64,000 bases of DNA from positions 3,083,001-3,147,000 of the forward strand of contig NZ_KE386491.1 in assembly GCF_000427405.1 (NCBI RefSeq), read 5' to 3'. Below the pieces are notes generated by a model. It did not search any database and had not been told where the DNA came from. It saw nothing but the letters and a program-made list of their open reading frames with translations. The position numbers were made by a program, and so were the translations under genes. Below, in pieces: positions 1-64,000 of this stretch (its first letter is position 1; each line of letters begins with the position of its first letter). Source of the stretch: Flectobacillus major DSM 103. GTDB taxonomy: Bacteria > Bacteroidota > Bacteroidia > Cytophagales > Spirosomataceae.

Positions 1-15
1 TTATTTCCTATTACT

Positions 16-1176
16 ATGACAACAACTCAGACAACCTCCAGTAAAGACCCCCTACCAACTCGCCAATATTATATCGACTGGATTCGGGTATTGGCTTTTT
101 GTATCCTTATTTTTTTCCATACAGGCATGTTCTTTGTAAAATGGGGATGGCACGTTAAAAACAACGAAATTAGTTCGGCTATCGAAATACCTATGGAATG
201 GCTACACCAATGGCGACTACCTCTGTTATTCTTTATTTCAGGCGTTGGGGTAAGTTTTGCTATGAAATCGCGGTCGGGGTTTCAGTTTATTGGCGAGCGT
301 ACCCAACGACTATTTATCCCTTTGATATTCGGTATTTTTGTAATAGTACCTCCTCAAATTTATTTTGAACGCTTACAAAGACATCAGTTTGAGGGTTCTT
401 ACTGGCAATTTTACCCAAAAGTATTCGAGTTTGTACCTTATCCCGAAGGTAATTTCTCGTGGCATCACCTTTGGTTTGTGGTGTATTTATGGGTCTTTTC
501 GGTAATATGTACGCCCTTTTTTTCTTGGGTTAAAAATCATGGGCATCGCTTTATTACGGCACTTCATGGATGGATAAATACGCCTATTGGTCTGCTTTCT
601 CTAAGCTTTTTCCCAATGCTATCTTATTGGACATTACACCAACACTGGAGAGTAACCAACAACCTCATTGCCGACTGGTATAATTTCACCCTTTCAATTA
701 CGCTATTTTTGTTGGGCTATCTCATTGGCAAAAGCCCCCAAAGTTGGAATCTGATGGAAAAATACCGAGTCCAGTATGCCTTTATTGGTCTGTTTATTAC
801 TGTTTTTAGATTTTCTTACGATACTATCTATGGGGGTATTCCCGAAACCACCATAGCCGTTTTGGGTATGAATGGCGTTCTTACTATGGTCGATTTATGG
901 GCTACTATTTTGGCTATCGGAGGTTTTGCCAAACACTATCTAAACTTTAATAACCAGTTTGTGGCTTATGGCAACCAAGCGGTATACCCTTTTTATATTT
1001 TGCATCAAACCATCACTGTAGCACTGGGATATTACATGGCCAACTTAGCCCTAAACCTCTGGTTCAAGTTTGTGATTATAGCATTTGGTACATTTTTTAT
1101 AACATGGGGCATCTACCATTTTTTGATTCGTCCTATAGGTTTGTTTCGCTTTTTGTTTGGCGTAAAAAAGCAATAA
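16..1176 (+). CDS. Membrane acyltransferase, acyltransferase-3 family
   Basis: A 386-residue polytopic membrane protein. The opening YYIDWIRVLAFCILIFFHTG (residues 18-37) is the first helix of acyltransferase-3 (OafA/OpgC-like) proteins, which move acyl groups onto surface glycans; the usual conserved His after that helix is present (H35). About ten hydrophobic segments follow and the C-terminus ends in a basic tail. The substrate cannot be told from sequence. It begins only 15 bases into the window, so its upstream operon context is not visible. The ATG fits the family N-terminus. Confidence 0.85.
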   Translation: MTTTQTTSSKDPLPTRQYYIDWIRVLAFCILIFFHTGMFFVKWGWHVKNNEISSAIEIPMEWLHQWRLPLLFFISGVGVSFAMKSRSGFQFIGERTQRLFIPLIFGIFVIVPPQIYFERLQRHQFEGSYWQFYPKVFEFVPYPEGNFSWHHLWFVVYLWVFSVICTPFFSWVKNHGHRFITALHGWINTPIGLLSLSFFPMLSYWTLHQHWRVTNNLIADWYNFTLSITLFLLGYLIGKSPQSWNLMEKYRVQYAFIGLFITVFRFSYDTIYGGIPETTIAVLGMNGVLTMVDLWATILAIGGFAKHYLNFNNQFVAYGNQAVYPFYILHQTITVALGYYMANLALNLWFKFVIIAFGTFFITWGIYHFLIRPIGLFRFLFGVKKQ

Positions 1177-1307
1177 CCACTCATCTGGCTATAGTACCGT
1201 TTATCCAGTAAGTACAGTATCTTACCTAAGCACAAAAAGGCTCAGAATCAGTTTTCACAAAAATTCTGTATTTTCGTGAAAACATCTTTTTCACCAACAA
1301 ATTCACT

Positions 1308-3650
1308 ATGAAGAAACTTAGCTTTTTTGCGTTTCTGGTTGGGCAATGTTCAATACTGTTTGCCCAAAACCCCTATAATGGAAACGACCGCTTTGAACAA
1401 ATGGGAACATTATTGCCAACACCCAATACATACCGTGCTGCTTCGGGTGCTCCGGGCAAAGACTACTGGCAAAACCGTGCCGACTATGATATTAAAGCTG
1501 AATTAGACGACCAAAAACAGCGTATATCAGGTACAGAAGTGATTACTTACAAAAACTTTTCGCCCGATGAATTGCGTTATCTTTGGTTGCAACTAGACCA
1601 AAATAACTTTAAAAAAGGAGGAATTGCCCAAACTACCCAAACGTCGTCGTTGACTGATAAAGCCACCAGTTTTGGTCGCCTTAATGCTGCTGCTGGTGTT
1701 TTGAACAACAAAGAATACGGTTATAATATTGCAGCCGTAAAAGACGTAAAAGGGGCTCCGCTTCAGTACACTATCAACGAAACGATGATGCGTGTTGACT
1801 TGCCTATTGCTTTGAAACCAGGACAAAGCATAAGCTTTCAGGTAGACTGGAGCTTCAATATTACCGATGCCGTGGCTACTCGTGCTAGAAGTGGCTACGA
1901 GTTGTTTCCAAAAGATGGTAATTATGTTTATGAAATTGCACAGTGGTTTCCTCGCATGTGTGTCTATGACGATGTAAATGGTTGGCAACACAAGCAATTT
2001 TTAGGGCAGGGTGAATTTACGGTTCCTTTTGGTGACTATAAAGTGGCCTTAACCATGCCAAACGACTTTGTGGTATTAGGTACTGGCGAATTACAAAATC
2101 CAGCACAGGTGCTTTCGGCTACTCAAATCAAACGTCTGGAGCAAGCCAAAGGAGCAAAACGCCCTGTACTTATTGTTTCACAAGCAGAGGCCGAACAAGC
2201 CGAAAAAGGAAAACCTACAGGTAAAAAAACATGGATCTTCAAAGCCGACAACGTGCGTGACTTCGCCTTTGCTGGTTCTCGCAAATTTATTTGGGATGCT
2301 ATGCAAGTTGAAGTTGAAGGCAAAAAAGTATGGGCTATGTCGGCATATCCCAAAGAAGCTAATCCACTTTGGGGACAGTACTCGACGATGTTGGTTGCAC
2401 ATACATTGGTATCATATTCAAAAAGAACTATTCCTTATCCATATCCTGTAGCCCAGTCGATTCATGGCCCTGTGGGTGGTATGGAATACCCTATGATTTG
2501 CTTTAATGGGGCTCGTCCAGAAGCTGATGGGACGTATTCGGAAGGCACTAAAAACTTCTTGATTGAAGTGGTTATTCATGAGGTGGGTCATAATTTCTTC
2601 CCAATGATTGTCAACTCTGACGAACGTCAATGGTCTTGGATGGACGAGGGTATCAATTCTTTCTGCGAGCAGTTGGCCGAGAAAGAATGGGATAGAAACT
2701 TTGAAACGTCGTATGGCGAACCTCAAGATATTGTAACTTATATGCGTACCGACAAGTCGCAACAAGTACCTATTATGGCTAGCTCCGACAATATCATGGC
2801 TTTTGGGGCAAACGCTTATGCCAAGCCTGCTACAGCCTTGAATATCTTGCGTGAAACGGTAATGGGTCGTGAATTATTTGATGCTGCTTTCAAAGAATAT
2901 GCTCGCCGTTGGGCATTTAAACATCCAACACCTCAAGATTTCTTCCGTACTATGGAAGATGCCTCTGGCGTAGATTTGGACTGGTTCTGGCGTGGTTGGT
3001 TTTATGGTGTCGAGCCTGTTGACCAATCGATCGAAAATGTAGAATGGTTTGGCATCGATAACCTTTCTCCAGAAAAGAAAAACGAAAAAGCAAAAGCAGA
3101 TGCCGAAGCAAAACGCCAAACCATGAGCAATATCCGCAACAAAAAAGATATTCCTCAAACTGTCGTAGAAGCTAACCCCGATATGCGTGATTTCTATAAC
3201 AGTTATGACCGTTATACTACTTCAGAAGCTGATAAAAAGCGTTTTGAACAAGCTACCGCAGGGCTTTCGGACGAAGAGAAAAACTTGGTACAAAGCAATA
3301 AAAACTTCTATGTAGTAAATTTGAAAAATGTAGGAGGATTGCCAATGCCTGTAATTATCAAAATGGTGTTTGAAGACGGAACAAACGAAGTAGTAAGAAT
3401 TCCAGCAGAAATCTGGCGTTTGAACGACAAAGAAGTGAAAAAAGTAATTCCTACCGACAAAAAAGTAGCCAAATGGATTCTTGATCCATTCTATGAAATT
3501 GCCGATATTGATACCAAAAGTAACTTCTTCCCTCGTGAACCAGAGCAACCTACACGCTTTCAGGTATTCAAACAGCAACAACGCTCACAGCCCAACCCAA
3601 TGCAACAACAAAAGCAAGCAGGTGCAGCAGTACAAGGTGCTAAAAACTAA
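1308..3650 (+). CDS. Exported M1 family metallopeptidase
   Basis: A 780-residue zinc aminopeptidase-like protein with a signal peptide (residues 1-19, ending LFAQ). The zinc site HEVGH lies at residues 424-428 and the third ligand E447 follows with the exact 18-residue M1 spacing. The upstream exopeptidase motif reads GGMEY rather than GAMEN, a variant I associate with Bacteroidota M1 proteins. The C-terminal 40 residues are Gln-rich and low complexity. It stands alone, with a terminator just downstream. Probable role: periplasmic or surface peptide degradation. Confidence 0.9.
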   Translation: MKKLSFFAFLVGQCSILFAQNPYNGNDRFEQMGTLLPTPNTYRAASGAPGKDYWQNRADYDIKAELDDQKQRISGTEVITYKNFSPDELRYLWLQLDQNNFKKGGIAQTTQTSSLTDKATSFGRLNAAAGVLNNKEYGYNIAAVKDVKGAPLQYTINETMMRVDLPIALKPGQSISFQVDWSFNITDAVATRARSGYELFPKDGNYVYEIAQWFPRMCVYDDVNGWQHKQFLGQGEFTVPFGDYKVALTMPNDFVVLGTGELQNPAQVLSATQIKRLEQAKGAKRPVLIVSQAEAEQAEKGKPTGKKTWIFKADNVRDFAFAGSRKFIWDAMQVEVEGKKVWAMSAYPKEANPLWGQYSTMLVAHTLVSYSKRTIPYPYPVAQSIHGPVGGMEYPMICFNGARPEADGTYSEGTKNFLIEVVIHEVGHNFFPMIVNSDERQWSWMDEGINSFCEQLAEKEWDRNFETSYGEPQDIVTYMRTDKSQQVPIMASSDNIMAFGANAYAKPATALNILRETVMGRELFDAAFKEYARRWAFKHPTPQDFFRTMEDASGVDLDWFWRGWFYGVEPVDQSIENVEWFGIDNLSPEKKNEKAKADAEAKRQTMSNIRNKKDIPQTVVEANPDMRDFYNSYDRYTTSEADKKRFEQATAGLSDEEKNLVQSNKNFYVVNLKNVGGLPMPVIIKMVFEDGTNEVVRIPAEIWRLNDKEVKKVIPTDKKVAKWILDPFYEIADIDTKSNFFPREPEQPTRFQVFKQQQRSQPNPMQQQKQAGAAVQGAKN

Positions 3651-3673
3651 TCCCTATAACTGAGCCTACCCTA

Positions 3674-3708
3674 AAAGCCTCACAAGCCCTCGGTTTGTGG
3701 GGCTTTTT
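3674..3708 (+). terminator. Rho-independent terminator after the M1 peptidase
   Basis: A 12-bp stem (AAAGCCTCACAA paired with TTGTGGGGCTTT, one G-T wobble) around an 8-nt loop, followed by a run of seven T. It lies 23 bases past the peptidase stop. Confidence 0.85.
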
Positions 3709-3860
3709 TTGTTCTATTATTGATTAGCTTTTAGTATCATTTGGGGGTAAAATATAAAAAGAGATAGTTCTTGTTTTCTATGAGAAAAATATCCCATTTT
3801 TTACTTGGTTCGTATTCATTTCACCCTGAACTTCAACCCCGAAACATCTCGCTACAAGTT

Positions 3861-5237
3861 ATGAATACTGAAATCCTCTCTCGCATTCAATTTGCTTTCA
3901 CAGTAGCTTTTCATTATATCTATCCTCCGCTAAGTATTGGATTAGGTATAGTTATGGTTATTATGGAAGCCCAGTACCTTCGCACGGGCCTCAAAGCCTA
4001 CGAGCAAATGACACGCTTCTGGATTAAAATCTTTGCCTTAATATTTGGCATTGGAGTAGCCACGGGTATTGTCATGGAATTTGAATTTGGCACCAACTGG
4101 GCGGTTTATTCTCGGTATGTTGGTGATATTTTTGGTAGTGCATTAGCTGCAGAAGGCATCTTTGCATTTGCCTTAGAATCGGGTTTTTTAGGTATATTAT
4201 TGTTCGGTTGGAATCGAGTAAGCCCCAAAGTTCACTTCTTTTCTACTATTATGGTGGCTACAGGCTCGATGTTCTCGGCAATTTGGATTGTCGTAGCTAA
4301 CTCGTGGCAACAAACACCCGCAGGGTTCAAGATTGAAGGCGAAGGCTTACACGCTCGTGCCGTTATTACCGACTTTTGGGCAATGGTATTTAACCCTTCA
4401 AGTAGCGAAAGGCTTTCGCACGTATTGATTGGGTCGTTTTTGGCAGGTTCCTTTCTTGTTTTAAGCGTGAATGCCTATTATTTACTTCGCAACAGGCATG
4501 TCGAAATAGCCCGAAAGGGTTTTAAAATTGCATTGGTGGTAGCTACTGTTGCATCCTTGCTCCAATTAGTTTCTGGCCATAAATCGGCCGATGGCGTGGC
4601 TCATAATCAACCTGCCAAATTAGCTGCTTTTGAAGGCCATTATCCTGCTTCGCAAGTAGCAGATATGTACCTATTGGGCTGGGTCGACACTCAAAAACAG
4701 GAAGTAATAGGGCTGAAAATCCCGAAAGGATTAACCTTCCTATTGCACCAAGATACCACTACCCCCGTAACAGGCCTGAATGCCTTCAAAAAAGAAGACC
4801 AACCCCACGCTGTAAATTTCGTTTTCCAAACCTATCACCTTATGGTAGCTATTGGAATGCTTTTGATTGGACTTACTTTATTGGCTTCGTTTCTTTGGTG
4901 GAAAGGCACACTTTTTCAACAACGCTGGCTTTTACACATCTTTGCTTGGTCGGTATTTCTACCTCAGTTAGCTAATCAGCTGGGCTGGTACTCGGCCGAA
5001 GTGGGTCGGCAGCCTTGGGTGGTATATGGCCTATTGCGTACATCCAATGCCCTTTCGCAATCGCTAAAAGCCTCGCAAGTGCTTTTTTCTTTGATTCTAT
5101 TTACTCTGGTATATATGTTGCTATTAGGTTTGTTTTTGTATTTGCTCAACAAAAAAATCAAACATGGCCCCACCGACGACCATCGTTCTGACGACATCCC
5201 AGATTACTCTAAACGTGATAACCCTATCTTTCAATAA
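3861..5237 (+). CDS. cydA: Cytochrome bd ubiquinol oxidase subunit I
   Basis: Haem-bearing subunit of the bd-type terminal oxidase (quinol to O2). I place the start at the ATG at 3861 (458 residues), because [22 protein letters not shown] aligns with the usual CydA N-terminus; an upstream TTG at 3771 would add 30 unlikely residues. Visible family features are His18 (FHYIYPP, haem b595 ligand position), the second haem His in SHVLIGSF, the KLAAFEG quinol-loop motif, and the GRQPW motif near the C-terminus. The Q-loop is short. The stop overlaps the cydB start by one base (TAATG), so translation is probably coupled. Confidence 0.96.
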
Positions 5238-6271
5238 TGGAAACAATATTCGGTATCGACTTACCCACTTGGTGGTTTCTGGTGGTAGGTGGCGTATTTA
5301 GTGGATATGCTATTTTAGATGGCTTTGATTTAGGAGCAGGTGCATTGCATTTGTTTTTCAAGAAAGAAGAAAGCCGCCGTATTGCCCTCAACGCTATTGG
5401 CCCCGTTTGGGACGGCAACGAGGTTTGGCTAGTCATTGGCGGTGGGGCCTTATTTGCAGGTTTTCCGGTGGTATATGCAACCGTTTTTTCGGCATTTTAC
5501 GAATTGTTTATGATATTCTTGGTAATGCTTATTTTAAGGGCGATTTCTATTGAGTTTCGGTCGAAAGAACCTATGATTTGGTGGCGAAAACTTTGGGATA
5601 TTAGTTATAGTATTTCGAGTATTTTGTTGGCTTTGGCTCTGGGTTTGGTATTAGGCAATATTATTCAAGGCTTACCTATCGACCAAAACTATATTTTCCA
5701 AGGCGATTTATCTTTCTTTTTCAATTCCTTTTCTATACTCATGGCTATCACTACGCTATCGTTGTTTATGATGCACGGAGCGATATATTTAGTCATGAAA
5801 ACCGAAAATAGGTTGTATGCCAAATTAACCATTTTGGTAAAAAACACCACGATTTTCTTTGTACTAATGTTTGCCCTAAGCACGGTATATACTTTGCTGT
5901 ATTTGCCTCACATGGTCGAGCGGTTCAAAGAAGTTCCATTGATGTTTGCCTTTCCTGTATTAACCATTTTGGGCGTTGCCAATATTACTCGACAAATCAC
6001 CAAACGAAAATACAGATTCGCCTTTTTATCATCGGCTTTTGTAACAGCCATGCTCATGGGGCTGGTAGCCGTTGGGCTTTTCCCCAACATTGTATTATCT
6101 ACCCTCGACCCTGCGTTTCATATTACTGTACATAATGGAGCATCCACCAACAAATCCCTTAAAATTATGCTTACTTTTGCGGCCATTGGTGTACCTCTGG
6201 TAGCTACTTATACAGGATTTGTTTTTTGGACTTTTAGGGGAAAAGTAAAACTGGACGAAACCAGTTATTAA
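5237..6271 (+). CDS. cydB: Cytochrome bd ubiquinol oxidase subunit II
   Basis: A 344-residue polytopic partner of CydA. The N-terminal stretch with YAILDGFDLGAGALHLF and the following GPVWDGNEVWLVIGGGALFAGFP segments are hallmark CydB sequence. It starts inside the cydA stop codon. No cydX-like small subunit is seen downstream. bd oxidases tolerate sulfide better than haem-copper oxidases, which makes the placement next to a sulfide-handling locus functionally sensible; that link is inference. Confidence 0.96.
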   Translation: METIFGIDLPTWWFLVVGGVFSGYAILDGFDLGAGALHLFFKKEESRRIALNAIGPVWDGNEVWLVIGGGALFAGFPVVYATVFSAFYELFMIFLVMLILRAISIEFRSKEPMIWWRKLWDISYSISSILLALALGLVLGNIIQGLPIDQNYIFQGDLSFFFNSFSILMAITTLSLFMMHGAIYLVMKTENRLYAKLTILVKNTTIFFVLMFALSTVYTLLYLPHMVERFKEVPLMFAFPVLTILGVANITRQITKRKYRFAFLSSAFVTAMLMGLVAVGLFPNIVLSTLDPAFHITVHNGASTNKSLKIMLTFAAIGVPLVATYTGFVFWTFRGKVKLDETSY

Positions 6272-6403
6272 GCCTAAAAAGATTGGACTTAAAGGTTCTT
6301 AAATATCCAATACTCTAAATTTCCTAGTTGTAATACTTGATATATTTTAGAACTGCGGTGATAACCCCTTCTTTCAAGAATAAATCTTTGATTTGGACTG
6401 TTA

Positions 6404-6419
6404 TGTAACTTTTATCACG
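6404..6419 (+). promoter_or_regulatory. CRP/FNR-type operator, site 1 (rhodanese gene)
   Basis: TGTAACTTTTATCACG, a 16-bp imperfect dyad (half-sites TGTAA and TCAC with a 6-bp centre). Its centre (6411.5) is 33.5 bp upstream of the TTTG in GAATTTTG (6441-6448), a near match to the Bacteroidota -7 element. The rhodanese start codon is 32 bp beyond that element. Confidence 0.7.
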
Positions 6420-6479
6420 GAAAGGCACTTGGTATTCAGCGAATTTTGGGCTATAATCATTTAGAAAACAACTATAGCT

Positions 6480-6806
6480 ATGTTCGATTTTTTTAAACCC
6501 AAGAAAAACTACGAGAACCTGTCGGCAACCGCTTTCAACCAACTTTTGAACGAAATGCCAAATGCAGTATTGATAGATGTAAGAACGCCCCAAGAATTTA
6601 GACAAGGTGCCATAGAGAATGCCATTAATATCGACCTTATGAGCAACGACTTTAGTCAAAAAATAGCAAAACTACCTAAAGACAAAGCCTATTTTGTATA
6701 TTGTAGAAGTGGCAATCGCAGCGGCTCGGCTTGTAAACATCTTGGCAATAATGGCTTTGAGCAAGTGTACAATCTGTCGGGGGGTATTATGAGCTGGAGC
6801 TTTTAG
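6480..6806 (+). CDS. Single-domain rhodanese (sulfurtransferase)
   Basis: A 108-residue cytoplasmic rhodanese. LIDVRTPQEF (31-40) is the CH2A-type motif and the active-site loop is CRSGNRS with nucleophile Cys75, expected to carry a persulfide; the C-terminal NLSGGIMSW is typical. A thiosulfate or glutathione/low-molecular-weight persulfide sulfurtransferase role fits. It sits between cydB and a persulfide dioxygenase, is preceded by CRP/FNR site 1 and followed by its own terminator, so it is probably a single-gene unit of the sulfide regulon. Confidence 0.9.
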   Translation: MFDFFKPKKNYENLSATAFNQLLNEMPNAVLIDVRTPQEFRQGAIENAINIDLMSNDFSQKIAKLPKDKAYFVYCRSGNRSGSACKHLGNNGFEQVYNLSGGIMSWSF

Positions 6807-6826
6807 CATACCCAATCTTATCACTC

Positions 6827-6867
6827 AATCCTGTAGAAGTGTTTTTTGCATTTCTACAGGATTTTTG
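6827..6867 (+). terminator. Rho-independent terminator after rhodanese
   Basis: Perfect 12-bp stem (AATCCTGTAGAA / TTCTACAGGATT) with a 13-nt loop, then TTTTTG. It lies 21 bp past the rhodanese stop and separates it from the MBL gene. Confidence 0.85.
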
Positions 6868-6924
6868 TGTTTAGTACAAAAAACTATTTGGCCCTCCCAA
6901 AACTGATATTTATCACATACCTTT

Positions 6925-6940
6925 TGTGAGGAAAGTTACA
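6925..6940 (+). promoter_or_regulatory. CRP/FNR-type operator, site 2 (persulfide dioxygenase gene)
   Basis: TGTGAGGAAAGTTACA, 16 bp. Its centre (6932.5) is exactly 33.5 bp upstream of the TTTG of a perfect TAnnTTTG element. A second partial copy ending in ATCACA (6902-6917) lies immediately upstream, with only that half conserved. Confidence 0.75.
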
Positions 6941-6961
6941 GAAGCCCACCTGTCATAGCAA

Positions 6962-6969
6962 TAACTTTG
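6962..6969 (+). promoter_or_regulatory. -7 promoter element of the MBL-rhodanese gene
   Basis: TAACTTTG matches the Bacteroidota -7 consensus TAnnTTTG exactly. No -33 TTTG is seen at the usual distance; CRP/FNR site 2 occupies that place. Start codon 38 bp downstream. Confidence 0.65.
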
Positions 6970-7006
6970 TTCTATCAATTTCAAGCATATTAAATAACTC
7001 ATCATC

Positions 7007-8419
7007 ATGAAAGTAGAACAAATTTATACAGGATGTTTGGCCGAAGCGGCTTATTATATTGAGTCAGCTGGCGAGGTTGCTATTATTGACCCATTGCGTG
7101 AATCAAAACCTTATATAGAGCGTGCCCAAAAAGACCATGCTACTATTAAGTATGTCTTTGAAACACACTTTCATGCCGATTTTGTATCGGGGCATATCGA
7201 CCTCTCTAACAAAACTGGAGCAACTATTGTATTTGGCCCCACAGCACAACCTGCTTACCCTGCCTATATTGCCAAGGATAATGAAGAATTTGTATTAGGA
7301 AAAGTAAAAATCAAGGTACTCCATACGCCAGGCCATACCATGGAATCGTCAACGTTTCTGTTGATTGATGAAAAAGGGCAAGATTACGCTATTTTTTCGG
7401 GCGATACCCTATTTATTGGGGATGTCGGTCGTCCAGATTTAGCCGTAAAATCAGACTTGAGCCAAGAAGATTTGGCAGGTTTGTTATACGAAAGTTTACA
7501 TAACAAAATCATGCCTTTGTCCGATAATGTTATTGTGTATCCTGGCCACGGTGCTGGCTCAGCTTGTGGCAAAAACATGAGCAAAGAAACAACCGATACA
7601 CTAGGCAACCAAAGGCGATTCAACTATGCTTTGCAAGCCAAAACCAAGGAAGCATTTATCAACGATGTACTTACAGGACTAGTAACGCCACCCCAGTATT
7701 TCCCCAAAAATGCAGTTATGAATAAAATGGGGTATGCCAACGTAGACGAAGTACTCCAAAAAGGAACAAGAGCCCTTAGTCCAGCAGCATTTGAAGCAGC
7801 CAGCAATGAAGAAAATGCCCTTATTTTGGATGTTCGTCAAGCACAAACATTTGCACAAGGGTTTATTCCCAATGCTATTAATATAGGCTTAGAAGGCCAG
7901 TTTGCTTCTTGGGTAGGTACTTTGATTCCAGACTTACAACAGGCTATTGTACTAATAACCGACGAGGGCAAAGAACAAGAAGCGGTATTACGCCTTTCAA
8001 GGGTCGGTTACGATAATTGCATTGGTTATTTGGAAGGAGGTTTTGAGGCATGGAAAAACGAAGGCCGAGCAATAGACACTATCGAGTCTATCAGTGCCGA
8101 AGAGTTTGCCAAACGTTTCAAAAGCCAAGTCCATATTATGGCCTTTGATGTCCGTCGAAAAAGTGAATACGATTCTGAACACGTAATTGGTATCGAAAAT
8201 CTGCCCCTTGATTTTCTTAATAATCACTTATCGGCTATCAATCGCAACATTACTACCTATATACACTGTGCAGGCGGTTACCGTTCGATGTTGGCCATTT
8301 CAATCTTAAAAGCTCGTGGATTCAACAACCTGATTGATATTACTGGCGGCTTTGCTGCCATTAAACAAACAGGACAATTGGCACTTACCGACTACGTTTG
8401 TCCTTCTACTTTGCTATAA
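7007..8419 (+). CDS. Persulfide dioxygenase-like MBL protein with two rhodanese domains
   Basis: A 470-residue cytoplasmic protein. The MBL domain (1-250) has H54-F-H56-A-D58-F59, H110, D133 and H181. The Phe after Asp58 replaces the His used for a second metal, as expected for a mononuclear-iron persulfide dioxygenase of the ETHE1/CstB type, which oxidises persulfide sulfur to sulfite. The first rhodanese domain (about 262-355) has Asp319 in the place of the active Cys and is probably structural. The second (about 363-462) keeps Cys421 in HCAGGYRS. This is the domain order of staphylococcal CstB. It stands alone behind CRP/FNR site 2. Confidence 0.9.
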   Translation: MKVEQIYTGCLAEAAYYIESAGEVAIIDPLRESKPYIERAQKDHATIKYVFETHFHADFVSGHIDLSNKTGATIVFGPTAQPAYPAYIAKDNEEFVLGKVKIKVLHTPGHTMESSTFLLIDEKGQDYAIFSGDTLFIGDVGRPDLAVKSDLSQEDLAGLLYESLHNKIMPLSDNVIVYPGHGAGSACGKNMSKETTDTLGNQRRFNYALQAKTKEAFINDVLTGLVTPPQYFPKNAVMNKMGYANVDEVLQKGTRALSPAAFEAASNEENALILDVRQAQTFAQGFIPNAINIGLEGQFASWVGTLIPDLQQAIVLITDEGKEQEAVLRLSRVGYDNCIGYLEGGFEAWKNEGRAIDTIESISAEEFAKRFKSQVHIMAFDVRRKSEYDSEHVIGIENLPLDFLNNHLSAINRNITTYIHCAGGYRSMLAISILKARGFNNLIDITGGFAAIKQTGQLALTDYVCPSTLL

Positions 8420-8673
8420 ATATTCAATACACTTTTATTTAGTTCGCTTATTTATTGGTAGCGTATGTTGTCATACAGCGTTGCAGGATGTTTCTTCAAT
8501 AGCTTCACAAAAGCCTTTTTATGATTGGCTGTGAATACTTGGCAAACTTCGTGTAACGCTTTGTTGTATTGAAAGTTACGCTACTGTCTATTGAGTTGAC
8601 AGCCATTCGGATATGCTACGCTGATACCCCAACGAGTTGCTCTTATCAACTTTTCTTCTCAAAAATACGCTTG

Positions 8674-8689
8674 TGTGATAAAAGTTACA
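8674..8689 (+). promoter_or_regulatory. CRP/FNR-type operator, site 3 (YeeE leader)
   Basis: TGTGATAAAAGTTACA, the best example of the motif in the window. Its centre (8681.5) is 33.5 bp upstream of the TTTG of a perfect -7 element. The first annotated gene starts 430 bp away, unlike the other sites. Weaker copies lie at 8565-8580 and, with a 7-bp centre, at 8824-8840. Confidence 0.75.
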
Positions 8690-8710
8690 TTATGCCCCAT
8701 TAGTAATATG

Positions 8711-8718
8711 TACTTTTG
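8711..8718 (+). promoter_or_regulatory. -7 promoter element upstream of the yeeE pair
   Basis: TACTTTTG matches TAnnTTTG exactly and is spaced from operator site 3 exactly as at site 2. Transcription from here would give a leader of roughly 395 nt before the yeeE-like gene. Confidence 0.6.
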
Positions 8719-8751
8719 TATGCTTTTAGTAGCGAAGGGTTCTCTACAATA

Positions 8752-8817
8752 ATGAACTTTTTATCTATTAATTTATATTTAATAAGTGTACAAAATAGAA
8801 AAATGCCCGCTTCGTGA
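8752..8817 (+). CDS. Possible 21-residue leader ORF
   Basis: An ATG 34 bp after the -7 element at 8711 opens a 21-codon frame (starting MNFLSINLYLIS, ending KMPAS). Its distance to the -7 element equals that of the real genes behind sites 1, 2 and 4 (32, 38 and 27 bp). There is no homology I recognise and the composition is simply AT-rich, so chance is quite possible. It could be a leader peptide or the stub of a lost gene. Confidence 0.2.
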   Translation: MNFLSINLYLISVQNRKMPAS

Positions 8818-9119
8818 ATACTCTGTAATATCATGTTACACTAGCTTTATCGCTTAGCGTTATTTACTTTATAAAATGTCGTATATACATACGTGTAACT
8901 TTACGTTCTTTTTTTGCCATTGTTCCATCATCAAAAAAACACTCATTCATTATTGCATTTATCTGTTTATCAAACCATTAAAATACAATTTATCTATTCA
9001 GTTGATTACTTAATATGGAAACTTAGTATTTTAAACATTTACTTATTTTATTGAATAAATGTCAGTAAATTTATCCAACAAACTCTATAGAATAGCACGA
9101 CAAATTAAACATAATATAA
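8818..9119. other. AT-rich gap before the yeeE pair, no gene seen
   Basis: No convincing coding frame on either strand. It contains an inverted pair TGTAA...TTACA (8824-8840, 7-bp spacer) and a lone TGTAAC half-site near 8894. No exact TAnnTTTG element is found close to the downstream start codon at 9120. Confidence 0.5.
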
Positions 9120-9692
9120 ATGGAGCTACTTGAATTAATCAAAAAACCTTGGCCTTGGTATGTGGCAGGCCCGCTAATTGGACTTACCGTGCCAACGTTA
9201 TTACTTATTGGTAACAAATCCTTTGGTATTTCTTCGTCGTTGAGGCATATATGTGCCGCTTGTATTCCTGCCGACATTTCGTTTTTTAAATACGATTGGA
9301 AAAAAGAGGTTTGGAATTTATTTTTTGTATTCGGTATATTTTTAGGTGGATTTATCGCCACTAATTTTCTCAAAAACCCCGATACCTTTGTCATTGCCCC
9401 CGAAACTATAGCCGACCTCAAGGCTTTAGGTATCAAAGATTTTTCGGGATTGATGCCCTCCGATTTATTTTCTCTGGAAAGTTTACTTAGCTTAAAAGGC
9501 TTTATTTTCTTTGTTGTAGGAGGTTTTATGGTAGGATTTGGCACTCGTTGGGCAGGTGGTTGTACATCGGGTCATGCCATCATGGGTATTTCTAATTTAC
9601 AATTACCTTCGGTTGTTGCTACCTGTTGCTTTATGATAGGCGGCTTTGCCATGACTCATTTGATTTTGCCATTTATTTTCAAACTATTCTAA
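9120..9692 (+). CDS. YeeE/YedE family transporter, N-terminal-half protein
   Basis: A 190-residue inner-membrane protein of the YeeE/YedE (DUF395) sulfur-transport family. It carries the signature [11 protein letters not shown] with Cys148 in the pore-type motif, plus Cys45 and Cys48 (HICAACIP) in a loop. In single-chain YeeE proteins two such halves are fused; here the second half is the next gene. Thiosulfate or a related reduced sulfur species is the likely substrate. It is the first gene of a pair under CRP/FNR site 3. Confidence 0.85.
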
Positions 9693-9708
9693 AAGTACTT
9701 TCAGTATT

Positions 9709-10206
9709 ATGAAAAATATAGCAGAAAACCCTCTCAATCAGGTCGAAGAATTTGTGTGCGAAGCACCCAACGATATGAAGAAGCCCGAAAATGGACTTGC
9801 CAATCTCAAATACCTTATTGTAGGTATTCTGTTTGGGATTGTGTTTGTCAAAGCCGAAATTATCTCGTGGTTTCGTATTCAAGAAATGTTTCGTTTACAA
9901 AGTTTTCACATGTATGGCGTAATTGGCAGTGCCGTAATGGTGGGGATGTTGTCGATTTTTCTTATCAAAAAGTTCAATATAAAAACCCTTTCAGGAGAAA
10001 AGGTTGAGTTTCATCCGAAAAAATTTCAGAAAGGACAAATCTATGGTGGTTTACTATTTGGCTTGGGTTGGGCTATTACAGGAGCTTGCCCTGGGCCTTT
10101 ATTTGCCCAAATCGGCAGTGGGTTCACCGTTGTGATTGTGACTTTACTAAGTGCCATTGCTGGTACTTGGACGTATGGTTATTTCAGAGACAAACTTCCT
10201 AATTAA
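9709..10206 (+). CDS. YeeE/YedE family transporter, second-half protein (DUF6691-like)
   Basis: A 165-residue membrane protein with about four helices, 16 bp after its partner. The second YeeE signature GWAITGACPGP contains Cys127. The N-terminal ~30 residues are a soluble extension with one Cys (C17). The pair resembles PmpA/PmpB-type split transporters that travel with persulfide dioxygenases. The two proteins are expected to form one heteromeric channel. Confidence 0.85.
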   Translation: MKNIAENPLNQVEEFVCEAPNDMKKPENGLANLKYLIVGILFGIVFVKAEIISWFRIQEMFRLQSFHMYGVIGSAVMVGMLSIFLIKKFNIKTLSGEKVEFHPKKFQKGQIYGGLLFGLGWAITGACPGPLFAQIGSGFTVVIVTLLSAIAGTWTYGYFRDKLPN

Positions 10207-10249
10207 ACTACGATCTTGCCTACTTGGCTTTAGACGGTTTGTTGGGTTA

Positions 10250-10265
10250 TGTAACATTTATCACA
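10250..10265 (+). promoter_or_regulatory. CRP/FNR-type operator, site 4 (SQR gene)
   Basis: TGTAACATTTATCACA, 16 bp. Its centre (10257.5) is 32.5 bp upstream of the TTTG of ACAATTTG (10286-10293), one base off the spacing at the other sites. The SQR start is 27 bp past that element. The right end overlaps the left arm of a long inverted repeat. Confidence 0.7.
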
Positions 10266-10317
10266 GAATGATTGTGTTTTTTAAGACAATTTGCAGAAAA
10301 AACATAATCATTCTGTG
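10262..10317. repeat. 21-bp inverted repeat flanking the SQR -7 element
   Basis: Arms 10262-10282 and 10297-10317 pair over 21 bp (outer 12 bp CACAGAATGATT / AATCATTCTGTG, then one G-T pair, then T-rich against A-rich) around a 14-nt loop that holds the putative -7 element. No T-run follows, so it is not a standard terminator for the yeeE pair. It ends two bases before the SQR start codon. Confidence 0.75.
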
Positions 10318-10319
10318 TC

Positions 10320-11524
10320 ATGACTCATCATTTCAACATACTTATTATTGGGGGTGGCAATGCTGGCTTATCGGTAGCCTCTCAATTGTTACTCAAAAAT
10401 AGTTCTCTTTCGATTGGCATTGTTGAGCCATCAGAAAAGCACTATTATCAACCAGCTTGGACTTTGGTAGGTGCTGGCGAATTTGATATTCGTGATACAG
10501 AAAAAACGAAAAAGACTTTATTCCCGACCGTTGTGTATGGCTAAAAGACGCTGCTGATACCTTTCAGCCCAAAGATAACCAAGTAACTTGTGTGAGTGGC
10601 CAAGTACTTCGGTATGATGCTTTGGTGGTAGCCCCTGGTATTCAGATCAACTGGCAACAAATCGAAGGGCTCGAAAATACCCTTGGTAAAAACGGTGTAA
10701 CCAGCAACTATTCATTCCAGATTGCTCCATACACATGGGAGCTTATCCAAAACTTTAATGGAGGCGTAGCTGTATTTACCAATCCCTCCACCCCTATCAA
10801 ATGTGGCGGAGCTCCTCACAAAATCATGTATCTAGCTTGTGATTATTGGCGTAAAAAAGGAATATTAGACCTTTGCGAAGTCCATTATATTTCGGGAGCA
10901 AGCGTTATTTTTGGGGTAAAAGAATACGCCCAAACCCTTGAAGGCGTTGTAGCTCAAAACAATATTCATACTCATTTTGGAGCAAATACTTTTGCTATCG
11001 AAGGGGAAAGCAAGTTTGTACGATTTGAACAAAAAGATACCAATGGAGTATCTATCCAAAAAACTATGCACTTTGACTTTTGTCATATCGTACCTCCACA
11101 AAGTGCTCCTGATTTTATTAAAAAAAGCCCTTTGTCCGACACCCAAAACCCATTAGGTTATGCTGAGGTTAATAAAAACACAATGCAGCATAGCCGTTTT
11201 CCCAATATTTTTGCCCTAGGCGACTGTACCAATGCCCCTTGTAGCAAAACAGGAGCAGCCATTCCTAAACAAGCACCAGTGGTAGTCCAAAATATTCTTG
11301 ACGTATTGAACCAGCAAGCACCCTCGGCCAGTTATACAGGTTATAGTGCCTGCCCCATACCAACCCAATACGGCAAACTAATGCTGGCCGAGTTTGATTA
11401 TACCAATACCCCAACTATGACATTCCCCTTTAATCAGGCTGTTCCGAGGTGGAGTATGTGGATACTCAAAAAATATATATTACCGTGGTTATACTGGCAT
11501 AAAATTCTGAAAGGAAAAGCCTAA
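10320..11524 (+). CDS. sqr: Sulfide:quinone oxidoreductase, interrupted by a one-base frameshift
   Basis: FAD enzyme that oxidises sulfide to persulfide and reduces quinone at the membrane. The N-terminal part (10320-10544) has the Rossmann motif GGGNAG (11-16). The frame breaks at a six-A run (10501-10506). Restoring one A, or a -1 slip on the AAA codon, gives ...DTEKNEKDFIPDRCVW... and a continuous 401-residue product, the normal SQR length. In that numbering Cys162 (KCGGAPHKIMYL) and Cys303 (GDCTNAPCSKT) match the redox cysteines of type II SQR. Without repair the second part could start only at the GTG at 10592 and would lack the FAD-binding N-terminus. This may be a sequencing error, a recent mutation or recoding. 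Confidence 0.8.
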
Positions 11525-11578
11525 TCCATCAACTATATTATTGTAGTTTTTTGGCGTAACTTGTCCTACAAACTAGCC

Positions 11579-11606
11579 GACGGATAAGTTTTAGGACATA
11601 TCCGTC
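11579..11606. repeat. Short inverted repeat in the crp/fnr leader
   Basis: GACGGATA (11579-11586) and TATCCGTC (11599-11606) form a perfect 8-bp pair with a 12-nt spacer, about 29 bp before the regulator start. A degenerate CRP/FNR-like site (11555-11570, about 11 of 16 matches) lies just upstream and might allow weak autoregulation. Confidence 0.35.
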
Positions 11607-11634
11607 AGCATGCTTCACAAATAACACGACTATC

Positions 11635-12264
11635 ATGAATCTGACATTTGTAGAAAAAAACTTTACGGGACTTTTTGAAAAAGCTCTTTTAGAAGAATTA
11701 TCGCAGATTGGTAACTATATGGAACTAGACGAAGGACACGTAATTATGCGACCAGGAGGCTATATTCGTACCGTACCGATTGTATTGACAGGTTCTATCA
11801 AAATCCTCAGGCCCGACGACGAAGGCCGAGAAGCCCTATTATATTACCTCGGTGGCATGGATTCCTGTGCCATGTCGCTAACGTGTTGTCTCGACCGCAA
11901 AAAGAGTGAAATATTGGCCATTACAGAAGAAAAAACCACTTTGATTACTATACCTGTAGAAAAAATTGAAGAATGGATGTGCAAATATTCTACTTGGCGA
12001 CAATTTGTGTTTTTAACCTATCAAAGGCGTTTTGAAGATTTGCTTAATGCCGTTGACGAAATAGCCTTTCATAAACTCGACGAGCGGCTATTGAGCCTTT
12101 TACAAAGGAAAAGCAAGCAAACCAAAAATAAAACTATTGTTATAACACACGAAGTATTAGCTGGCGAACTAGCAACCTCCAGAGAAGTAGTATCGAGGCT
12201 ACTCAAACAATTGGAAAAACTAGGTAAAGTGAAATTATCTCGCAACAAAATTGAACTTATGTAA
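11635..12264 (+). CDS. CRP/FNR family transcription regulator of the sulfide locus
   Basis: A 209-residue regulator: cyclic-nucleotide-binding-type beta-roll (about 15-120), dimer helix, then winged HTH (about 145-209). The recognition helix TSREVVSRLL (181-190) keeps Arg183, Glu184 and Arg188, the three residues CRP uses to read TGTGA; this fits the TGTGAT/TGTAAC half-sites found upstream of four neighbouring units. The sensor domain has Cys78, Cys84, Cys85 and Cys116. There is no FNR-type N-terminal cysteine cluster. Thiol-based sensing of persulfide at C78/C84/C85 is my inference. Confidence 0.88.
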   Translation: MNLTFVEKNFTGLFEKALLEELSQIGNYMELDEGHVIMRPGGYIRTVPIVLTGSIKILRPDDEGREALLYYLGGMDSCAMSLTCCLDRKKSEILAITEEKTTLITIPVEKIEEWMCKYSTWRQFVFLTYQRRFEDLLNAVDEIAFHKLDERLLSLLQRKSKQTKNKTIVITHEVLAGELATSREVVSRLLKQLEKLGKVKLSRNKIELM

Positions 12265-12649
12265 CCCTCAAGCACAAGCAAAGCTATAATAACATTATTA
12301 CTCTTTCTCAGGATTTTGTATTGGAAAAAAAGGCATAGTTTAGCACAAAAACTATCCTTTTTCTATTTTCACCTCTATAAATCTCTTAATAGTCGCAGTA
12401 TTGATAAAAAAAAAATCAAACTCCTTGACAAATTAAAAGATTGGTATTATCATTGCACTACGAATAACTGTTCAGTGATATTCTCCAGTTAAGCTCCTTA
12501 CTAATAATTGCTTAACAATCATCTTCCACCTCGTACCAAATTTCCGAATTTTGATTGTAACGTTTATCATCTTTTATACAATTGTAATAAACTTAACCAC
12601 CAATATCTTTTGAGGCTCTGCAACGCAACAAGCCTTATAATTTACCCGT
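12265..12649. other. Gap between the regulator and rho, no gene seen
   Basis: AT-rich with no convincing frame. It contains a near copy of the CRP/FNR motif (TGTAACGTTTATCATC, 12556-12571, 13 of 16 matches) without a -7 element at the right distance. The rho promoter is presumably here. Confidence 0.45.
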
Positions 12650-14404
12650 ATGTATAATATTGAAGAATTAGAAATAAAGCTTATTTCAGAGCTTCGTGAG
12701 CTTGCCAAAGGGCTAAATATCCAGAATACGATTGACCTACCAAAAAAAGAACTCATCTATAAAATACTTGAACAGCAGGAAAAAAGTAACACCCAAACAC
12801 TAAAACCTGCTTCTAGCGATGCTATGGAAAATGAACAAAAACCAGAGAGAAAAGTGAGGAAAGAGAGTGCTTCAGCATCAGACAGCCCACGCCCAAAAAG
12901 ACAACGCATTCAGAAAGGTGACTCTGAGGCCGAAACGCCCGTTGCGGCTATTCCAGAGCCAATATTCAAGCCTGAGCCTGTCAAAACAAAACCTGCTCGT
13001 GAGGTAAAACCAAAAAAAGCAGCAGTAGAAGATATCGTATTTGACTTCGATGAAGAACCTATCGTAATAGACCTTCCAGAAGATGTAGAAGACGAATTTG
13101 CCTCAATAGACACCTCGTTTATTACAACATCGCCAGAAGAATTAGGCGTAAATGTAAGTACAAACAATTTTCGACCAGAACCAACCGTCGAAAACAATCG
13201 TCAAGAGAATAATCGTCCTGCACAAAATACTCCAAATACTGGCGGAAATATCCGCAAACCAATATATAATCAAGCAATTCGAGAGTTTGACGGTATTATC
13301 GAGAACGAAGGTGTACTCGAAATTATGCAAGATGGCGGCTATGGTTTCTTACGTTCGGCCGACTACAATTACTTGGCTTCGCCCGATGATATTTATGTAT
13401 CGCCTTCGCAAATCAAGTTATTTGGCCTAAAAACAGGTGATACTGTACGTGGAGCTATCAGACCTCCTAAAGAAGGTGAAAAATACTTTGCTTTGCTTAG
13501 GGTAGAATCTGTCAATGGAAAAACCACCGAAGAAATCCGTGACCGTATTCCTTTTGAATACCTTACTCCGCTCTTCCCTGATGAAAAATTAAACCTTTCT
13601 TCTCGTCCTGACCAATATTCAACCCGTATTTTAGATTTATTTGCCCCTATCGGTAAAGGTCAGCGTGGTATGATTGTGGCCCAGCCCAAAACAGGTAAAA
13701 CGGTGTTGTTGAAAGAAATTGCAAATGCTATTTCTAAAAATCACCCAGAGGTATATTTGTTGATTTTACTTATCGACGAACGCCCAGAAGAGGTTACCGA
13801 TATGCAACGTAGCGTACGTGCCGAAGTAATATCATCTACCTTCGACGAACAAGCCGAACGCCATGTTAAAGTAGCAAGTATTGTGCTAGAAAAAGCTAAA
13901 CGTATGGTAGAGTGTGGTCATGATGTTGTGATTTTGTTAGATTCAATCACTCGCTTGGCTCGTGCGTATAATACGGTCGTTCCATCTTCAGGAAAAATTC
14001 TTTCGGGTGGGGTCGATGCCAATGCTTTGCACAAACCAAAACGTTTCTTTGGGGCTGCTCGTAACGTAGAAAATGGTGGTTCTTTAACCATTATTGCAAC
14101 AGCCCTTATCGATACTGGTTCTAAAATGGACGAAGTTATCTTTGAAGAATTTAAAGGTACTGGTAATATGGAATTACAACTCGACCGTAAGCTATCTAAC
14201 CGTCGTATGTTCCCTGCTATCGACGTTCCTGCTTCGGGTACTCGTCGTGAAGACTTGTTGATGGATAAAGAAACGCTACAACGTGTCTGGATTCTTCGCA
14301 AACACATGAGCGACATGAATTCTGTAGAAGCTATGGATTTCTTGTTGCAACAAATGAAACATAGTCGAAACAATGATGAGTTTTTAGCATCTATGAATCG
14401 ATAA
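12650..14404 (+). CDS. rho: Transcription termination factor Rho with long acidic insert
   Basis: A 584-residue RNA-dependent ATPase, about 165 longer than E. coli Rho. A Rho_N helical domain covers about 1-45. A disordered, charged and Asn/Pro-rich insert spans about 46-205. The cold-shock-type RNA-binding domain follows ([16 protein letters not shown], about 222-300). Walker A AQPKTGKT is at 344-351, Walker [15 protein letters not shown] follows, and the Q-loop/R-loop segments ([30 protein letters not shown]) are intact. Such inserts are common in Bacteroidota Rho. It is monocistronic, with a strong terminator. Confidence 0.97.
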
Positions 14405-14406
14405 CT

Positions 14407-14443
14407 AAAAAAAAGAGCAGGTATTTTATCTGCTCTTTTTTTA
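14407..14443 (+). terminator. Rho-independent terminator after rho
   Basis: Stem AAAGAGCAG / CTGCTCTTT with a 9-nt loop, A-run before and eight T after; it starts a few bases past the rho stop. Confidence 0.9.
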
Positions 14444-14674
14444 TTTGAGAATTCAATGTGTATAAAAGTTGATATATTGAATTTGTATATTTCGGATTTT
14501 ACTATCTGGTATTTTACAATAATATAAAAAATAGCATCACACAACCATAAACAACTAATTATCAAACTATTATTCAATTCAAAAAACAACACCAAGGCTA
14601 CTATATCCTAACTACCGCTTTCACAATTCACAATTCCACTAATCACAAATTCTTATTTATAACCATCTGCAAGT

Positions 14675-14682
14675 TATCTTTG
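14675..14682 (+). promoter_or_regulatory. -7 promoter element upstream of the SGNH esterase gene
   Basis: TATCTTTG, an exact TAnnTTTG match 80 bp before the start codon. No clear -33 TTTG is seen. The rest of the 358-bp gap from 14405 to 14762 shows only the rho terminator. Confidence 0.45.
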
Positions 14683-14762
14683 TTTTACTGATATAAAATA
14701 CTTGATTTCTACCTTCATCCACACGAGGGCTCTACTATTTTTTCACAATTTTTTAAAACACC

Positions 14763-17534
14763 ATGAGAAAACGTTTATTTTTTTTGTTTTTCTGTATCAT
14801 CTATGGCTCACTTTCAACAAATAGTTACGGGCAAGTCTTCGACAAAGTTACCTTTAGCCAACTCCCTCAAGACTGGCAACTTTACCCTAGAAAAACCAAT
14901 AACCAAGGTATTATAACAATAAAAGGTACTGTTACAGCCTCTAATATCGATGCTATCTCGTTACTTTTATACAGAAATAAACAACTAATTGGTTACCAAA
15001 AAATAACTTCGTTAGCATTAAATAGCTCGTTTTCATTCAAAGACTTGGCCATCAAAGCCGAATTAGCCGAATATGATGTCAAGCTTTATACTTTCAGTAA
15101 AACCGACTCCTCGCTTATTGTAGAACGTGTCAATATTGTTGCTGGCGATATATTTGTTATTAATGGGCAGTCAAATGCAGGAGCAAATTTTGGCGATGAC
15201 CCCGTTTATTTTACCAGCGAATATGCCCGTAATTTTGGCAAACTACTGGACTTTACCTACCTTCCAGCCTATAACCCTGCCGATACTCTTTGGAATACTC
15301 AAGCACCTGGCAAGCTCGGCAATGCCCTTCAAAAATTGATAATCGAAAAGCATAAAATTCCTGTAGCTATTCTGAATCAGGCCAATGGAGGCTCGACAGT
15401 TACATTTAATGCTATCAGGACTAACCCCGTAGCCAATTTTGGTAATACCTACGGCGTTTTGTACTATCGACTATTAAAAGCGGGCGTTTTGAACGATGTA
15501 AAAGGGTATATCTGGCGACAAGGTGAAAACGAATCGTCGGGTGCGGCATCGCTTTGGGGCGAAAATTTTGATATTTTATACAAATACTGGCGACAAGATT
15601 ACCCTAATATTCAGAAATATTACGTGTATCAAGTTAGTCTTCTCGACTTCCCACTATATGCGGCAGGTCAGTTGCGAGACTATCAGCGACGTACCAAATA
15701 TATCTATGACCGAGTAGAAAACATCACCGCTATTGGCCTACCCGACTACGACGGTATTCACTATGGCTTACAGGGGCATATCAAAAGTGCTGAAGAGCTT
15801 TTCTTACAAATTAGCCGTGATTTTTATGGCTCGACCGATACCGACAATATTACCTGTCCTAATATTCAAAAGGTGTATCGCAACAACAAGGATAATATTA
15901 TTTTGGAATTTGATAAAGGACAAGAAATTGTTTGGCAAAATGATACAACCCTTATCAATAAATATAATCAGCCTATCAAACAGTACCTACACAATATGTT
16001 TTTTACTAAAAACAACAACAGAATGTGGGTACTTTCGGGATATGCTGTAGGTAATAAAGTAATTCTTGATCTGGCCAAAGACCAGTTTTCTTATTCGGTA
16101 TTGAATTATCTTCCTGCCTTTCATACCTCCGAACAAACCGTGCAGTTTGGTGGGCCTTTTATCAAAAATAAACGAGGATTAAGGGCTTTTTCTTTCCATG
16201 AAGTACCAGTTGGTACTATTACCGACAATTTGGCTCTTAAAACACAAATCTCAAACGGTAATCAAGTAGCGCTTTCATGGAATAAACTTAGCTCAGCCGA
16301 CTATTATATACTAGACCGTAAATCAGCTAACTCGACAGTTACTCATAGTATCAAAATTGATAAAAACCTAAGTGCTTATATCGACACTCTGGCAGCCGAT
16401 GACACTTTATTTCGCTATGTATTAACGGCTTATAGTAAGGACACAGCCAATAACTTCTCGATGCAAAATGTTGTTATTCCTATTATTAGTCACCCAACAA
16501 TCACTGCTCAACTGCGAAGCCATAATAGTATTGTATTACAATGGAATCGTGTTCAGCAAGCAAAAACGTATCTGATAGAAAGAACAACCAACAATAGTAT
16601 CAAAACATATCAAACCAACCAATTGTCATTGGTAGATACTGGCCTAGTGGCCAATGTAACTTATTCGTACCGAATCAAAGCATTAGCAGATATTGGCCAG
16701 TCTGATTTTTCGTCATATACCAAAGTAAGTACTTTACCCCTCTTGGCTAGCCCTACGGCAAGTTTGAAGGCTTTGTTCAAAAACAAATTAGAGTTTTCGT
16801 TTCAAAACGTACCTCAGGCCGATAGCTTAATAATTGAATATAAAGAAAGTAGTAATCTCAACGATTATACTCTGTTATCAAAACGCAGAAACCTTGCAGG
16901 AACAATTGTTTTAAATGATTTGAAAAGCAATACTAGCTACTCGGTACGCATCATGGCTACGGCACAGAACCGCATTTCAGCATGGACAATCATAACGTTG
17001 AGTACTCCTGCCGACCTTGTTGCTCCTGTTTTAAATATCGACGAAGTAACTTATAAGTCGGTTCTGTTATCGTGGACAAGTGTTACCGGAGCAACATCGT
17101 ATTTGCTAGAAAGAAGAAAAGACAATGACAACTTTACACTAATAGACACCTTAAAATCAACCGCTTATAAAGATAGCCTTGTAAAAGACAATACCAGTTA
17201 TACGTATCGAATCAAAGCACTTGCTACATTATCCGATTCGCCAACAAGCACCAAAGAGGTACGTACTACCACTATTTTGGGAACAGAAGAGCTTATCAGC
17301 GAGCCTATTACGCTTGCTCCAAACCCTACTACCGACTGGCTCAGTATCAAGTTTGTTCAGCGACTTACGGGTTCGTTAAGTATTTACAATACCTCAGGCG
17401 AGAATGTTTATCAAGCCAAATTCAACGATACCTATACCCTAGAAATTTCGTTGAAAGGCTTACAGAAAGGCCCATATTTTGTCAAGATTTCAACCGCAAA
17501 AGGACAATTTACCAAAAGATTAATAATACTATAA
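14763..17534 (+). CDS. Secreted SGNH carbohydrate esterase with FN3 repeats and T9SS sorting domain
   Basis: A 923-residue exported protein with signal peptide (1-23, ending SYGQ). The catalytic domain resembles sialate O-acetylesterase/SASA-type SGNH esterases: FVINGQSNAG with nucleophile Ser137, GYIWRQGENE as the oxyanion/block III region, and D330-G-I-H333 for the Asp/His pair. Three or so fibronectin type III-like repeats occupy about 490-840. The last ~75 residues (LAPNPTTDWLSI ... GPYFVKIST ... KRLIIL) are a type A T9SS C-terminal sorting domain, so the protein should be surface-attached or released. Probable role: deacetylation of extracellular polysaccharide. Confidence 0.85.
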   Translation: MRKRLFFLFFCIIYGSLSTNSYGQVFDKVTFSQLPQDWQLYPRKTNNQGIITIKGTVTASNIDAISLLLYRNKQLIGYQKITSLALNSSFSFKDLAIKAELAEYDVKLYTFSKTDSSLIVERVNIVAGDIFVINGQSNAGANFGDDPVYFTSEYARNFGKLLDFTYLPAYNPADTLWNTQAPGKLGNALQKLIIEKHKIPVAILNQANGGSTVTFNAIRTNPVANFGNTYGVLYYRLLKAGVLNDVKGYIWRQGENESSGAASLWGENFDILYKYWRQDYPNIQKYYVYQVSLLDFPLYAAGQLRDYQRRTKYIYDRVENITAIGLPDYDGIHYGLQGHIKSAEELFLQISRDFYGSTDTDNITCPNIQKVYRNNKDNIILEFDKGQEIVWQNDTTLINKYNQPIKQYLHNMFFTKNNNRMWVLSGYAVGNKVILDLAKDQFSYSVLNYLPAFHTSEQTVQFGGPFIKNKRGLRAFSFHEVPVGTITDNLALKTQISNGNQVALSWNKLSSADYYILDRKSANSTVTHSIKIDKNLSAYIDTLAADDTLFRYVLTAYSKDTANNFSMQNVVIPIISHPTITAQLRSHNSIVLQWNRVQQAKTYLIERTTNNSIKTYQTNQLSLVDTGLVANVTYSYRIKALADIGQSDFSSYTKVSTLPLLASPTASLKALFKNKLEFSFQNVPQADSLIIEYKESSNLNDYTLLSKRRNLAGTIVLNDLKSNTSYSVRIMATAQNRISAWTIITLSTPADLVAPVLNIDEVTYKSVLLSWTSVTGATSYLLERRKDNDNFTLIDTLKSTAYKDSLVKDNTSYTYRIKALATLSDSPTSTKEVRTTTILGTEELISEPITLAPNPTTDWLSIKFVQRLTGSLSIYNTSGENVYQAKFNDTYTLEISLKGLQKGPYFVKISTAKGQFTKRLIIL

Positions 17535-17542
17535 ACAACAAA

Positions 17543-17573
17543 AAAGCCTGTTACCTCTAGGGCGACAGGCTTT
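17543..17573. terminator. Bidirectional terminator between convergent genes
   Basis: AAAGCCTGT / ACAGGCTTT, 9-bp stem with a 13-nt loop, A-run on one side and T on the other. It can serve both the esterase (+) and the anti-sigma gene (-). Confidence 0.8.
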
Positions 17574-17601
17574 ATCCTCTATCTAAAATTCAAAATGATT
17601 A

Positions 17602-19005
17602 CTAAAATGTGTAGTTAAGTTTGAGTTCGCCTCCCAATCCATATTCTTTTCTATAATCCACTCTTGTTTGTTGAAACGAATAGGTTGGTGCAACTTGAAC
17701 TGCAAAGTGGTTAAAACGTTTCTCGACACCCACCGAAATCATATAATTATTAAACAATTTGGTATCGAGTTTTGAAGAAACGTTATCCACCGTTTGATAA
17801 ACATTTTTATCTTTGAAATCAAAGCATACTTTCTTTGTTCCTGCAATGTCTAAGTCTGTTCCTATTTTCCCTAAAACATAAAATTCACTTGGTAATGGTA
17901 AGTAGTAACTAATACGTATTGGCACTTGCCACAAAGTACGTTGCTCTTCAATGTTTTTGATAGGAGCACCAAACGGTACTTTTGGTGCAAACCGAACACG
18001 GAAGTCAAAATCATTACGCATTTTGAAATGCTCGTCAGTATTATATTTCTCGTTACCTACATTTACGTATTGCAAACCAGCACTAATACTAAGTCGTTTG
18101 TCCAAAAACAGCTCGGCCTGAATACCTCCTCCTAGCTGCTGAGGAGCCAACATACCTGTTGCACCTACCCTCAAATAGGCATCGGCCAATGAAAAACGCA
18201 TTTTTTTCTCAGTCGAATCTTGAGGTTCATAGTACGAGAAATCCGTTTTGGTAATACCCGACGACGCAATCTGAGTAGAGTCTATCACCCAACCATGAGC
18301 TTTCAAGTGTCTCCAAATTATCGGAGCAGCACTATTTCCACTATTTGACTGAGACATAGCATATAGCTCTTGGTTTATACCAGTACCTCCACCATTATTT
18401 GCATCAGCCATACCTCTATTTCTATTAGCCCTACGAGAACCAGTCTCTTTTTTTCCAACATTTGCAAATGCTGTATGAGCTTGTCTTTTTGTATTTTTGG
18501 CAACACCCCAATTACCTGTTGCAAAATCTACGTTTTCGTTATCTACAGAAGCTTTCAGGTTGGGTCTTACGGCAATATCTCGACCTGGCAAAGCTCCTAC
18601 TAACCCATCTTGACGACTGTCTAATCCCTGTTTTTTATCAACATCAATTAGCTTTTTATTATCTAGCTGCTGATACAATTGAGCAATAGATTGTTTTTGG
18701 CTATCCAACCGAGCAGCAAGTTGCTCTTTATTGAGCATCAAGCTATCTCGTTGTTGGGTCAAAGTGATTACTTCTTGCTGTAAATCTTTTTTTGCATAGT
18801 ATTGGGTTAAGGTGACAAATAGTAAACCTACGATAGTAATAGCTGCGGCCGAATACATCACTTGTTTGCTCACTATAATTTTCCAGTAAGGAACTTTATG
18901 AGCATTGGCAAAAGCATTAAATTTTTCCCAATCTTCCTCTTGAAAAGTGGGCTGGATGCCCTCAAGTTTTTTCTTGATTGCATCATCGAATTGATCAGTT
19001 TTCAT
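17602..19005 (-). CDS. Anti-sigma-like protein spanning both membranes (N-terminal cytoplasmic segment, TM, OM barrel)
   Basis: A 467-residue protein in four parts. A short cytoplasmic segment (1-47) is followed by one inner-membrane helix (about 48-68), a coiled coil (71-118) and a Gly/Asn/Arg-rich periplasmic linker (about 120-265). The C-terminal part is a beta-barrel-like domain (about 270-467) ending in aromatic Phe, as outer-membrane proteins do. No cleavable signal peptide is seen. It overlaps the ECF sigma gene by 11 bp. The layout matches the dual membrane-spanning anti-sigma (Dma) factors described in Bacteroides, so it likely senses the outer membrane and holds the sigma factor. 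Confidence 0.8.
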   Translation of the reverse strand: MKTDQFDDAIKKKLEGIQPTFQEEDWEKFNAFANAHKVPYWKIIVSKQVMYSAAAITIVGLLFVTLTQYYAKKDLQQEVITLTQQRDSLMLNKEQLAARLDSQKQSIAQLYQQLDNKKLIDVDKKQGLDSRQDGLVGALPGRDIAVRPNLKASVDNENVDFATGNWGVAKNTKRQAHTAFANVGKKETGSRRANRNRGMADANNGGGTGINQELYAMSQSNSGNSAAPIIWRHLKAHGWVIDSTQIASSGITKTDFSYYEPQDSTEKKMRFSLADAYLRVGATGMLAPQQLGGGIQAELFLDKRLSISAGLQYVNVGNEKYNTDEHFKMRNDFDFRVRFAPKVPFGAPIKNIEEQRTLWQVPIRISYYLPLPSEFYVLGKIGTDLDIAGTKKVCFDFKDKNVYQTVDNVSSKLDTKLFNNYMISVGVEKRFNHFAVQVAPTYSFQQTRVDYRKEYGLGGELKLNYTF

Positions 19006-19600
19006 AAAGTTTGTTGGTTAAACTGACCGCGAATAAATGCGGGTAATATGTCTTTATCATTTCTTGAAGCTTTAAACGAGCTTTCATAAAATTAGAACGA
19101 GATGTCCCTTCGTTGATACCTAACATTTCGGCAATTTCTCGGTGGTTATATCCATCCACAACGTGCATCATAAATACCGTTCGGTAAGATGTTGGAAGTT
19201 TTTGTACCAAGGCCAAAATATCTTCGGCTGCCATTTTATCAATTACATTTTCATCATAAACAGGCATACTTACATGCTCCACCTCTAGGCTATATAAGTT
19301 TTTTTCTCGCTTATGATAGTAATTGATACTAGTATTCACCAAGATAGTACGAAACCAAGCCTTAAAGGATTGTATATTTTCGTAACGATGTATGTTCTGG
19401 AATACCTTCATAAATCCATCGTTCAGAATCTCTTCGGCATCTTCTTGGTTGGCGGCATACCTCTGGCAAATATTTTTAGCATAACTAAAGTACATCTTAA
19501 ATAGCACTTTCTGAGCTTCTGGATGTTGCTCACGACATGCCTGTAAGACACTTTCGAGATTGTCTTTGTCAAATTCAGTATGTTTTTTTTTGAAAAACAA
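18995..19600 (-). CDS. ECF-family RNA polymerase sigma factor
   Basis: A 201-residue sigma-70 of the ECF group. Region 2 (YFSYAKNICQRYAANQEDAEEILNDGFMKVFQNI) and region 4 (LPTSYRTVFMMHVVDGYNHREIAEMLGINEGTSRSNFMKARLKL) are intact. The start is taken as a TTG at 19600, since no ATG precedes conserved region 2. Overlap with the downstream anti-sigma gene implies coupled translation and a cognate pair. Confidence 0.93.
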   Translation of the reverse strand: MFFKKKHTEFDKDNLESVLQACREQHPEAQKVLFKMYFSYAKNICQRYAANQEDAEEILNDGFMKVFQNIHRYENIQSFKAWFRTILVNTSINYYHKREKNLYSLEVEHVSMPVYDENVIDKMAAEDILALVQKLPTSYRTVFMMHVVDGYNHREIAEMLGINEGTSRSNFMKARLKLQEMIKTYYPHLFAVSLTNKLYEN

Positions 19601-19821
19601 CGGCTTAAAAAGTTTTATAAAGCTAAAATTAGAAATTCTTCATCAAATTCAGAAGTAATGTACTGATTTTCAAGACCCTCTACCCCTTAAATAATCATAT
19701 ATACTCAGCATTGAGACAATTTGCCAATGAGTGTTTAATGATTAGTTATAACGCTTTTCATTTGCTCCTGGCCTTTACTCAATCTATACGTTCTATTTAT
19801 GATGACTTGTAGAAAAAACAA

Positions 19822-19860
19822 AACGTTGCCTAATAAAAAAAATATTTTTTAGGCAACGTT
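19822..19860 (-). terminator. Strong hairpin with T-run on the minus strand
   Basis: A perfect 12-bp stem AACGTTGCCTAA / TTAGGCAACGTT, extended by A/T pairs. On the minus strand it is followed by TTTTGTTTTTTC, a good terminator tail, but no minus-strand gene lies upstream of it (19861-20038). It sits in the divergent gap between the sigma operon and an outer-membrane protein gene. Confidence 0.6.
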
Positions 19861-20038
19861 CCTGTAACACCCTGTGTCATACTATTAAAACAGCGAAAAG
19901 GGTTGTTGAGAAAAACAACAGCAAGCAAAACAATAGATGAATAAGGAGCTTTTTCGCTCAATAATCATCAGCAATGAACGGTTTGTAGAAAGCTTGTTTA
20001 CTTAACCATTAATAGAACCATTTTAAACAAAACAAAAT

Positions 20039-20728
20039 ATGAAAATAATCAACAGAAATGTATGTTTAGTTCTCTTGTTATTAGTAAGTCAGATAACAGT
20101 TGCACAACAGGTAAAAAAAGATTCTAGTAAAACAGAATATATCTTTAAAGGAATAGGAGCTCAAAGAATTACCCAACTAGGATTATACATAGCCCCCGAA
20201 ACACAGGTGAGTTCTTTAGGAGGAAAATTTTCACCTTTGACAGGGGGGGCGGTAATGCTACTATTAAATCAGCGATTGGGCATTGGGGTTAGTGGTTATA
20301 CAAGTCTTCGTAATCGCCATAAGAGTAACGATATTGATACACGCTATGGTGGTGTGAGGGTAGAATATACCTTTAACCCCAACAAACGATTTCATATAAG
20401 TGTACCAATATTGATTGGTGTGGGTATGGCCAACAACGATTCTACTAACCGATATGGCGGTGGCCCCAGAAGAGGCGGGTATGACAACGGCCGCAATCGA
20501 TTCGATGGCTCAAATTATTTTGTAGTACAACCTGGTGTGAATATCGAAGGTAATTTATTTAGATATGCCAAAATATTTGTAGGAGCAAGTTATCGTTTTG
20601 CCAATATCACCCACGAGCGACACAACAGCAGTACAGATTTGTCGAGCAGCCAGCTTAGTGGAGTGTCGTTCAATGTCGGGCTAAAATTAGGCCTATTCGA
20701 TTACTCTATCAGAAAGAAAAAAGATTAA
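20039..20728 (+). CDS. Predicted outer-membrane beta-barrel protein, function unknown
   Basis: A 229-residue exported protein with a signal peptide (1-22, ending TVAQ). Alternating strands such as LGIGVSGYTSL, GGVRVEYTFN, FHISVPILIGVGM, AKIFVGASYRF and SGVSFNVGLKLG point to a small beta-barrel. A Gly/Arg/Asn-rich segment (about 137-160) is probably a loop. It is divergent from the sigma/anti-sigma pair and could be a target of it (inference). Confidence 0.7.
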   Translation: MKIINRNVCLVLLLLVSQITVAQQVKKDSSKTEYIFKGIGAQRITQLGLYIAPETQVSSLGGKFSPLTGGAVMLLLNQRLGIGVSGYTSLRNRHKSNDIDTRYGGVRVEYTFNPNKRFHISVPILIGVGMANNDSTNRYGGGPRRGGYDNGRNRFDGSNYFVVQPGVNIEGNLFRYAKIFVGASYRFANITHERHNSSTDLSSSQLSGVSFNVGLKLGLFDYSIRKKKD

Positions 20729-20772
20729 CGTATAGTAAAAATAGTTCATTTCTATAAAGCTATATTTTTCAC

Positions 20773-21570
20773 ATGAGAATCTTAGTTATTGGCGGATGCC
20801 ATGTCTTCGGGTACGGCATCCAAAATTCACAAGGGTTTGTCGAAGTATTCTCAGAAAGCATGAAAATACTAGAAAATGAACCTATACAAATAGACAGCTA
20901 TGTGCATTTTTCAATGGAAAAAACCGTTGAACTGCTAATGAGTATTGGTAACAAAATCTCGAAATATGACCTAGTACTTATGCAGATAGGCCATGAGGAG
21001 TTAATGGCTGAAGATTCTATCATAGACCTAGTGAATACCCAAGATATTTATTTCAAAAATAGCTATAGGGCCGACACAAATCATGATCCTGTAGCACCCT
21101 CAAATACCCAGCTACTCAAAGAACTATACGACGAGGCAACAGAGTATATCGACGAAGCCAATATATGGGAATATTGTTTGACAAGCCTCAAATTGAAATG
21201 TTTGAAAAGTATTCATAAAATCGGTAAACTCGGGCGTTTGGCCTACTATCAGCGATACCACAAAATTATTTTGTCGCTTCTTACTCCAGTAAAAGAACAA
21301 ACTATTTTGATTTCGCCGATGCCAAGCCTCAACCCTTGCAATAACTATATGCGACAAGAAGGACGTAAGATTTTTGAGGATGAATGTACAAAACAACAAT
21401 TCAAATGGCTACAGTCTATAGATTTTATTGAAAAACACCCTTATTTCTTTTTGTCGGATGGAAACCATCTTAATGCACTAGGGCATCGTGTATTGGCTAG
21501 TCAGTTGCTAAGGTTTTACCGTCACGAGGTACGAAAGCATCAATTTTATTTTCATTTATGTTCTAATTAA
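20773..21570 (+). CDS. SGNH-hydrolase-like protein with Cys at the nucleophile position
   Basis: A 265-residue protein without signal peptide. The N-terminal beta-strand and loop MRILVIGGCHVFGYG resembles SGNH block I (GDSxxxG) but reads G-G-C9-H, so Ser is replaced by Cys. Block V is present as D229-G-N-H232. The middle is alpha-helical and unfamiliar. WcbI-type polysaccharide enzymes also use GxC in this place, so an acyl-transfer or hydrolase role is possible. It lies 5 bp before the S41 protease gene and is probably cotranscribed with it. Confidence 0.6.
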   Translation: MRILVIGGCHVFGYGIQNSQGFVEVFSESMKILENEPIQIDSYVHFSMEKTVELLMSIGNKISKYDLVLMQIGHEELMAEDSIIDLVNTQDIYFKNSYRADTNHDPVAPSNTQLLKELYDEATEYIDEANIWEYCLTSLKLKCLKSIHKIGKLGRLAYYQRYHKIILSLLTPVKEQTILISPMPSLNPCNNYMRQEGRKIFEDECTKQQFKWLQSIDFIEKHPYFFLSDGNHLNALGHRVLASQLLRFYRHEVRKHQFYFHLCSN

Positions 21571-21575
21571 TTATT

Positions 21576-23033
21576 ATGGTCAAGCAGAATCAAAATATAA
21601 AATCGCTTATTCGGATAGGACTTCTGGGTATCCTATTTTTCTTCTCTTATTGCTCTAAGAAAGAGGACACTACGGTAACACCCGTTACAACAGACAACAC
21701 CGCCGAAATCAATAAATGGGTGTATGATACTATGGAGGATGCCTACTTTTGGTACGACCAAATGCCTACGCTTGCCACTTTAGATACTCAGGCAAAAACA
21801 GAAGATTTCTTTGAAAAATTGATTTATCAAAGAGAAACCACCGACCGTTTTTCGCTTATTACCGACGATATTGATGCTCTTGAAAAAGAATTTAATGGTG
21901 TATCTAAAATCTTTGGTATACGCTATTTGCTTGGCTATACCGACAACACGAATACCAATATTGGTTTGTTCTTGAGTTATGTAGTACCCCAAAGCCCTGC
22001 AGCCAATGTTGGGCTTCAAAGAGGTGACATTATCCTAAAAATCAATGGGCAAAATATTACTAGTTCTAATTTTTCTACCTTGATGAACAACGATAATGTT
22101 ACTTTTACCCTAGGTAAAATATCAAATAATAGCATCGTAGCCGATACCAAAACCCTTGCTGTAGCCAAGGCCGAAGTAACCGAAAATCCTGTTGGGTTTT
22201 CGAGTATTATTCAAAAATCGTCGGCCAACAAAACGATTGGGTATTTGCTATATACTCAGTTTGTACCAGGCCTAGACCAAGGCGATACCCTAAAGTACGA
22301 TAACCAACTCAGAAAGATTTTTGGAGACTTCAAAGCAGCAGGAGTCAACGAACTAGTACTGGATTTGCGGTTTAATCCAGGGGGGTACATCAGTAGTGCT
22401 ACTACTTTGGCATCGTTGGTTGTCAAAGACCTTACGTCCAATAAAATCTTCTTCAAAGACCAATACAATAGCAAATACCAAGCCTATTTCAAACAACAAT
22501 ACGGAGCTAATATTTTCAACAACTACTTTAGTACTGAACCTAACAATATTGGCAACAACCTCAGTCGGGTATTTGTACTAACCTCTACAGGCACGGCTTC
22601 GTCGAGCGAGCTAGTGATTAATGGCTTACGCCCCTACATGGACGTAATTACTATTGGCGACCATACTTATGGCAAAAACCTTTTTGGTACACTAATTAGC
22701 GACGACCAAAACCGCTGGAAATGGGGCCTGTATGTGATGTTGGGTATTACAACCAATGTCAACGGCGAATCGAGCTATGGCAATGTCAATGGTATTTCGC
22801 CAACTTACCAAGTAGATGATAATTTGATTCCTTTTAGTCCATTTGGCGACGATACCGAACCGCTGTTTAGAAAAGCCTTAGAAATCATGGGTGTTCCTTT
22901 GGCAAGTGGCACTGGTGCAAGGGTAGCTGCTACCAAAGCCATCAGCTTGCCCAATCATGAGCACTTATCTGATAATCCAATCAATAACGAAAAACGGATG
23001 ATTCAGAAACAATACCTGAAAATAAGTCCTTAA
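21576..23033 (+). CDS. S41 family C-terminal-processing-type protease, lipoprotein
   Basis: A 485-residue lipoprotein; the lipobox Cys follows FFFSYC at about residue 27. An N-terminal helical domain is followed by a PDZ domain (about 125-200) and the S41 catalytic domain. LVLDLRFNPGG is the strand before the active site, TGTASSSE carries the probable nucleophile Ser342, and Lys367 in TYGKN is the general base. A periplasmic or surface protease fits. Its hairpin (23043-23075) lies just downstream. Confidence 0.88.
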   Translation: MVKQNQNIKSLIRIGLLGILFFFSYCSKKEDTTVTPVTTDNTAEINKWVYDTMEDAYFWYDQMPTLATLDTQAKTEDFFEKLIYQRETTDRFSLITDDIDALEKEFNGVSKIFGIRYLLGYTDNTNTNIGLFLSYVVPQSPAANVGLQRGDIILKINGQNITSSNFSTLMNNDNVTFTLGKISNNSIVADTKTLAVAKAEVTENPVGFSSIIQKSSANKTIGYLLYTQFVPGLDQGDTLKYDNQLRKIFGDFKAAGVNELVLDLRFNPGGYISSATTLASLVVKDLTSNKIFFKDQYNSKYQAYFKQQYGANIFNNYFSTEPNNIGNNLSRVFVLTSTGTASSSELVINGLRPYMDVITIGDHTYGKNLFGTLISDDQNRWKWGLYVMLGITTNVNGESSYGNVNGISPTYQVDDNLIPFSPFGDDTEPLFRKALEIMGVPLASGTGARVAATKAISLPNHEHLSDNPINNEKRMIQKQYLKISP

Positions 23034-23042
23034 AAACAAGGC

Positions 23043-23075
23043 ACTTACCAAGGTTAACTAAGTACCTTGGTAAGT
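23043..23075 (+). terminator. Hairpin after the S41 protease gene
   Basis: 12-bp perfect stem (ACTTACCAAGGT / ACCTTGGTAAGT) with a 9-nt loop; the T-run is about 20 bases further on, so termination is only possible. Confidence 0.5.
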
Positions 23076-23116
23076 ACTACCGTTCCTTTTTTCAGATTCC
23101 ATAACCACAACAAACC

Positions 23117-23389
23117 ATGACTATTAATCAATTAGATATCGAATGTAGAATTATTTCCGATACCGACTATTCGGATACAGTGAAAACTCAGCTCAATCAA
23201 TGTTGTACATTAATAACTCACGACCTTGGTATTCAACTCTGGGAAGGCATAGAAGTTGTCGTTGAAGAGGCTCAGTCTCAATTGATTTTTTTGCTCGACA
23301 ACATTCAAGCAGATACAGAACACACCATCTATCATTTTCAGTTTGTAAAATATATCCCCATTCCTAGCATAATGACTCACTATCAATAA
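23117..23389 (+). CDS. Small hypothetical protein
   Basis: A 90-residue soluble, acidic protein (MTINQLDIECRIISDTDYSD...). It has its own ATG and a composition like neighbouring genes, with nothing overlapping it on either strand. I recognise no family. It has a Cys pair (QCC, residues 28-30) but no signal peptide. Confidence 0.5.
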   Translation: MTINQLDIECRIISDTDYSDTVKTQLNQCCTLITHDLGIQLWEGIEVVVEEAQSQLIFLLDNIQADTEHTIYHFQFVKYIPIPSIMTHYQ

Positions 23390-23548
23390 ATGATACTGTT
23401 ATATTTTACGGTACCAGACTATACTGTTTTTGTTGTTTTCTACAAATAGACAAGTCGGCTATCTTACCAATCCAAACAGCTAATTACCCAATCTGCTTAA
23501 TATATTACAGTACATATTGAACTATACTCTTAACTAAATCAATTGAAT

Positions 23549-24040
23549 ATGACACGATACGACTTTTTAAAGTCTATGGGATTTAAAGGTGGAGCTTTAA
23601 TGGTACTATTGGCTTCATGTCAGAAAAGTACAGACCCATCCCCTTCTGACGACACCACTACCACAACGGGTACAAGTTCGGGAACAACCACAGGAACAGG
23701 TACAAGTACAGGTTCGGGAAGTTCAACAACTCCAGCTACTAGCACATTGGCTAGTATTGATTTAACATCGTCCACTTATGCAGCTTTATTACAAAATGGA
23801 GGATATGTAATTGTGAATAGTATTGTGGTGGCTCGTATATCTGAGGGTACGTATGTGGCTGCTACTCAAACCTGTAGCCATGAACCCAAGAAAAAAGTGA
23901 TATTTAGAAGTGGCGAATTTTACTGTACCGAGCATGGTGCACGATATAGTACCACAGGCACAGGCCTCAACAGCTACGGCAGTAAAGGCATCAAGGTGTA
24001 TACAGTTACGGTAAGTGGTAGTACGCTCACGATTACCTAG
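23549..24040 (+). CDS. Rieske [2Fe-2S] lipoprotein (copy 1)
   Basis: I start it at ATG 23549 (163 residues), matching the N-terminus of the paralogue downstream; a TTG two codons earlier is possible. The leader MTRYDFLKSMGF...LLASC has a lipobox Cys24 and a Tat-like core with a single Arg. A Thr/Ser/Gly linker (about 34-67) precedes the Rieske domain. Ligands are C109-S-H111 and C126-T-E-H129. The minimal domain suggests an electron-transfer ferredoxin anchored outside the cytoplasm. Confidence 0.87.
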   Translation: MTRYDFLKSMGFKGGALMVLLASCQKSTDPSPSDDTTTTTGTSSGTTTGTGTSTGSGSSTTPATSTLASIDLTSSTYAALLQNGGYVIVNSIVVARISEGTYVAATQTCSHEPKKKVIFRSGEFYCTEHGARYSTTGTGLNSYGSKGIKVYTVTVSGSTLTIT

Positions 24041-24154
24041 TGAATCAATGTGATATGAGTTTGGAGACATCGGAATGTGAAGTAAGTCTAATAAATCCGA
24101 AATCGAATACCCGACATCTAAAATTTTTCACAATTCAACAACCATTTTATATTT

Positions 24155-24571
24155 ATGACACGCTTTGAATTTCTAAAATCGGCAGGCTTCGGTGGAGCAG
24201 CCCTCATGACATTATTAACATCTTGTAGCAAAAACTCGGAGGTTTCGCCCACAACAGGCAGCACAGGCTCTGTTGATTTTACCCTCGACCTCGCCGCTAC
24301 AAGCAATGCCAGCCTAGCTAATAGCGGGGGGTATGTAATTAGCAATGGGGTTGTTGTAGCCCGAACCTCGCAAGGAACTTACGTTGCCGCTACCAACACT
24401 TGCTCGCATGAGGCCAAAAAAAAGGTAATTTTCTCGAATGGCGAATTCTATTGTACAGAACACGGTGCACGCTATAGCACAACAGGTACTGGGCTCAATA
24501 GCTATGGAGCTAATGGATTAACTGTGTATAAAACCGAATTGACTGGTACTTCGCTAAGAATTTATTCTTAA
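24155..24571 (+). CDS. Rieske [2Fe-2S] lipoprotein (copy 2)
   Basis: A 138-residue paralogue of the preceding gene, with nearly identical core KKKVIF..GEFYCTEHGARYSTTGTGLNSYG. Leader MTRFEFLKSAGF...LLTSC with lipobox Cys24. Ligands are C83-S-H85 and C100-T-E-H103. It lacks most of the low-complexity linker of copy 1, so the cluster would sit closer to the membrane. It arose by tandem duplication and lies 91 bp before the thioredoxin gene. Confidence 0.88.
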   Translation: MTRFEFLKSAGFGGAALMTLLTSCSKNSEVSPTTGSTGSVDFTLDLAATSNASLANSGGYVISNGVVVARTSQGTYVAATNTCSHEAKKKVIFSNGEFYCTEHGARYSTTGTGLNSYGANGLTVYKTELTGTSLRIYS

Positions 24572-24662
24572 AAATATCTTTTGTATCAATACGAAACTGA
24601 TTTGAGGTATTTCGTTGTTACTAAGTTCAATAAGCATATAACTCTTTAATATATCTTGTCAA

Positions 24663-25100
24663 ATGAAACTCATATCATCCTTATTTTTCGCTGTATTATT
24701 GGCACTTTCGCCCGAATGGAAAACAGATTTTGCCAATGCTCAGAAAGAAGCTATCGATAGCCACAAATATATTTTGCTCAACTTTTCTGGCTCTGATTGG
24801 TGTGTACCTTGTATCAGAATGACGAAAGATGTTTTTGAAACAGCCGTTTTTCAAAAATTTTCTCAAGAAAACTTAGTCCTTGTTCGTGCAGACTTTCCTC
24901 GTTCGGCCAAACACAAATTAGAAGCCAAACAAGTACAACACAACGAAGCTTTAGCCGAAAAATATAACCCTGAAGGCAAGTTCCCGTATACTATTTTATT
25001 AGATAGCAATGGGAAAGTCCTTAAAACCTGGGACGGATACACCAATACTTCTCCCGAAGACTTTATTGCACAAATAAACAAAGTATCGAATGCTCGTTAG
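24663..25100 (+). CDS. Exported thioredoxin-like protein
   Basis: A 145-residue thioredoxin-fold protein with a short signal peptide (1-16). The active site is W46-C47-V-P-C50 and the cis-Pro strand YTILLDSNG is present. It probably reduces or oxidises disulfides of exported partners in this cluster. Its stop overlaps the ApbE start by 11 bp (different frame), so translation is coupled. Confidence 0.85.
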   Translation: MKLISSLFFAVLLALSPEWKTDFANAQKEAIDSHKYILLNFSGSDWCVPCIRMTKDVFETAVFQKFSQENLVLVRADFPRSAKHKLEAKQVQHNEALAEKYNPEGKFPYTILLDSNGKVLKTWDGYTNTSPEDFIAQINKVSNAR

Positions 25101-26034
25101 TCAGTCCTCCAATACTATTCATAAACAAGGGCATCGCTTGATGGGCAATTACTTTGAAATTAGCGTAGTGAGCCCCGATGCTCAGTACGCTAATACATGT
25201 ATAGATGAAGCTGTAGCCGAAATTCGCAGAATAGAAAAGTTATTTACTACTTTCGACAACAACAGCCAAACCAACCAAATCAATCAGGCTGCAGGAATAG
25301 CTCCTGTTGTAGTTGACCAAGAGGTTTTTGACCTTATCAGTCGTTCTTTGCGTATTTCTGAGCTTACCCAAGGGGCTTTCGATATTACCTATGGTTCGAT
25401 CGACAAAAGCCTCTGGAACTTTGATACTACCATGACCTCGCTTCCTTCTCCCGAAATTGCACTCGAATCGGTAAGGTTGATTAATTATAAAAATATCGTA
25501 TTGAATCCTACTAATCACAGTGTTTTTTTACGAGAAAAAGGAATGCGAATTGGCTTCGGGGGTATTGGAAAAGGCTACGCCGCCGAAAAAGCCAAAGAAC
25601 TTTTGAAAGCCAAAGGATTCATAAGTGGTATTGTCAACGCCGCTGGTGACCTTACTACTTGGGGTAATCAACCCAATGGCCAGCCTTGGACCATAGGTAT
25701 TGCCAACCCCAATGCCGACCATAACCCTTTTTCTTATTTGTCGATTAGCGACGTAGCCGTAGCTACTTCGGGCAATTATGAAAAATATGCAGTAATTAAT
25801 GGCAAAAAGTATTCGCACACCATCGACCCAAAAACAGGATTACCTGTTACTGGTATCCAGAGTGTTACAGTGATTAGTCCCAATGCCGAACTCTCCGATG
25901 CCATGGCAACACCTATTATGGTAATGGGTATCAAAGTAGGCTTAAATTTGATTAATCAGCTTTCTCAGATTGCCTGTATTATTATCGACGACCACAACAA
26001 AATATATACCTCCCACAATATCAAAATCAAATAA
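25090..26034 (+). CDS. apbE: FAD:protein FMN transferase (ApbE family)
   Basis: A 314-residue flavin transferase that attaches FMN to Ser/Thr of exported proteins. MGNYFEISV, GFGGIGKGYAAEKA, NAAGDLTTWG, HTIDPKTGLPV and the Mg-site DAMAT motif are all present. Unlike most ApbE proteins there is no signal peptide: the frame is closed by a stop at 25075, so the ATG at 25090 is nearly the earliest start and only 17 residues precede MGNYF. It overlaps the thioredoxin gene and is followed two bases later by the DUF4266 gene. Confidence 0.92.
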   Translation: MLVSQSSNTIHKQGHRLMGNYFEISVVSPDAQYANTCIDEAVAEIRRIEKLFTTFDNNSQTNQINQAAGIAPVVVDQEVFDLISRSLRISELTQGAFDITYGSIDKSLWNFDTTMTSLPSPEIALESVRLINYKNIVLNPTNHSVFLREKGMRIGFGGIGKGYAAEKAKELLKAKGFISGIVNAAGDLTTWGNQPNGQPWTIGIANPNADHNPFSYLSISDVAVATSGNYEKYAVINGKKYSHTIDPKTGLPVTGIQSVTVISPNAELSDAMATPIMVMGIKVGLNLINQLSQIACIIIDDHNKIYTSHNIKIK

Positions 26035-26036
26035 TC

Positions 26037-26267
26037 ATGAAGCTGTCCAATCGTTTACTAGCAAAAATATGCCTAACCTTCATAACAGGCATTTCGTTGT
26101 CGGCGTGTACGTCGGTAAAACCATACCAAAAGGCTTATTTGAACGACTCCGAAATGGAATTAAGTTCACGCAAAAGCGTAAAATTTGAGCAAAACTTTCA
26201 GTTGTACCGCGAAGGGGCATCTGGAGCCAATGGTGGAAAAACTGGCGGAGGCTGTGGATGTAACTAA
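26037..26267 (+). CDS. DUF4266 family small lipoprotein
   Basis: A 76-residue lipoprotein with lipobox LSAC (Cys24), the family core VKPYQKAYLNDSEMEL, and a Gly/Cys tail ending GGGCGCN. The segment EGASGAN just before the tail resembles the ApbE target pattern DxxSGA(T/S), but has Asn where the flavin-accepting Thr/Ser should be. It is tightly coupled to apbE (2-bp gap). The function of the family is unknown to me; the context suggests a redox or maturation partner. Confidence 0.82.
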   Translation: MKLSNRLLAKICLTFITGISLSACTSVKPYQKAYLNDSEMELSSRKSVKFEQNFQLYREGASGANGGKTGGGCGCN

Positions 26268-26282
26268 TCGGCCTGTATCGTT

Positions 26283-26744
26283 ATGTCTAAAATCTTTTTG
26301 TATATCTGTTTATTGTTTTGTACCACCAGCTACGCCCAATCGTCAGTCAAAAAAGCGAAGATTCTGGTAACCACCAACAAAGCAAAACCCCAAATAGGCG
26401 AAATCATAGATTTGGTGATTGAAGCTCATATTTATCCACAGTGGAAAATGTTTTCGAGCAACAAACAGGTTTTTCCTGGCCCCAAAGCTACGGTAATTCA
26501 ATTAGAAAAAAACGATTCGTTTCAGCTACAGGGTACACTGCAATCAATTGCTCCTATTGTCAAAAACGATACTTTTTGGAAAGGAGAAGTCTCTTTTTTT
26601 AGGCATAAAGCAAGGTTTATACAAAAAGTAAAAATCCTAAAACCACAGGCTCAGTTAAAAGGTGTAATCATTTACCAACTCTGTACCATACACGACGGCA
26701 CATGTATACGTTACCAAGATGCCTTTCGTGTATCGCTTCGCTAA
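26283..26744 (+). CDS. DsbD N-terminal-domain-like exported protein
   Basis: A 153-residue protein with signal peptide (1-18, ending SYAQ). The immunoglobulin-like fold with YPQWKMFS and the late pair QLC...DGTC (Cys about 136 and 143) resembles the periplasmic N-terminal domain of DsbD, which passes electrons through two cysteines. The membrane and thioredoxin domains of DsbD are absent, but an exported thioredoxin lies three genes upstream. The assignment rests on motif shape only. Confidence 0.6.
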   Translation: MSKIFLYICLLFCTTSYAQSSVKKAKILVTTNKAKPQIGEIIDLVIEAHIYPQWKMFSSNKQVFPGPKATVIQLEKNDSFQLQGTLQSIAPIVKNDTFWKGEVSFFRHKARFIQKVKILKPQAQLKGVIIYQLCTIHDGTCIRYQDAFRVSLR

Positions 26745-26765
26745 TACGCATAAATACTAAATTAG

Positions 26766-27989
26766 ATGAAAAAAATAACACTAGCCATTGGCCTATATAT
26801 CGGTATTCTCACGGCATCGGCACAATCGAGCCAATCAACCGACTCTACTAATTACCAAAACCGAAAACTGAAAGTAGAAGAAATCAATTTTGTGTCGAGC
26901 TACTATCACCAAAACGGCAACAACTCGGCTGTAACAGGAGGTATTGGCACCGAAAAACTCACCGACTTTGGTAATACCATCGAGTTAAGGATGTCGAGGT
27001 GGGACAAAAAAGCTCGTCAGCATTTCTTTTCTTTTGAATTAGGCGTAGACGCTTACTCATCGGCCTCTTCCGACAAAATAGACCCAGGAACAATTTCGTC
27101 AGCTTCTATGACCGACAAGCGTATTTACCCTTCGTTGGCATGGAGTATCAATAACCCTAAAAAGGGTACTACATTTGGTATTGTAGGGTCATATTCAACC
27201 GAATACGATTACAAATCGTATGGGGCAGGGCTAAATTTCACCAAAACGTCTAAAGATAACAACCGTGAATTTGGTGCAAAAGTTACTGCCTTTTTCGATA
27301 CTTGGAAAGTTATCTTACCTGCCGAGCTACGAACCTTGCCCGATGGCTCATTTTATGGCTCTGGGGGTGAACACGACCCTTTTCCTGTAGACTACAAACC
27401 CCGCAACTCATTTAGTTCGTCGTTTTCGTTGGCACAAGTAATCAACCGCCGTACACAAGTGCTACTTACTATTGACCCCGCTTACCAAGACGGTTTGTTG
27501 GCAACCAAATACCAACGGGTTTACTTTACCGACGGTACGGTAAAATCAGAAGTTTTACCCGACACACGTTTCAAATTACCTATTGGGGCGAGGCTCAATT
27601 ATTTTGCAGGAAACAAGGTTGTAGTACGTACTTTTTATCGCTATTACCAAGACAACTGGGGCGTAAAAGCACATACATTCGAGCTAGAAACACCTATTAA
27701 AATGACACCATTTTTATCGGTAAGTCCATTTTATCGGTATTACACCCAAACCCAAGCCGACTACTTTGCTCCGTACATGAAACATAGCCTTAGTGATACC
27801 TACTTTACGAGCGACTACGACCTATCGAAGTTCAATAGCAATATGGTAGGTGTTGGCGTAAGAATTACCCCTCCACATGGTGTATTAGGTATTCAGCACT
27901 GGAACTCGTTGGAGCTACGTTATGGCCACTACGAACGCTCGAATGGCCTTGCCTCGGATGTACTAACCCTTTATGCTAAATTCAAATAA
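26766..27989 (+). CDS. DUF3570 family outer-membrane protein
   Basis: A 407-residue exported protein with signal peptide (1-19, ending ASAQ). The many amphipathic strands (for example NTIELRMSRWD, HFFSFELGVDAYSSAS, VVVRTFYRYYQDNWGV) end in a typical barrel C-terminus (LTLYAKFK). DUF3570 genes are known to me as neighbours of DUF4266, ApbE and thioredoxin genes. It is the last gene of this cluster and is followed by a strong hairpin. Confidence 0.82.
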   Translation: MKKITLAIGLYIGILTASAQSSQSTDSTNYQNRKLKVEEINFVSSYYHQNGNNSAVTGGIGTEKLTDFGNTIELRMSRWDKKARQHFFSFELGVDAYSSASSDKIDPGTISSASMTDKRIYPSLAWSINNPKKGTTFGIVGSYSTEYDYKSYGAGLNFTKTSKDNNREFGAKVTAFFDTWKVILPAELRTLPDGSFYGSGGEHDPFPVDYKPRNSFSSSFSLAQVINRRTQVLLTIDPAYQDGLLATKYQRVYFTDGTVKSEVLPDTRFKLPIGARLNYFAGNKVVVRTFYRYYQDNWGVKAHTFELETPIKMTPFLSVSPFYRYYTQTQADYFAPYMKHSLSDTYFTSDYDLSKFNSNMVGVGVRITPPHGVLGIQHWNSLELRYGHYERSNGLASDVLTLYAKFK

Positions 27990-28087
27990 TAGATAATAAA
28001 TAGGAGTGTCAATATTTGGGTTAATACAAAGATTATCAAACGCTTAATCTATTGCCATAAAACAACGTTACACTTCTATCTTTCTCT

Positions 28088-28132
28088 TTATATCGTGCGG
28101 ATAAATCCTATGGGGCATTCCGCACGATATAA
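28088..28132 (+). terminator. Hairpin after the DUF3570 gene
   Basis: 14-bp perfect stem (TTATATCGTGCGGA / TCCGCACGATATAA) with a 17-nt loop, then TATTTTAT. It is about 100 bp after the operon end. The rest of the 27990-28491 gap is AT-rich with no gene seen. Confidence 0.6.
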
Positions 28133-28491
28133 TATTTTATCAGCCACATATTTAAGTTAGAAAAGCCAACCTCAGAGATAAAACATTCATTATCAGACAA
28201 TTATTTTGTTTCAAAATCTAGCAATTGCCATTCATAACTCTGATGTTATGACCAATTACTCATTTATTCCCCAAAAGAGTCGTCATTTTCATAGACAAAT
28301 AAAATAATCAAAGCGTATTTTTGTTATCATTATAAGAAAAAGAAGTTTTCTAGCCTTTGTATTCCTGCTATAAAAAGATGGTAACACCCTGCCTTCTTTC
28401 AAAATATCCCATCATTTTATTATCAGAAACAACAGGCTCTAAACATATTCTTGTTAGATTAACTTCAAAATTTAATCAATCATTTATTATT

Positions 28492-29217
28492 ATGAAAAAG
28501 ACCAGCTTATTGATAGGGTTTATGTTTGCCCTTATCTCACAATTGAATGCACAAACTGCCGACGAGATTTTTGACAGATATTATGATGCCACAGGAGGAA
28601 AAACCCTTTGGAATGGCGTAAAATCGTATGTTGTCAAACAAGATTTTGTGGCTAATGCCCCTACAGACTTCTCGCAGGAAATCAAGGTTTCGTTAGAACA
28701 TAAGGCTATTCTCAAAACAAAAACCATTTTGAAACGTGACTTTATTTATGGCGTAAACACTTCAGAAGCCTTCTTTAAAGTTCCGACAGGTAGCCGTGAC
28801 AAAAACGTGGTGTATGAAACCAAAGATTTGAGCGATAAAGACAAAAATACCATCAAGCGTGAAATGACCGACGGACTAGTGCCATTTAGAGACTATCAAG
28901 AAAAAGGCTATATAGCTACTTATGTAGGTTTAAAAGCTGACAATGGCAAACCTGTACATCAGGTAGAGTTGAATGGAAAAGATATTAAATATGATTTGTT
29001 TTTTGACGCTACAACCTATTTATTGTCAAAACAAAAGGCTAAATTAGCTTCTGGAGAAGAAGTTACACAAGAGTTTACGCAATATACCAAATCTCCTTAT
29101 GGTGTAAGCTACCCTTCAGCAGGCACTTATTATAGTAGTGTTGAAAAACGTAATACAAAGTTAAGCTCGAATGTGACTTTCAACGATAAAATTGAGGATT
29201 CTGTTTTCAAAAAATAA
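28492..29217 (+). CDS. LolA-like exported protein, function uncertain
   Basis: The start is set at ATG 28492 (241 residues), where a clean signal peptide begins (MKKTSLLIGFMFALISQLNAQ); a longer frame opens at 28357 but adds 45 residues of no signal character. TADEIFDRYYDATGGKTLWNGVKSYVV and a beta-rich body resemble outer-membrane lipoprotein-sorting (LolA/LolB-like) proteins common in Bacteroidota. It stands alone between hairpins. Confidence 0.6.
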   Translation: MKKTSLLIGFMFALISQLNAQTADEIFDRYYDATGGKTLWNGVKSYVVKQDFVANAPTDFSQEIKVSLEHKAILKTKTILKRDFIYGVNTSEAFFKVPTGSRDKNVVYETKDLSDKDKNTIKREMTDGLVPFRDYQEKGYIATYVGLKADNGKPVHQVELNGKDIKYDLFFDATTYLLSKQKAKLASGEEVTQEFTQYTKSPYGVSYPSAGTYYSSVEKRNTKLSSNVTFNDKIEDSVFKK

Positions 29218-29269
29218 GCCCCAAAGCCATAGTTAGCTCAACACCTAGTTGGCTACCTTATTCTAATAA

Positions 29270-29324
29270 AAGAATTATGATTTTAGTAATGACCCATTTA
29301 CTTCATTACCAAATCATAATTCTT
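29270..29324 (+). terminator. Hairpin between the LolA-like gene and tamB
   Basis: 14-bp perfect arms AAGAATTATGATTT / AAATCATAATTCTT, long inner loop, then ATTTTA. It ends 14 bp before the tamB start. Confidence 0.45.
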
Positions 29325-29338
29325 ATTTTATATTACAC

Positions 29339-32300
29339 ATGAGACCATATTTACGCATACTACTATATTCATTCATTGTTATTCTTGTACTCTTGGGAGG
29401 GCTTATTACCTATACCCAAACTTCAAGTGGTCAGGCTTTTATTACCCAAAAAGTTACAAGTTTTTTAGCAAGAAAATTTGGCACAAAGGTCTCTGCCAAA
29501 AAAATTTCCTACAAAATTCCCGACTGGATTGCCTTAGATGAGGTTTTTATTGAAGATACCCAACACGACACCCTTGTGTCGGGTAAGCGTTTGTATGTAG
29601 ATATAGATATGTGGGCTTTGCTCAGAAGTGAAGTGGCTATCAATAAAGTGGAAATGCAAGATATTAGGGCCAAAGTAAAACGTACCTTGCCCGATACTAC
29701 TTTCAATTTCAACCAAATCATACAGGCCTTTGCCTCTACCGATACCAGTCAGGTATCAAATACCTCTAGTTCAAAGCCTTTGGCCATGAATATTAAGCAA
29801 ATCACCTTGAACAATATTCATGTATCATACCAAGACAACGTAATTGGTACTGATGCTGAGGTGATTCTTAATCAATTTACAGCCAAATTTGATGCTTTAA
29901 ATCCTGTAACCTCCGTTTACAAAATCAATGATATCAGTCTTATTGGTTCGCAAATTGACTTACATACCTACAAACCGCTTAAAGAAGCTAGTTCAAGTAC
30001 ATCGAGCGACACCCTCAATTTGCAATTAGGCCATTTACACCTTGAAAAAGTAAACGCTTCTTTCAACGACCAAGTTTCGGGACTAAATAGTAAGGTAAAT
30101 ATTGGTGTATTAAGTGCCGAAGGCGAAACTTTCTATTTAGATAAACAACTGGTTAAGCTCAAAAATATTTATCTCGACAACTCGCTGGCACAAATAACCC
30201 TCAAGCCTGTAAAAGTAGTAAAAAATACACCCGAAACAGCCTCAAAACCTTGGGATATACGGGTTGGAAAAATATCATTCAAAAAAAATAGCATTATCTT
30301 CGATGATAATACGAAACCTCGCCAAACAAAGGGATTAGACCCTGCCCACCTCAAAATTACCCCTTTCAATCTGGAAGCAGAACGATTTGTTTTTGCTCCT
30401 AATGACATTTCGGGCTGGTTACAAAATATTTCGCTCAACGAGAAAAGCGGTTTTAAATTGATAAAACTCCAAACTGACTTTGCTTATACCAATAAAAAGG
30501 CTTTCCTCAAAAAATTAACCTTCCAAACTCCTAAAAGCCTTATCCAAGACGAAGTTAGCCTAAGTTATAATTCGCTTGAACAACTCAACAAAAACCTAGG
30601 TGCAACAAGGGTAACTGTCAACCTCAAACAAAGCAAACTTGCCTTTGAAGATATATTATTACTAGCACCAACACTTGCCACAACACCACCTTTTGTGGGC
30701 AACAACAAAGAGATTTTACGTTTCAATGGTAAGGCTACAGGTACAATTAATCGGCTTAGCATTCCTAATTTTAGTGTAGAAGGATTCAATCATGCCAAAA
30801 TCAACCTTAACGGCGATATTGTAGGATTACCGAATATCAACAAAACTTCTCTAAAAGTAGGTATCAAAGAAGTATCGGTTACCAAAACCGATTTGGTCAA
30901 AATGCTTCCACCCAATAGCCTTCCTCCCGATATAGAACTGCCAGAAAAGGTACTCATGAAAGGCTCAATCAACGGTAGTATCAATAACCTTTTGCTCAAT
31001 ACCAATATTGTATCGGATTTGGGCGAAGCTTCTTTTAAAGGGAAATTGGTCAATATTACCGCCAAAACCAACCAGCAATATGAGGGTTTACTAACCCTAA
31101 ACAACTTTGACCTTGGCAAACTTCTCAAAAAACCAGAACAATTTGGCAAAATCAGTATAGAAAGTGATTTTAAAGGCACGGGTTTTGACCCCAAAACCAT
31201 GCAAGGGCAGTTTGCAGGCAAAATAAAGCAAGCCGTACTCAATGGATACGACTACCAAGATGTACTATTTGAAGCTAGTATTGCTCAACAAATAGCCCAT
31301 ATCAATGCCAAACTAGCCGACCCCAATGCCAATTTTAGCCTTGATAGCAAAATTGATATTTCACAAGAACATCCAGCTATTGTGGGCGATATGCTTATCA
31401 AAGAACTGAACCTCAAAGCCCTCAAGCTATATCCAGACGACATTGCCCTCAAGGGTGACATCCATATCAATATACCACAGGCCGACCCCAACAACCTCAA
31501 CGGTTTTGTCACTATCGACCAAGGTTTTATTTATCAAAACGGTAAGCCTATTCCTTTAGACGATGTACGATTGGTAGCCCAAAATAGCAGTCAAAAGAAC
31601 TCATTCACAATCACGAGCCCTTTTCTAAAAGCTGATATGAAGGGTACATTCAACTATACTCAGCTAGCCGACATTATCATTGGCGACATCAACCGCCATT
31701 TTACCATTCCTGATATAAGTGCCAAAGCAGTTACACAACCTTACCAAATTAGTATCAAAGCAGTGGCCATAAGCCACCCAGCAATACGAGCGTTTTTACC
31801 ACAGCTCACCCGCCTAGATTCGGCCAACTTTGTTGCCGAATTAAGCAGTACTATTGGTCATAGCATGAGTATGTCGCTCGATATTCCTTTTGTAGAATAC
31901 GACACCATCAGAGCCTACAAGATTAACTTCACAGCTCAAGCCGACTCTAACCAGCTTAGCTATACAAGTAGCTTAAAACAACTTACTTACAGTGCATTCA
32001 AAATGCGTAATACCACCCTAAATGGCATTGTAAAAAATAACCTTGCTACCTTCAACTTGGTATTAAAAGACTCCGTCAATCAAGAACACCATCGTGTGGC
32101 GGGAAATGTGGCCAATTTTTCTAATCAATTCAGAATTAATTTATTAGAAAATGGGCTGAAACTCAACTATGAGCCTTGGCAAATCGACTCTTCGGGCTTT
32201 ATTCAATATGGACAAGCGGGCTTGGTTGTAAGCAACTTTTTGCTACAAAACAAAGAACAGCATTTGTTGGTAAATACCCCCGAAATGACCCCAAATGCCC

Positions 32301-34252
32301 CAATTGATATTACTGCACAAAAGTTAGATTTGCACAAAATGATAGCATTGGTCTATCCTGATTCGACCATTGCCGATGGTACACTCGACGGCAAAATCAC
32401 ACTGGCAAATTATATGCAGTCGCCTTCTTTTACAGGCGATATAACGGTGTCGGGCTTTACCTTCCAAAATACACCTATCGGCGACCTTGTGGCTCATGTC
32501 TACAACGAATCGCCCGAAAAAATCACTGTAAATACAACTTTGGCTAATAGCCAAAACAACATTTCTTTGATTGGTAATTATATGCTAAATGCCAAAGAAC
32601 CACTCAATTTCAACCTAAAAATCAATAAGTTAGGCACAGAAACAATACAGGCATTTAGCTTTGGGCAGCTTCGCCGAGCCAAAGGAAGCCTCAATGGCGA
32701 AATAAGCGTTAAAGGTGCCGTAGACAAGCCTTTCTTAGATGGATTTATAGGTTTTGACAAAGTAGGCTTCGACGTGTCGCAGTTGGGAAGTAGATTTTTA
32801 ATTAATCAACAAAAAATCACTTTCAAAAATCATGAAATGCTATTCAACAATTTTACCCTAAGCGATACCCTCAACCAACCGTTGAAGGTAAATGGGAAAA
32901 TTTTGTTCAATAAACTACCCGAAGTAGAATATGACCTCAATACTTCTACCAAAAACTTTATGGTGCTTAATTCAACCCGAAAAGACAACGACTTTTTCTA
33001 TGGAAAAGCTTTTGTCGATGCCAATATTGGGTTGAAAGGCACAACCAGCTCGGTAGCTGTAGAGGGCAATGTAAAGCTCATTGAAAAAAGTAAAATCAGT
33101 GTCTTGATACCCGATAATACAACCACTGAAGATGCTAATAGCGACATTGTAGTATTTGTTGACAAGAATAAAAAAATCACAGAGAAAGACTCTACTTTAG
33201 CCCAAAATACAAGGTTCAACAATAATTTTATTTCGGAAATGACGCTATTGCTCGAAGCCGACGAGAAATCAGAAATGACTATTATTGTAGACGAAATCAA
33301 TGGCGACAACCTCAAAGTAAAAGGGAAAGCACAGCTTAATGTAGGTATTACCCCAAGTGGACAGCCTTATATTTTGGGCTTGTACGAGCTTACCGAGGGA
33401 AGTTATGACCTTTCGTTTGAGCTTCTCAAAAAGCAATTTACCATTGAAAAAGGAAGTAATATCTTGTGGATGGGCGACCCTATGAGCGGTAAAATCAATA
33501 TTACGGCCATTTATCAGGTAAATACCTCAGCAGCCGATTTACTCAATTCTACCGAAACGCAATATCGCTCTAAAATCCCTTTTGAGGTTCTTCTTAAATT
33601 AGATGGGCCAATGCAAAAAATTGAAACGTCATTTGAAATACGCCTTCCCGAAAAACCCGCCGTACCAATCGACGACAATGTAAAAACGAATGTTAATGCC
33701 AAATTAAAAGAGTTAAATACCAATACCACCGACCTCAACAAGCAAGTATTTGCTTTATTGATTTTAAATAAATTTTTCTCAGAAAAATCTTCCGATTTTT
33801 TCTCGACTATCAACCCTGAAGCCATTGTTCGCCAAAGTGTGAGTAAGCTCTTGTCTGACCAATTAGAAAAACTAGCTGGCGATGTTATTAAAGGAGTTAA
33901 CTTGAGTATAAACCTCAATTCTACCCAAAGTACTTTTGGCAAAGAATCGTCTTCAAGAACCGACCTAAACTTAGGGTTATCAAAAGCATTTTTCAACGAT
34001 AAGCTCAAAGTTGAAGTAGGCAAAAACTTTGAATTAGAAAATACCAATGGTATTCAGAGAAATCCAACTGAGGTATTTGACAACGTAAGAATAAACTATA
34101 ACCTTACCGACGATGGCAGATACCGATTTATAGCCTATCGTAAAAATCAGTTTCAAACAGTACTTGAAGGTTTTGTGGTAGAAACAGGTGTAAGCTTCAC
34201 CATCACGTTTGATTATCAGTCTATTAATGAAGTTTTAAGAAAAAAGAAATAA
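29339..34252 (+). CDS. tamB: Translocation and assembly module protein TamB
   Basis: A 1637-residue AsmA/TamB-like protein. One N-terminal membrane anchor (about 6-26) is followed by a very long beta-rich periplasmic region that would form the lipid-conducting groove. The C-terminal ~400 residues are the DUF490/TamB domain (for example YILGLYELTEGSYDLSFELLKKQF; INITAIYQVNTSAADLL). It lies 10 bp before the Omp85 partner gene. Role: outer-membrane protein or lipid transport between membranes. Confidence 0.93.
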   Translation: MRPYLRILLYSFIVILVLLGGLITYTQTSSGQAFITQKVTSFLARKFGTKVSAKKISYKIPDWIALDEVFIEDTQHDTLVSGKRLYVDIDMWALLRSEVAINKVEMQDIRAKVKRTLPDTTFNFNQIIQAFASTDTSQVSNTSSSKPLAMNIKQITLNNIHVSYQDNVIGTDAEVILNQFTAKFDALNPVTSVYKINDISLIGSQIDLHTYKPLKEASSSTSSDTLNLQLGHLHLEKVNASFNDQVSGLNSKVNIGVLSAEGETFYLDKQLVKLKNIYLDNSLAQITLKPVKVVKNTPETASKPWDIRVGKISFKKNSIIFDDNTKPRQTKGLDPAHLKITPFNLEAERFVFAPNDISGWLQNISLNEKSGFKLIKLQTDFAYTNKKAFLKKLTFQTPKSLIQDEVSLSYNSLEQLNKNLGATRVTVNLKQSKLAFEDILLLAPTLATTPPFVGNNKEILRFNGKATGTINRLSIPNFSVEGFNHAKINLNGDIVGLPNINKTSLKVGIKEVSVTKTDLVKMLPPNSLPPDIELPEKVLMKGSINGSINNLLLNTNIVSDLGEASFKGKLVNITAKTNQQYEGLLTLNNFDLGKLLKKPEQFGKISIESDFKGTGFDPKTMQGQFAGKIKQAVLNGYDYQDVLFEASIAQQIAHINAKLADPNANFSLDSKIDISQEHPAIVGDMLIKELNLKALKLYPDDIALKGDIHINIPQADPNNLNGFVTIDQGFIYQNGKPIPLDDVRLVAQNSSQKNSFTITSPFLKADMKGTFNYTQLADIIIGDINRHFTIPDISAKAVTQPYQISIKAVAISHPAIRAFLPQLTRLDSANFVAELSSTIGHSMSMSLDIPFVEYDTIRAYKINFTAQADSNQLSYTSSLKQLTYSAFKMRNTTLNGIVKNNLATFNLVLKDSVNQEHHRVAGNVANFSNQFRINLLENGLKLNYEPWQIDSSGFIQYGQAGLVVSNFLLQNKEQHLLVNTPEMTPNAPIDITAQKLDLHKMIALVYPDSTIADGTLDGKITLANYMQSPSFTGDITVSGFTFQNTPIGDLVAHVYNESPEKITVNTTLANSQNNISLIGNYMLNAKEPLNFNLKINKLGTETIQAFSFGQLRRAKGSLNGEISVKGAVDKPFLDGFIGFDKVGFDVSQLGSRFLINQQKITFKNHEMLFNNFTLSDTLNQPLKVNGKILFNKLPEVEYDLNTSTKNFMVLNSTRKDNDFFYGKAFVDANIGLKGTTSSVAVEGNVKLIEKSKISVLIPDNTTTEDANSDIVVFVDKNKKITEKDSTLAQNTRFNNNFISEMTLLLEADEKSEMTIIVDEINGDNLKVKGKAQLNVGITPSGQPYILGLYELTEGSYDLSFELLKKQFTIEKGSNILWMGDPMSGKINITAIYQVNTSAADLLNSTETQYRSKIPFEVLLKLDGPMQKIETSFEIRLPEKPAVPIDDNVKTNVNAKLKELNTNTTDLNKQVFALLILNKFFSEKSSDFFSTINPEAIVRQSVSKLLSDQLEKLAGDVIKGVNLSINLNSTQSTFGKESSSRTDLNLGLSKAFFNDKLKVEVGKNFELENTNGIQRNPTEVFDNVRINYNLTDDGRYRFIAYRKNQFQTVLEGFVVETGVSFTITFDYQSINEVLRKKK

Positions 34253-34262
34253 GTAAGCATTT

Positions 34263-36578
34263 ATGCCCACGAAAATAATTATATACCTCATTGTATTACT
34301 CATCATGAGTAGTTGCTCTGTTTCTCGCAAATTACCTGCGGGCGAGAGCCTCTATACAGGTGCCGAAATTATCGTACAACCAGACTCTTCTATCAAAAAA
34401 GCAGATGTTGAGGCGGTTAAAGTTGAACTTACCGAATTTGTACGTCCTAAGCCCAATAGCAATATCTTTGGCTTTCCTTATCGTGTTTGGCTGTATTATC
34501 TGATGGGCGAACCCAAAAAAGAAAAAGGTCTTAGAATGTGGTTTAGAAAAAAATTTGGTGAACCCCCAGTATTAGCAAGTAAAGGAGCTACAACAGCCAA
34601 TGCCAAGCAAATCAACTCTTTACTCAATAACCAAGGTTTTTTCAGAACAACAACATCGGGCGATTTGGTTGAAAAAAGCCGTATGGCAAAAGCCGTTTAT
34701 AAAGTTCGTTTAAAAGCTAGATATTATATTGATTCTGTTACCTTCCAAACCGATGGCGATACATCGGCCTTTGGGAAGGCTTTTGCCGATACACGAAAAA
34801 ATACTTTATTGAAAAAAGGTACGCCTTATCAGTTTGACAAGTTGCTGGAGGAACGTACTCGAATAGAAAGGGAACTCAGAGTAAAGGGATTCTATTACTT
34901 TAGGTCCGATTATATTCTTTTCAAGGCCGACTCAGTAAGCCACAAAGAAAAAGTAGATATTACCGTAGAAATAAAAACCAACGTTACCCAAGTAGACAAA
35001 AAGGTTTACCGTATCAACGACATCCACGTAATTGCCGATTATGGCGAAAACTTAGCTACCAATACGTCGTCGGCTGTACTTGCCAAAACTTTTAGAGGTA
35101 TTCAAGTAATTGACCCACTGGGTGCTTATCGTCCCAAAATATTTTCAGATGCTATTGGTTTCCGACGCGGCGGCCGCTACAGTAGCCGTAGTCAAGATAT
35201 ATCATTATCGAGGCTTATCAACTTAAAAAATTTCAAATTTGTCAAAAACACTTTTGAATTAGTACCCCGCTCCGATTCGGCTTTACTCGATGTTTATTAT
35301 TACTTAACGCCACTTAAAAATAAGTCGTTTCAAGCAGAACTAAGTGGTTTCTCAAAGTCCAATAACTTTAACGGTACAGATATATCACTGAAATGGCAAC
35401 ATCTAAACCTCTTCAAGGGAGCTGAAATATTTTCCTTATCGGCCAATGCTGGTTTGCAGTTTCAAGTAGGTGGTGGTGCCAACGCCATCAATAACTCAAC
35501 CTTCGGAATAACATCGTCGTTGACATTACCACGCTTTGCGATTCCATTCTTGAAGTTTAATCCAGCTCGAAACCAGTCGCTTCCTTCTACAACATTCAAT
35601 GTGGCCTACAATTATATTAGACGTGGGGGCTTGTACAAAACAACCTCATTGACCACATCGATGGCTTATGATTGGAGTCAGAATGCTACTTTCCGTAATA
35701 CAATTACACCAATTTCAATTACGTATGTCAAGAACTTCGATTTTTCATTTGATTATATAGAATACATTCTTACTACCGCCCCCGAGCAATTAATCATCCT
35801 TGAATCAAACACCATTATACCTAGTTCGAGTTATCAGTTTTCCTATACCCCAAGGCCAAGTATAAAGGGCGAATCCTTCACTTTATCAGGCAGTTTGGAA
35901 GTAGCAGGAAACCTAGCAAGTATAGTTTCCAATTCGGCACATTCCAACAACGAAGCCCAGACAATCTTGGGTGTGGGCTATGCCCAATACGCCCGTGCAG
36001 ATTTAGATTTTAGGTACTACAAAAATATCAATTCCAAAATTAAATGGGCCAATCGTGTAATGTTGGGTTTTGGCTTACCTTATGGCAATTCAAAGTCATT
36101 ACCATTTGTCAAACAATATATTGTTGGAGGTAGCAATAGTATCCGAGCCTTTGTAGCACGTTCGGTAGGGCCAGGTACTTATAAATCGACAGTAGATAAC
36201 CCAACAGCCTTTTTGGGGTCTCAAACGGGCGATATGAAACTAGAGCTCAACACCGAAATACGAGCCAAACTTAATGGCTTTATCCAGGGAGCAATGTTTG
36301 TCGATGCAGGTAATGTGTGGATTTATAAAAATGAAGATTTATATGGCAAAGACGGTTTGTTTGGGTCAGATTTTTACAAACAACTTGCTATAGGAGCAGG
36401 CTTGGGTATTCGCTTCGACTTTACGTATTTGCTACTCCGCTTTGACCTAGCTACGCCACTACACAAGCCCTATTTGGCCGAAGGCGAGCGTTGGGTTATC
36501 AAAGATATCGACTTTGGGAGTTCGGCATGGCGAAAAGAAAACCTAATTTTGAACATAGCAATGGGCTTGCCTTTCTAA
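34263..36578 (+). CDS. tamL: Omp85 family outer-membrane protein, TamL-type lipoprotein
   Basis: A 771-residue BamA/TamA homologue. The lipobox (LLIMSSC, Cys18) marks the TamL form found in Bacteroidota. POTRA-like repeats lie in about 25-330 and a 16-strand barrel in the C-terminal half. The Omp85 lid/loop signature occurs as VGGSNSIRAF with RSVGPG after it, and the protein ends LNIAMGLPF. It is adjacent to tamB as its outer-membrane partner. Confidence 0.93.
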   Translation: MPTKIIIYLIVLLIMSSCSVSRKLPAGESLYTGAEIIVQPDSSIKKADVEAVKVELTEFVRPKPNSNIFGFPYRVWLYYLMGEPKKEKGLRMWFRKKFGEPPVLASKGATTANAKQINSLLNNQGFFRTTTSGDLVEKSRMAKAVYKVRLKARYYIDSVTFQTDGDTSAFGKAFADTRKNTLLKKGTPYQFDKLLEERTRIERELRVKGFYYFRSDYILFKADSVSHKEKVDITVEIKTNVTQVDKKVYRINDIHVIADYGENLATNTSSAVLAKTFRGIQVIDPLGAYRPKIFSDAIGFRRGGRYSSRSQDISLSRLINLKNFKFVKNTFELVPRSDSALLDVYYYLTPLKNKSFQAELSGFSKSNNFNGTDISLKWQHLNLFKGAEIFSLSANAGLQFQVGGGANAINNSTFGITSSLTLPRFAIPFLKFNPARNQSLPSTTFNVAYNYIRRGGLYKTTSLTTSMAYDWSQNATFRNTITPISITYVKNFDFSFDYIEYILTTAPEQLIILESNTIIPSSSYQFSYTPRPSIKGESFTLSGSLEVAGNLASIVSNSAHSNNEAQTILGVGYAQYARADLDFRYYKNINSKIKWANRVMLGFGLPYGNSKSLPFVKQYIVGGSNSIRAFVARSVGPGTYKSTVDNPTAFLGSQTGDMKLELNTEIRAKLNGFIQGAMFVDAGNVWIYKNEDLYGKDGLFGSDFYKQLAIGAGLGIRFDFTYLLLRFDLATPLHKPYLAEGERWVIKDIDFGSSAWRKENLILNIAMGLPF

Positions 36579-36698
36579 TCGAAGGATTTGTGAGACAATT
36601 AGTCTAACTTAGAATAGTGATATTATTACGGATATATCATATTTGCGAAAAAAGGCGTTTAACTTTACAATAAACTTTTTTAATTAAAAAACTGCGAC

Positions 36699-36706
36699 TA
36701 TTTTTG
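36699..36706 (+). promoter_or_regulatory. -7 promoter element of the small lipoprotein gene
   Basis: TATTTTTG, an exact TAnnTTTG match 41 bp before the start codon; a T-rich stretch lies at the -33 region. Confidence 0.55.
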
Positions 36707-36746
36707 TAGTCTAGTTTCTGATAACGAGTATAATAAATATATAGCA

Positions 36747-36998
36747 ATGAATCGCAAAAATATCTTAGCCATCGCGGCAGTAGCCTTGTTAGCTGTAGCT
36801 TGTGACTACCAAAAAAACAACAAAATCAAGCAAAAAGATCTTCGTCTAAACGATGAATATGTTTATGGCGTTCACCCTGATAGTGTTGCTCGTCAAACGA
36901 AGAATACTTATACTGCAAAACCTGAAAATGAGGTAAGAGCAGCTAAAATTCGTGAAAAATTATTCGGAGCGTCAGGTACTGTTGCTCAGGGTAACTAA
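36747..36998 (+). CDS. Small lipoprotein, function unknown
   Basis: An 83-residue lipoprotein: MNRKNILAIAAVALLAVAC has the lipobox Cys19. The mature part is charged and hydrophilic (NDEYVYGVHPDSVARQ). It has its own promoter-like element and a strong terminator, so it is a single-gene unit. I do not recognise the family. Confidence 0.75.
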   Translation: MNRKNILAIAAVALLAVACDYQKNNKIKQKDLRLNDEYVYGVHPDSVARQTKNTYTAKPENEVRAAKIREKLFGASGTVAQGN

Positions 36999-37033
36999 TC
37001 CCAACAAGGTGTATTCTCTTAAAATATATACTT

Positions 37034-37068
37034 AAAAAGCGTTGCGACCTGTGTTTGTAACGCTTTTT
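37034..37068 (+). terminator. Rho-independent terminator after the small lipoprotein
   Basis: AAAAAGCGTT / AACGCTTTTT, 10-bp stem plus a G-T pair, 15-nt loop, T-run in the right arm. Confidence 0.85.
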
Positions 37069-37142
37069 AGTTTGAAGGAAAAAATTGTCTATCTGTACTT
37101 ACACCCATTCCTTCAATTGTTTAAACCCCCTCTGTATCAAAT

Positions 37143-38204
37143 ATGAATATTGCACTAGTAACAGGCTCGGCTGGATTAATTGGTAGTGAAGCCGTGTCAT
37201 TTTTCTCTGAAAAATTTGACCTTGTCATTGGTATTGATAATAACATGCGTCAATATTTTTTTGGACAGGAAGCATCTACTGCTTGGAATCGCAATCGCCT
37301 TGAAGAACAATTTTCTAATTATAAACACTACCAAGCAGATATTCGTGAAGTGCCTCAATTAGAGGTTATTTTCAAGGAATATGGTAACGACATCAAGTTA
37401 ATTCTTCATACTGCTGCACAACCCTCGCACGACTGGGCTGCCAAAGAGCCATTTACAGATTTTACTGTAAATGCCAATGGTACACTAAATATGTTGGAAA
37501 TGACTCGCCAACACTGCCCTGAAGCTGTTTTCATTTTTACATCAACCAACAAAGTATATGGCGATAACCCTAATTACTTGCCGTTGATTGAAACTGAAAC
37601 TCGTTGGGAAATTGATGCCAGTCACCCTTATTTCAAAAATGGTATCGACGAGCAGCACAGTATCGACCACACCAAGCACTCGTTGTTTGGGGCATCGAAG
37701 GTAGCAGCCGATATTTTAGTACAAGAGTATGGCCGTTATTTTGGCATGAAAACAGGTGTATTCCGTGGCGGATGCCTTACTGGCCCCAACCACTCAGGTA
37801 CACAATTGCATGGTTTTTTGGCATACCTAATGAAGTGTGCTATCACGGGCAATCACTATACAATTTTTGGCTATCAGGGCAAGCAAGTGCGTGACAATAT
37901 TCACTCGTACGACCTTGTTAATATGTTCTGGCATTTCTACCAAAACCCACGTGTAGGCGAGGTCTACAACGCTGGTGGTGGGCGTTTTGCCAACTGCTCG
38001 ATGCTTGAAGGTATTGCTATTTGTGAAGAAATCACTGGCAAAAAAATGAATTATAGCTACTCAGAAACCAATCGTATTGGCGACCATATTTGGTATATTT
38101 CTGACCTTTCTAAATTTAAAGCTCATTATCCAACTTGGAACTGGACGTTTGGTTTGCACGAAACCCTACAACAAATCCACGATGGTATTTCGAGTAGATT
38201 GTAG
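37143..38204 (+). CDS. NAD-dependent sugar epimerase (CDP-paratose/tyvelose 2-epimerase-like)
   Basis: A 353-residue short-chain dehydrogenase/reductase. The NAD motif TGSAGLIG is at 7-14 and the catalytic Ser/Thr in [10 protein letters not shown] at 133-141. The usual YxxxK catalytic pair reads F182-G-A-S-K186, so the Tyr is replaced by Phe. Overall shape and the NKVYGDNPN stretch recall CDP-paratose 2-epimerases. It begins a group of cell-surface glycan genes (acyltransferase, two GT2 enzymes). Confidence 0.78.
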
Positions 38205-38250
38205 GAATATATCTATCAGCCAGCCATAGGCTCGTAAGTGAGTATATAAT

Positions 38251-38304
38251 AAGGTGATAGGCAAGCAAATAGCACACAATAGCGTATTTATTGCCTATCA
38301 CCTT
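38251..38304. terminator. 14-bp hairpin after the epimerase gene
   Basis: AAGGTGATAGGCAA / TTGCCTATCACCTT with a 26-nt loop and little T-run; termination is likely but not certain. The remainder of 38205-38545 holds no gene I can support. Confidence 0.45.
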
Positions 38305-38545
38305 TAAAAGGCTCACTGAAATTATTTACCTAAAAGCACTGCTTTTAAGCACCTCTACCGAGCTATCCTACAAAAGCTATTCTATTTTCGTTCCTGACCA
38401 AGCTTTACGACAACAGGCTATTTGATGACACATGCGTATTGATGCCCCTATGCCATACCGAAAACACTATTTAGCAAATACCTTGCAATATCCAAATACC
38501 TCATTTCTGTTAATATCGGTTTATCATCATAAAAGTATATAATAC

Positions 38546-39622
38546 ATGAACTTCTCAGCTAAGTCTTCACACTTCCCACAGATAGATGCCCTACGAGCAT
38601 TTGCTATGCTTGCCGTTTTGGCATTCCACTGGCTACCCGAGTCGATGCGTATTTTACCTTGGGGAGGTATCGGAGTAACGCTTTTTTTTATTATTAGTGG
38701 TTTTTTGATTACTCGTATTTTACTTATCGACAAAGAAGCCTATTTGTCACAAAAAGCTACATTAGGTAAGCTCTACAAAAACTTTGTGGTAAGACGTGGC
38801 CTCAGAATTTTTCCGCTGTATTATGCCTTTATTACTTTTATCTTATTAGCCTATCCCAACAACTCGTTTATCGACGAACGCCCTTGGTTTTATTATGGTT
38901 ATTTCTATAACTTCGACTTGGCCAATACTCACGAATGGTCAGATATTCTATCGCCATTTTGGTCGTTATCGGTTGAAGAGCAATTTTATCTTTTTTGGCC
39001 ATTGTGCATTTTTTTGATGCCACATAAGTGGACACCTCATTTTATTATTCTGACGATGGCATCAGCTTTTGTGAGTAGAGCCATACTGAATCCACTCCCA
39101 CTCGAAAACGGTATTCTAACCTCCTCGTGTGTAGACTCCTTTGCCATGGGGGGGCTTTGGGCATTTATTGGTATTTATAAGGCCAATTATGTCAAGCAGT
39201 TTACCAAGATAGTAACGTGGGCAACACCCGTTTGTCTGGCTATATTTCTTTATATTGTACTTAGTGGTAACAAAGGGCTTTGGGCCAATGTGTTTTATCG
39301 TTTCTTGATGTCGGTGCCTTTATTGCTTTTGCTGATACAAGCCACCAAAAGCGAAAAGAATAAAATCTTATCTCCTATTTTGGACAATGTTTTTATCAAA
39401 TTTATTGGTCGAATTAGTTATGGGATGTATGTTTTTCACATGGTAGTTCCCGAAAAACTATTTCCATTCTGTATGGGTCTTATCAATCGTTTTTTATCTA
39501 TTACGATTCATAGCACCATTATACCAATATTCTTGAATTTTGCGTTACTGGTTGTGGTATCTACGCTTTCATTTTATTGTTTTGAAAAGCCTATTACCAA
39601 CCTAAAAAAACATTTCAATTAA
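38546..39622 (+). CDS. Membrane acyltransferase, OafA/YrhL-like
   Basis: A 358-residue acyltransferase-3 protein. QIDALRAFAMLAVLAFHW (with the key His), GGIGVTLFFIISGFLITRILL, the Arg-rich RRGLRIFPLYY and SPFWSLSVEEQFYLFWPL are all textbook motifs of the family. Ten or so membrane helices. It probably acetylates a lipopolysaccharide or capsule sugar made by neighbouring glycosyltransferases. Confidence 0.93.
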   Translation: MNFSAKSSHFPQIDALRAFAMLAVLAFHWLPESMRILPWGGIGVTLFFIISGFLITRILLIDKEAYLSQKATLGKLYKNFVVRRGLRIFPLYYAFITFILLAYPNNSFIDERPWFYYGYFYNFDLANTHEWSDILSPFWSLSVEEQFYLFWPLCIFLMPHKWTPHFIILTMASAFVSRAILNPLPLENGILTSSCVDSFAMGGLWAFIGIYKANYVKQFTKIVTWATPVCLAIFLYIVLSGNKGLWANVFYRFLMSVPLLLLLIQATKSEKNKILSPILDNVFIKFIGRISYGMYVFHMVVPEKLFPFCMGLINRFLSITIHSTIIPIFLNFALLVVVSTLSFYCFEKPITNLKKHFN

Positions 39623-39748
39623 TCATCAAAAGGCTTTAATATTCTGTAAATTAGTAAGATATAAAAATACACATATCGTTGTGTCGAGTAAAATAGCTAG
39701 TAATACCTCGATACCAATGAACTGTTATATTGCATATTTTAAAATATC

Positions 39749-40693
39749 ATGCCCAATTCCATTAAAATTCTAATTCCTTCATACAACGATTGGGACGCTC
39801 TGGCTCTCCTATTACAACGTATTAAAGAAAAAGTAGAACCTCATTTTTTTGATCAACTTTCCTTTGTTATTGTCGATGATTGCTCGTCGATCCCCTGCGA
39901 AGTCAATAAATTTGCTGGTTATCAACTCGAAATTATCCGCCTATGGCGCAATGTTGGCCACCAAAAAGCCATTGCTTTAGGATTAGCATTTTTAACCAAA
40001 GAGCGTAATTTCGACTACGTAATTGTGATGGACTCGGACGGCGAAGACAGACCCGACGACCTAGAGGCCTTGTTTGAAGCCTGTTCAAAATCACAAACTA
40101 TTGTATTTGCCAAAAGAGCCAAAAGAAGCGAAGGTATTGTTTTTAGAATGGGCTATATTGTATATAAACTACTATTTGGCTTATTGACGGGTAAAGTAAT
40201 TGAGTTTGGCAATTTTAGTATTTTGCCATTCAAGCAAGCTCAAAAATTGGTATATGTTTCCGAAATATGGAATCATTTTCCTGGAGGTATTATCCGTTCT
40301 AAATTACCCTATACCTCTATTCCCATTATTAGGGGAAATAGACTGGCAGGGCAGTCAAAAATGAACTTGGTATCATTAATATTGCACGGATTAAGTGCCG
40401 TATCGGTACATCTCGATACCGTAGCTGTCAGAATTTTGTTAGGGTCGCTGGTACTCACCTCTCTTTCAGTAATTGTTGCCATTGTCGTTTCAATTATTAG
40501 GCTTACTACCAACTGGGCATCACCAGGCTGGGCTACAACCCTTGTTTCGACGGCTATTATTGTAATATTGCAAGCCTTTTTGAGTTCGCTTTTCTTGATT
40601 TTTACGGTATTGAATTACCGAACTCAAAAGCACTTTATCCCTGCAACAGAATACCAAGAGTTTATCGAAAAAATTGAATCTACCGATATTTAA
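39749..40693 (+). CDS. Family 2 glycosyltransferase with C-terminal membrane helices
   Basis: A 314-residue GT-A enzyme. ILIPSYNDWDAL and VIVDDCSS open the nucleotide-sugar fold, and DSDGEDRPDDL is the metal-binding D-x-D region. Two membrane helices lie at about 231-295. The layout resembles polyprenyl-phosphate sugar transferases (GtrB/DPM type). It lies 41 bp before the second GT2 gene. Confidence 0.9.
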   Translation: MPNSIKILIPSYNDWDALALLLQRIKEKVEPHFFDQLSFVIVDDCSSIPCEVNKFAGYQLEIIRLWRNVGHQKAIALGLAFLTKERNFDYVIVMDSDGEDRPDDLEALFEACSKSQTIVFAKRAKRSEGIVFRMGYIVYKLLFGLLTGKVIEFGNFSILPFKQAQKLVYVSEIWNHFPGGIIRSKLPYTSIPIIRGNRLAGQSKMNLVSLILHGLSAVSVHLDTVAVRILLGSLVLTSLSVIVAIVVSIIRLTTNWASPGWATTLVSTAIIVILQAFLSSLFLIFTVLNYRTQKHFIPATEYQEFIEKIESTDI

Positions 40694-40734
40694 GAACCTC
40701 GGTGATAAAACCCATAAAATCCCTTTTTCCAATC

Positions 40735-41469
40735 ATGAAATTAAGTGTTGTCATTCCTGCATATAACGAAGAAGAATCTTTGCCCGAAACCCTAAAAACC
40801 CTCTATACTACCCTTACAAAACACCAAATTGAGCATGAAATTTGTGTAACAAACGACAACTCGAAAGATGGTACAGAGCTAGTATTGAAGGCATTGCAAC
40901 AAGAAATCCCAACGTTGGTATATTTTACCAACAAAGGCCCTAATGGCTTTGGCTATGCTGTACGCTATGGATTGGAAAGATTTACGGGCGATTGCGTTGC
41001 TGTAATGATGGCCGATATGTCGGACGACCCCGAAGATTTGGTTAAATTTTACCGCACCATGCAAGAAAAAAATGTAGATGCCGTATTTGGAAGCCGTTTT
41101 ATTAAAGGAGGGAATGTATATGATTACCCACAAGTAAAGCTGGTAATCAATCGGGTGGCCAACTTTATTGTAAAAGTATTGACAGGTATCAAAACCAACG
41201 ATACCACCAATGCCTTTAAGCTCTACAAAAGAGAAACCATCGAGGGTATTAAGCCATTTTTATCGCCCCACTTCAACCTTACTGTAGAACTCCCCCTCAA
41301 GGCATTTGTACGAGGTTATAGTTATGCTGTTGTACCCAATAGCTGGACCAACCGCAAATACGGTGAGTCGAAGCTAAAAATCAAAGAAATGGGCAGCCGT
41401 TATTTCTTTATTTTGATGTATTGTATGATTGAAAAATATTTTTCACGGGGCGATTACATGAAAAAATAA
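40735..41469 (+). CDS. Family 2 glycosyltransferase (dolichol-phosphate-mannose-synthase-like)
   Basis: The start is set at ATG 40735 (244 residues), as KLSVVIPAYNEEESL is the usual N-terminus; a GTG at 40702 is the alternative. NDNSKDGTELVL, the long NKGPNGFGYAVRYG helix start, and MADMSDDPEDL follow. No C-terminal membrane helices, unlike its neighbour. Its stop is directly against the stop of the convergent gene at 41470. Confidence 0.9.
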   Translation: MKLSVVIPAYNEEESLPETLKTLYTTLTKHQIEHEICVTNDNSKDGTELVLKALQQEIPTLVYFTNKGPNGFGYAVRYGLERFTGDCVAVMMADMSDDPEDLVKFYRTMQEKNVDAVFGSRFIKGGNVYDYPQVKLVINRVANFIVKVLTGIKTNDTTNAFKLYKRETIEGIKPFLSPHFNLTVELPLKAFVRGYSYAVVPNSWTNRKYGESKLKIKEMGSRYFFILMYCMIEKYFSRGDYMKK

Positions 41470-41913
41470 TCAAACAAACAATGTTTTGAATGCTGTAATT
41501 TGATAAAGCAAATACGTCAAAACGATTCCCCATAATACCGCAAATAGCAACATTGTGGATAATATTTTGGGAATAGACACTCGAAACGACAAAGCTAATA
41601 GCGTGCCTCCAATCGGTGTAAAAAACAAAGGTGTAAAGCACGCTATACCCAATATACCAACCTTTTGCCACAAATTAACAGCAAATCTTGTTCGGCGAGA
41701 GAAGCGTTTTGGAGGATTCTTTCTGTATTTTTGTATAAGACGGCTAATAGTTGTTCCTAAAATTATAACAATTATTACCGTAAGCATCATTCCTATAATG
41801 GTACATATTGTGGTTTCCCAATAAGTTAGCCCTAATACGAACCCCGCAATGGGCCCATTCAAAAATTTAATAGAAGTGGCAACCATTACGGCAAAATATT
41901 TTCCAATTGGCAT
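41470..41913 (-). CDS. Small integral membrane protein, function unknown
   Basis: A 147-residue protein with about four membrane segments (roughly 20-35, 38-58, 88-110, 115-140) and a basic cytoplasmic loop (RKNPPKRFSRRTRF). The stretch GIACFTPLFFTPIGGTLLA recalls helical hairpins of DedA-type or small export proteins but is not enough for assignment. It is convergent with, and abuts, the GT2 gene. Confidence 0.65.
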   Translation of the reverse strand: MPIGKYFAVMVATSIKFLNGPIAGFVLGLTYWETTICTIIGMMLTVIIVIILGTTISRLIQKYRKNPPKRFSRRTRFAVNLWQKVGILGIACFTPLFFTPIGGTLLALSFRVSIPKILSTMLLFAVLWGIVLTYLLYQITAFKTLFV

Positions 41914-42010
41914 AATATAGCGTTCAACGTTTTAATAATCTTGCAAATTTACGACCTAATAAGCATTATTAATGTGTATTAGTATTTTGTTCTTCAAATC
42001 CCGCATCATT

Positions 42011-43753
42011 ATGGCTAAAACTCGCCTACTTTTTGTGGCTATTTTACTACTTGGTTGTTTTACCTCAAAAGCACAGAGTGTATTTGCCCCCTTAAATCAA
42101 GATTATTATGACTTGATAGACCGCTATGAAATAAAAAAAGGGAGCTTTTCTAAGCATTTTCATACAACTATCAAGCCCTTTACTCGACAAGGAATTGCCT
42201 TGTTTGTCGAAGATATTCTGAAAGATTCTACTGTCAAGCTTACCCCAACCGACCATTTTAATTTGGCCTATCTAACAAACGATAACTGGGAATGGGCTAC
42301 TCAAGAAACCCCCGATAGCAAAAAACCTATTTGGGGAACATTCTACAAAAAGCCGTCGGATGCCTATTCGATTCATAACGACGATATTGATTTGCATATC
42401 AACCCTGTGATGGATGTACAAATTGGAGGAATATCGGGAGGTGAACAAAGTTATATTTCTCTCAATACTCGCGGTATTGAATTGCGAGGAATGATTAACA
42501 AGAAAATCGGTTTTTATACCTACATGACCGATAACATATCGCGTATTCCAGACTATATCAAAACCTATACCGATTATTTCAATCAAAATAATATTCGTAT
42601 TGGCGGGCGACTACCCGGTATGCCAGGCGAAGGGCTTACCAAAAATTTTAAGAAAGACGTACTCAGTACTGATTTTTTCTCGGCTCGTGCCTATATCGTT
42701 TTCCAAGCTACCAAAAATATAAGTATCCAGTTTGGACACGATAAGAATATCCTTGGCAATGGCTTTAGGTCGATGATTTTATCGGACAACTCAGCTCCAT
42801 ATCTGTTTTTAAAAATCAACACTAAAATAGGGAACTTTCAATACCAAAACCTCTTTGCCGAACTCATCAATCCTGGTACAATACCTATCGACAATGTATT
42901 TCCTAAAAAATACATGGCTATGCACCACCTCAGTGTCAACCTATCGTCGAAACTCAATATTGGACTCACTGAGAGTATTATCTTCAAAAGAGATAGTACC
43001 AATGGTGTAGGAGGTTTTGAGCTAAATTACCTCAACCCTGTGATTTTCTATAGGTTTATTGAAAGCTTTCAAGGTAGTGGCGATAACGCCCTTATTGGCC
43101 TTGATTTCAAATATAACTTTGCCAAAAAGTTTTCGTTGTATGGCCAAATGATGTTGGATGAGTTTATTATCAAAGAAATTTTCTCAAGCGATGGCTTTTG
43201 GACCAATAAATACGGCTCGCAACTAGGACTCAAATACCTAGATGTACTCGGAATCAATAATGTAGATTATCAGGTAGAATATAATATGGCACGACCATAT
43301 ACTTATAGCCATGCCAAAGATGGCCTACACTACACGCACTACAATCAGTCATTGGCTCATCCGCTTGGAGCAAATTTTATAGAATGGTCGCATACCCTAA
43401 GGGCTCAGCCGTCAAAACGCCTACAGTTTGTAGCCCGCTTTATTCATGCCAGCTATGGCGACGATGCCAATAGCACCGCAAACTGGGGTAAAAATATTTT
43501 GTTGGATTATAATACCAGAAGCAGACTTATTTTGTACCAAGACAATTATGGCAATGTAACAGGGCAAGGTGTAGCCACCATTACTAATACTTTCGACCTT
43601 AGGGGTTCGCTACAGATTAAACACAATATGTTTATTGATGCCCATTTCTTAACCCGTAATTATATTAGCCAAAATCATTCACTCGACAATACAACTACCT
43701 TGTATTCGATTGGGCTACGATGGAATGCCGCTTTCAGGCAAATGTATTATTGA
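42011..43753 (+). CDS. Wzi-like outer-membrane capsule assembly family protein
   Basis: The start is set at ATG 42011 (580 residues) where the signal peptide begins (MAKTRLLFVAILLLGCFTSKAQ). The remainder is rich in barrel strands (FEFGHDK-like FGHDKNILGNGFRSM, LGLKYLDVLGINNVDYQVEYN) and ends in an aromatic-rich C-terminus (RQMYY). This resembles the Wzi-type barrels annotated in Bacteroidota, which hold capsule at the surface. It lies near the glycan genes, but on a separate unit. Confidence 0.7.
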   Translation: MAKTRLLFVAILLLGCFTSKAQSVFAPLNQDYYDLIDRYEIKKGSFSKHFHTTIKPFTRQGIALFVEDILKDSTVKLTPTDHFNLAYLTNDNWEWATQETPDSKKPIWGTFYKKPSDAYSIHNDDIDLHINPVMDVQIGGISGGEQSYISLNTRGIELRGMINKKIGFYTYMTDNISRIPDYIKTYTDYFNQNNIRIGGRLPGMPGEGLTKNFKKDVLSTDFFSARAYIVFQATKNISIQFGHDKNILGNGFRSMILSDNSAPYLFLKINTKIGNFQYQNLFAELINPGTIPIDNVFPKKYMAMHHLSVNLSSKLNIGLTESIIFKRDSTNGVGGFELNYLNPVIFYRFIESFQGSGDNALIGLDFKYNFAKKFSLYGQMMLDEFIIKEIFSSDGFWTNKYGSQLGLKYLDVLGINNVDYQVEYNMARPYTYSHAKDGLHYTHYNQSLAHPLGANFIEWSHTLRAQPSKRLQFVARFIHASYGDDANSTANWGKNILLDYNTRSRLILYQDNYGNVTGQGVATITNTFDLRGSLQIKHNMFIDAHFLTRNYISQNHSLDNTTTLYSIGLRWNAAFRQMYY

Positions 43754-43866
43754 CAGAATATGAGGGAGAATTCCACAAATTATAGAATTTTGAGCTTTTC
43801 CAATTATCAGGAAGTTTGCCTGATAATTGGAAACTCACATACAGGATAGGTTATTCTTCAACAGGT

Positions 43867-45396
43867 TTACTCTCCATAATTAACGACTACCATGGTTGGA
43901 AGTGATTCGTTATGAAGCCTATCAAAAGACGTTACGGCATAAACATAGCCACGTGCTTTTTCGGACGTATTATCTAAAAACGTATTGTCTCGTCCAATAT
44001 ACAAGACCTTTTCTATTTTTTGTAAATTGATTTTTTCGGCTTTCTCAAAACGATACACAGCAAAATAGATATTTTCGTTGCCATCAGAAGCAACTTCTCC
44101 TGGTTGCCACACCAGTTTGTTTTGTCCTTGTTCCTTCAACAAAATAACCCTCTGAGGCTGTTTGGGAGCAATACTGTCTTTCCAAGGCATAGGTGGAATA
44201 AAAGCAGGATAACGATAAAAATCGGTACGTAGCGAGTCTTGAATACCGCCGTAGTTTTCGGTAAGACATTTAGAGCTAAAATACATTCCTCCCTGAACAC
44301 TTAAATTTTCACGGTCGATACGAATTTGGCTTGGCGTTTCGGTATTAGTCCAGCCCGATTTTATTTTATAAATACCATGCCCAATATACAAGTGGCGGCC
44401 AAAGGTATTTTGTGTCCACCAATTTACCAGAGTTTTGTAAGGTACTTTATTGTGACTTCTTTCAAAATACACCTGCGGAGCCATATAATCTATCCAGCCT
44501 TTTTCTAGCCATTTGCGGGTATCTGCATAAAGAGTATGGTACGAGGTTGTTCCAGCCTGAGTTTTTGAGCCTTGGGGTGTAGTAGCACTATAATTTCGCC
44601 AAACCCCAAAAGGACTAATCCCAAACTTAACATAAGGCTTCATTCGCTTGATAGTATCACTAATTTGGGCTATCAGCAAATCGGTATTGTTTCGTCGCCA
44701 ATCTTCGATATTTTTAATGCCATTATTATACTTCCTAAAGGTTTCTTCATCTTTCAACTGCTGGCCAACCACAGGATAAGGATAAAAATAGTCATCGAAA
44801 TGAATCCCATCGACATCATAATGCTTGAGGATTTCGGCTACTACTTGCACGATATAATCTCGCACTTCGGGAATACCAAAATTCAGTATTTTCTGCCCAT
44901 CGTAAGTCAACATCCATTCTGGCCGAGTTACACTAATATGCTCAGGCATAATAGTGGAAGCTTTTCTGAATGTAGCCCGATTAAGATTGAGCCAAGCATG
45001 GAACTCCATATTGCGTGCATGGCTTTCCTGAATCATAAAATCGAGAGGGTCGTAGAATGGCTCTGGAAATTTGCCCTGTGTACCTGTCAAAAATTCAGAC
45101 CATGGCTCAAGCCCTTTAGCATAATAGGCATCGCAGGCATCACGTACTTGTACCATGACAGCATTAATATTAGAGCGTTTATGTTCGTCTAATATTCTAA
45201 TAAAATCTTTTTTCTGAAGGTCGGAATTATATTGTCCTCGCTGAGGCCAATCAATATTTTCAACGGTAGCAACCCAAACAGCTCGAAACTCATATTTGGA
45301 TGGAACACTAAGAGAGCGATTTTTTTGAGAATGACAACTCGAACAAAGAAACACACAGAACAGGCATACCTGAAAAATTATCTTACACATAAACAT
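43867..45396 (-). CDS. Family 10-like glycosyl hydrolase lipoprotein (DUF187)
   Basis: I place the start at ATG 45396 (509 residues), giving signal MFMCKIIFQVCLFCVFLCSSC with a lipobox Cys; a TTG at 45432 is the upstream alternative. EFRAVWVATVENIDWPQRG and NAVMVQVRDACDAYY are the hallmark N-terminus of the DUF187/GHL10 family, followed by a TIM barrel with WLNLNR, GIHFDDYFYPY and APQVYFER. A C-terminal FN3-like domain is present. Likely acts on surface or peptidoglycan-derived glycan. Confidence 0.88.
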   Translation of the reverse strand: MFMCKIIFQVCLFCVFLCSSCHSQKNRSLSVPSKYEFRAVWVATVENIDWPQRGQYNSDLQKKDFIRILDEHKRSNINAVMVQVRDACDAYYAKGLEPWSEFLTGTQGKFPEPFYDPLDFMIQESHARNMEFHAWLNLNRATFRKASTIMPEHISVTRPEWMLTYDGQKILNFGIPEVRDYIVQVVAEILKHYDVDGIHFDDYFYPYPVVGQQLKDEETFRKYNNGIKNIEDWRRNNTDLLIAQISDTIKRMKPYVKFGISPFGVWRNYSATTPQGSKTQAGTTSYHTLYADTRKWLEKGWIDYMAPQVYFERSHNKVPYKTLVNWWTQNTFGRHLYIGHGIYKIKSGWTNTETPSQIRIDRENLSVQGGMYFSSKCLTENYGGIQDSLRTDFYRYPAFIPPMPWKDSIAPKQPQRVILLKEQGQNKLVWQPGEVASDGNENIYFAVYRFEKAEKINLQKIEKVLYIGRDNTFLDNTSEKARGYVYAVTSFDRLHNESLPTMVVVNYGE

Positions 45397-45703
45397 TAAA
45401 AGGGTGTGCTGATTAGCTACATGAATTCTCAAAGCACTTTAATTCAAAATAAGGGTTTAATAGTATTTATCATGATTGGGTGCAGCACTTATCAAATATA
45501 TACAATTGATTATCAGTAAATTACCAACAAACTATTTTTTACAACGATATTACTGCAGTACAACGTAGCAAAGGATACTTATATTACTTCAATCCTTCTT
45601 GGTACAATACAATAATTATGCAAGTTATTCAGAAAAAGGGGAAAATGTATGCTGATTAAGAAGTTTCGATACAAAAATCCATGAACGGATGCCTATTAAA
45701 GCA
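45397..45703. other. Non-coding gap, no gene seen
   Basis: AT-rich sequence upstream of the GH10-like gene, with no supported frame. The GH10-like promoter should be here. Confidence 0.4.
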
Positions 45704-45738
45704 AAGCGGTTATTACCAACTGGAGGTAATAACCGCTT
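45704..45738 (-). terminator. 14-bp hairpin downstream of the OmpR-type regulator
   Basis: AAGCGGTTATTACC / GGTAATAACCGCTT, perfect stem with a 7-nt loop; on the minus strand TTTGCTTTAA follows. It is about 220 bp past the regulator stop. Confidence 0.6.
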
Positions 45739-45956
45739 GAATAAAATCGGAGATATAAGCTGAAGAAAAATTATATATTGAATAGTCTCTTACACTATTA
45801 CTTCAAATACTGGCCATCTTTGGGAAGGTATAACGATTAAGAGCCACAAGCTTTTTGCTAAATAATAGTAAAACGCTCTGTATTTTTTACAACGTTCTAC
45901 ATTCACAAACAATACACCATGTGTACCAATAAATTATTGATAAAAATAGCTAAAAT

Positions 45957-46655
45957 TTAATTGGTATCTACCGAAAACATATAGCCAACACCTTTAAGGG
46001 TTTTGATATAATACTCGGGTATCTTTTCACGAAGTTTTCTGATATGTACATCTACGGTACGTTCTACCACGTACACATCCGAGCCCCATACTTTTTCCAA
46101 TAGCTCGTCTCGGCTAAATACTTTATTGGGATGATGTGCCAAAAAAGATAGCAATTCAAACTCTTTTTTAGGCATCACCAAAGCTTTACCATCGTTGAGT
46201 ACCGTATAATTTACACGATTAATAAATAACGCTCCTATTTCTAGTTTATCCTCGGCTTCTGTTTGTTGCGAATCCCTTCTTAGTATAGCTTTCAAACGAC
46301 TCAACAAGGCACGAGGCTTGATAGGTTTTACAATATAATCGTCGGCCCCTACATCAAAAGCAGCCACCTCGGTATATTCTTCTGCACGAGCAGTTAAAAA
46401 TAAAATATACGTATCTTTAAATTCTGAGAGTAGCCTAATTTGTCGTGCGGTTTCGATACCATCCATTTTAGGCATCATTACATCCAACAGGATAAGGTCG
46501 GGCTTAAATTTCTTTGTAACCTCCAATGCCTGAAGCCCGTCGGTAGCCGAAGCCGTGTCAAAACCCTCCTTGGTGAGGTTGTACTCTAATAATTCAATAA
46601 TGTCTGGGTCGTCATCGACCAATAGGATTTTTGGGTTTGGTAGCGTATTGCTCAT
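45957..46655 (-). CDS. OmpR/PhoB-type response regulator
   Basis: A 232-residue response regulator. Receiver residues: acidic cluster DDD (14-16), phospho-acceptor Asp58 (LILLDVMMPKMDG), and Lys in VKPIKP. The winged-helix domain (about 130-230) contains LLEKVWGSDVYVVERTVDVHIRKLREKI and GVGYMF. No histidine kinase gene lies beside it, so its partner must be encoded elsewhere. Confidence 0.94.
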   Translation of the reverse strand: MSNTLPNPKILLVDDDPDIIELLEYNLTKEGFDTASATDGLQALEVTKKFKPDLILLDVMMPKMDGIETARQIRLLSEFKDTYILFLTARAEEYTEVAAFDVGADDYIVKPIKPRALLSRLKAILRRDSQQTEAEDKLEIGALFINRVNYTVLNDGKALVMPKKEFELLSFLAHHPNKVFSRDELLEKVWGSDVYVVERTVDVHIRKLREKIPEYYIKTLKGVGYMFSVDTN

Positions 46656-46791
46656 ATCTTTGGGTATTAGTCGTTGAGTGTTAGTCTAACTTCGTTTAAA
46701 ATCCAATAAGATTTGATTTTTCAAAGTTTTGGCTACTTGACTAACTCTCAAAAGCCGATACAAAATTAGTTATCTCAATATTAAGGAATTG

Positions 46792-47631
46792 TTAATTCTT
46801 ACGTACTAAAAATATTTCTCCTTGTTCATTGGTAATCAAAACGTCTGTCTCATTCAAATAAGCAATAGCTTCGGTTTGTTTATGCGGAAATTTCAGGCAG
46901 TATAATGGAGAAGAAAAATCTATTTGCTGTTTATTAACGGCAAAGTAATAAATCTTTCCATAACTTATCAATACAAACTCACTTTTATTCGGATTGATAG
47001 CCGCTCCTGTTATCAAATTTCGCAATTTAATACTTGATTTAGGCACAAGTGTATGTATTCCTTTCCGATTCGACAATCCGTACAATTGTACCTTATTTTT
47101 ATACCAATTTTTGGAAAATATATACAGCGAATCGCCCAAAGCTAGCATTGCTTCGGCATCGTAACTTACTTTTTGCTGAGGCTTTCCCTGTGGCTGTACT
47201 TTGGTATATTGTAATTGAAGTGTATCCAAACGTTGATTGGCTTGAAGCTTATAAATAGTTAAATCTTTTCGCTGATGACTATTATTGCCAAAATCGCCAA
47301 TATAAATATTCCCAGAATCATCTTGTGTAATTTCTTCCCAATCTATATTTTGGGTATGGGCAATTTTCTTAGTAGCTAATAATTCGCCCTTCAGGTTTAG
47401 ATGATATAACATGGCTTTTCCACCACCGTCGTTGATAGTCCAAAAGGTGGAATCTTGTAGATTGACAATCAAGCCTGAGCTTTCGTTGATTTCTTGGGGC
47501 AAGTTACCCACTTTTTGTACAGAGAATGCCTTTTTACCTTGCTGAAAGCCCTGATTTTTTATTTCCGAGCCACAGTTACACAACGACAATTTTAGGTTAA
47601 AGAGCCACCAAAGAATTTTATATTTTATCAT
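46792..47631 (-). CDS. Predicted lipoprotein with beta-propeller repeats
   Basis: A 279-residue protein with an N-terminal hydrophobic stretch and Cys in LCNCGSE as a possible lipid site. The body has repeating strands with WTINDGGGKAMLYHLNLKGELL, IYIGDFGNNSHQRKDLTIYKL and LITNEQGEIFLVRK, typical of propellers such as SdiA-regulated-like proteins. The function is unknown. It is on the same strand as the response regulator, 136 bp upstream of it. Confidence 0.65.
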   Translation of the reverse strand: MIKYKILWWLFNLKLSLCNCGSEIKNQGFQQGKKAFSVQKVGNLPQEINESSGLIVNLQDSTFWTINDGGGKAMLYHLNLKGELLATKKIAHTQNIDWEEITQDDSGNIYIGDFGNNSHQRKDLTIYKLQANQRLDTLQLQYTKVQPQGKPQQKVSYDAEAMLALGDSLYIFSKNWYKNKVQLYGLSNRKGIHTLVPKSSIKLRNLITGAAINPNKSEFVLISYGKIYYFAVNKQQIDFSSPLYCLKFPHKQTEAIAYLNETDVLITNEQGEIFLVRKN

Positions 47632-47650
47632 TCAAATAAAGTATTTTAAC

Positions 47651-47658
47651 TATTTTTG
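47651..47658 (+). promoter_or_regulatory. -7 promoter element of the AI-2E family gene
   Basis: TATTTTTG, exact TAnnTTTG match 75 bp before the start at 47733. Confidence 0.45.
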
Positions 47659-47732
47659 ACAACAAACCATCTTGCACGTAATACAAGAATCAATCCGGCA
47701 ATAGGTTTTTCACTTAATACATCCCTTAAATT

Positions 47733-48812
47733 ATGTTATCAGAAATAAAGCTTCCCCCGTCGGCTAAAATACTCATTGGATTACTTTCGGTATCAATCAT
47801 TATTTGGTGGATGTACGTCCTTCAAGAAATTTTGATATTGATTTCGTTTTCGGTATTATTCTCGATGTTGTTATATCCGTTGTGTCATCGCCTCGAAAAA
47901 TGGCACTTCCCACGTACACTAGCCATTTTTGTTTGTTTATTAGTCACCTTTGGGATTTTGGCGGGGCTTATTTCGTTGACAGCTATGCAAGTTGCAGATT
48001 TTTCGGATGCCTTACCTAATTTCCAGAAAAAAGGTGAACATTTAATTAACGAACTGCAATCGTGGGCATCGCAAAACTTCCATATTAGTCGCAAAAAACA
48101 AGTAACCGAAATCAAAAATCAGTCGATGATTTTGTTAAAAAGTAGTGGCAATATCATTACCAATGCTTTAAGCACAACCCTCAACTCGTTATCGTCGGCA
48201 CTTTTGATTCCGATTTTTGTTTTTTTCTTTTTGCATTATCGTGATTTTTTCCGTCGCTTCTTTTATATGTCTTTTGGGCGTGGCAACCGAAATAGAATCG
48301 ATCTAATATTTAATAAAATCTATTCGGTTGTGCAAAGTTATCTATTGGGGTTGCTTACTGTGATTATGATTGTGGCAGCACTCAATACTTTTGGCCTTTG
48401 GATGTTGGGTATCGACTATGCTATTTTCTTTGGTACATTGGCAGCATTTTTACTACTCATTCCTTATATTGGTATTATGATTGGGTCGATATTACCTATG
48501 TTAATGGCTCTTATTACCAAAGATTCGCCTATGTATGCTTTGGGCGTGGCGGGTGTATTTTTATCTGTACAGTTTTTGGAAGGGAATTTTATTACGCCTC
48601 ATATTGTAGGCTCAAAAGTAAGTATCAATCCACTGGCAGCTATGATTGTCTTGATTTTGGGAGGCCAGCTTTGGGGAATTTCGGGGCTGGTATTGGCATT
48701 ACCATTTATTGCTATTCTCAAGGTAATTTTTGATAATATCGAAGCCTTAAAACCTTTTGGGTTTTTGTTGGGCGAACCAGAAAGAAAGCGAAAAATCAGC
48801 AATATGCTATAA
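47733..48812 (+). CDS. AI-2E family transporter
   Basis: A 359-residue permease of the AI-2E (PerM/TqsA/YdiK) family. Two N-terminal helices, a long amphipathic region (NELQSWASQNFHISRKKQVTEI), then helices with the family signature GIDYAIFFGTLAAFLLLIPYIGIMIGSILP and FVQFLEGNFITPHIVG-like QFLEGNFITPHIVGSKVSINP. The true substrate in this phylum is not known. It converges on the LytTR regulator gene, with a shared hairpin between. Confidence 0.92.
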   Translation: MLSEIKLPPSAKILIGLLSVSIIIWWMYVLQEILILISFSVLFSMLLYPLCHRLEKWHFPRTLAIFVCLLVTFGILAGLISLTAMQVADFSDALPNFQKKGEHLINELQSWASQNFHISRKKQVTEIKNQSMILLKSSGNIITNALSTTLNSLSSALLIPIFVFFFLHYRDFFRRFFYMSFGRGNRNRIDLIFNKIYSVVQSYLLGLLTVIMIVAALNTFGLWMLGIDYAIFFGTLAAFLLLIPYIGIMIGSILPMLMALITKDSPMYALGVAGVFLSVQFLEGNFITPHIVGSKVSINPLAAMIVLILGGQLWGISGLVLALPFIAILKVIFDNIEALKPFGFLLGEPERKRKISNML

Positions 48813-48828
48813 GAATCTTATCTGTGGC

Positions 48829-48874
48829 TTTTATCTATTAGCAGACTTATACACTTGCCTGCTAATAGATAAAA
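48829..48874. terminator. Bidirectional hairpin between convergent genes
   Basis: About 16-bp arms (TTTTATCTATTAGCAG / CTGCTAATAGATAAAA) with a 14-nt loop. It can end both the AI-2E gene and the LytTR regulator operon. Confidence 0.75.
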
Positions 48875-48884
48875 TATCAAGTAG

Positions 48885-49622
48885 TTATAAACTTAATAAT
48901 TCTTTAAATCGAATAGCTTGGCGACGAGATATTTCTATTTTATCGCCACTTTCTTTGAGTGTTACTTGTAAACCACCAGAAAACCAAGGTTCAATCTTTT
49001 GAATATATTTCAAATTGATAATGTGCTTACGATTGGCACGGAAAAATACTTTAGGGTCGAGGCGTTCTTCAAGGGCATTCAATGATTTTAGGACTAAAGG
49101 TTTTTGGTCGTCGAAATAAAGGCGAACATAATTGCCCATTGATTCAAACAGACGGACATTGCCCAATCGTACAAACCAGCACTTTTCACCATCTTTTACA
49201 AACACTTGGTCGTTTTCGCTCAAAACAGTAGCACCTTCTTTGGCCGATTCGGTAATTTGTCGCTGACGGTCAAACTCCTCCTCTACTTTCTGTATAGCCT
49301 CGCTCAAACGGTGTAATTCAATTGGTTTCAGCAAATAATCAAGAGCATTAAACTCAAAAGCCTTGATAGCGTATTCGTCATAAGCTGTTGTAAAAATCAC
49401 CTCAGGCACATTGCCGTCCAACTCGGCCAATAAATCGAATCCTGTTTTACCTGGCATCTGAATATCCAGAAATATCAAATCAGGATGAAGTTCATCTATC
49501 AATTGAATGGCTTCGTCGGCATTGGGGGCTTCACCAACTATATTAATTTTAGGGAAATTTTCGAGCAAGCGTTTCAGTTCGTTTCTTGCTAATCGTTCAT
49601 CATCAACAATTATTGCTTTCAT
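48885..49622 (-). CDS. LytTR family response regulator
   Basis: The start is set at ATG 49622 (245 residues), since KAIIVDDERLARNELKRLL is the receiver N-terminus. Phospho-acceptor Asp53 lies in LIFLDIQMPGKTG. The LytTR DNA-binding domain (about 140-245) contains FVRLGNVRLFESMGNYVRLYF and FFRANRKHIINLKYI. It is paired with the upstream LytS-like kinase (gap about 150 bp), forming a two-component system. Confidence 0.94.
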   Translation of the reverse strand: MKAIIVDDERLARNELKRLLENFPKINIVGEAPNADEAIQLIDELHPDLIFLDIQMPGKTGFDLLAELDGNVPEVIFTTAYDEYAIKAFEFNALDYLLKPIELHRLSEAIQKVEEEFDRQRQITESAKEGATVLSENDQVFVKDGEKCWFVRLGNVRLFESMGNYVRLYFDDQKPLVLKSLNALEERLDPKVFFRANRKHIINLKYIQKIEPWFSGGLQVTLKESGDKIEISRRQAIRFKELLSL

Positions 49623-49774
49623 GTATTTGGAGTAATTGAGTTTGGCAACCAAGCTTTTTAACTTACAAAGTGACTGTACATACAAGCACTCAATAAAGGG
49701 GTATTTGAGGTACAAAATAGCTTCCTATAAACTTTCGTCTATTCAGAACAACACTTTCGTTCCTGCTATTTTAC

Positions 49775-50872
49775 TTATACTTTCAGATTCACAATTTGGG
49801 TAATCTTGGCAAAAGGGTTTTCTTTATCTTCTACTGTTTGGGCAGGAATAGGTATTGTTATTTCTGCGGTTACGACATCTTTGGATGCTTGGTATATTTT
49901 GAATTTCGACTCTACACCAAACAGCAATTCAAGACGATGAGCTGTATTTTCCAAACCAAAACCTCCCGAATCAGTAGTTTCCAGTACACCAGTATTACTA
50001 ATAATAATCATAACTTTATTGCCATTCATTTTGGTTTCTAGGCTTACAAAACCTCCTTTTACTGGTTTTGAAACACCATGCTTAATGGCATTTTCGACCA
50101 AGGTTTGCAGCAACATCGGTGGTACTTGGCAACTGAGTGTTTCGGGATAGATATTTTTACGAATTTGCAAACGCTCTTCATAACGAATTTTTTCTAAAGC
50201 CAAATAATCTTCTACCGTTCTGAGTTCTTCAGAGAGCGACACCGTTTTGCGTCGGTCGGCCAATAATGAACTCCGCAAGATATTCGATAGCTGAGTTACT
50301 GCTTTTTGGGCTTTTTCGGGTTCTTCCAAAATCAAAGCACGAATACTATTGAGGGCATTGAACATAAAATGTGGATTCATTTGAGCTCTTAATACCTTCG
50401 ATTCTGTTTCACGAATAGACGACTCCAACTTTACTTTTTCTACCTCTATTTCAGACTTACGCTGAAAATAATGAGAGGCATAATAAAATAATGTCCAAAT
50501 CGTAAGAGGTTTCATAAAACTAAAAATATACTGTAACATAAAAAACAAAGACCAAAAATTGGCATGTTCTTTCTCGCTCAAAAGGTAAGAATCGAGTGGA
50601 ATATTGACCAAAGCCATAATTACCGACATCACAAATACCGATATCAAAATTCGAGGTATGACTTTATTGATAGGCAGCTCTACCCAGCCATATTTTTTGA
50701 TAATCTTCCTAAAATTGTGGGTAATCAAAATAGCAATAGCGGCATTGAGGTCGGCAGCTATGAACCAGTCGATAGACCAGCCAAAGGTATTTACATAAAT
50801 AAGAGCTTCGTTAGCTAGCCATGCCAACCAACCAAAGATTTGTAATGTCCAATATAATTTTAGTCTTGGCAT
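49775..50872 (-). CDS. LytS-like sensor histidine kinase
   Basis: A 365-residue kinase with four N-terminal membrane helices (about 8-135), a short coiled coil (138-163), and the His_kinase domain: phospho-His168 in LRAQMNPHFMFNALNSIRAL. The ATPase lid shows LLQTLVENAIKHGVS and GGFGLENTAHRLELLFG. There is no periplasmic sensor, so sensing is probably within the membrane. The partner regulator follows. Confidence 0.93.
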   Translation of the reverse strand: MPRLKLYWTLQIFGWLAWLANEALIYVNTFGWSIDWFIAADLNAAIAILITHNFRKIIKKYGWVELPINKVIPRILISVFVMSVIMALVNIPLDSYLLSEKEHANFWSLFFMLQYIFSFMKPLTIWTLFYYASHYFQRKSEIEVEKVKLESSIRETESKVLRAQMNPHFMFNALNSIRALILEEPEKAQKAVTQLSNILRSSLLADRRKTVSLSEELRTVEDYLALEKIRYEERLQIRKNIYPETLSCQVPPMLLQTLVENAIKHGVSKPVKGGFVSLETKMNGNKVMIIISNTGVLETTDSGGFGLENTAHRLELLFGVESKFKIYQASKDVVTAEITIPIPAQTVEDKENPFAKITQIVNLKV

Positions 50873-51123
50873 ATCTAAATGAGTGTATTCTCGTTTTAAA
50901 ATGTACTATATAAAATGGTAAGGATAGTTGAGCATGCTGAAAGTAACTATAGCCCTTCGCTACTAATGATTCGGTTCAAATTAATAGTAAAGAAAGCACT
51001 TTTAACCCATAAAATCAGTAAACGGAATAAGGAGATGATAAATGGCTTGCTATTGGGTTGAAAAAATATTATAAATCTGAACACTCCGTTTTGAATACTT
51101 TTCTATTTTTTGGAAAAATTATC
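50873..51123. other. Non-coding gap, no gene seen
   Basis: AT-rich; presumably holds the kinase promoter on the minus strand. No other structure seen. Confidence 0.4.
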
Positions 51124-51163
51124 CAAAAAAGAAGGGAAGATACCTTTTGAGTACCTTCCCTTC
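51124..51163 (-). terminator. Rho-independent terminator of the histidine phosphatase gene
   Basis: GAAGGGAAG / CTTCCCTTC with three more pairs inside; on the minus strand a TTTTTT run follows. It begins about 28 bp after the gene stop. Confidence 0.85.
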
Positions 51164-51191
51164 CTTACAAAAATCAGTTGTTATACAACTA

Positions 51192-51842
51192 TTACAAACC
51201 AAATAAATGTGAAGTATCGCATTCTAGTTCGGCAAAAAAGCTTTGAGTTTCGTAATCATAAATAAGTTTGTACAAGCACAAATTGGCATGTTCAAAAGTA
51301 TCCATTTCTTGCAAAGGCTTATCGAGTAGCATTGTCAAAATGATTCGCATAGCTCTACCGTGCATGGCCACCAATACGGTTTCTTCATGAGGGCGAGACA
51401 ATATAGTTTCGATAACAGGTTTTTGGCGTTCTATCACTTGCAAGGGGCTTTCGCCACCTTCAGCCTGCATATCGACCCCACCCGACACCCAGCTATCTAT
51501 CAAAACCTTATAATACTCATTATCTTGGTCGTTAGGGACACGGCCTTCTCTGACACCCCAGCTAATCTCATTAAGCCCCGCATGCTGTTCCCAAGGAATA
51601 CCCGATTCTATAAACTTTTTCACAGATTGGTGAGTTCTTTGTAAAGCCGAGGTATAAACTTTATCAAATGGAATATGTTGATAATTTTGATAAAATGCTT
51701 CTGCCTGAGCATGGCCGAGTTCGTTCAACTCTGAATCAACTCCACTACCCTGTACAATGCCCTGACGATTAAAATCGGTTTCTCCGTGACGAATTAGATA
51801 TATTGTTTTCTTTAAAGGAGTATTTTGTTGGGAGTTAGACAT
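51192..51842 (-). CDS. Histidine phosphatase family protein
   Basis: A 216-residue phosphoglycerate-mutase-like protein. The catalytic RHGE motif lies at 18-21 with phospho-His19 (YLIRHGETDFNRQG), and the second His is in VAMHGRAMR. NELGHAQAEAF and ALQRTHQS are family features. Cofactor-independent of bisphosphoglycerate; a broad phosphatase or RNase H-fused-like role cannot be chosen. It is divergent from the MenI-like gene. Confidence 0.9.
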   Translation of the reverse strand: MSNSQQNTPLKKTIYLIRHGETDFNRQGIVQGSGVDSELNELGHAQAEAFYQNYQHIPFDKVYTSALQRTHQSVKKFIESGIPWEQHAGLNEISWGVREGRVPNDQDNEYYKVLIDSWVSGGVDMQAEGGESPLQVIERQKPVIETILSRPHEETVLVAMHGRAMRIILTMLLDKPLQEMDTFEHANLCLYKLIYDYETQSFFAELECDTSHLFGL

Positions 51843-51991
51843 TCTGTTCTGTTGTAATTAGTAGTACCAAGTAGCTTTAAAATTGTCACAAAAATACATT
51901 TTTTAAGCAATATTCGTATTAAGCTCTTTAAAAATACCTATATCTTTATCGATAAATATAATTTTCACACATAGTTGGTTATCCACACGTT

Positions 51992-52414
51992 ATGATAAAC
52001 ACGTCCTATTCGTTAGAACAAATTAATGCCATGAGCCACAACAATATGTTGGCTCATTTAGGAATAGAATTCATAGAAATCACCTCTGAGCATATTATTG
52101 CTAAAATGCCCGTAGACCACCGTACCAAACAACCGATGGGCCTGCTTCATGGTGGGGCTTCGGTGGTACTAGCCGAGTCTATGGGAAGTGTTGCATCTTT
52201 CCTTAGCCTACCCGACCCCCAAAAACAAACAGCTGTGGGCGTAGAAATCAATGCCAATCACCTCAAGTCTGCTAAAAATGGGTATGTCTATGGCAAGTGT
52301 ACGCCTATTCGATTAGGAAAGAGTATTCAGGTTTGGGAAATCAAAATTACCAATGAGGCCAACGAACTAATATGTGTGAGCCGTTTAACAACAATGGTTA
52401 TAGATATTAAGTAA
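51992..52414 (+). CDS. menI: Hotdog-fold thioesterase, probable DHNA-CoA thioesterase
   Basis: A 140-residue single hotdog domain. GLLHGGASVVLAESMGSVAS holds the HGG turn and catalytic Glu62. This is the 4HBT/PaaI type that includes 1,4-dihydroxy-2-naphthoyl-CoA thioesterase. The next gene on the strand is MenF, which supports a menaquinone role; the symbol is therefore given on context. Confidence 0.75.
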   Translation: MINTSYSLEQINAMSHNNMLAHLGIEFIEITSEHIIAKMPVDHRTKQPMGLLHGGASVVLAESMGSVASFLSLPDPQKQTAVGVEINANHLKSAKNGYVYGKCTPIRLGKSIQVWEIKITNEANELICVSRLTTMVIDIK

Positions 52415-52585
52415 GCTTGCACATTTTCAACATTAACAGATTAATGATCGAGCCATTATTTAATCTTAGAATGCAAAGATGAGCCACTCAGCAACAAATC
52501 GATCGGCATGTTACTCAATTATGTATTATGGTGTTTTGGTAAATAAATACTCTATTTTTAGAAACAAGAGGATTCTAAATTTTGT

Positions 52586-52593
52586 TATATTTG
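52586..52593 (+). promoter_or_regulatory. -7 promoter element upstream of menF
   Basis: TATATTTG, exact TAnnTTTG match, 96 bp before the chosen menF start. It falls inside a longer frame from 52479, which argues that the short start is right. Confidence 0.4.
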
Positions 52594-52688
52594 AAATAAA
52601 ATTACTATCAGATATTCAAAATAGAATCAATTATCTGATTATCAAACAGTTAAATATATCAACAACCTTATATAAATATCGTAAAAAT

Positions 52689-53936
52689 ATGACTCCAACT
52701 TCGGAAACTCATATTTCTGTCAAAGCCCTACAAATGGAATCTTTCTGGCATACTGCTATTTCGGAAGGACTCCCTGTAGCTATATGGAGACTCCCTAAAT
52801 CGACTGATAAACAGCTACTTATCGACCTTGCTGGACGAATAAGCCACACTAAAATTGATTTGGAAGAACTCCCTTCGGGCTTTGCTATGAGTCCTTTTAT
52901 AGGCGAATCGCTCTTTTTAAAAGGAGATTTATATTTTCAATTTGATACTCAAAATCAAATCATAAACGAATTTCAAAATCAGTCGGACGAAGCCCAAGAG
53001 TTTGCAAGGAAAGTTCAATTGTTTTATGATAAACAAGAGGACTTGGACTTTAGCTCAAAACCAGCCGAACAACCCGAGGTTAAGCCTAAAAAATCTTTTG
53101 AACACCCTACCGAAACGTCATTGTATAACGAAATGACCTATGCCGAAATGGTTTCGGGAGCTATAGATTCCATTCAAAGGGGCGATATGCAAAAGGTAGT
53201 TTTGTCAAGAACCAAGCAAATAACCCTGCCTGCCGATTTTGAGGTAATCGACGCATTTAATAAGCTTTGTGTGGCCTATCCCAATGCCTTTGTGTCGTTG
53301 GTATATTTACCACAAGAAAAAGCTTTGTGGCTAGGAGCAACGCCCGAAACACTGATAAGCATGGACAAAAATGGTATATTCCGTACTATGTCGCTGGCTG
53401 GCACACAATCGGCGATTGGTCATAATGGCGAAAAATACCACCCTGCCGAAATTCGTTGGTCGTGCAAAGAAATAGAAGAACAGGCATTTGTTAGTCGCTA
53501 TATTATCGAATGTTTCAAAAAAATTCGTTTAAGAGAATATATCGAAATAGGCCCCAAAACAGTTCAAGCTGGCAATTTGATGCACCTTCGTACCGACTAC
53601 ACGGTCGATACCAACGAGGTCAACTTCCCTCAATTGGGTACAGTTATGACCGAGCTACTGCATCCTACTTCGGCTGTCTGTGGTACACCCAAAGAGCCCG
53701 CGTTACGCTTTATTGCCGAAAACGAATTACATTCTCGTGAATACTACAGTGGTTTTTTAGGGCCTGTAAATATCCAAAACGAAAGCCATTTGTTTGTCAA
53801 TCTGCGAACTATGAAGATTGTAGGCAATCAAGCCACCTTATTTGCAGGTGGTGGTATTACCGAAGACTCCAATCCTGTAAAAGAATGGTACGAAACAGAA
53901 ATGAAAAGCCAAACGCTTTTAAGGGTAATTTTATAA
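52689..53936 (+). CDS. menF: Isochorismate synthase (chorismate-binding family)
   Basis: The start is set at ATG 52689 (415 residues); a frame opening at 52479 adds 70 residues of AT-rich, non-conserved sequence. The family motifs are SLAGTQS, EIEEQAFVSRYI, GPKTVQAGNLMHLRTDY, HPTSAVCGTPKEPALRFI, REYYSGFLGPV and ATLFAGGGITEDSNP. It makes isochorismate from chorismate for menaquinone, the quinone used by the bd oxidase and SQR. A siderophore role is the alternative; the menI neighbour favours menaquinone. Confidence 0.88.
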   Translation: MTPTSETHISVKALQMESFWHTAISEGLPVAIWRLPKSTDKQLLIDLAGRISHTKIDLEELPSGFAMSPFIGESLFLKGDLYFQFDTQNQIINEFQNQSDEAQEFARKVQLFYDKQEDLDFSSKPAEQPEVKPKKSFEHPTETSLYNEMTYAEMVSGAIDSIQRGDMQKVVLSRTKQITLPADFEVIDAFNKLCVAYPNAFVSLVYLPQEKALWLGATPETLISMDKNGIFRTMSLAGTQSAIGHNGEKYHPAEIRWSCKEIEEQAFVSRYIIECFKKIRLREYIEIGPKTVQAGNLMHLRTDYTVDTNEVNFPQLGTVMTELLHPTSAVCGTPKEPALRFIAENELHSREYYSGFLGPVNIQNESHLFVNLRTMKIVGNQATLFAGGGITEDSNPVKEWYETEMKSQTLLRVIL

Positions 53937-53954
53937 ACATGAGTCATCTTGAAT

Positions 53955-54002
53955 AATCAAACAAGGCGGTCGAAATTAGTTTTTCGACCGCCTTGTTTGA
54001 TT
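53955..54002. terminator. Bidirectional terminator with a shared core
   Basis: A perfect 21-bp stem (53955-53975 / 53982-54002) around TTAGTT, ending in T-rich sequence on both strands. It lies between convergent menF and the CNNM gene. Its centre TCGAAATTAGTTTTTCGA recurs exactly at 63927-63944. Confidence 0.85.
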
Positions 54003-54114
54003 AATAGTCAATAAATGCCAAAAAGTTGTGTACTTTTTTCCAATAAATACAAACAGCCTCTTATAAATTACCCCAAATGTGGGATGAATCATGTTTCTTG
54101 AATGTATTTGTTTC

Positions 54115-55422
54115 TTAATGTTTCATCGAAAAGCTTTCTGATTTTTTTTCTATATCGCCAATAATAGTCAACTTTACGGTATCTATTCGGGCATCTATCA
54201 TTTTCAAAATTTGAAAATTAAACGGATGCAAAATAATGGTTTCGTTCTCTTCTGGAATATCTTCATTGATACTAATAATCATACCTCCAAGTGTATCGTA
54301 ATCACCTTCTGGCAAATTCCACTCGTATTTTTCATTCAGGTAATCTATTTCCAAACGAGCCGAAAGTAGATACGTCTTGTCTTCGAGCTTCTTTTCTATC
54401 AAATCTTCGTTATCATCGTATTCGTCTTCTATTTCGCCAAAGATTTGCTCCATTACATCTTCCATACTAATAAGCCCAGCTGTACTACCAAACTCATCTA
54501 CTACCAAAGCCAATGATTTACGTTCTTTAGAAAACCTAAACATAAGGTCTTTGGCAGGCATAGCTTCGGGTACAATCGGAATAGGCGTTAAGATACTTTG
54601 AATATCTTTGGGCTTTTTGAAAAGAGCCAATGAATGACAATACCCAACCACATCCTCCAACGATTCTTTGTAGACTAATACTTTTGAATGACCGCTTTCA
54701 ACAAAGGTTTTCTTGAGTTCTTCTATGCCCCCTTCTATATCCAAAGCCACAATTTCGGTACGAGGAATCATACAATCACGTACTTTTACTTGCTTAAATT
54801 CTAGGGCATTATTGAATATTTTGGTATCTACTTCTGCTTCTTCCTCAGTCGATATTTTACGATTGAGGTTCTGCATATAATGGTTCAAATCGGTCAGACC
54901 AAAGGCAGGTTTTTCTTCCGAATATTCTAATCGAAGTATGTGTTTGATAAACCAGCTCGATAACCCTACAATAGCCCATACTAAAGGATACATCAAGGTA
55001 TAAATAATCCAAATCGGAATAGCTAGCACTTCCAGAAAACCATCGGGATTCAATAAGAAAACACTTTTGGGGGTAAATTCGGACGTACCCAATATAATAA
55101 CCGTACCAATCAACGAGGCTATAATACCAGGAACAAGCCCTGTGCCGAACATCGGCAAGTAATGCTCGATTTGATGATGTAAATAACCTTCCATAAATAT
55201 ACCATAAGCTACCAACGACAAGGTATTACCTATGAGCATTGTACCTATAAATGTAGAAGGGTTTTTGATAAATCTAGAAATAATTTGTCCAGTGATAACA
55301 CCTTGTTTGGCCTGAAGCTCAAAATACAGCTTATTGGCTGAAACAAACGCCATTTCAACACCTGAAAAGAATGCTGAAAAAACCATTGATACTATAATTC
55401 CTAATGCTTGTTGGGAGTCCAT
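54115..55422 (-). CDS. CNNM/CorC-type membrane protein (DUF21 + CBS pair + CorC_HlyC)
   Basis: A 435-residue protein. The DUF21 membrane domain (1-190) opens with FSAFFSGVEMAFVSANKL. A CBS pair follows (MIPRTEIVALDIEGGIEELKKTF; ILTPIPIVPEAMPAKDLMFRF), then VVDEFGSTAGLISMEDVMEQIFGEIEDEYD and the CorC_HlyC domain (DTLGGMIISINEDIPE). Probable Mg2+ or other divalent cation export. The Bacteroidota gliding protein GldE belongs to the same family, but I see no gld genes nearby to support that. Confidence 0.9.
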   Translation of the reverse strand: MDSQQALGIIVSMVFSAFFSGVEMAFVSANKLYFELQAKQGVITGQIISRFIKNPSTFIGTMLIGNTLSLVAYGIFMEGYLHHQIEHYLPMFGTGLVPGIIASLIGTVIILGTSEFTPKSVFLLNPDGFLEVLAIPIWIIYTLMYPLVWAIVGLSSWFIKHILRLEYSEEKPAFGLTDLNHYMQNLNRKISTEEEAEVDTKIFNNALEFKQVKVRDCMIPRTEIVALDIEGGIEELKKTFVESGHSKVLVYKESLEDVVGYCHSLALFKKPKDIQSILTPIPIVPEAMPAKDLMFRFSKERKSLALVVDEFGSTAGLISMEDVMEQIFGEIEDEYDDNEDLIEKKLEDKTYLLSARLEIDYLNEKYEWNLPEGDYDTLGGMIISINEDIPEENETIILHPFNFQILKMIDARIDTVKLTIIGDIEKKSESFSMKH

Positions 55423-55577
55423 CTCGGATTGATTTCAATTAAGGTTAGAGATAACCGATATACTTTAAACCTGAAAATAAACCTTCTCTAAACTACAATT
55501 TGCATTTTTTTGGTCAAATTTCAAAAAGAAAGAGCGATTTATCAAACCGCTCGACCCAAAATTTAATATATGTCCTG

Positions 55578-55862
55578 TTATTTCTTACCTTTTGTCAGGG
55601 CTTTTCGCTGTAACTTTTTGGTGTCTTGAGCTGCCTTAGTATTTTTTTCTTGGTTACTTTCTTCTTCTTTTTTTAAGCGAATTTGTTTGACATACTGAAA
55701 GTAAAACAAACAGCCAACGGCCATCATCAACCAACTATAGTGGTAGAAAATGCGTGTCCAAAAGGTATCTATTTCGGGCGGTGTACCTGCTCGTAAATCT
55801 AGTACCCAAATAATGATAAAACCTATAGCTGCCGAAAGCAGGAGTATTTCTTTTTTACTCAT
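55578..55862 (-). CDS. Small membrane protein downstream of ccmF
   Basis: I start it at ATG 55862 (94 residues; a longer frame opens at 55949). Two membrane helices (MSKKEILLLSAAIGFIIIWVLDLR and WTRIFYHYSWLMMAVGCLFYFQYV) and a long charged tail. It is 100 bp or so past ccmF, in the same direction. I recognise no family; context suggests a cytochrome c maturation accessory. Confidence 0.55.
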   Translation of the reverse strand: MSKKEILLLSAAIGFIIIWVLDLRAGTPPEIDTFWTRIFYHYSWLMMAVGCLFYFQYVKQIRLKKEEESNQEKNTKAAQDTKKLQRKALTKGKK

Positions 55863-55968
55863 GAATAAATACGAATTAGATATGGAGTAGTGCCATATTG
55901 ACAGGTACAAAGCCTTATAGGAGGCATTGTACCTGTTCAATTTTTGCACAAAATATTGCGATAATACC

Positions 55969-58545
55969 TTATGACAACCCTTTGTCTCGCATTAATCTAA
56001 ACTCACGATAACGACGTATGATAGCCATTACAAAACCCACAATCAAGACCAGTGTACCTATCCACAAAAGATTGATAAGAGGTTTTTCGTAAGCTTTCAA
56101 GACAATAAAGTCGCGCTGAGTTGTATTAATAGCAAAGGTGAATTTACCTGTTTTAGGATCGATATTAGTAAATCTTGCTCTTACTCCTACCTCATCGTTT
56201 TCGACAGGAGGCATGGCTATCATCCCATCACGAATCACAAATACAGGTTTTACTTCGTAAGGGTGAAAATCTTTACCAATAATCAAAATTTTGGCCTGTA
56301 CAGCAGCATCGTTGTTGGCCAATGGCTTTCCTTCAAATGATTCTACACGACGGACATCGTCAAGTACCGCTACGTAGTCGTTCAAGAAGAAGGTGTCTTT
56401 TACGGCCACTGTAAAGTTTTCGGTTTTGCTCCACTCTTTTTCTTCCAAATTAGGAGCTAAAGCCACATACGTGTACAAATCGCCCAAAGCTGTATGCTTC
56501 AATGCTGGCGAGGCAGCATTGCCCATTTTCTTGTTGATTTGGAAACGAGGGAATAGAGTAGTTACCTGCCCTTGTTTATCTCTAAAATCAATTTCGTAAT
56601 ATTTATTTTCAGGGAACACAGGCAATGTATCGCCTTTCGAATAATACTTTTTACCCTGCTGCTGAATATCTTCTAAGGCTACTGCATGAAAATCATTCTC
56701 AATCATTTCTACCTGACTTGGCAATAAGTATTCAGGTAGTTCACGTCCTTCTACTCTTACACCTTTATAAGTAAGGGTATATTCGCCCATTTCCTGTGGG
56801 GTATTGAGCCACAGCAAAACATTCTCTTTGTTTTCTTTGTCATTGTTTTTGGTAAAAGCTTCATCTTTATTAGAAATGGCAAAACCACTGGTATTCAACG
56901 AAACAACTTTTGAATAACCCGACGAAAACAAGATACCCAACAACATCAAAGCAATACCGATGTGAGTAACGGCACCTCCCGATAATTTGTAATTACCACG
57001 CATGATATTCAACAAAATACTAGCGTTGGTAATTAGGGCAAAAATACCTGCAAACATCAAGGCTATATAAGTAGGGTTTTCAAAAAAATCGCCTAAACGC
57101 AATTTGGTAGTAGCAAAAATACCCAAAAAAGTAAGTACCAACGAAACCAATGTAGGCGTAAGCAAATGCTGGCTAAGGCTTTCTTTTTTCACTTTTTTCC
57201 ACCAGAAAAACTGTCCTATACCCGAAAATATCGCTATTCCTACAGCAAACCACAATTGGAATTTTGAATAATAAGTAGCAGCGTCGGCTGGAGGGGCAAG
57301 GTTTGATACAAAACCCAATGCTTCTACTATTTTGTTATATACAGGCAATGAAGTAGCAGATAAAATCTGAAAAGAAGACAAACACAACGTAGTTGCTCCC
57401 ATAAAAATCCAAAACTCACGACTATAAGTCGAAACCTCCTTCTCGTCGGTTGGGATATTTTTCCAGCGGTAGGCCAACAAGGCTATTGAGGCTACCAAGA
57501 AAAACAAAAGATATAACAGCAACTGACCCGACAAACCTAAATCGGTAAATGAGTGAACAGAGGCTTCGCCCAATACACCACTACGATTCAGGAAGGTAGA
57601 ATATAATACCAAAATAAAGGTTACAATAACCAAAATAAACGAAATACGCAAAGCAGATTCATTGGTTTTGTAGACAATCATACAGTGAATAGCCGCTACC
57701 AATACCAACCAAGGTACTAAAGATGCGTTTTCGACAGGGTCCCAGTTCCAGTAACCGCCAAAATTGAGGGTTTCGTAAGCCCAATACCCCCCCATAATAA
57801 TACCAACACCCAGTACCAATGCCGAAAACAAAGACCAAGGTAAGGCAGGACGAATCCATTCTTTGAACTCACCTCGCCACAAACCCGCAATTGCATAAGC
57901 AAATGGAATCAATGTTGTAGCAAAGCCCAAAAACAAAGTTGGCGGGTGAATAACCATCCAATAGTTTTGTAACAATGGGTTTAGGCCACGGCCATCGTCA
58001 GGTACAAAATTGGCATTCATTTTCCAAACAGGCAGGTCGGGCATAGCTTCACGCATCAACAAAAATGGCGATGAACCAATTTTGAAATCGATAACAGGCA
58101 ATACAATTCCCAAAATCATAGAACAAAGAAATGCTTGTACCGAAGCAAATACCACCATTAAAGGTGCTTCCCAATTACGATTAGTTTTGATTAGGATAAC
58201 CCCTAAAACAGCATGCCAGAAAATCCAAAGTAAAAAACTACCCTCTTGACCTTCCCAAAAACACGATACGATATAATAAACAGGAAGAGCTTTTGAAGAG
58301 TGCGACCATGCGTATTGATACTCGAAATAGTGGTTATAAATAATAGTATAAAGAGCGGCAATAACACCTACTACCGAAATACCATGAAGATAAAAAGTAT
58401 ATCGAGAAAACTTTCTCCACGATTCTTGTTCACTTAAATCTTTTGTTTGCAGTGATTTAAAGTAGCCAATTGTAGCAATCACCGATGTCACGAATGATAT
58501 AATGATGCACAAATGACCGACATTTCCAATACTTGTATGTAACAT
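55969..58545 (-). CDS. ccmF: Cytochrome c haem lyase subunit CcmF
   Basis: An 858-residue polytopic protein that attaches haem to apocytochrome c. The tryptophan-rich WWD domain is at about 263-280 (FGGYWNWDPVENASLVPWL), flanked by periplasmic His candidates (HPP at 200-202). Long periplasmic beta-rich region at about 590-800, longer than E. coli CcmF (about 650 residues total). Upstream are ccmE, a ccmD-like gene, ccmC and ccmB. Confidence 0.94.
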   Translation of the reverse strand: MLHTSIGNVGHLCIIISFVTSVIATIGYFKSLQTKDLSEQESWRKFSRYTFYLHGISVVGVIAALYTIIYNHYFEYQYAWSHSSKALPVYYIVSCFWEGQEGSFLLWIFWHAVLGVILIKTNRNWEAPLMVVFASVQAFLCSMILGIVLPVIDFKIGSSPFLLMREAMPDLPVWKMNANFVPDDGRGLNPLLQNYWMVIHPPTLFLGFATTLIPFAYAIAGLWRGEFKEWIRPALPWSLFSALVLGVGIIMGGYWAYETLNFGGYWNWDPVENASLVPWLVLVAAIHCMIVYKTNESALRISFILVIVTFILVLYSTFLNRSGVLGEASVHSFTDLGLSGQLLLYLLFFLVASIALLAYRWKNIPTDEKEVSTYSREFWIFMGATTLCLSSFQILSATSLPVYNKIVEALGFVSNLAPPADAATYYSKFQLWFAVGIAIFSGIGQFFWWKKVKKESLSQHLLTPTLVSLVLTFLGIFATTKLRLGDFFENPTYIALMFAGIFALITNASILLNIMRGNYKLSGGAVTHIGIALMLLGILFSSGYSKVVSLNTSGFAISNKDEAFTKNNDKENKENVLLWLNTPQEMGEYTLTYKGVRVEGRELPEYLLPSQVEMIENDFHAVALEDIQQQGKKYYSKGDTLPVFPENKYYEIDFRDKQGQVTTLFPRFQINKKMGNAASPALKHTALGDLYTYVALAPNLEEKEWSKTENFTVAVKDTFFLNDYVAVLDDVRRVESFEGKPLANNDAAVQAKILIIGKDFHPYEVKPVFVIRDGMIAMPPVENDEVGVRARFTNIDPKTGKFTFAINTTQRDFIVLKAYEKPLINLLWIGTLVLIVGFVMAIIRRYREFRLMRDKGLS

Positions 58546-58684
58546 TGCTGATTGATGGGTTTGGGGAGATAGACCCTAGTTTTTAGACAAATACGACTCC
58601 TTTACTCATAAATCAGAGAATGGGAGTCGTATTTTAAAGACACTTATGTAGCTAATTGAGTTACTCAATTGTAGCTATTGTTTT

Positions 58685-59125
58685 TTATAATTTAGCAACT
58701 GGTTTTTCTACTTCTTTGAAATCCACTTTGCCGTCTTGGTATTTAGAAGGACATTTCAATAAGATTTTTTCACATTTAAAAACCTGACCTTCCATATTAC
58801 CAATAATTACAACTTGTTCTGAACGGTCCATATCCTGTGGCTTAGGAGCATCATATACAACTTTTTGTTCACGTCCATTGTTATCAATTAACATAAATTC
58901 AAAGTGGTTAGCATCCAAAGCAGCATTATAATTCATTCCAGTTACTTTGCCACTTGCATCCTTTTTCAGCTTACCAACCACATGTACTTTGTCGGCACTT
59001 CCTTCTTTTGCCATATTTTCGGCAACGCTAAAGTCTACGTAAGTACTTGCATCGGTACCTGTAGATACCAAAATTACTACTGCAATGGCAATAATAATGA
59101 GTCCGAAGATGTGTGTTTTTTTCAT
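58685..59125 (-). CDS. ccmE: Haem chaperone CcmE with CXXXY motif
   Basis: A 146-residue membrane-anchored haem chaperone (anchor about 5-22, OB-fold after). The haem-attachment motif reads C125-P-S-K-Y129 (CXXXY), not the classic HXXXY. Family knowledge: such Cys-type CcmE proteins occur in a System I variant lacking CcmH. Cys118 is a second Cys close to it. It is in the ccm operon between ccmF and the ccmD-like gene. Confidence 0.92.
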   Translation of the reverse strand: MKKTHIFGLIIIAIAVVILVSTGTDASTYVDFSVAENMAKEGSADKVHVVGKLKKDASGKVTGMNYNAALDANHFEFMLIDNNGREQKVVYDAPKPQDMDRSEQVVIIGNMEGQVFKCEKILLKCPSKYQDGKVDFKEVEKPVAKL

Positions 59126-59176
59126 GGTTCTTGTTGCGTAATTTGTTGAAATATCTTCTCAAAAAAATAACCTACC

Positions 59177-59398
59177 TTATTTTTTCAGCTCTTTTTCAAG
59201 TTTTGAAATCTTTTTGTCGAGGGTAATCAAATAAATAACCACGCCTACAAAGATAGTAACTACCACAGCAACAACGGCATAAATTCGCCCATCGGCATAA
59301 AGCCTATCTGCCATTTCGGGTTCTCCTGCTGCATTATCCTGAGCAAAGGTTGTTACTGCCATTAACAATAGTGTGATTAGGGATAATATTTTTTTCAT
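59177..59398 (-). CDS. ccmD: CcmD-like small membrane protein
   Basis: A 73-residue protein: N-terminal hydrophobic stretch (signal-like), then ADGRIYAVVAVVVTIFVGVVIYLITLDKKISKLEKELKK, one membrane helix with a charged coiled tail. This is the typical CcmD position between ccmC and ccmE. The sequence is not diagnostic alone; location gives the call. Confidence 0.75.
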   Translation of the reverse strand: MKKILSLITLLLMAVTTFAQDNAAGEPEMADRLYADGRIYAVVAVVVTIFVGVVIYLITLDKKISKLEKELKK

Positions 59399-59491
59399 GA
59401 TGCTTTATTATTGGGTAATATTTTTGCTAAAAGTGGGCTTGTTGATTTTCGCTCAACTCAGTATTATGTCAAAACGCACAAAAACAGCACT

Positions 59492-60166
59492 TTAGTTTTC
59501 ATGTACAAGGCGTTCTACGTTTCTGATACGCAGCCGAAGGTTAGTTATCCAAAATCCTAGGCAAATCCAGCCAATAACCGCAGGATAAAAAACCATACGC
59601 ATAGTACCTTGGGTATCCATAGGTTTAAAACCTGGATTTCCACCATTTCCTGGATGAAGCGAGTCGGTCATTCTAGGCAAAATAATCAGCAACGGAATTA
59701 ACAAAGCGATAGCAAATATGTTATAAATCGCCGAAATTCTGGCTTTTTGTTGTTCATCTTCAAACGACCCTCTCAAAATAGCATAAGCAAAATAAATCAA
59801 TAAGCCTATAGCCGCCCCATTGAGCTTTACGTCGTTGGTCCACCAAGTACCCCAAGTATACCGAGCCCAAATACTTCCTGTTGCACACCCTACTACCCCA
59901 AACAAAATACCCGTATAGGCATAACAAGAAGCCTTATCGTCGGTAGAAGCCAAAGGGTTTCGGAGGTATTTGATAGAATTCCAAACGGAGACGCTCAACA
60001 TAATAAACATAGCAAACCACATTGGCACATGGAAATACAAGTTACGAGCTGTTTCATGAAGTACTGGCTGACGTGGAATCGTTCCCAGAAAGCCCCAAAC
60101 CATTACATAAGACAGCATCAACACTGCCAAATACTTATACCAATTCTGTTTCATCTTATCATTCAT
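59492..60166 (-). CDS. ccmC: Haem exporter CcmC (CcsA/CcmC family)
   Basis: I start it at ATG 60166 (224 residues; TTG at 60199 is the longest alternative). Six membrane helices. The WWD-type motif is WARYTWGTWWTNDVKLNGAA, and His lies in TARNLYFHVPMWFAM. It presents haem to CcmE at the outer face of the inner membrane. Confidence 0.93.
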   Translation of the reverse strand: MNDKMKQNWYKYLAVLMLSYVMVWGFLGTIPRQPVLHETARNLYFHVPMWFAMFIMLSVSVWNSIKYLRNPLASTDDKASCYAYTGILFGVVGCATGSIWARYTWGTWWTNDVKLNGAAIGLLIYFAYAILRGSFEDEQQKARISAIYNIFAIALLIPLLIILPRMTDSLHPGNGGNPGFKPMDTQGTMRMVFYPAVIGWICLGFWITNLRLRIRNVERLVHEN

Positions 60167-60296
60167 TAACTCTGTGTTGAATAGCAGAGTTTTGCTCAAA
60201 CTTAACTTTCTTCTTTAATTAATATTTTTAGTATGGAATAAGGGTATTTTATCGGATGTATTCATCAAAAACTCACAACTCATTCCATAATTACCA

Positions 60297-60965
60297 TTAG
60301 CTTCTCCACAAAAACGGAAAAAGAATGATAGATAGTACCAATACAATAGCATCGATTGCCAATAAAATCATCACTTCGTCGAGGCTCTCGCCTCTATCGA
60401 GGCCATCAAGTGCATTTTTTGATATTTTTATCAACATCAAAAGCATCGGAATAATCACAGGGAAACTCAACACTGCCATCAATGTAGCACTATTTTCTGC
60501 TTTTGAGGCTATCCCTGCTATCATGGTAAGTGTGCTGGCAAAACCAATTGCCCCAAGTACCAATGCCACTAAATATAATCCTACATCGCCTACGGGGTTG
60601 CCCATTACCAAAGCATACACCCCAAATCCTACCAACGACAACACCAGCATGAGCATAGTATTGTACACAATTTTTGATACGATAATACCTACAGGATTGG
60701 CAAGCGTATAATAGTACAAAAGCCTTCCGTAACGTTCTTGTGTAAAACTTTTGGCAATGGCATTTACAGCCGTAAAAAGAATAATAATCCAAAACAGCGT
60801 ATTCCACGTAATTTTATCGATATGATTGGTTTTTAGCCTAAAAGACAAATAACAAACATACACTGTGCTTACGATATAAAGTAACATTCCATTGATAGCA
60901 TACTTCTGTCGAAGTTCGAGCCGTACTTCCTTATCAATCAATGCTTTAATCTCTTTAATAATCAT
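60297..60965 (-). CDS. ccmB: Haem exporter ABC permease CcmB
   Basis: A 222-residue permease with six membrane segments. KEVRLELRQKYAINGMLLYIVSTVYVCYL and TLFWIIILFTAVNAIAKSFTQER are typical CcmB N-terminal features. It is the first ccm gene of this block; its ATPase partner ccmA is not in the window. Confidence 0.92.
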   Translation of the reverse strand: MIIKEIKALIDKEVRLELRQKYAINGMLLYIVSTVYVCYLSFRLKTNHIDKITWNTLFWIIILFTAVNAIAKSFTQERYGRLLYYYTLANPVGIIVSKIVYNTMLMLVLSLVGFGVYALVMGNPVGDVGLYLVALVLGAIGFASTLTMIAGIASKAENSATLMAVLSFPVIIPMLLMLIKISKNALDGLDRGESLDEVMILLAIDAIVLVLSIILFPFLWRS

Positions 60966-61349
60966 TCTTTTTGGGCTATAAGCATTCGGCTACAGGCTTT
61001 GGGCTTTGATGCTACCAAAAGTGTTCGCTCAATCTATTTTTCTAAAATTTTCCGCAAAGTTACGACACAAATAAACTGTAAACTCAAAAACTAAATAATA
61101 TTTTGCCATACACTACGGGCAAAACCAGTCAAAGTCTTTACCACAACAAATAGACGGTAAAATGCAAATCTTCAAAATGATAAAAATCATATTACACAAG
61201 AAAATTTGAGGTTTCATTGTCAAATATTTCTTTAAACAAGGAACTCTTTGTTTATTTGCACTTGTTTTGAATAAGTCTAAATAAAGTGCTTATACTTATC
61301 GTATTTATGATTTATTTTGCACAGTATTTTAAAAACAGCAAGTATATTT
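60966..61349. other. Divergent gap between ccmB and feoA
   Basis: Both promoters should lie here. A TTTATTTTG stretch 30 bp before feoA is a near -7 match. The pair ATAAGT / ACTTAT (about 61271 and 61294) is a weak dyad. No clear Fur or DtxR box. Confidence 0.4.
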
Positions 61350-61568
61350 ATGAGAACTGTAGCGGATTTAAAAATTGGGGAACGTGGTGTTATTGTGAGT
61401 TTTAGCGACGAAGTTCTATCGCTAAAATTACTAGAAATGGGCTGTTTGCCAGGAACGCAAGTTACCATGACCCATATTGCTCCCTTTGGCGACCCTATTG
61501 CCGTGAAGGTATCTGGTTATGTTTTGTCGATGAGAAAAGAAGAAGCTTCAACAATTGTTGTAGCGTAG
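61350..61568 (+). CDS. feoA: FeoA domain protein
   Basis: A 72-residue protein starting at ATG 61350 (an ATG 33 bp upstream is a less likely start). MRTVADLKIGERGVIVSFSDEVLSLKLLEMGCLPGTQV is the standard SH3-like FeoA core, and PIAVKVSGYVLSMRKEEA closes it. It regulates FeoB, whose gene follows 54 bp later. Confidence 0.93.
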   Translation: MRTVADLKIGERGVIVSFSDEVLSLKLLEMGCLPGTQVTMTHIAPFGDPIAVKVSGYVLSMRKEEASTIVVA

Positions 61569-61622
61569 TATATAGTAATGTTCTAGGGTTGTTGAACCTC
61601 ATACAGCCCCGAACATTAAAAA

Positions 61623-63755
61623 TTGGTAAAAGCCTTGAAGAAATCACCCAAAATAGCATTAATAGGAAACCCAAACGCTGGGAAATCCTCTTTATTTAAT
61701 AGTCTCACGGGGCTCCGTCAGAAGACAGGCAATTTCCCGGGTGTTACTATGGATAAATTAATTGGTAAATGGAGTCTTGAACCAGGCACTGAAGCCGAAA
61801 TTCTGGATTTACCCGGTATTTATAGTATCTATCCTAAGTCGGTCGACGAACAGGTTGTCATCAATATATTGGCCAATCCTCAGCATCCCGATTATCCTGA
61901 TATGGCTATTGTGGTAGCCGATGCCTCCAATCTTAAACGAAACTTGCTTTTGTTTAGCCAAGTGCGAGATTTGGGTATTCCTACTGTTTTGGCTCTTAAT
62001 ATGATTGACGTAGCCGAAAACTCGGGTATTGTTATCAATTCTGTAAAACTTTCAAAAGAGTTGAATGTAGAAGTAGCCGAAATCAATGCCAAAAAAGGTA
62101 TTGGGCTCAATGGCCTACGCCTATCGGTCAACAAAACCTTAGAAAGCCGCTATAATTCTAACGACTCGCTCCCTGTTGAATACGCTCCAGAACTTGTTGA
62201 TGAAATCAAAGCACAATACGGCGATACCGACGATTATCATGCCTTGCTTTGGCTTTCTGAACACGATAATCTAAAACAATTCAATACCGAACAAAGGGTT
62301 GGATTTGACAAACTTCAGGAAAAATATGGCTGGAATTCACAAAAATTTCAGGCTCAAGAAACCGTTTCTCGGTATGCTGTTCTAAACGAAATTGTAGACG
62401 GATGCCTTCACCAAATGCCTGTTGAAAGTAAACCTGTAACCACTTGGACAGACAAACTTGATAAAATATTTTTACACCAATTTTGGGGATATTTTATCTT
62501 TTTGGGTATTCTGTTTTTGATGTTTCAAGCTGTTTTTACTTGGGCTTCGTATCCACAAGACCTTATCGACAATGGTGTGGCTTGGCTCAATCAGTACCTC
62601 AAAGATTCTCTTCCCGAAAGTCAGTTGGTCAATTTACTAACCGATGGCCTTATTGCGGGGATTGGTGGTGTAGTGGTGTTTGTACCTCAAATTGCCTTCT
62701 TATTCTTGTTTATCTCTTTGCTTGAAGAAACAGGCTATATGTCACGTGTAATGTTTATCATGGATAAACTTATGCGGCGTTTTGGCCTCAATGGCAAATC
62801 GGTAGTACCACTTATTTCGGGTGTGGCTTGTGCTGTGCCTGCTATTATGAGTACTCGAAGTATTGGCTCGTGGAAAGACCGTATCATTACTATTATGGTT
62901 ACACCCCTGATGTCATGTTCGGCTCGTTTGCCTATTTATACAGTTTTAATTGCATTAGTTGTTCCTGAAAAAAGTACTCTTTTCGGAATATTCGGCTTAC
63001 AAGGGGTTGCCTTATTTGCCTTATATCTCTTGGGCTTCTTTATGGCTATTTTATCGGCTTGGATTCTGAAAATTCTTCTTAAAACAGAAGAAAGAAGTTA
63101 TTTTATCATGGAACTTCCTTCTTATAAAGGCCCAAGATTTCAACATATTATGATGACCCTACTAAACTCGACCAAGGCATTTGTGTTTGAAGCAGGTAAA
63201 ATCATTGTTGCTATTTCTATTGTGCTTTGGGTATTGGCTAGCTATGGGCCAGGCAATGCTATGCAAGAAGCTGAAACCAAAGTAAAAACTGAAAACCCTA
63301 CTTTATCGGGGATAGATTTGGAAAATAAAATAGCCTCACAAAAACTTGAAGACTCGTATGCTGGTCACTTTGGGAAGGTTATCGAGCCTGTTATCAAGCC
63401 ATTGGGGTATGACTGGAAAATCGGTATTGCACTCATTACGTCATTTGCGGCCAGAGAGGTTTTTGTTGGAACGATGTCGACGATCTACAGCCTAGGAGGA
63501 GAAGTTGACGACGAAAATACAACCGTAATGAACAGAATGCGAGCCGAAATAAACCCCGACACAGGAAAACCTATGTACGACACCGCTCTAGGGTTTTCGT
63601 TGATGATTTTTTACGCATTTGCCATGCAATGTATGAGTACCTTAGCAACAACCTACCGAGAAACCAAATCGTGGAAATATCCAATGATTCAATTGGTTTA
63701 TATGACAGGCTTGGCTTATATTTCGGCATTTATTGTTTATCAGATTTTAAAATAA
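61623..63755 (+). CDS. feoB: Ferrous iron transporter FeoB
   Basis: A 710-residue Fe2+ transporter. The G domain has GNPNAGKS (15-22), NFPGVT, DLPG and LNMID motifs, followed by a GDI-like helical domain and two Gate regions (VPLISGVACAVPAIMSTR and ITSFAAREVFVGTMSTIYSL). The start is a TTG at 61623: an in-frame TAA lies six bases upstream and no ATG precedes the P-loop. No feoC is seen after it. Confidence 0.96.
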   Translation: MVKALKKSPKIALIGNPNAGKSSLFNSLTGLRQKTGNFPGVTMDKLIGKWSLEPGTEAEILDLPGIYSIYPKSVDEQVVINILANPQHPDYPDMAIVVADASNLKRNLLLFSQVRDLGIPTVLALNMIDVAENSGIVINSVKLSKELNVEVAEINAKKGIGLNGLRLSVNKTLESRYNSNDSLPVEYAPELVDEIKAQYGDTDDYHALLWLSEHDNLKQFNTEQRVGFDKLQEKYGWNSQKFQAQETVSRYAVLNEIVDGCLHQMPVESKPVTTWTDKLDKIFLHQFWGYFIFLGILFLMFQAVFTWASYPQDLIDNGVAWLNQYLKDSLPESQLVNLLTDGLIAGIGGVVVFVPQIAFLFLFISLLEETGYMSRVMFIMDKLMRRFGLNGKSVVPLISGVACAVPAIMSTRSIGSWKDRIITIMVTPLMSCSARLPIYTVLIALVVPEKSTLFGIFGLQGVALFALYLLGFFMAILSAWILKILLKTEERSYFIMELPSYKGPRFQHIMMTLLNSTKAFVFEAGKIIVAISIVLWVLASYGPGNAMQEAETKVKTENPTLSGIDLENKIASQKLEDSYAGHFGKVIEPVIKPLGYDWKIGIALITSFAAREVFVGTMSTIYSLGGEVDDENTTVMNRMRAEINPDTGKPMYDTALGFSLMIFYAFAMQCMSTLATTYRETKSWKYPMIQLVYMTGLAYISAFIVYQILK

Positions 63756-63916
63756 ATACCAATTTTGTAGCTATCAAACATGAGCCATTCCAAATTTGGT
63801 GAATGGTGATTTTGCAAAGGTAAATCTCTAAATGAATGATTATTTTTGAATATGATTTTCACCAGTAGAGGCACTATGCTTTGGGCTAGAGATGTGTCGT
63901 TTTAACATTTAAGATA

Positions 63917-63954
63917 CCAAAGGCGTTCGAAATTAGTTTTTCGAACGCCTTTGG
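63917..63954. terminator. Terminator hairpin sharing the 53955 core
   Basis: Perfect 16-bp stem (63917-63932 / 63939-63954) with the same TTAGTT loop as at 53955-54002. It lies 162 bp past feoB. Confidence 0.8.
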
Positions 63955-63977
63955 CATGAATAGCCCCTAAATTTTTC

Positions 63978-64000
63978 TTATTTGAGCAATTGATAAGCCT
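63978..64000 (-). CDS. Possible C-terminal end of a minus-strand gene
   Basis: On the minus strand the window edge reads ...AYQLLK followed by TAA, a plausible protein end, with a terminator 23 bp downstream. Only seven codons are visible, so this is weak. Confidence 0.25.

Follow-up and report, generated by a model that had tools for sequence, protein, structure and literature searches.

A conserved CRP/FNR-type operator at sulfide genes of Flectobacillus major and its predicted regulator in Bacteroidota

The sulfide genes of the window, by which we mean the whole 64 kb stretch of Flectobacillus major DNA that was analyzed, share an operator, the palindrome TGTRAY-N4-RTYACA. Measured from its centre to the first T of the TTTG in the -7 box, the spacing is 33.5 bp at three sites and 32.5 bp at one. 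Sequence comparison establishes the operator, how it is spaced and conserved, and a tie to one clade of CRP/FNR-family regulators. As the best explanation of the whole we favor, with somewhat more confidence than doubt, a scheme in which the gene at 11635 encodes a CRP/FNR activator of the sulfide genes that likely receives a sulfur signal, perhaps at Cys78.

Operators and promoter geometry in the window

The first-pass annotation had called four sites, at 6404, 6925, 8674 and 10250, and all were found at these positions; its centre-to-TTTG spacings of 33.5, 33.5, 33.5 and 32.5 bp agreed on recounting (Table 1). It had written the motif as TGTGAT-AAAA-GTTACA or its reverse; the sites fit, and they are better described as the near-palindrome given above. 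It had also named four sulfide genes as served by the sites: gene content supports this, with the reservations that the YeeE start codon lies 438 bp from site 8674 and that the SQR frame is broken in the assembly, having one base fewer than three congeners in an alignment. The PDO-like protein scored 56.9 bits against the Blh equivalog NF040641, below its cut-off of 625. cydAB-like genes adjoin the sulfide cluster of the window and also lie near the regulator in loci L204, L220 and L251.

Table 1. Operators, -7 boxes and genes of the sulfide cluster, in window coordinates
Feature	Position	Strand	Details
Operator, rhodanese gene	6404..6419	+	TGTAACTTTTATCACG; 1 mismatch to TGTRAYN4RTYACA; predicted centre -41.5
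-7 box, rhodanese gene	6441..6448	+	GAATTTTG; TTTG 33.5 bp from operator centre; predicted +1 6453
Single-domain rhodanese	6480..6806	+	PF00581
Operator, persulfide-dioxygenase-like gene	6925..6940	+	TGTGAGGAAAGTTACA; 1 mismatch
-7 box, persulfide-dioxygenase-like gene	6962..6969	+	TAACTTTG; 33.5 bp; predicted +1 6974
Persulfide-dioxygenase-like protein (PDO)	7007..8419	+	Metallo-beta-lactamase domain PF00753 and two rhodanese stretches PF00581
Operator upstream of YeeE pair	8674..8689	+	TGTGATAAAAGTTACA; exact; identical word in congener loci L041-L043
-7 box, YeeE pair	8711..8718	+	TACTTTTG; 33.5 bp; predicted +1 8723; leader ~400 nt
YeeE/TsuA-like half transporter	9120..9692	+	PF04143; NF052577 under cut-off
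YeeE/DUF6691 half transporter	9709..10206	+	PF04143 and PF20398
Operator, SQR-like gene	10250..10265	+	TGTAACATTTATCACA; exact
-7 box, SQR-like gene	10286..10293	+	ACAATTTG; 32.5 bp; predicted +1 10298
Sulfide:quinone reductase-like gene (SQR)	10320..11524	+	NF049943 matches both pieces, under its cut-off
CRP/FNR-family regulator	11635..12264	+	PF13545; Cys78 in effector-domain loop; R183-E184-R188 recognition residues

A search of the 64 kb that tolerated one mismatch gave six palindromes. Those at the sulfide genes, four in number, have TTTG at the spacing given above, and the remaining two (21674 and 56017) do not. The combined arrangement of operator and box was found four times, against 0.075 expected in first-order Markov sequences (maximum of one in 40 runs). 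The 16-mer of site 8674, allowed up to three mismatches, gave six matches in the window against 1.75 expected, and TRTGATAAANGTTACAT had two exact matches genome-wide, both within the sulfide locus. The loose pattern GTRAN6GTTAC with two mismatches showed no excess (260 matches against 334 expected) and was uninformative. Spacing and conservation rule out chance sites in an AT-rich genome. A candidate before rho (12556, three mismatches) was set aside, a count by eye having shown no TTTG where the spacing would require it.

According to PMC6847099, TTTG of the -7 box begins at -8, which places the operator centre at -41.5. With the predicted start sites this is the position of a class II CRP-type activator, the SQR site lying 1 bp closer. 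A class II site near -41 had been proposed earlier and stands by this numbering; the missing -33 box that had been offered in its support argues little, since F. johnsoniae promoters are reported to have, as a rule, a weak -33 box (PMC6847099).

The geometry is kept among relatives. In Bacteroidota regulator loci, TTTG lies exactly 33.5 bp from the centre at 59 of 89 family sites (17 genera) and 29 of 61 phylum sites (22 genera); other offsets averaged 0.28 (maximum 3) in the family and 0.47 (maximum 2) in the phylum, and 60 scrambled palindromes at 33.5 bp averaged 0.22 (maximum 2) among 11.4 sites on average. Sites were chosen for the spacing count without reference to the -7 box, and neither the conservation nor the spacing counts include those inside predicted ORFs or those with no start codon closer than 400 bp. 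Of the 41 phylum loci that could be scored, only 16 had a canonical spaced site, and the ESCIMSFLGG regulator subtype has a different proximal operator half (judged by eye, as was its spacing).

This single exact offset fits a contact with polymerase, and we consider activation probable. It is quite unlikely that the protein at -41.5 instead covers the upstream promoter as a repressor that sulfide releases, in the manner of BigR, SqrR and CstR: a repressor should presumably tolerate more positions, although the ArsR- and CsoR-type sulfide regulators are called repressors in PMC12423496 and PMC11211675, and F. johnsoniae promoters ordinarily have a weak -33 box.

Distribution of the sites and their pairing with the regulator

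Regulator homologues were present in 152 of 395 sampled Bacteroidota genomes. Of 60 stretches around the regulator in the family, 48 held a scorable PDO, YeeE, TauE, rhodanese or SQR gene, as did 41 of 60 in the phylum. As the first-pass annotation had asked of related loci, the site is kept at one spacing, before sulfur genes and beside the regulator. The genes behind operators are PDO, YeeE, TauE, rhodanese, SQR and SoxA/TsdA-like, some of them distant from the regulator; indeed, an exact operator with its box precedes a rhodanese gene about 2.85 Mb from the sulfide locus in the same genome, so that the earlier description of a "local" regulon was too narrow. On Spirosoma and Pontibacter plasmids, TauE, PDO and YeeE come after the regulator, and spaced sites are present. 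In Persicobacter, the regulator is present and the sulfide cluster is absent from its locus.

The proposed co-occurrence of site and regulator was borne out: among family loci with a scorable gene, spaced sites were found in 35 of 48 with the regulator versus 3 of 20 without it, the latter drawn from the PDO matches listed in genomes lacking a match in a loose regulator search. The sites in these three loci are exact and correctly spaced, suggesting either that another protein can use them or that the regulator was missed. A count on PDO genes alone (0 of 20 loci without the regulator versus 14 of 37 with it) had overlooked TauE, which lies upstream of PDO in most of those loci, and was replaced.

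Genome-wide scans of 14 genomes, chosen by hand and not drawn at random, gave 15 exact sites with a box in 10 regulator genomes (one of which had none) and 0 in four genomes without the regulator. With one mismatch allowed, there were 80 arrangements versus 40 for the reversed pattern in the former set, and 5 versus 4 in the latter. Equal frequency at unrelated genes, named beforehand as grounds for doubt, was not what we saw: 9 of the 15 exact sites precede sulfur-type genes and one precedes the regulator gene. In the F. major genome, 6 of 11 matches with up to one mismatch are intragenic or face no gene. Two further CRP/FNR-like genes were seen by eye in this genome, and a loose first search returned 16 candidates, one matching at 1e-20.

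The Arg-Glu-Arg triad that had been read in the 11635 protein is R183-E184-R188. All 124 Bacteroidota homologues have R183 and R188, as in the R-E-x3-R type; at position 184, 81 carry E, 42 carry V and one carries A. CRP contacts base pair 4 of TGTGA via Glu181 and Arg185 (PMC11253593). Among sites that also had a TT[TC][GC] box and a start codon within 200 bp, a TGTGA half was kept in 70 of 73 belonging to E184 regulators, and 14 of 18 belonging to V184 regulators had none. Of 120 loci, 55 had a site together with either E or V at position 184; operator type tracked the residue in 51 of these and disagreed in four. As the residue changes only three times on the tree, this covariation amounts to two or three independent contrasts.

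Together, these data indicate that the 11635 protein very probably binds the operators directly. For another CRP/FNR paralogue to read them, with the 11635 gene a mere neighbour, is very unlikely: the other CRP/FNR-like genes and the exact sites in regulator-free loci would suit such a reading, but it sits poorly with the co-occurrence, with an operator type that follows residue 184 of this regulator, even if few of those cases are independent, and with the joint presence of regulator and operators both across Bacteroidota and on proteobacterial plasmids. Of the proteobacterial plasmid loci, 9 of 11 have the regulator ahead of a similar cluster, and an operator 1 bp shorter, GTGAY-N3-RTYAC, first seen by eye in five loci, holds in 11 of 11 after six were added; the 14 plasmid loci examined in all, those outside Proteobacteria included, were hand-chosen, not randomly drawn, from 51 records. 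No sulfur cluster was recognised by eye in the ORF list near a 30%-identical gammaproteobacterial protein (L164).

The regulator and its candidate signal

The 11635 protein has a Crp-type helix-turn-helix (PF13545, 36.4 bits against a cut-off of 27). The cyclic-nucleotide-binding-type beta-roll scored 25.5 bits, just under the cut-off of 27.5, and 37.6 bits, over it, in the L048 orthologue. An AlphaFold2 model (pLDDT 86, pTM 0.62) matches CRP chains. Its cysteines are at 78, 84, 85 and 116 only. Cys78 is found in 63 of 63 family and 61 of 61 phylum homologues, 124 of 124 in all; 9 of the 63 and 25 of the 61 lack Cys84, and 17 of the 63 and 31 of the 61 lack Cys85. Because Cys78 alone is invariant and is the only cysteine in 23 of 124 homologues, the Cys78/84/85 trio advanced as a sensor is unsupported, and we rejected it as essential.

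The conserved cysteine may sense reactive sulfur. We regard a sulfur species as the fairly likely signal, most likely sulfide-derived (persulfide or polysulfide), and only marginally favor sensing chemistry at Cys78, at the location of the cAMP loop of CRP. The CRP/FNR proteins CooA and DNR detect gases via heme, and both are among the profile matches of the 11635 protein, CooA distantly. The same regulon and operator could thus answer a non-sulfur signal, Cys78 then binding heme or a metal, or acting as a thiol that senses NO, oxygen or the general redox state. A lone conserved cysteine suits a ligand role, the heme-ligand cysteine of CooA would lie at about the Cys78 position, and cydAB-like genes occur near the regulator in the three loci above and beside the window's cluster. 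We nevertheless hold a non-sulfur signal to be rather unlikely, given that the operator-borne genes are mainly sulfur genes and that an operator upstream of cydA was looked for and none was found.

In the sulfur-signal scheme, the 11635 gene would yield a CRP/FNR-type activator whose dimer sits on TGTRAY-N4-RTYACA at -41.5, where a class II activator would contact RNA polymerase, and when bound would turn on rhodanese, persulfide dioxygenase, YeeE, SQR and distant sulfur genes. A broader picture, which we hold to be evenly balanced, is of an old CRP/FNR clade in Bacteroidota and Alpha- and Gammaproteobacteria that senses reactive sulfur via a single thiol at the CRP cAMP site and switches on genes for sulfide, persulfide and thiosulfate. 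In this picture the operator changed along with the recognition helix (TGTGA to TGTAA, E to V); it is 1 bp shorter in the Proteobacteria seen. If true, a large part of Bacteroidota would have a CRP/FNR-type regulator of sulfide handling, the fixed -41.5 spacing would define an activator-type promoter set for the unusual Bacteroidota sigma factor, and the E/V covariation would be a natural experiment in DNA recognition. One invariant cysteine would also imply a mechanism unlike the Cys-Cys link reported for SqrR and CstR (PMC11211675).

Comparison with known systems

The likeness to E. coli CRP and T. thermophilus CAP (4ev0; Foldseek TM 0.72) is one of fold, and E. coli CRP also has R-E-x3-R reading TGTGA, a 16-bp palindrome and class II -41.5 geometry. 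Profile alignment places Cys78 just before GELGLF, the cAMP-binding loop of CRP, and sets the loop Glu, Glu72, against Ala. The loop with its Glu is not kept, and cAMP was rejected as effector on this ground; the cAMP-CRP equivalog NF008732 gave 40.1 bits against a cut-off of 266. By sequence, the closest solved relative is 3dv8 (Crp/Fnr protein EUBREC_1222 of Eubacterium rectale; 4e-20, with profile 1.4e-32), which has cysteines at positions 78 and 84 of the 11635 protein, comes from outside Bacteroidota and is given only a putative function in its entry title. The N-terminal cysteine cluster of FNR, the 4Fe-4S oxygen sensor, is absent.

FisR, a sigma-54 activator, is unrelated to this regulator in protein family and in promoter type. 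It turns on sulfide-oxidising genes and responds to sulfane sulfur (PMC11211675). The literature consulted describes sulfide and sulfane-sulfur regulators of ArsR, CsoR/CstR, FisR, MarR, OxyR and similar types; no CRP/FNR regulator of sulfide genes turned up in an open-access library, as judged from titles, the openings of abstracts and, for some papers, word searches. SqrR, BigR, SoxR and sHdrR (ArsR) and CstR (CsoR) control pdo, sqr or sox and respond to sulfide or sulfane sulfur (PMC12423496, PMC11211675, PMC5823870). The matches of the 11635 protein in Pfam and NCBIfam at E <= 0.001 are CRP/FNR-type only, with no ArsR or CsoR domain. Those regulators belong to other protein families and are termed repressors (PMC12423496, PMC11211675), and the sHdrR/SoxR family has two conserved cysteines, whereas the 11635 clade has one invariant cysteine and an activator-type site position.

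Operators and genes of the sulfide locus

The four operators and their spacings were borne out exactly as the first-pass annotation had described them. Six palindromes with at most one mismatch to TGTRAY-N4-RTYACA occur in the window, and only the four at sulfide genes have the TTTG of a -7 element 32.5 or 33.5 bp from the site centre; Markov sequences gave 0.075 such arrangements (maximum 1 in 40 runs) versus 4 in the window. The locus, within a 6.2 Mb genome, carries cydAB, a rhodanese gene, PDO (an MBL-plus-rhodanese, persulfide-dioxygenase-like protein), two YeeE halves, an SQR-like gene, the CRP/FNR regulator and a large gene. Because the PDO, TsuA and SQR matches did not reach NCBIfam equivalog cut-offs, these names are based on domain content and resemblance. 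The regulator's nearest named matches, 87-89% identical, are titled Flectobacillus (two), Cytophagales bacterium (one) and Cellulophaga sp. (one).

Features of the locus and of the F. major contigs C6 and C7 (window positions unless a contig or locus is named)
Feature	Position	Observation
Site, rhodanese	6404	1 mismatch
Site, PDO	6925	1 mismatch
Site, YeeE pair	8674	0 mismatches
Predicted YeeE leader	8723-9119	~400 nt, predicted transcription start to gene; ~290 bp between site and gene in congeners L041-L043
Site, SQR-like gene	10250	0 mismatches
SQR-like gene	10320-11524	One base short versus three congeners, poly-A run near 10500; frame broken, either by a genuine frameshift or by a fault of the assembly
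Regulator gene	11635-12264 (+)
Large gene	12650	Taken by eye to be rho
Repeat region	C6 ~2109325-2138405	Many hits of almost the same sequence (AGTAACTTCCATTAGAATAAGGATTGAAAC or its complement) that resemble CRISPR repeats
Operator plus box, OprD-like porin family	C7:141498 (L133:5499); L299; L276	Three genomes of different genera

Promoter geometry and the regulon in relatives

The comparison covered 60 regions surrounding homologues of the regulator in the family (homologues in 140 of 200 genomes, E <= 1e-20) and 60 from across the phylum (152 of 395 genomes, E <= 1e-35); a site had to match the palindrome, lie between genes and have a start codon at most 400 bp away, with the box disregarded. 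TTTG lay at exactly 33.5 bp at 59 of 89 family sites (59 of 90 when borders were treated slightly differently) and at 29 of 61 phylum sites, spanning 17 and 22 genera in which related loci are not independent. The 32.5 bp offset had 4 and 1 sites, 34.5 bp had 2 and 2, and the remaining offsets averaged 0.28 and 0.47; 60 scrambled palindromes gave a mean of 0.22 and a maximum of 2 at 33.5 bp, out of 11.4 sites each. Applying the numbering of the F. johnsoniae -7 element, described as T-12 A-11 T-8 T-7 T-6 G-5 (PMC6847099), places the operator centre at -41.5, and this geometry makes activation by the regulator likely. The earlier argument from a missing -33 box adds little, since the same source describes that motif as already weak in F. 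johnsoniae. Regulators of the ESCIMSFLGG subtype (loci L202, L203, L234, L250, L252, L090) accompany an asymmetric element resembling TGTAACAAAAGTAGCTGTA, whose spacing, judged by eye, seems to be the standard one.

Spaced sites in family loci preceded TauE (25/28 scored genes), PDO (11/30), a distant PDO type (5/11), rhodanese (7/22), YeeE (5/23) and SQR (3/3), and 22 of 93 scored genes in sum in phylum loci. Whole-genome searches of 14 chosen genomes found 15 exact palindrome-plus-box matches, all in nine of the ten that carry the regulator, whereas the four that lack it had no such match; one-mismatch matches numbered 80 versus 40 for a reversed control in the former and 5 versus 4 in the latter. 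Exact sites preceded PDO types (two, named by eye), rhodaneses (two), SoxA/TsdA-like cytochromes (two) and, once each, TauE, YeeE, a YgaP-like TM protein, the regulator itself, an OprD-like porin, a Tll0287-like protein and DUF983, while two of the 15 faced no gene. In F. major, only 5 of 11 one-mismatch matches precede a gene. The porin seems to be a real regulon member, because the same family (37-39% identical) also lies behind one-mismatch sites in F. major (contig 7) and genome G062; its substrate is perhaps thiosulfate. We conclude that the conserved regulon is real.

The candidate reader of the sites

The first-pass annotation had suggested testing whether sites co-occur with homologues of the regulator gene. 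A spaced site was found in 35 of 48 scorable regulator loci versus 3 of 20 PDO loci from genomes that lack the regulator (Fisher p 1.3e-5, although the loci are not independent). In the three exceptions, L257, L259 and L265, exact, correctly spaced sites precede TauE; their genomes, one only 63% complete, had no regulator homologue at E <= 1e-8. CRP is reported to read the G4:C4 pair of TGTGA through Glu181 and Arg185 (PMC11253593). The residue equivalent to Glu181 is E184 in the regulator and V in many relatives: at least one TGTGA half was kept at 70 of 73 sites of E184 loci, no such half was kept at 14 of 18 sites of V184 loci, and site type agreed with residue 184 in 51 of 55 loci. Residue 184 changed only three times on the tree, with a mean of 1.9/2 contrasts in the expected direction, and this covariation cannot reach significance because only 2-3 contrasts are independent. 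A CRP/FNR-type protein is strongly implicated as the regulator.

Among the 51 records that a tblastn search of plasmids returned were Paracoccus, Ruegeria, Thioclava, Azospirillum and a Thiothrix from a sulfide spring, and 19 were Thermus. Fourteen loci outside Thermus were inspected, 11 of them proteobacterial, several being close relatives and so not 11 independent cases. At nine of the 11, a DUF2892/YgaP-like or YeeE gene comes after the regulator, then MBL-fold and more sulfur genes; in Thiothrix and Azospirillum only DUF2892 follows. GTGAY-N3-RTYAC, first spotted by eye in five loci and then matched in six later ones, lies between regulator and next gene in all 11 (versus 0.0009 per shuffled interval), with no GTGAY/RTYAC pair at other spacers from 0 to 8 in these intervals. 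Compared with the Bacteroidota operator, this palindrome lacks one base pair. The standard operator precedes TauE and PDO on a Spirosoma linguale plasmid, and TauE, PDO and two rhodaneses on a Pontibacter plasmid. On a Persicobacter psychrovividus plasmid (L309), the homologue is found close to a PatB-type C-S lyase and not to the PDO cluster.

Putative sensor domain and known sulfur regulators

Cys78 is present in all 63 family proteins (the window's included) and all 61 phylum proteins, C84 in 54 and 36, and C85 in 46 and 30, and Cys78 is the single cysteine in 23 of the 124, a sample biased by collection through similarity. All 11 proteobacterial proteins carry a Cys-x5-Cys pair in this region. 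The structure model has a CRP fold (pLDDT 86 overall, ~56 at residues 81-90), and the regulator's cysteines at 78 and 84 have counterparts in the Eubacterium structure 3dv8. In a profile alignment with E. coli CRP, Cys78 immediately precedes the GELGLF loop, which holds cAMP in CRP and whose Glu is replaced in the regulator. The genes at the sites make a sulfur signal likely, and chemistry at Cys78 is a good hypothesis.

Sulfane-sulfur responders described in two papers include FisR, SqrR, CstR, OxyR, CsoR, MarR proteins and ArsR-type SoxR/sHdrR (PMC11211675, PMC12423496). A review of reactive sulfur in bacteria has 'Crp' in two reference titles only and 'Fnr' nowhere (PMC9774590). The nearest published lead found is a Crp-like protein of A. 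baumannii which, with an effect reported as unknown, is persulfidated (PMC7315123).
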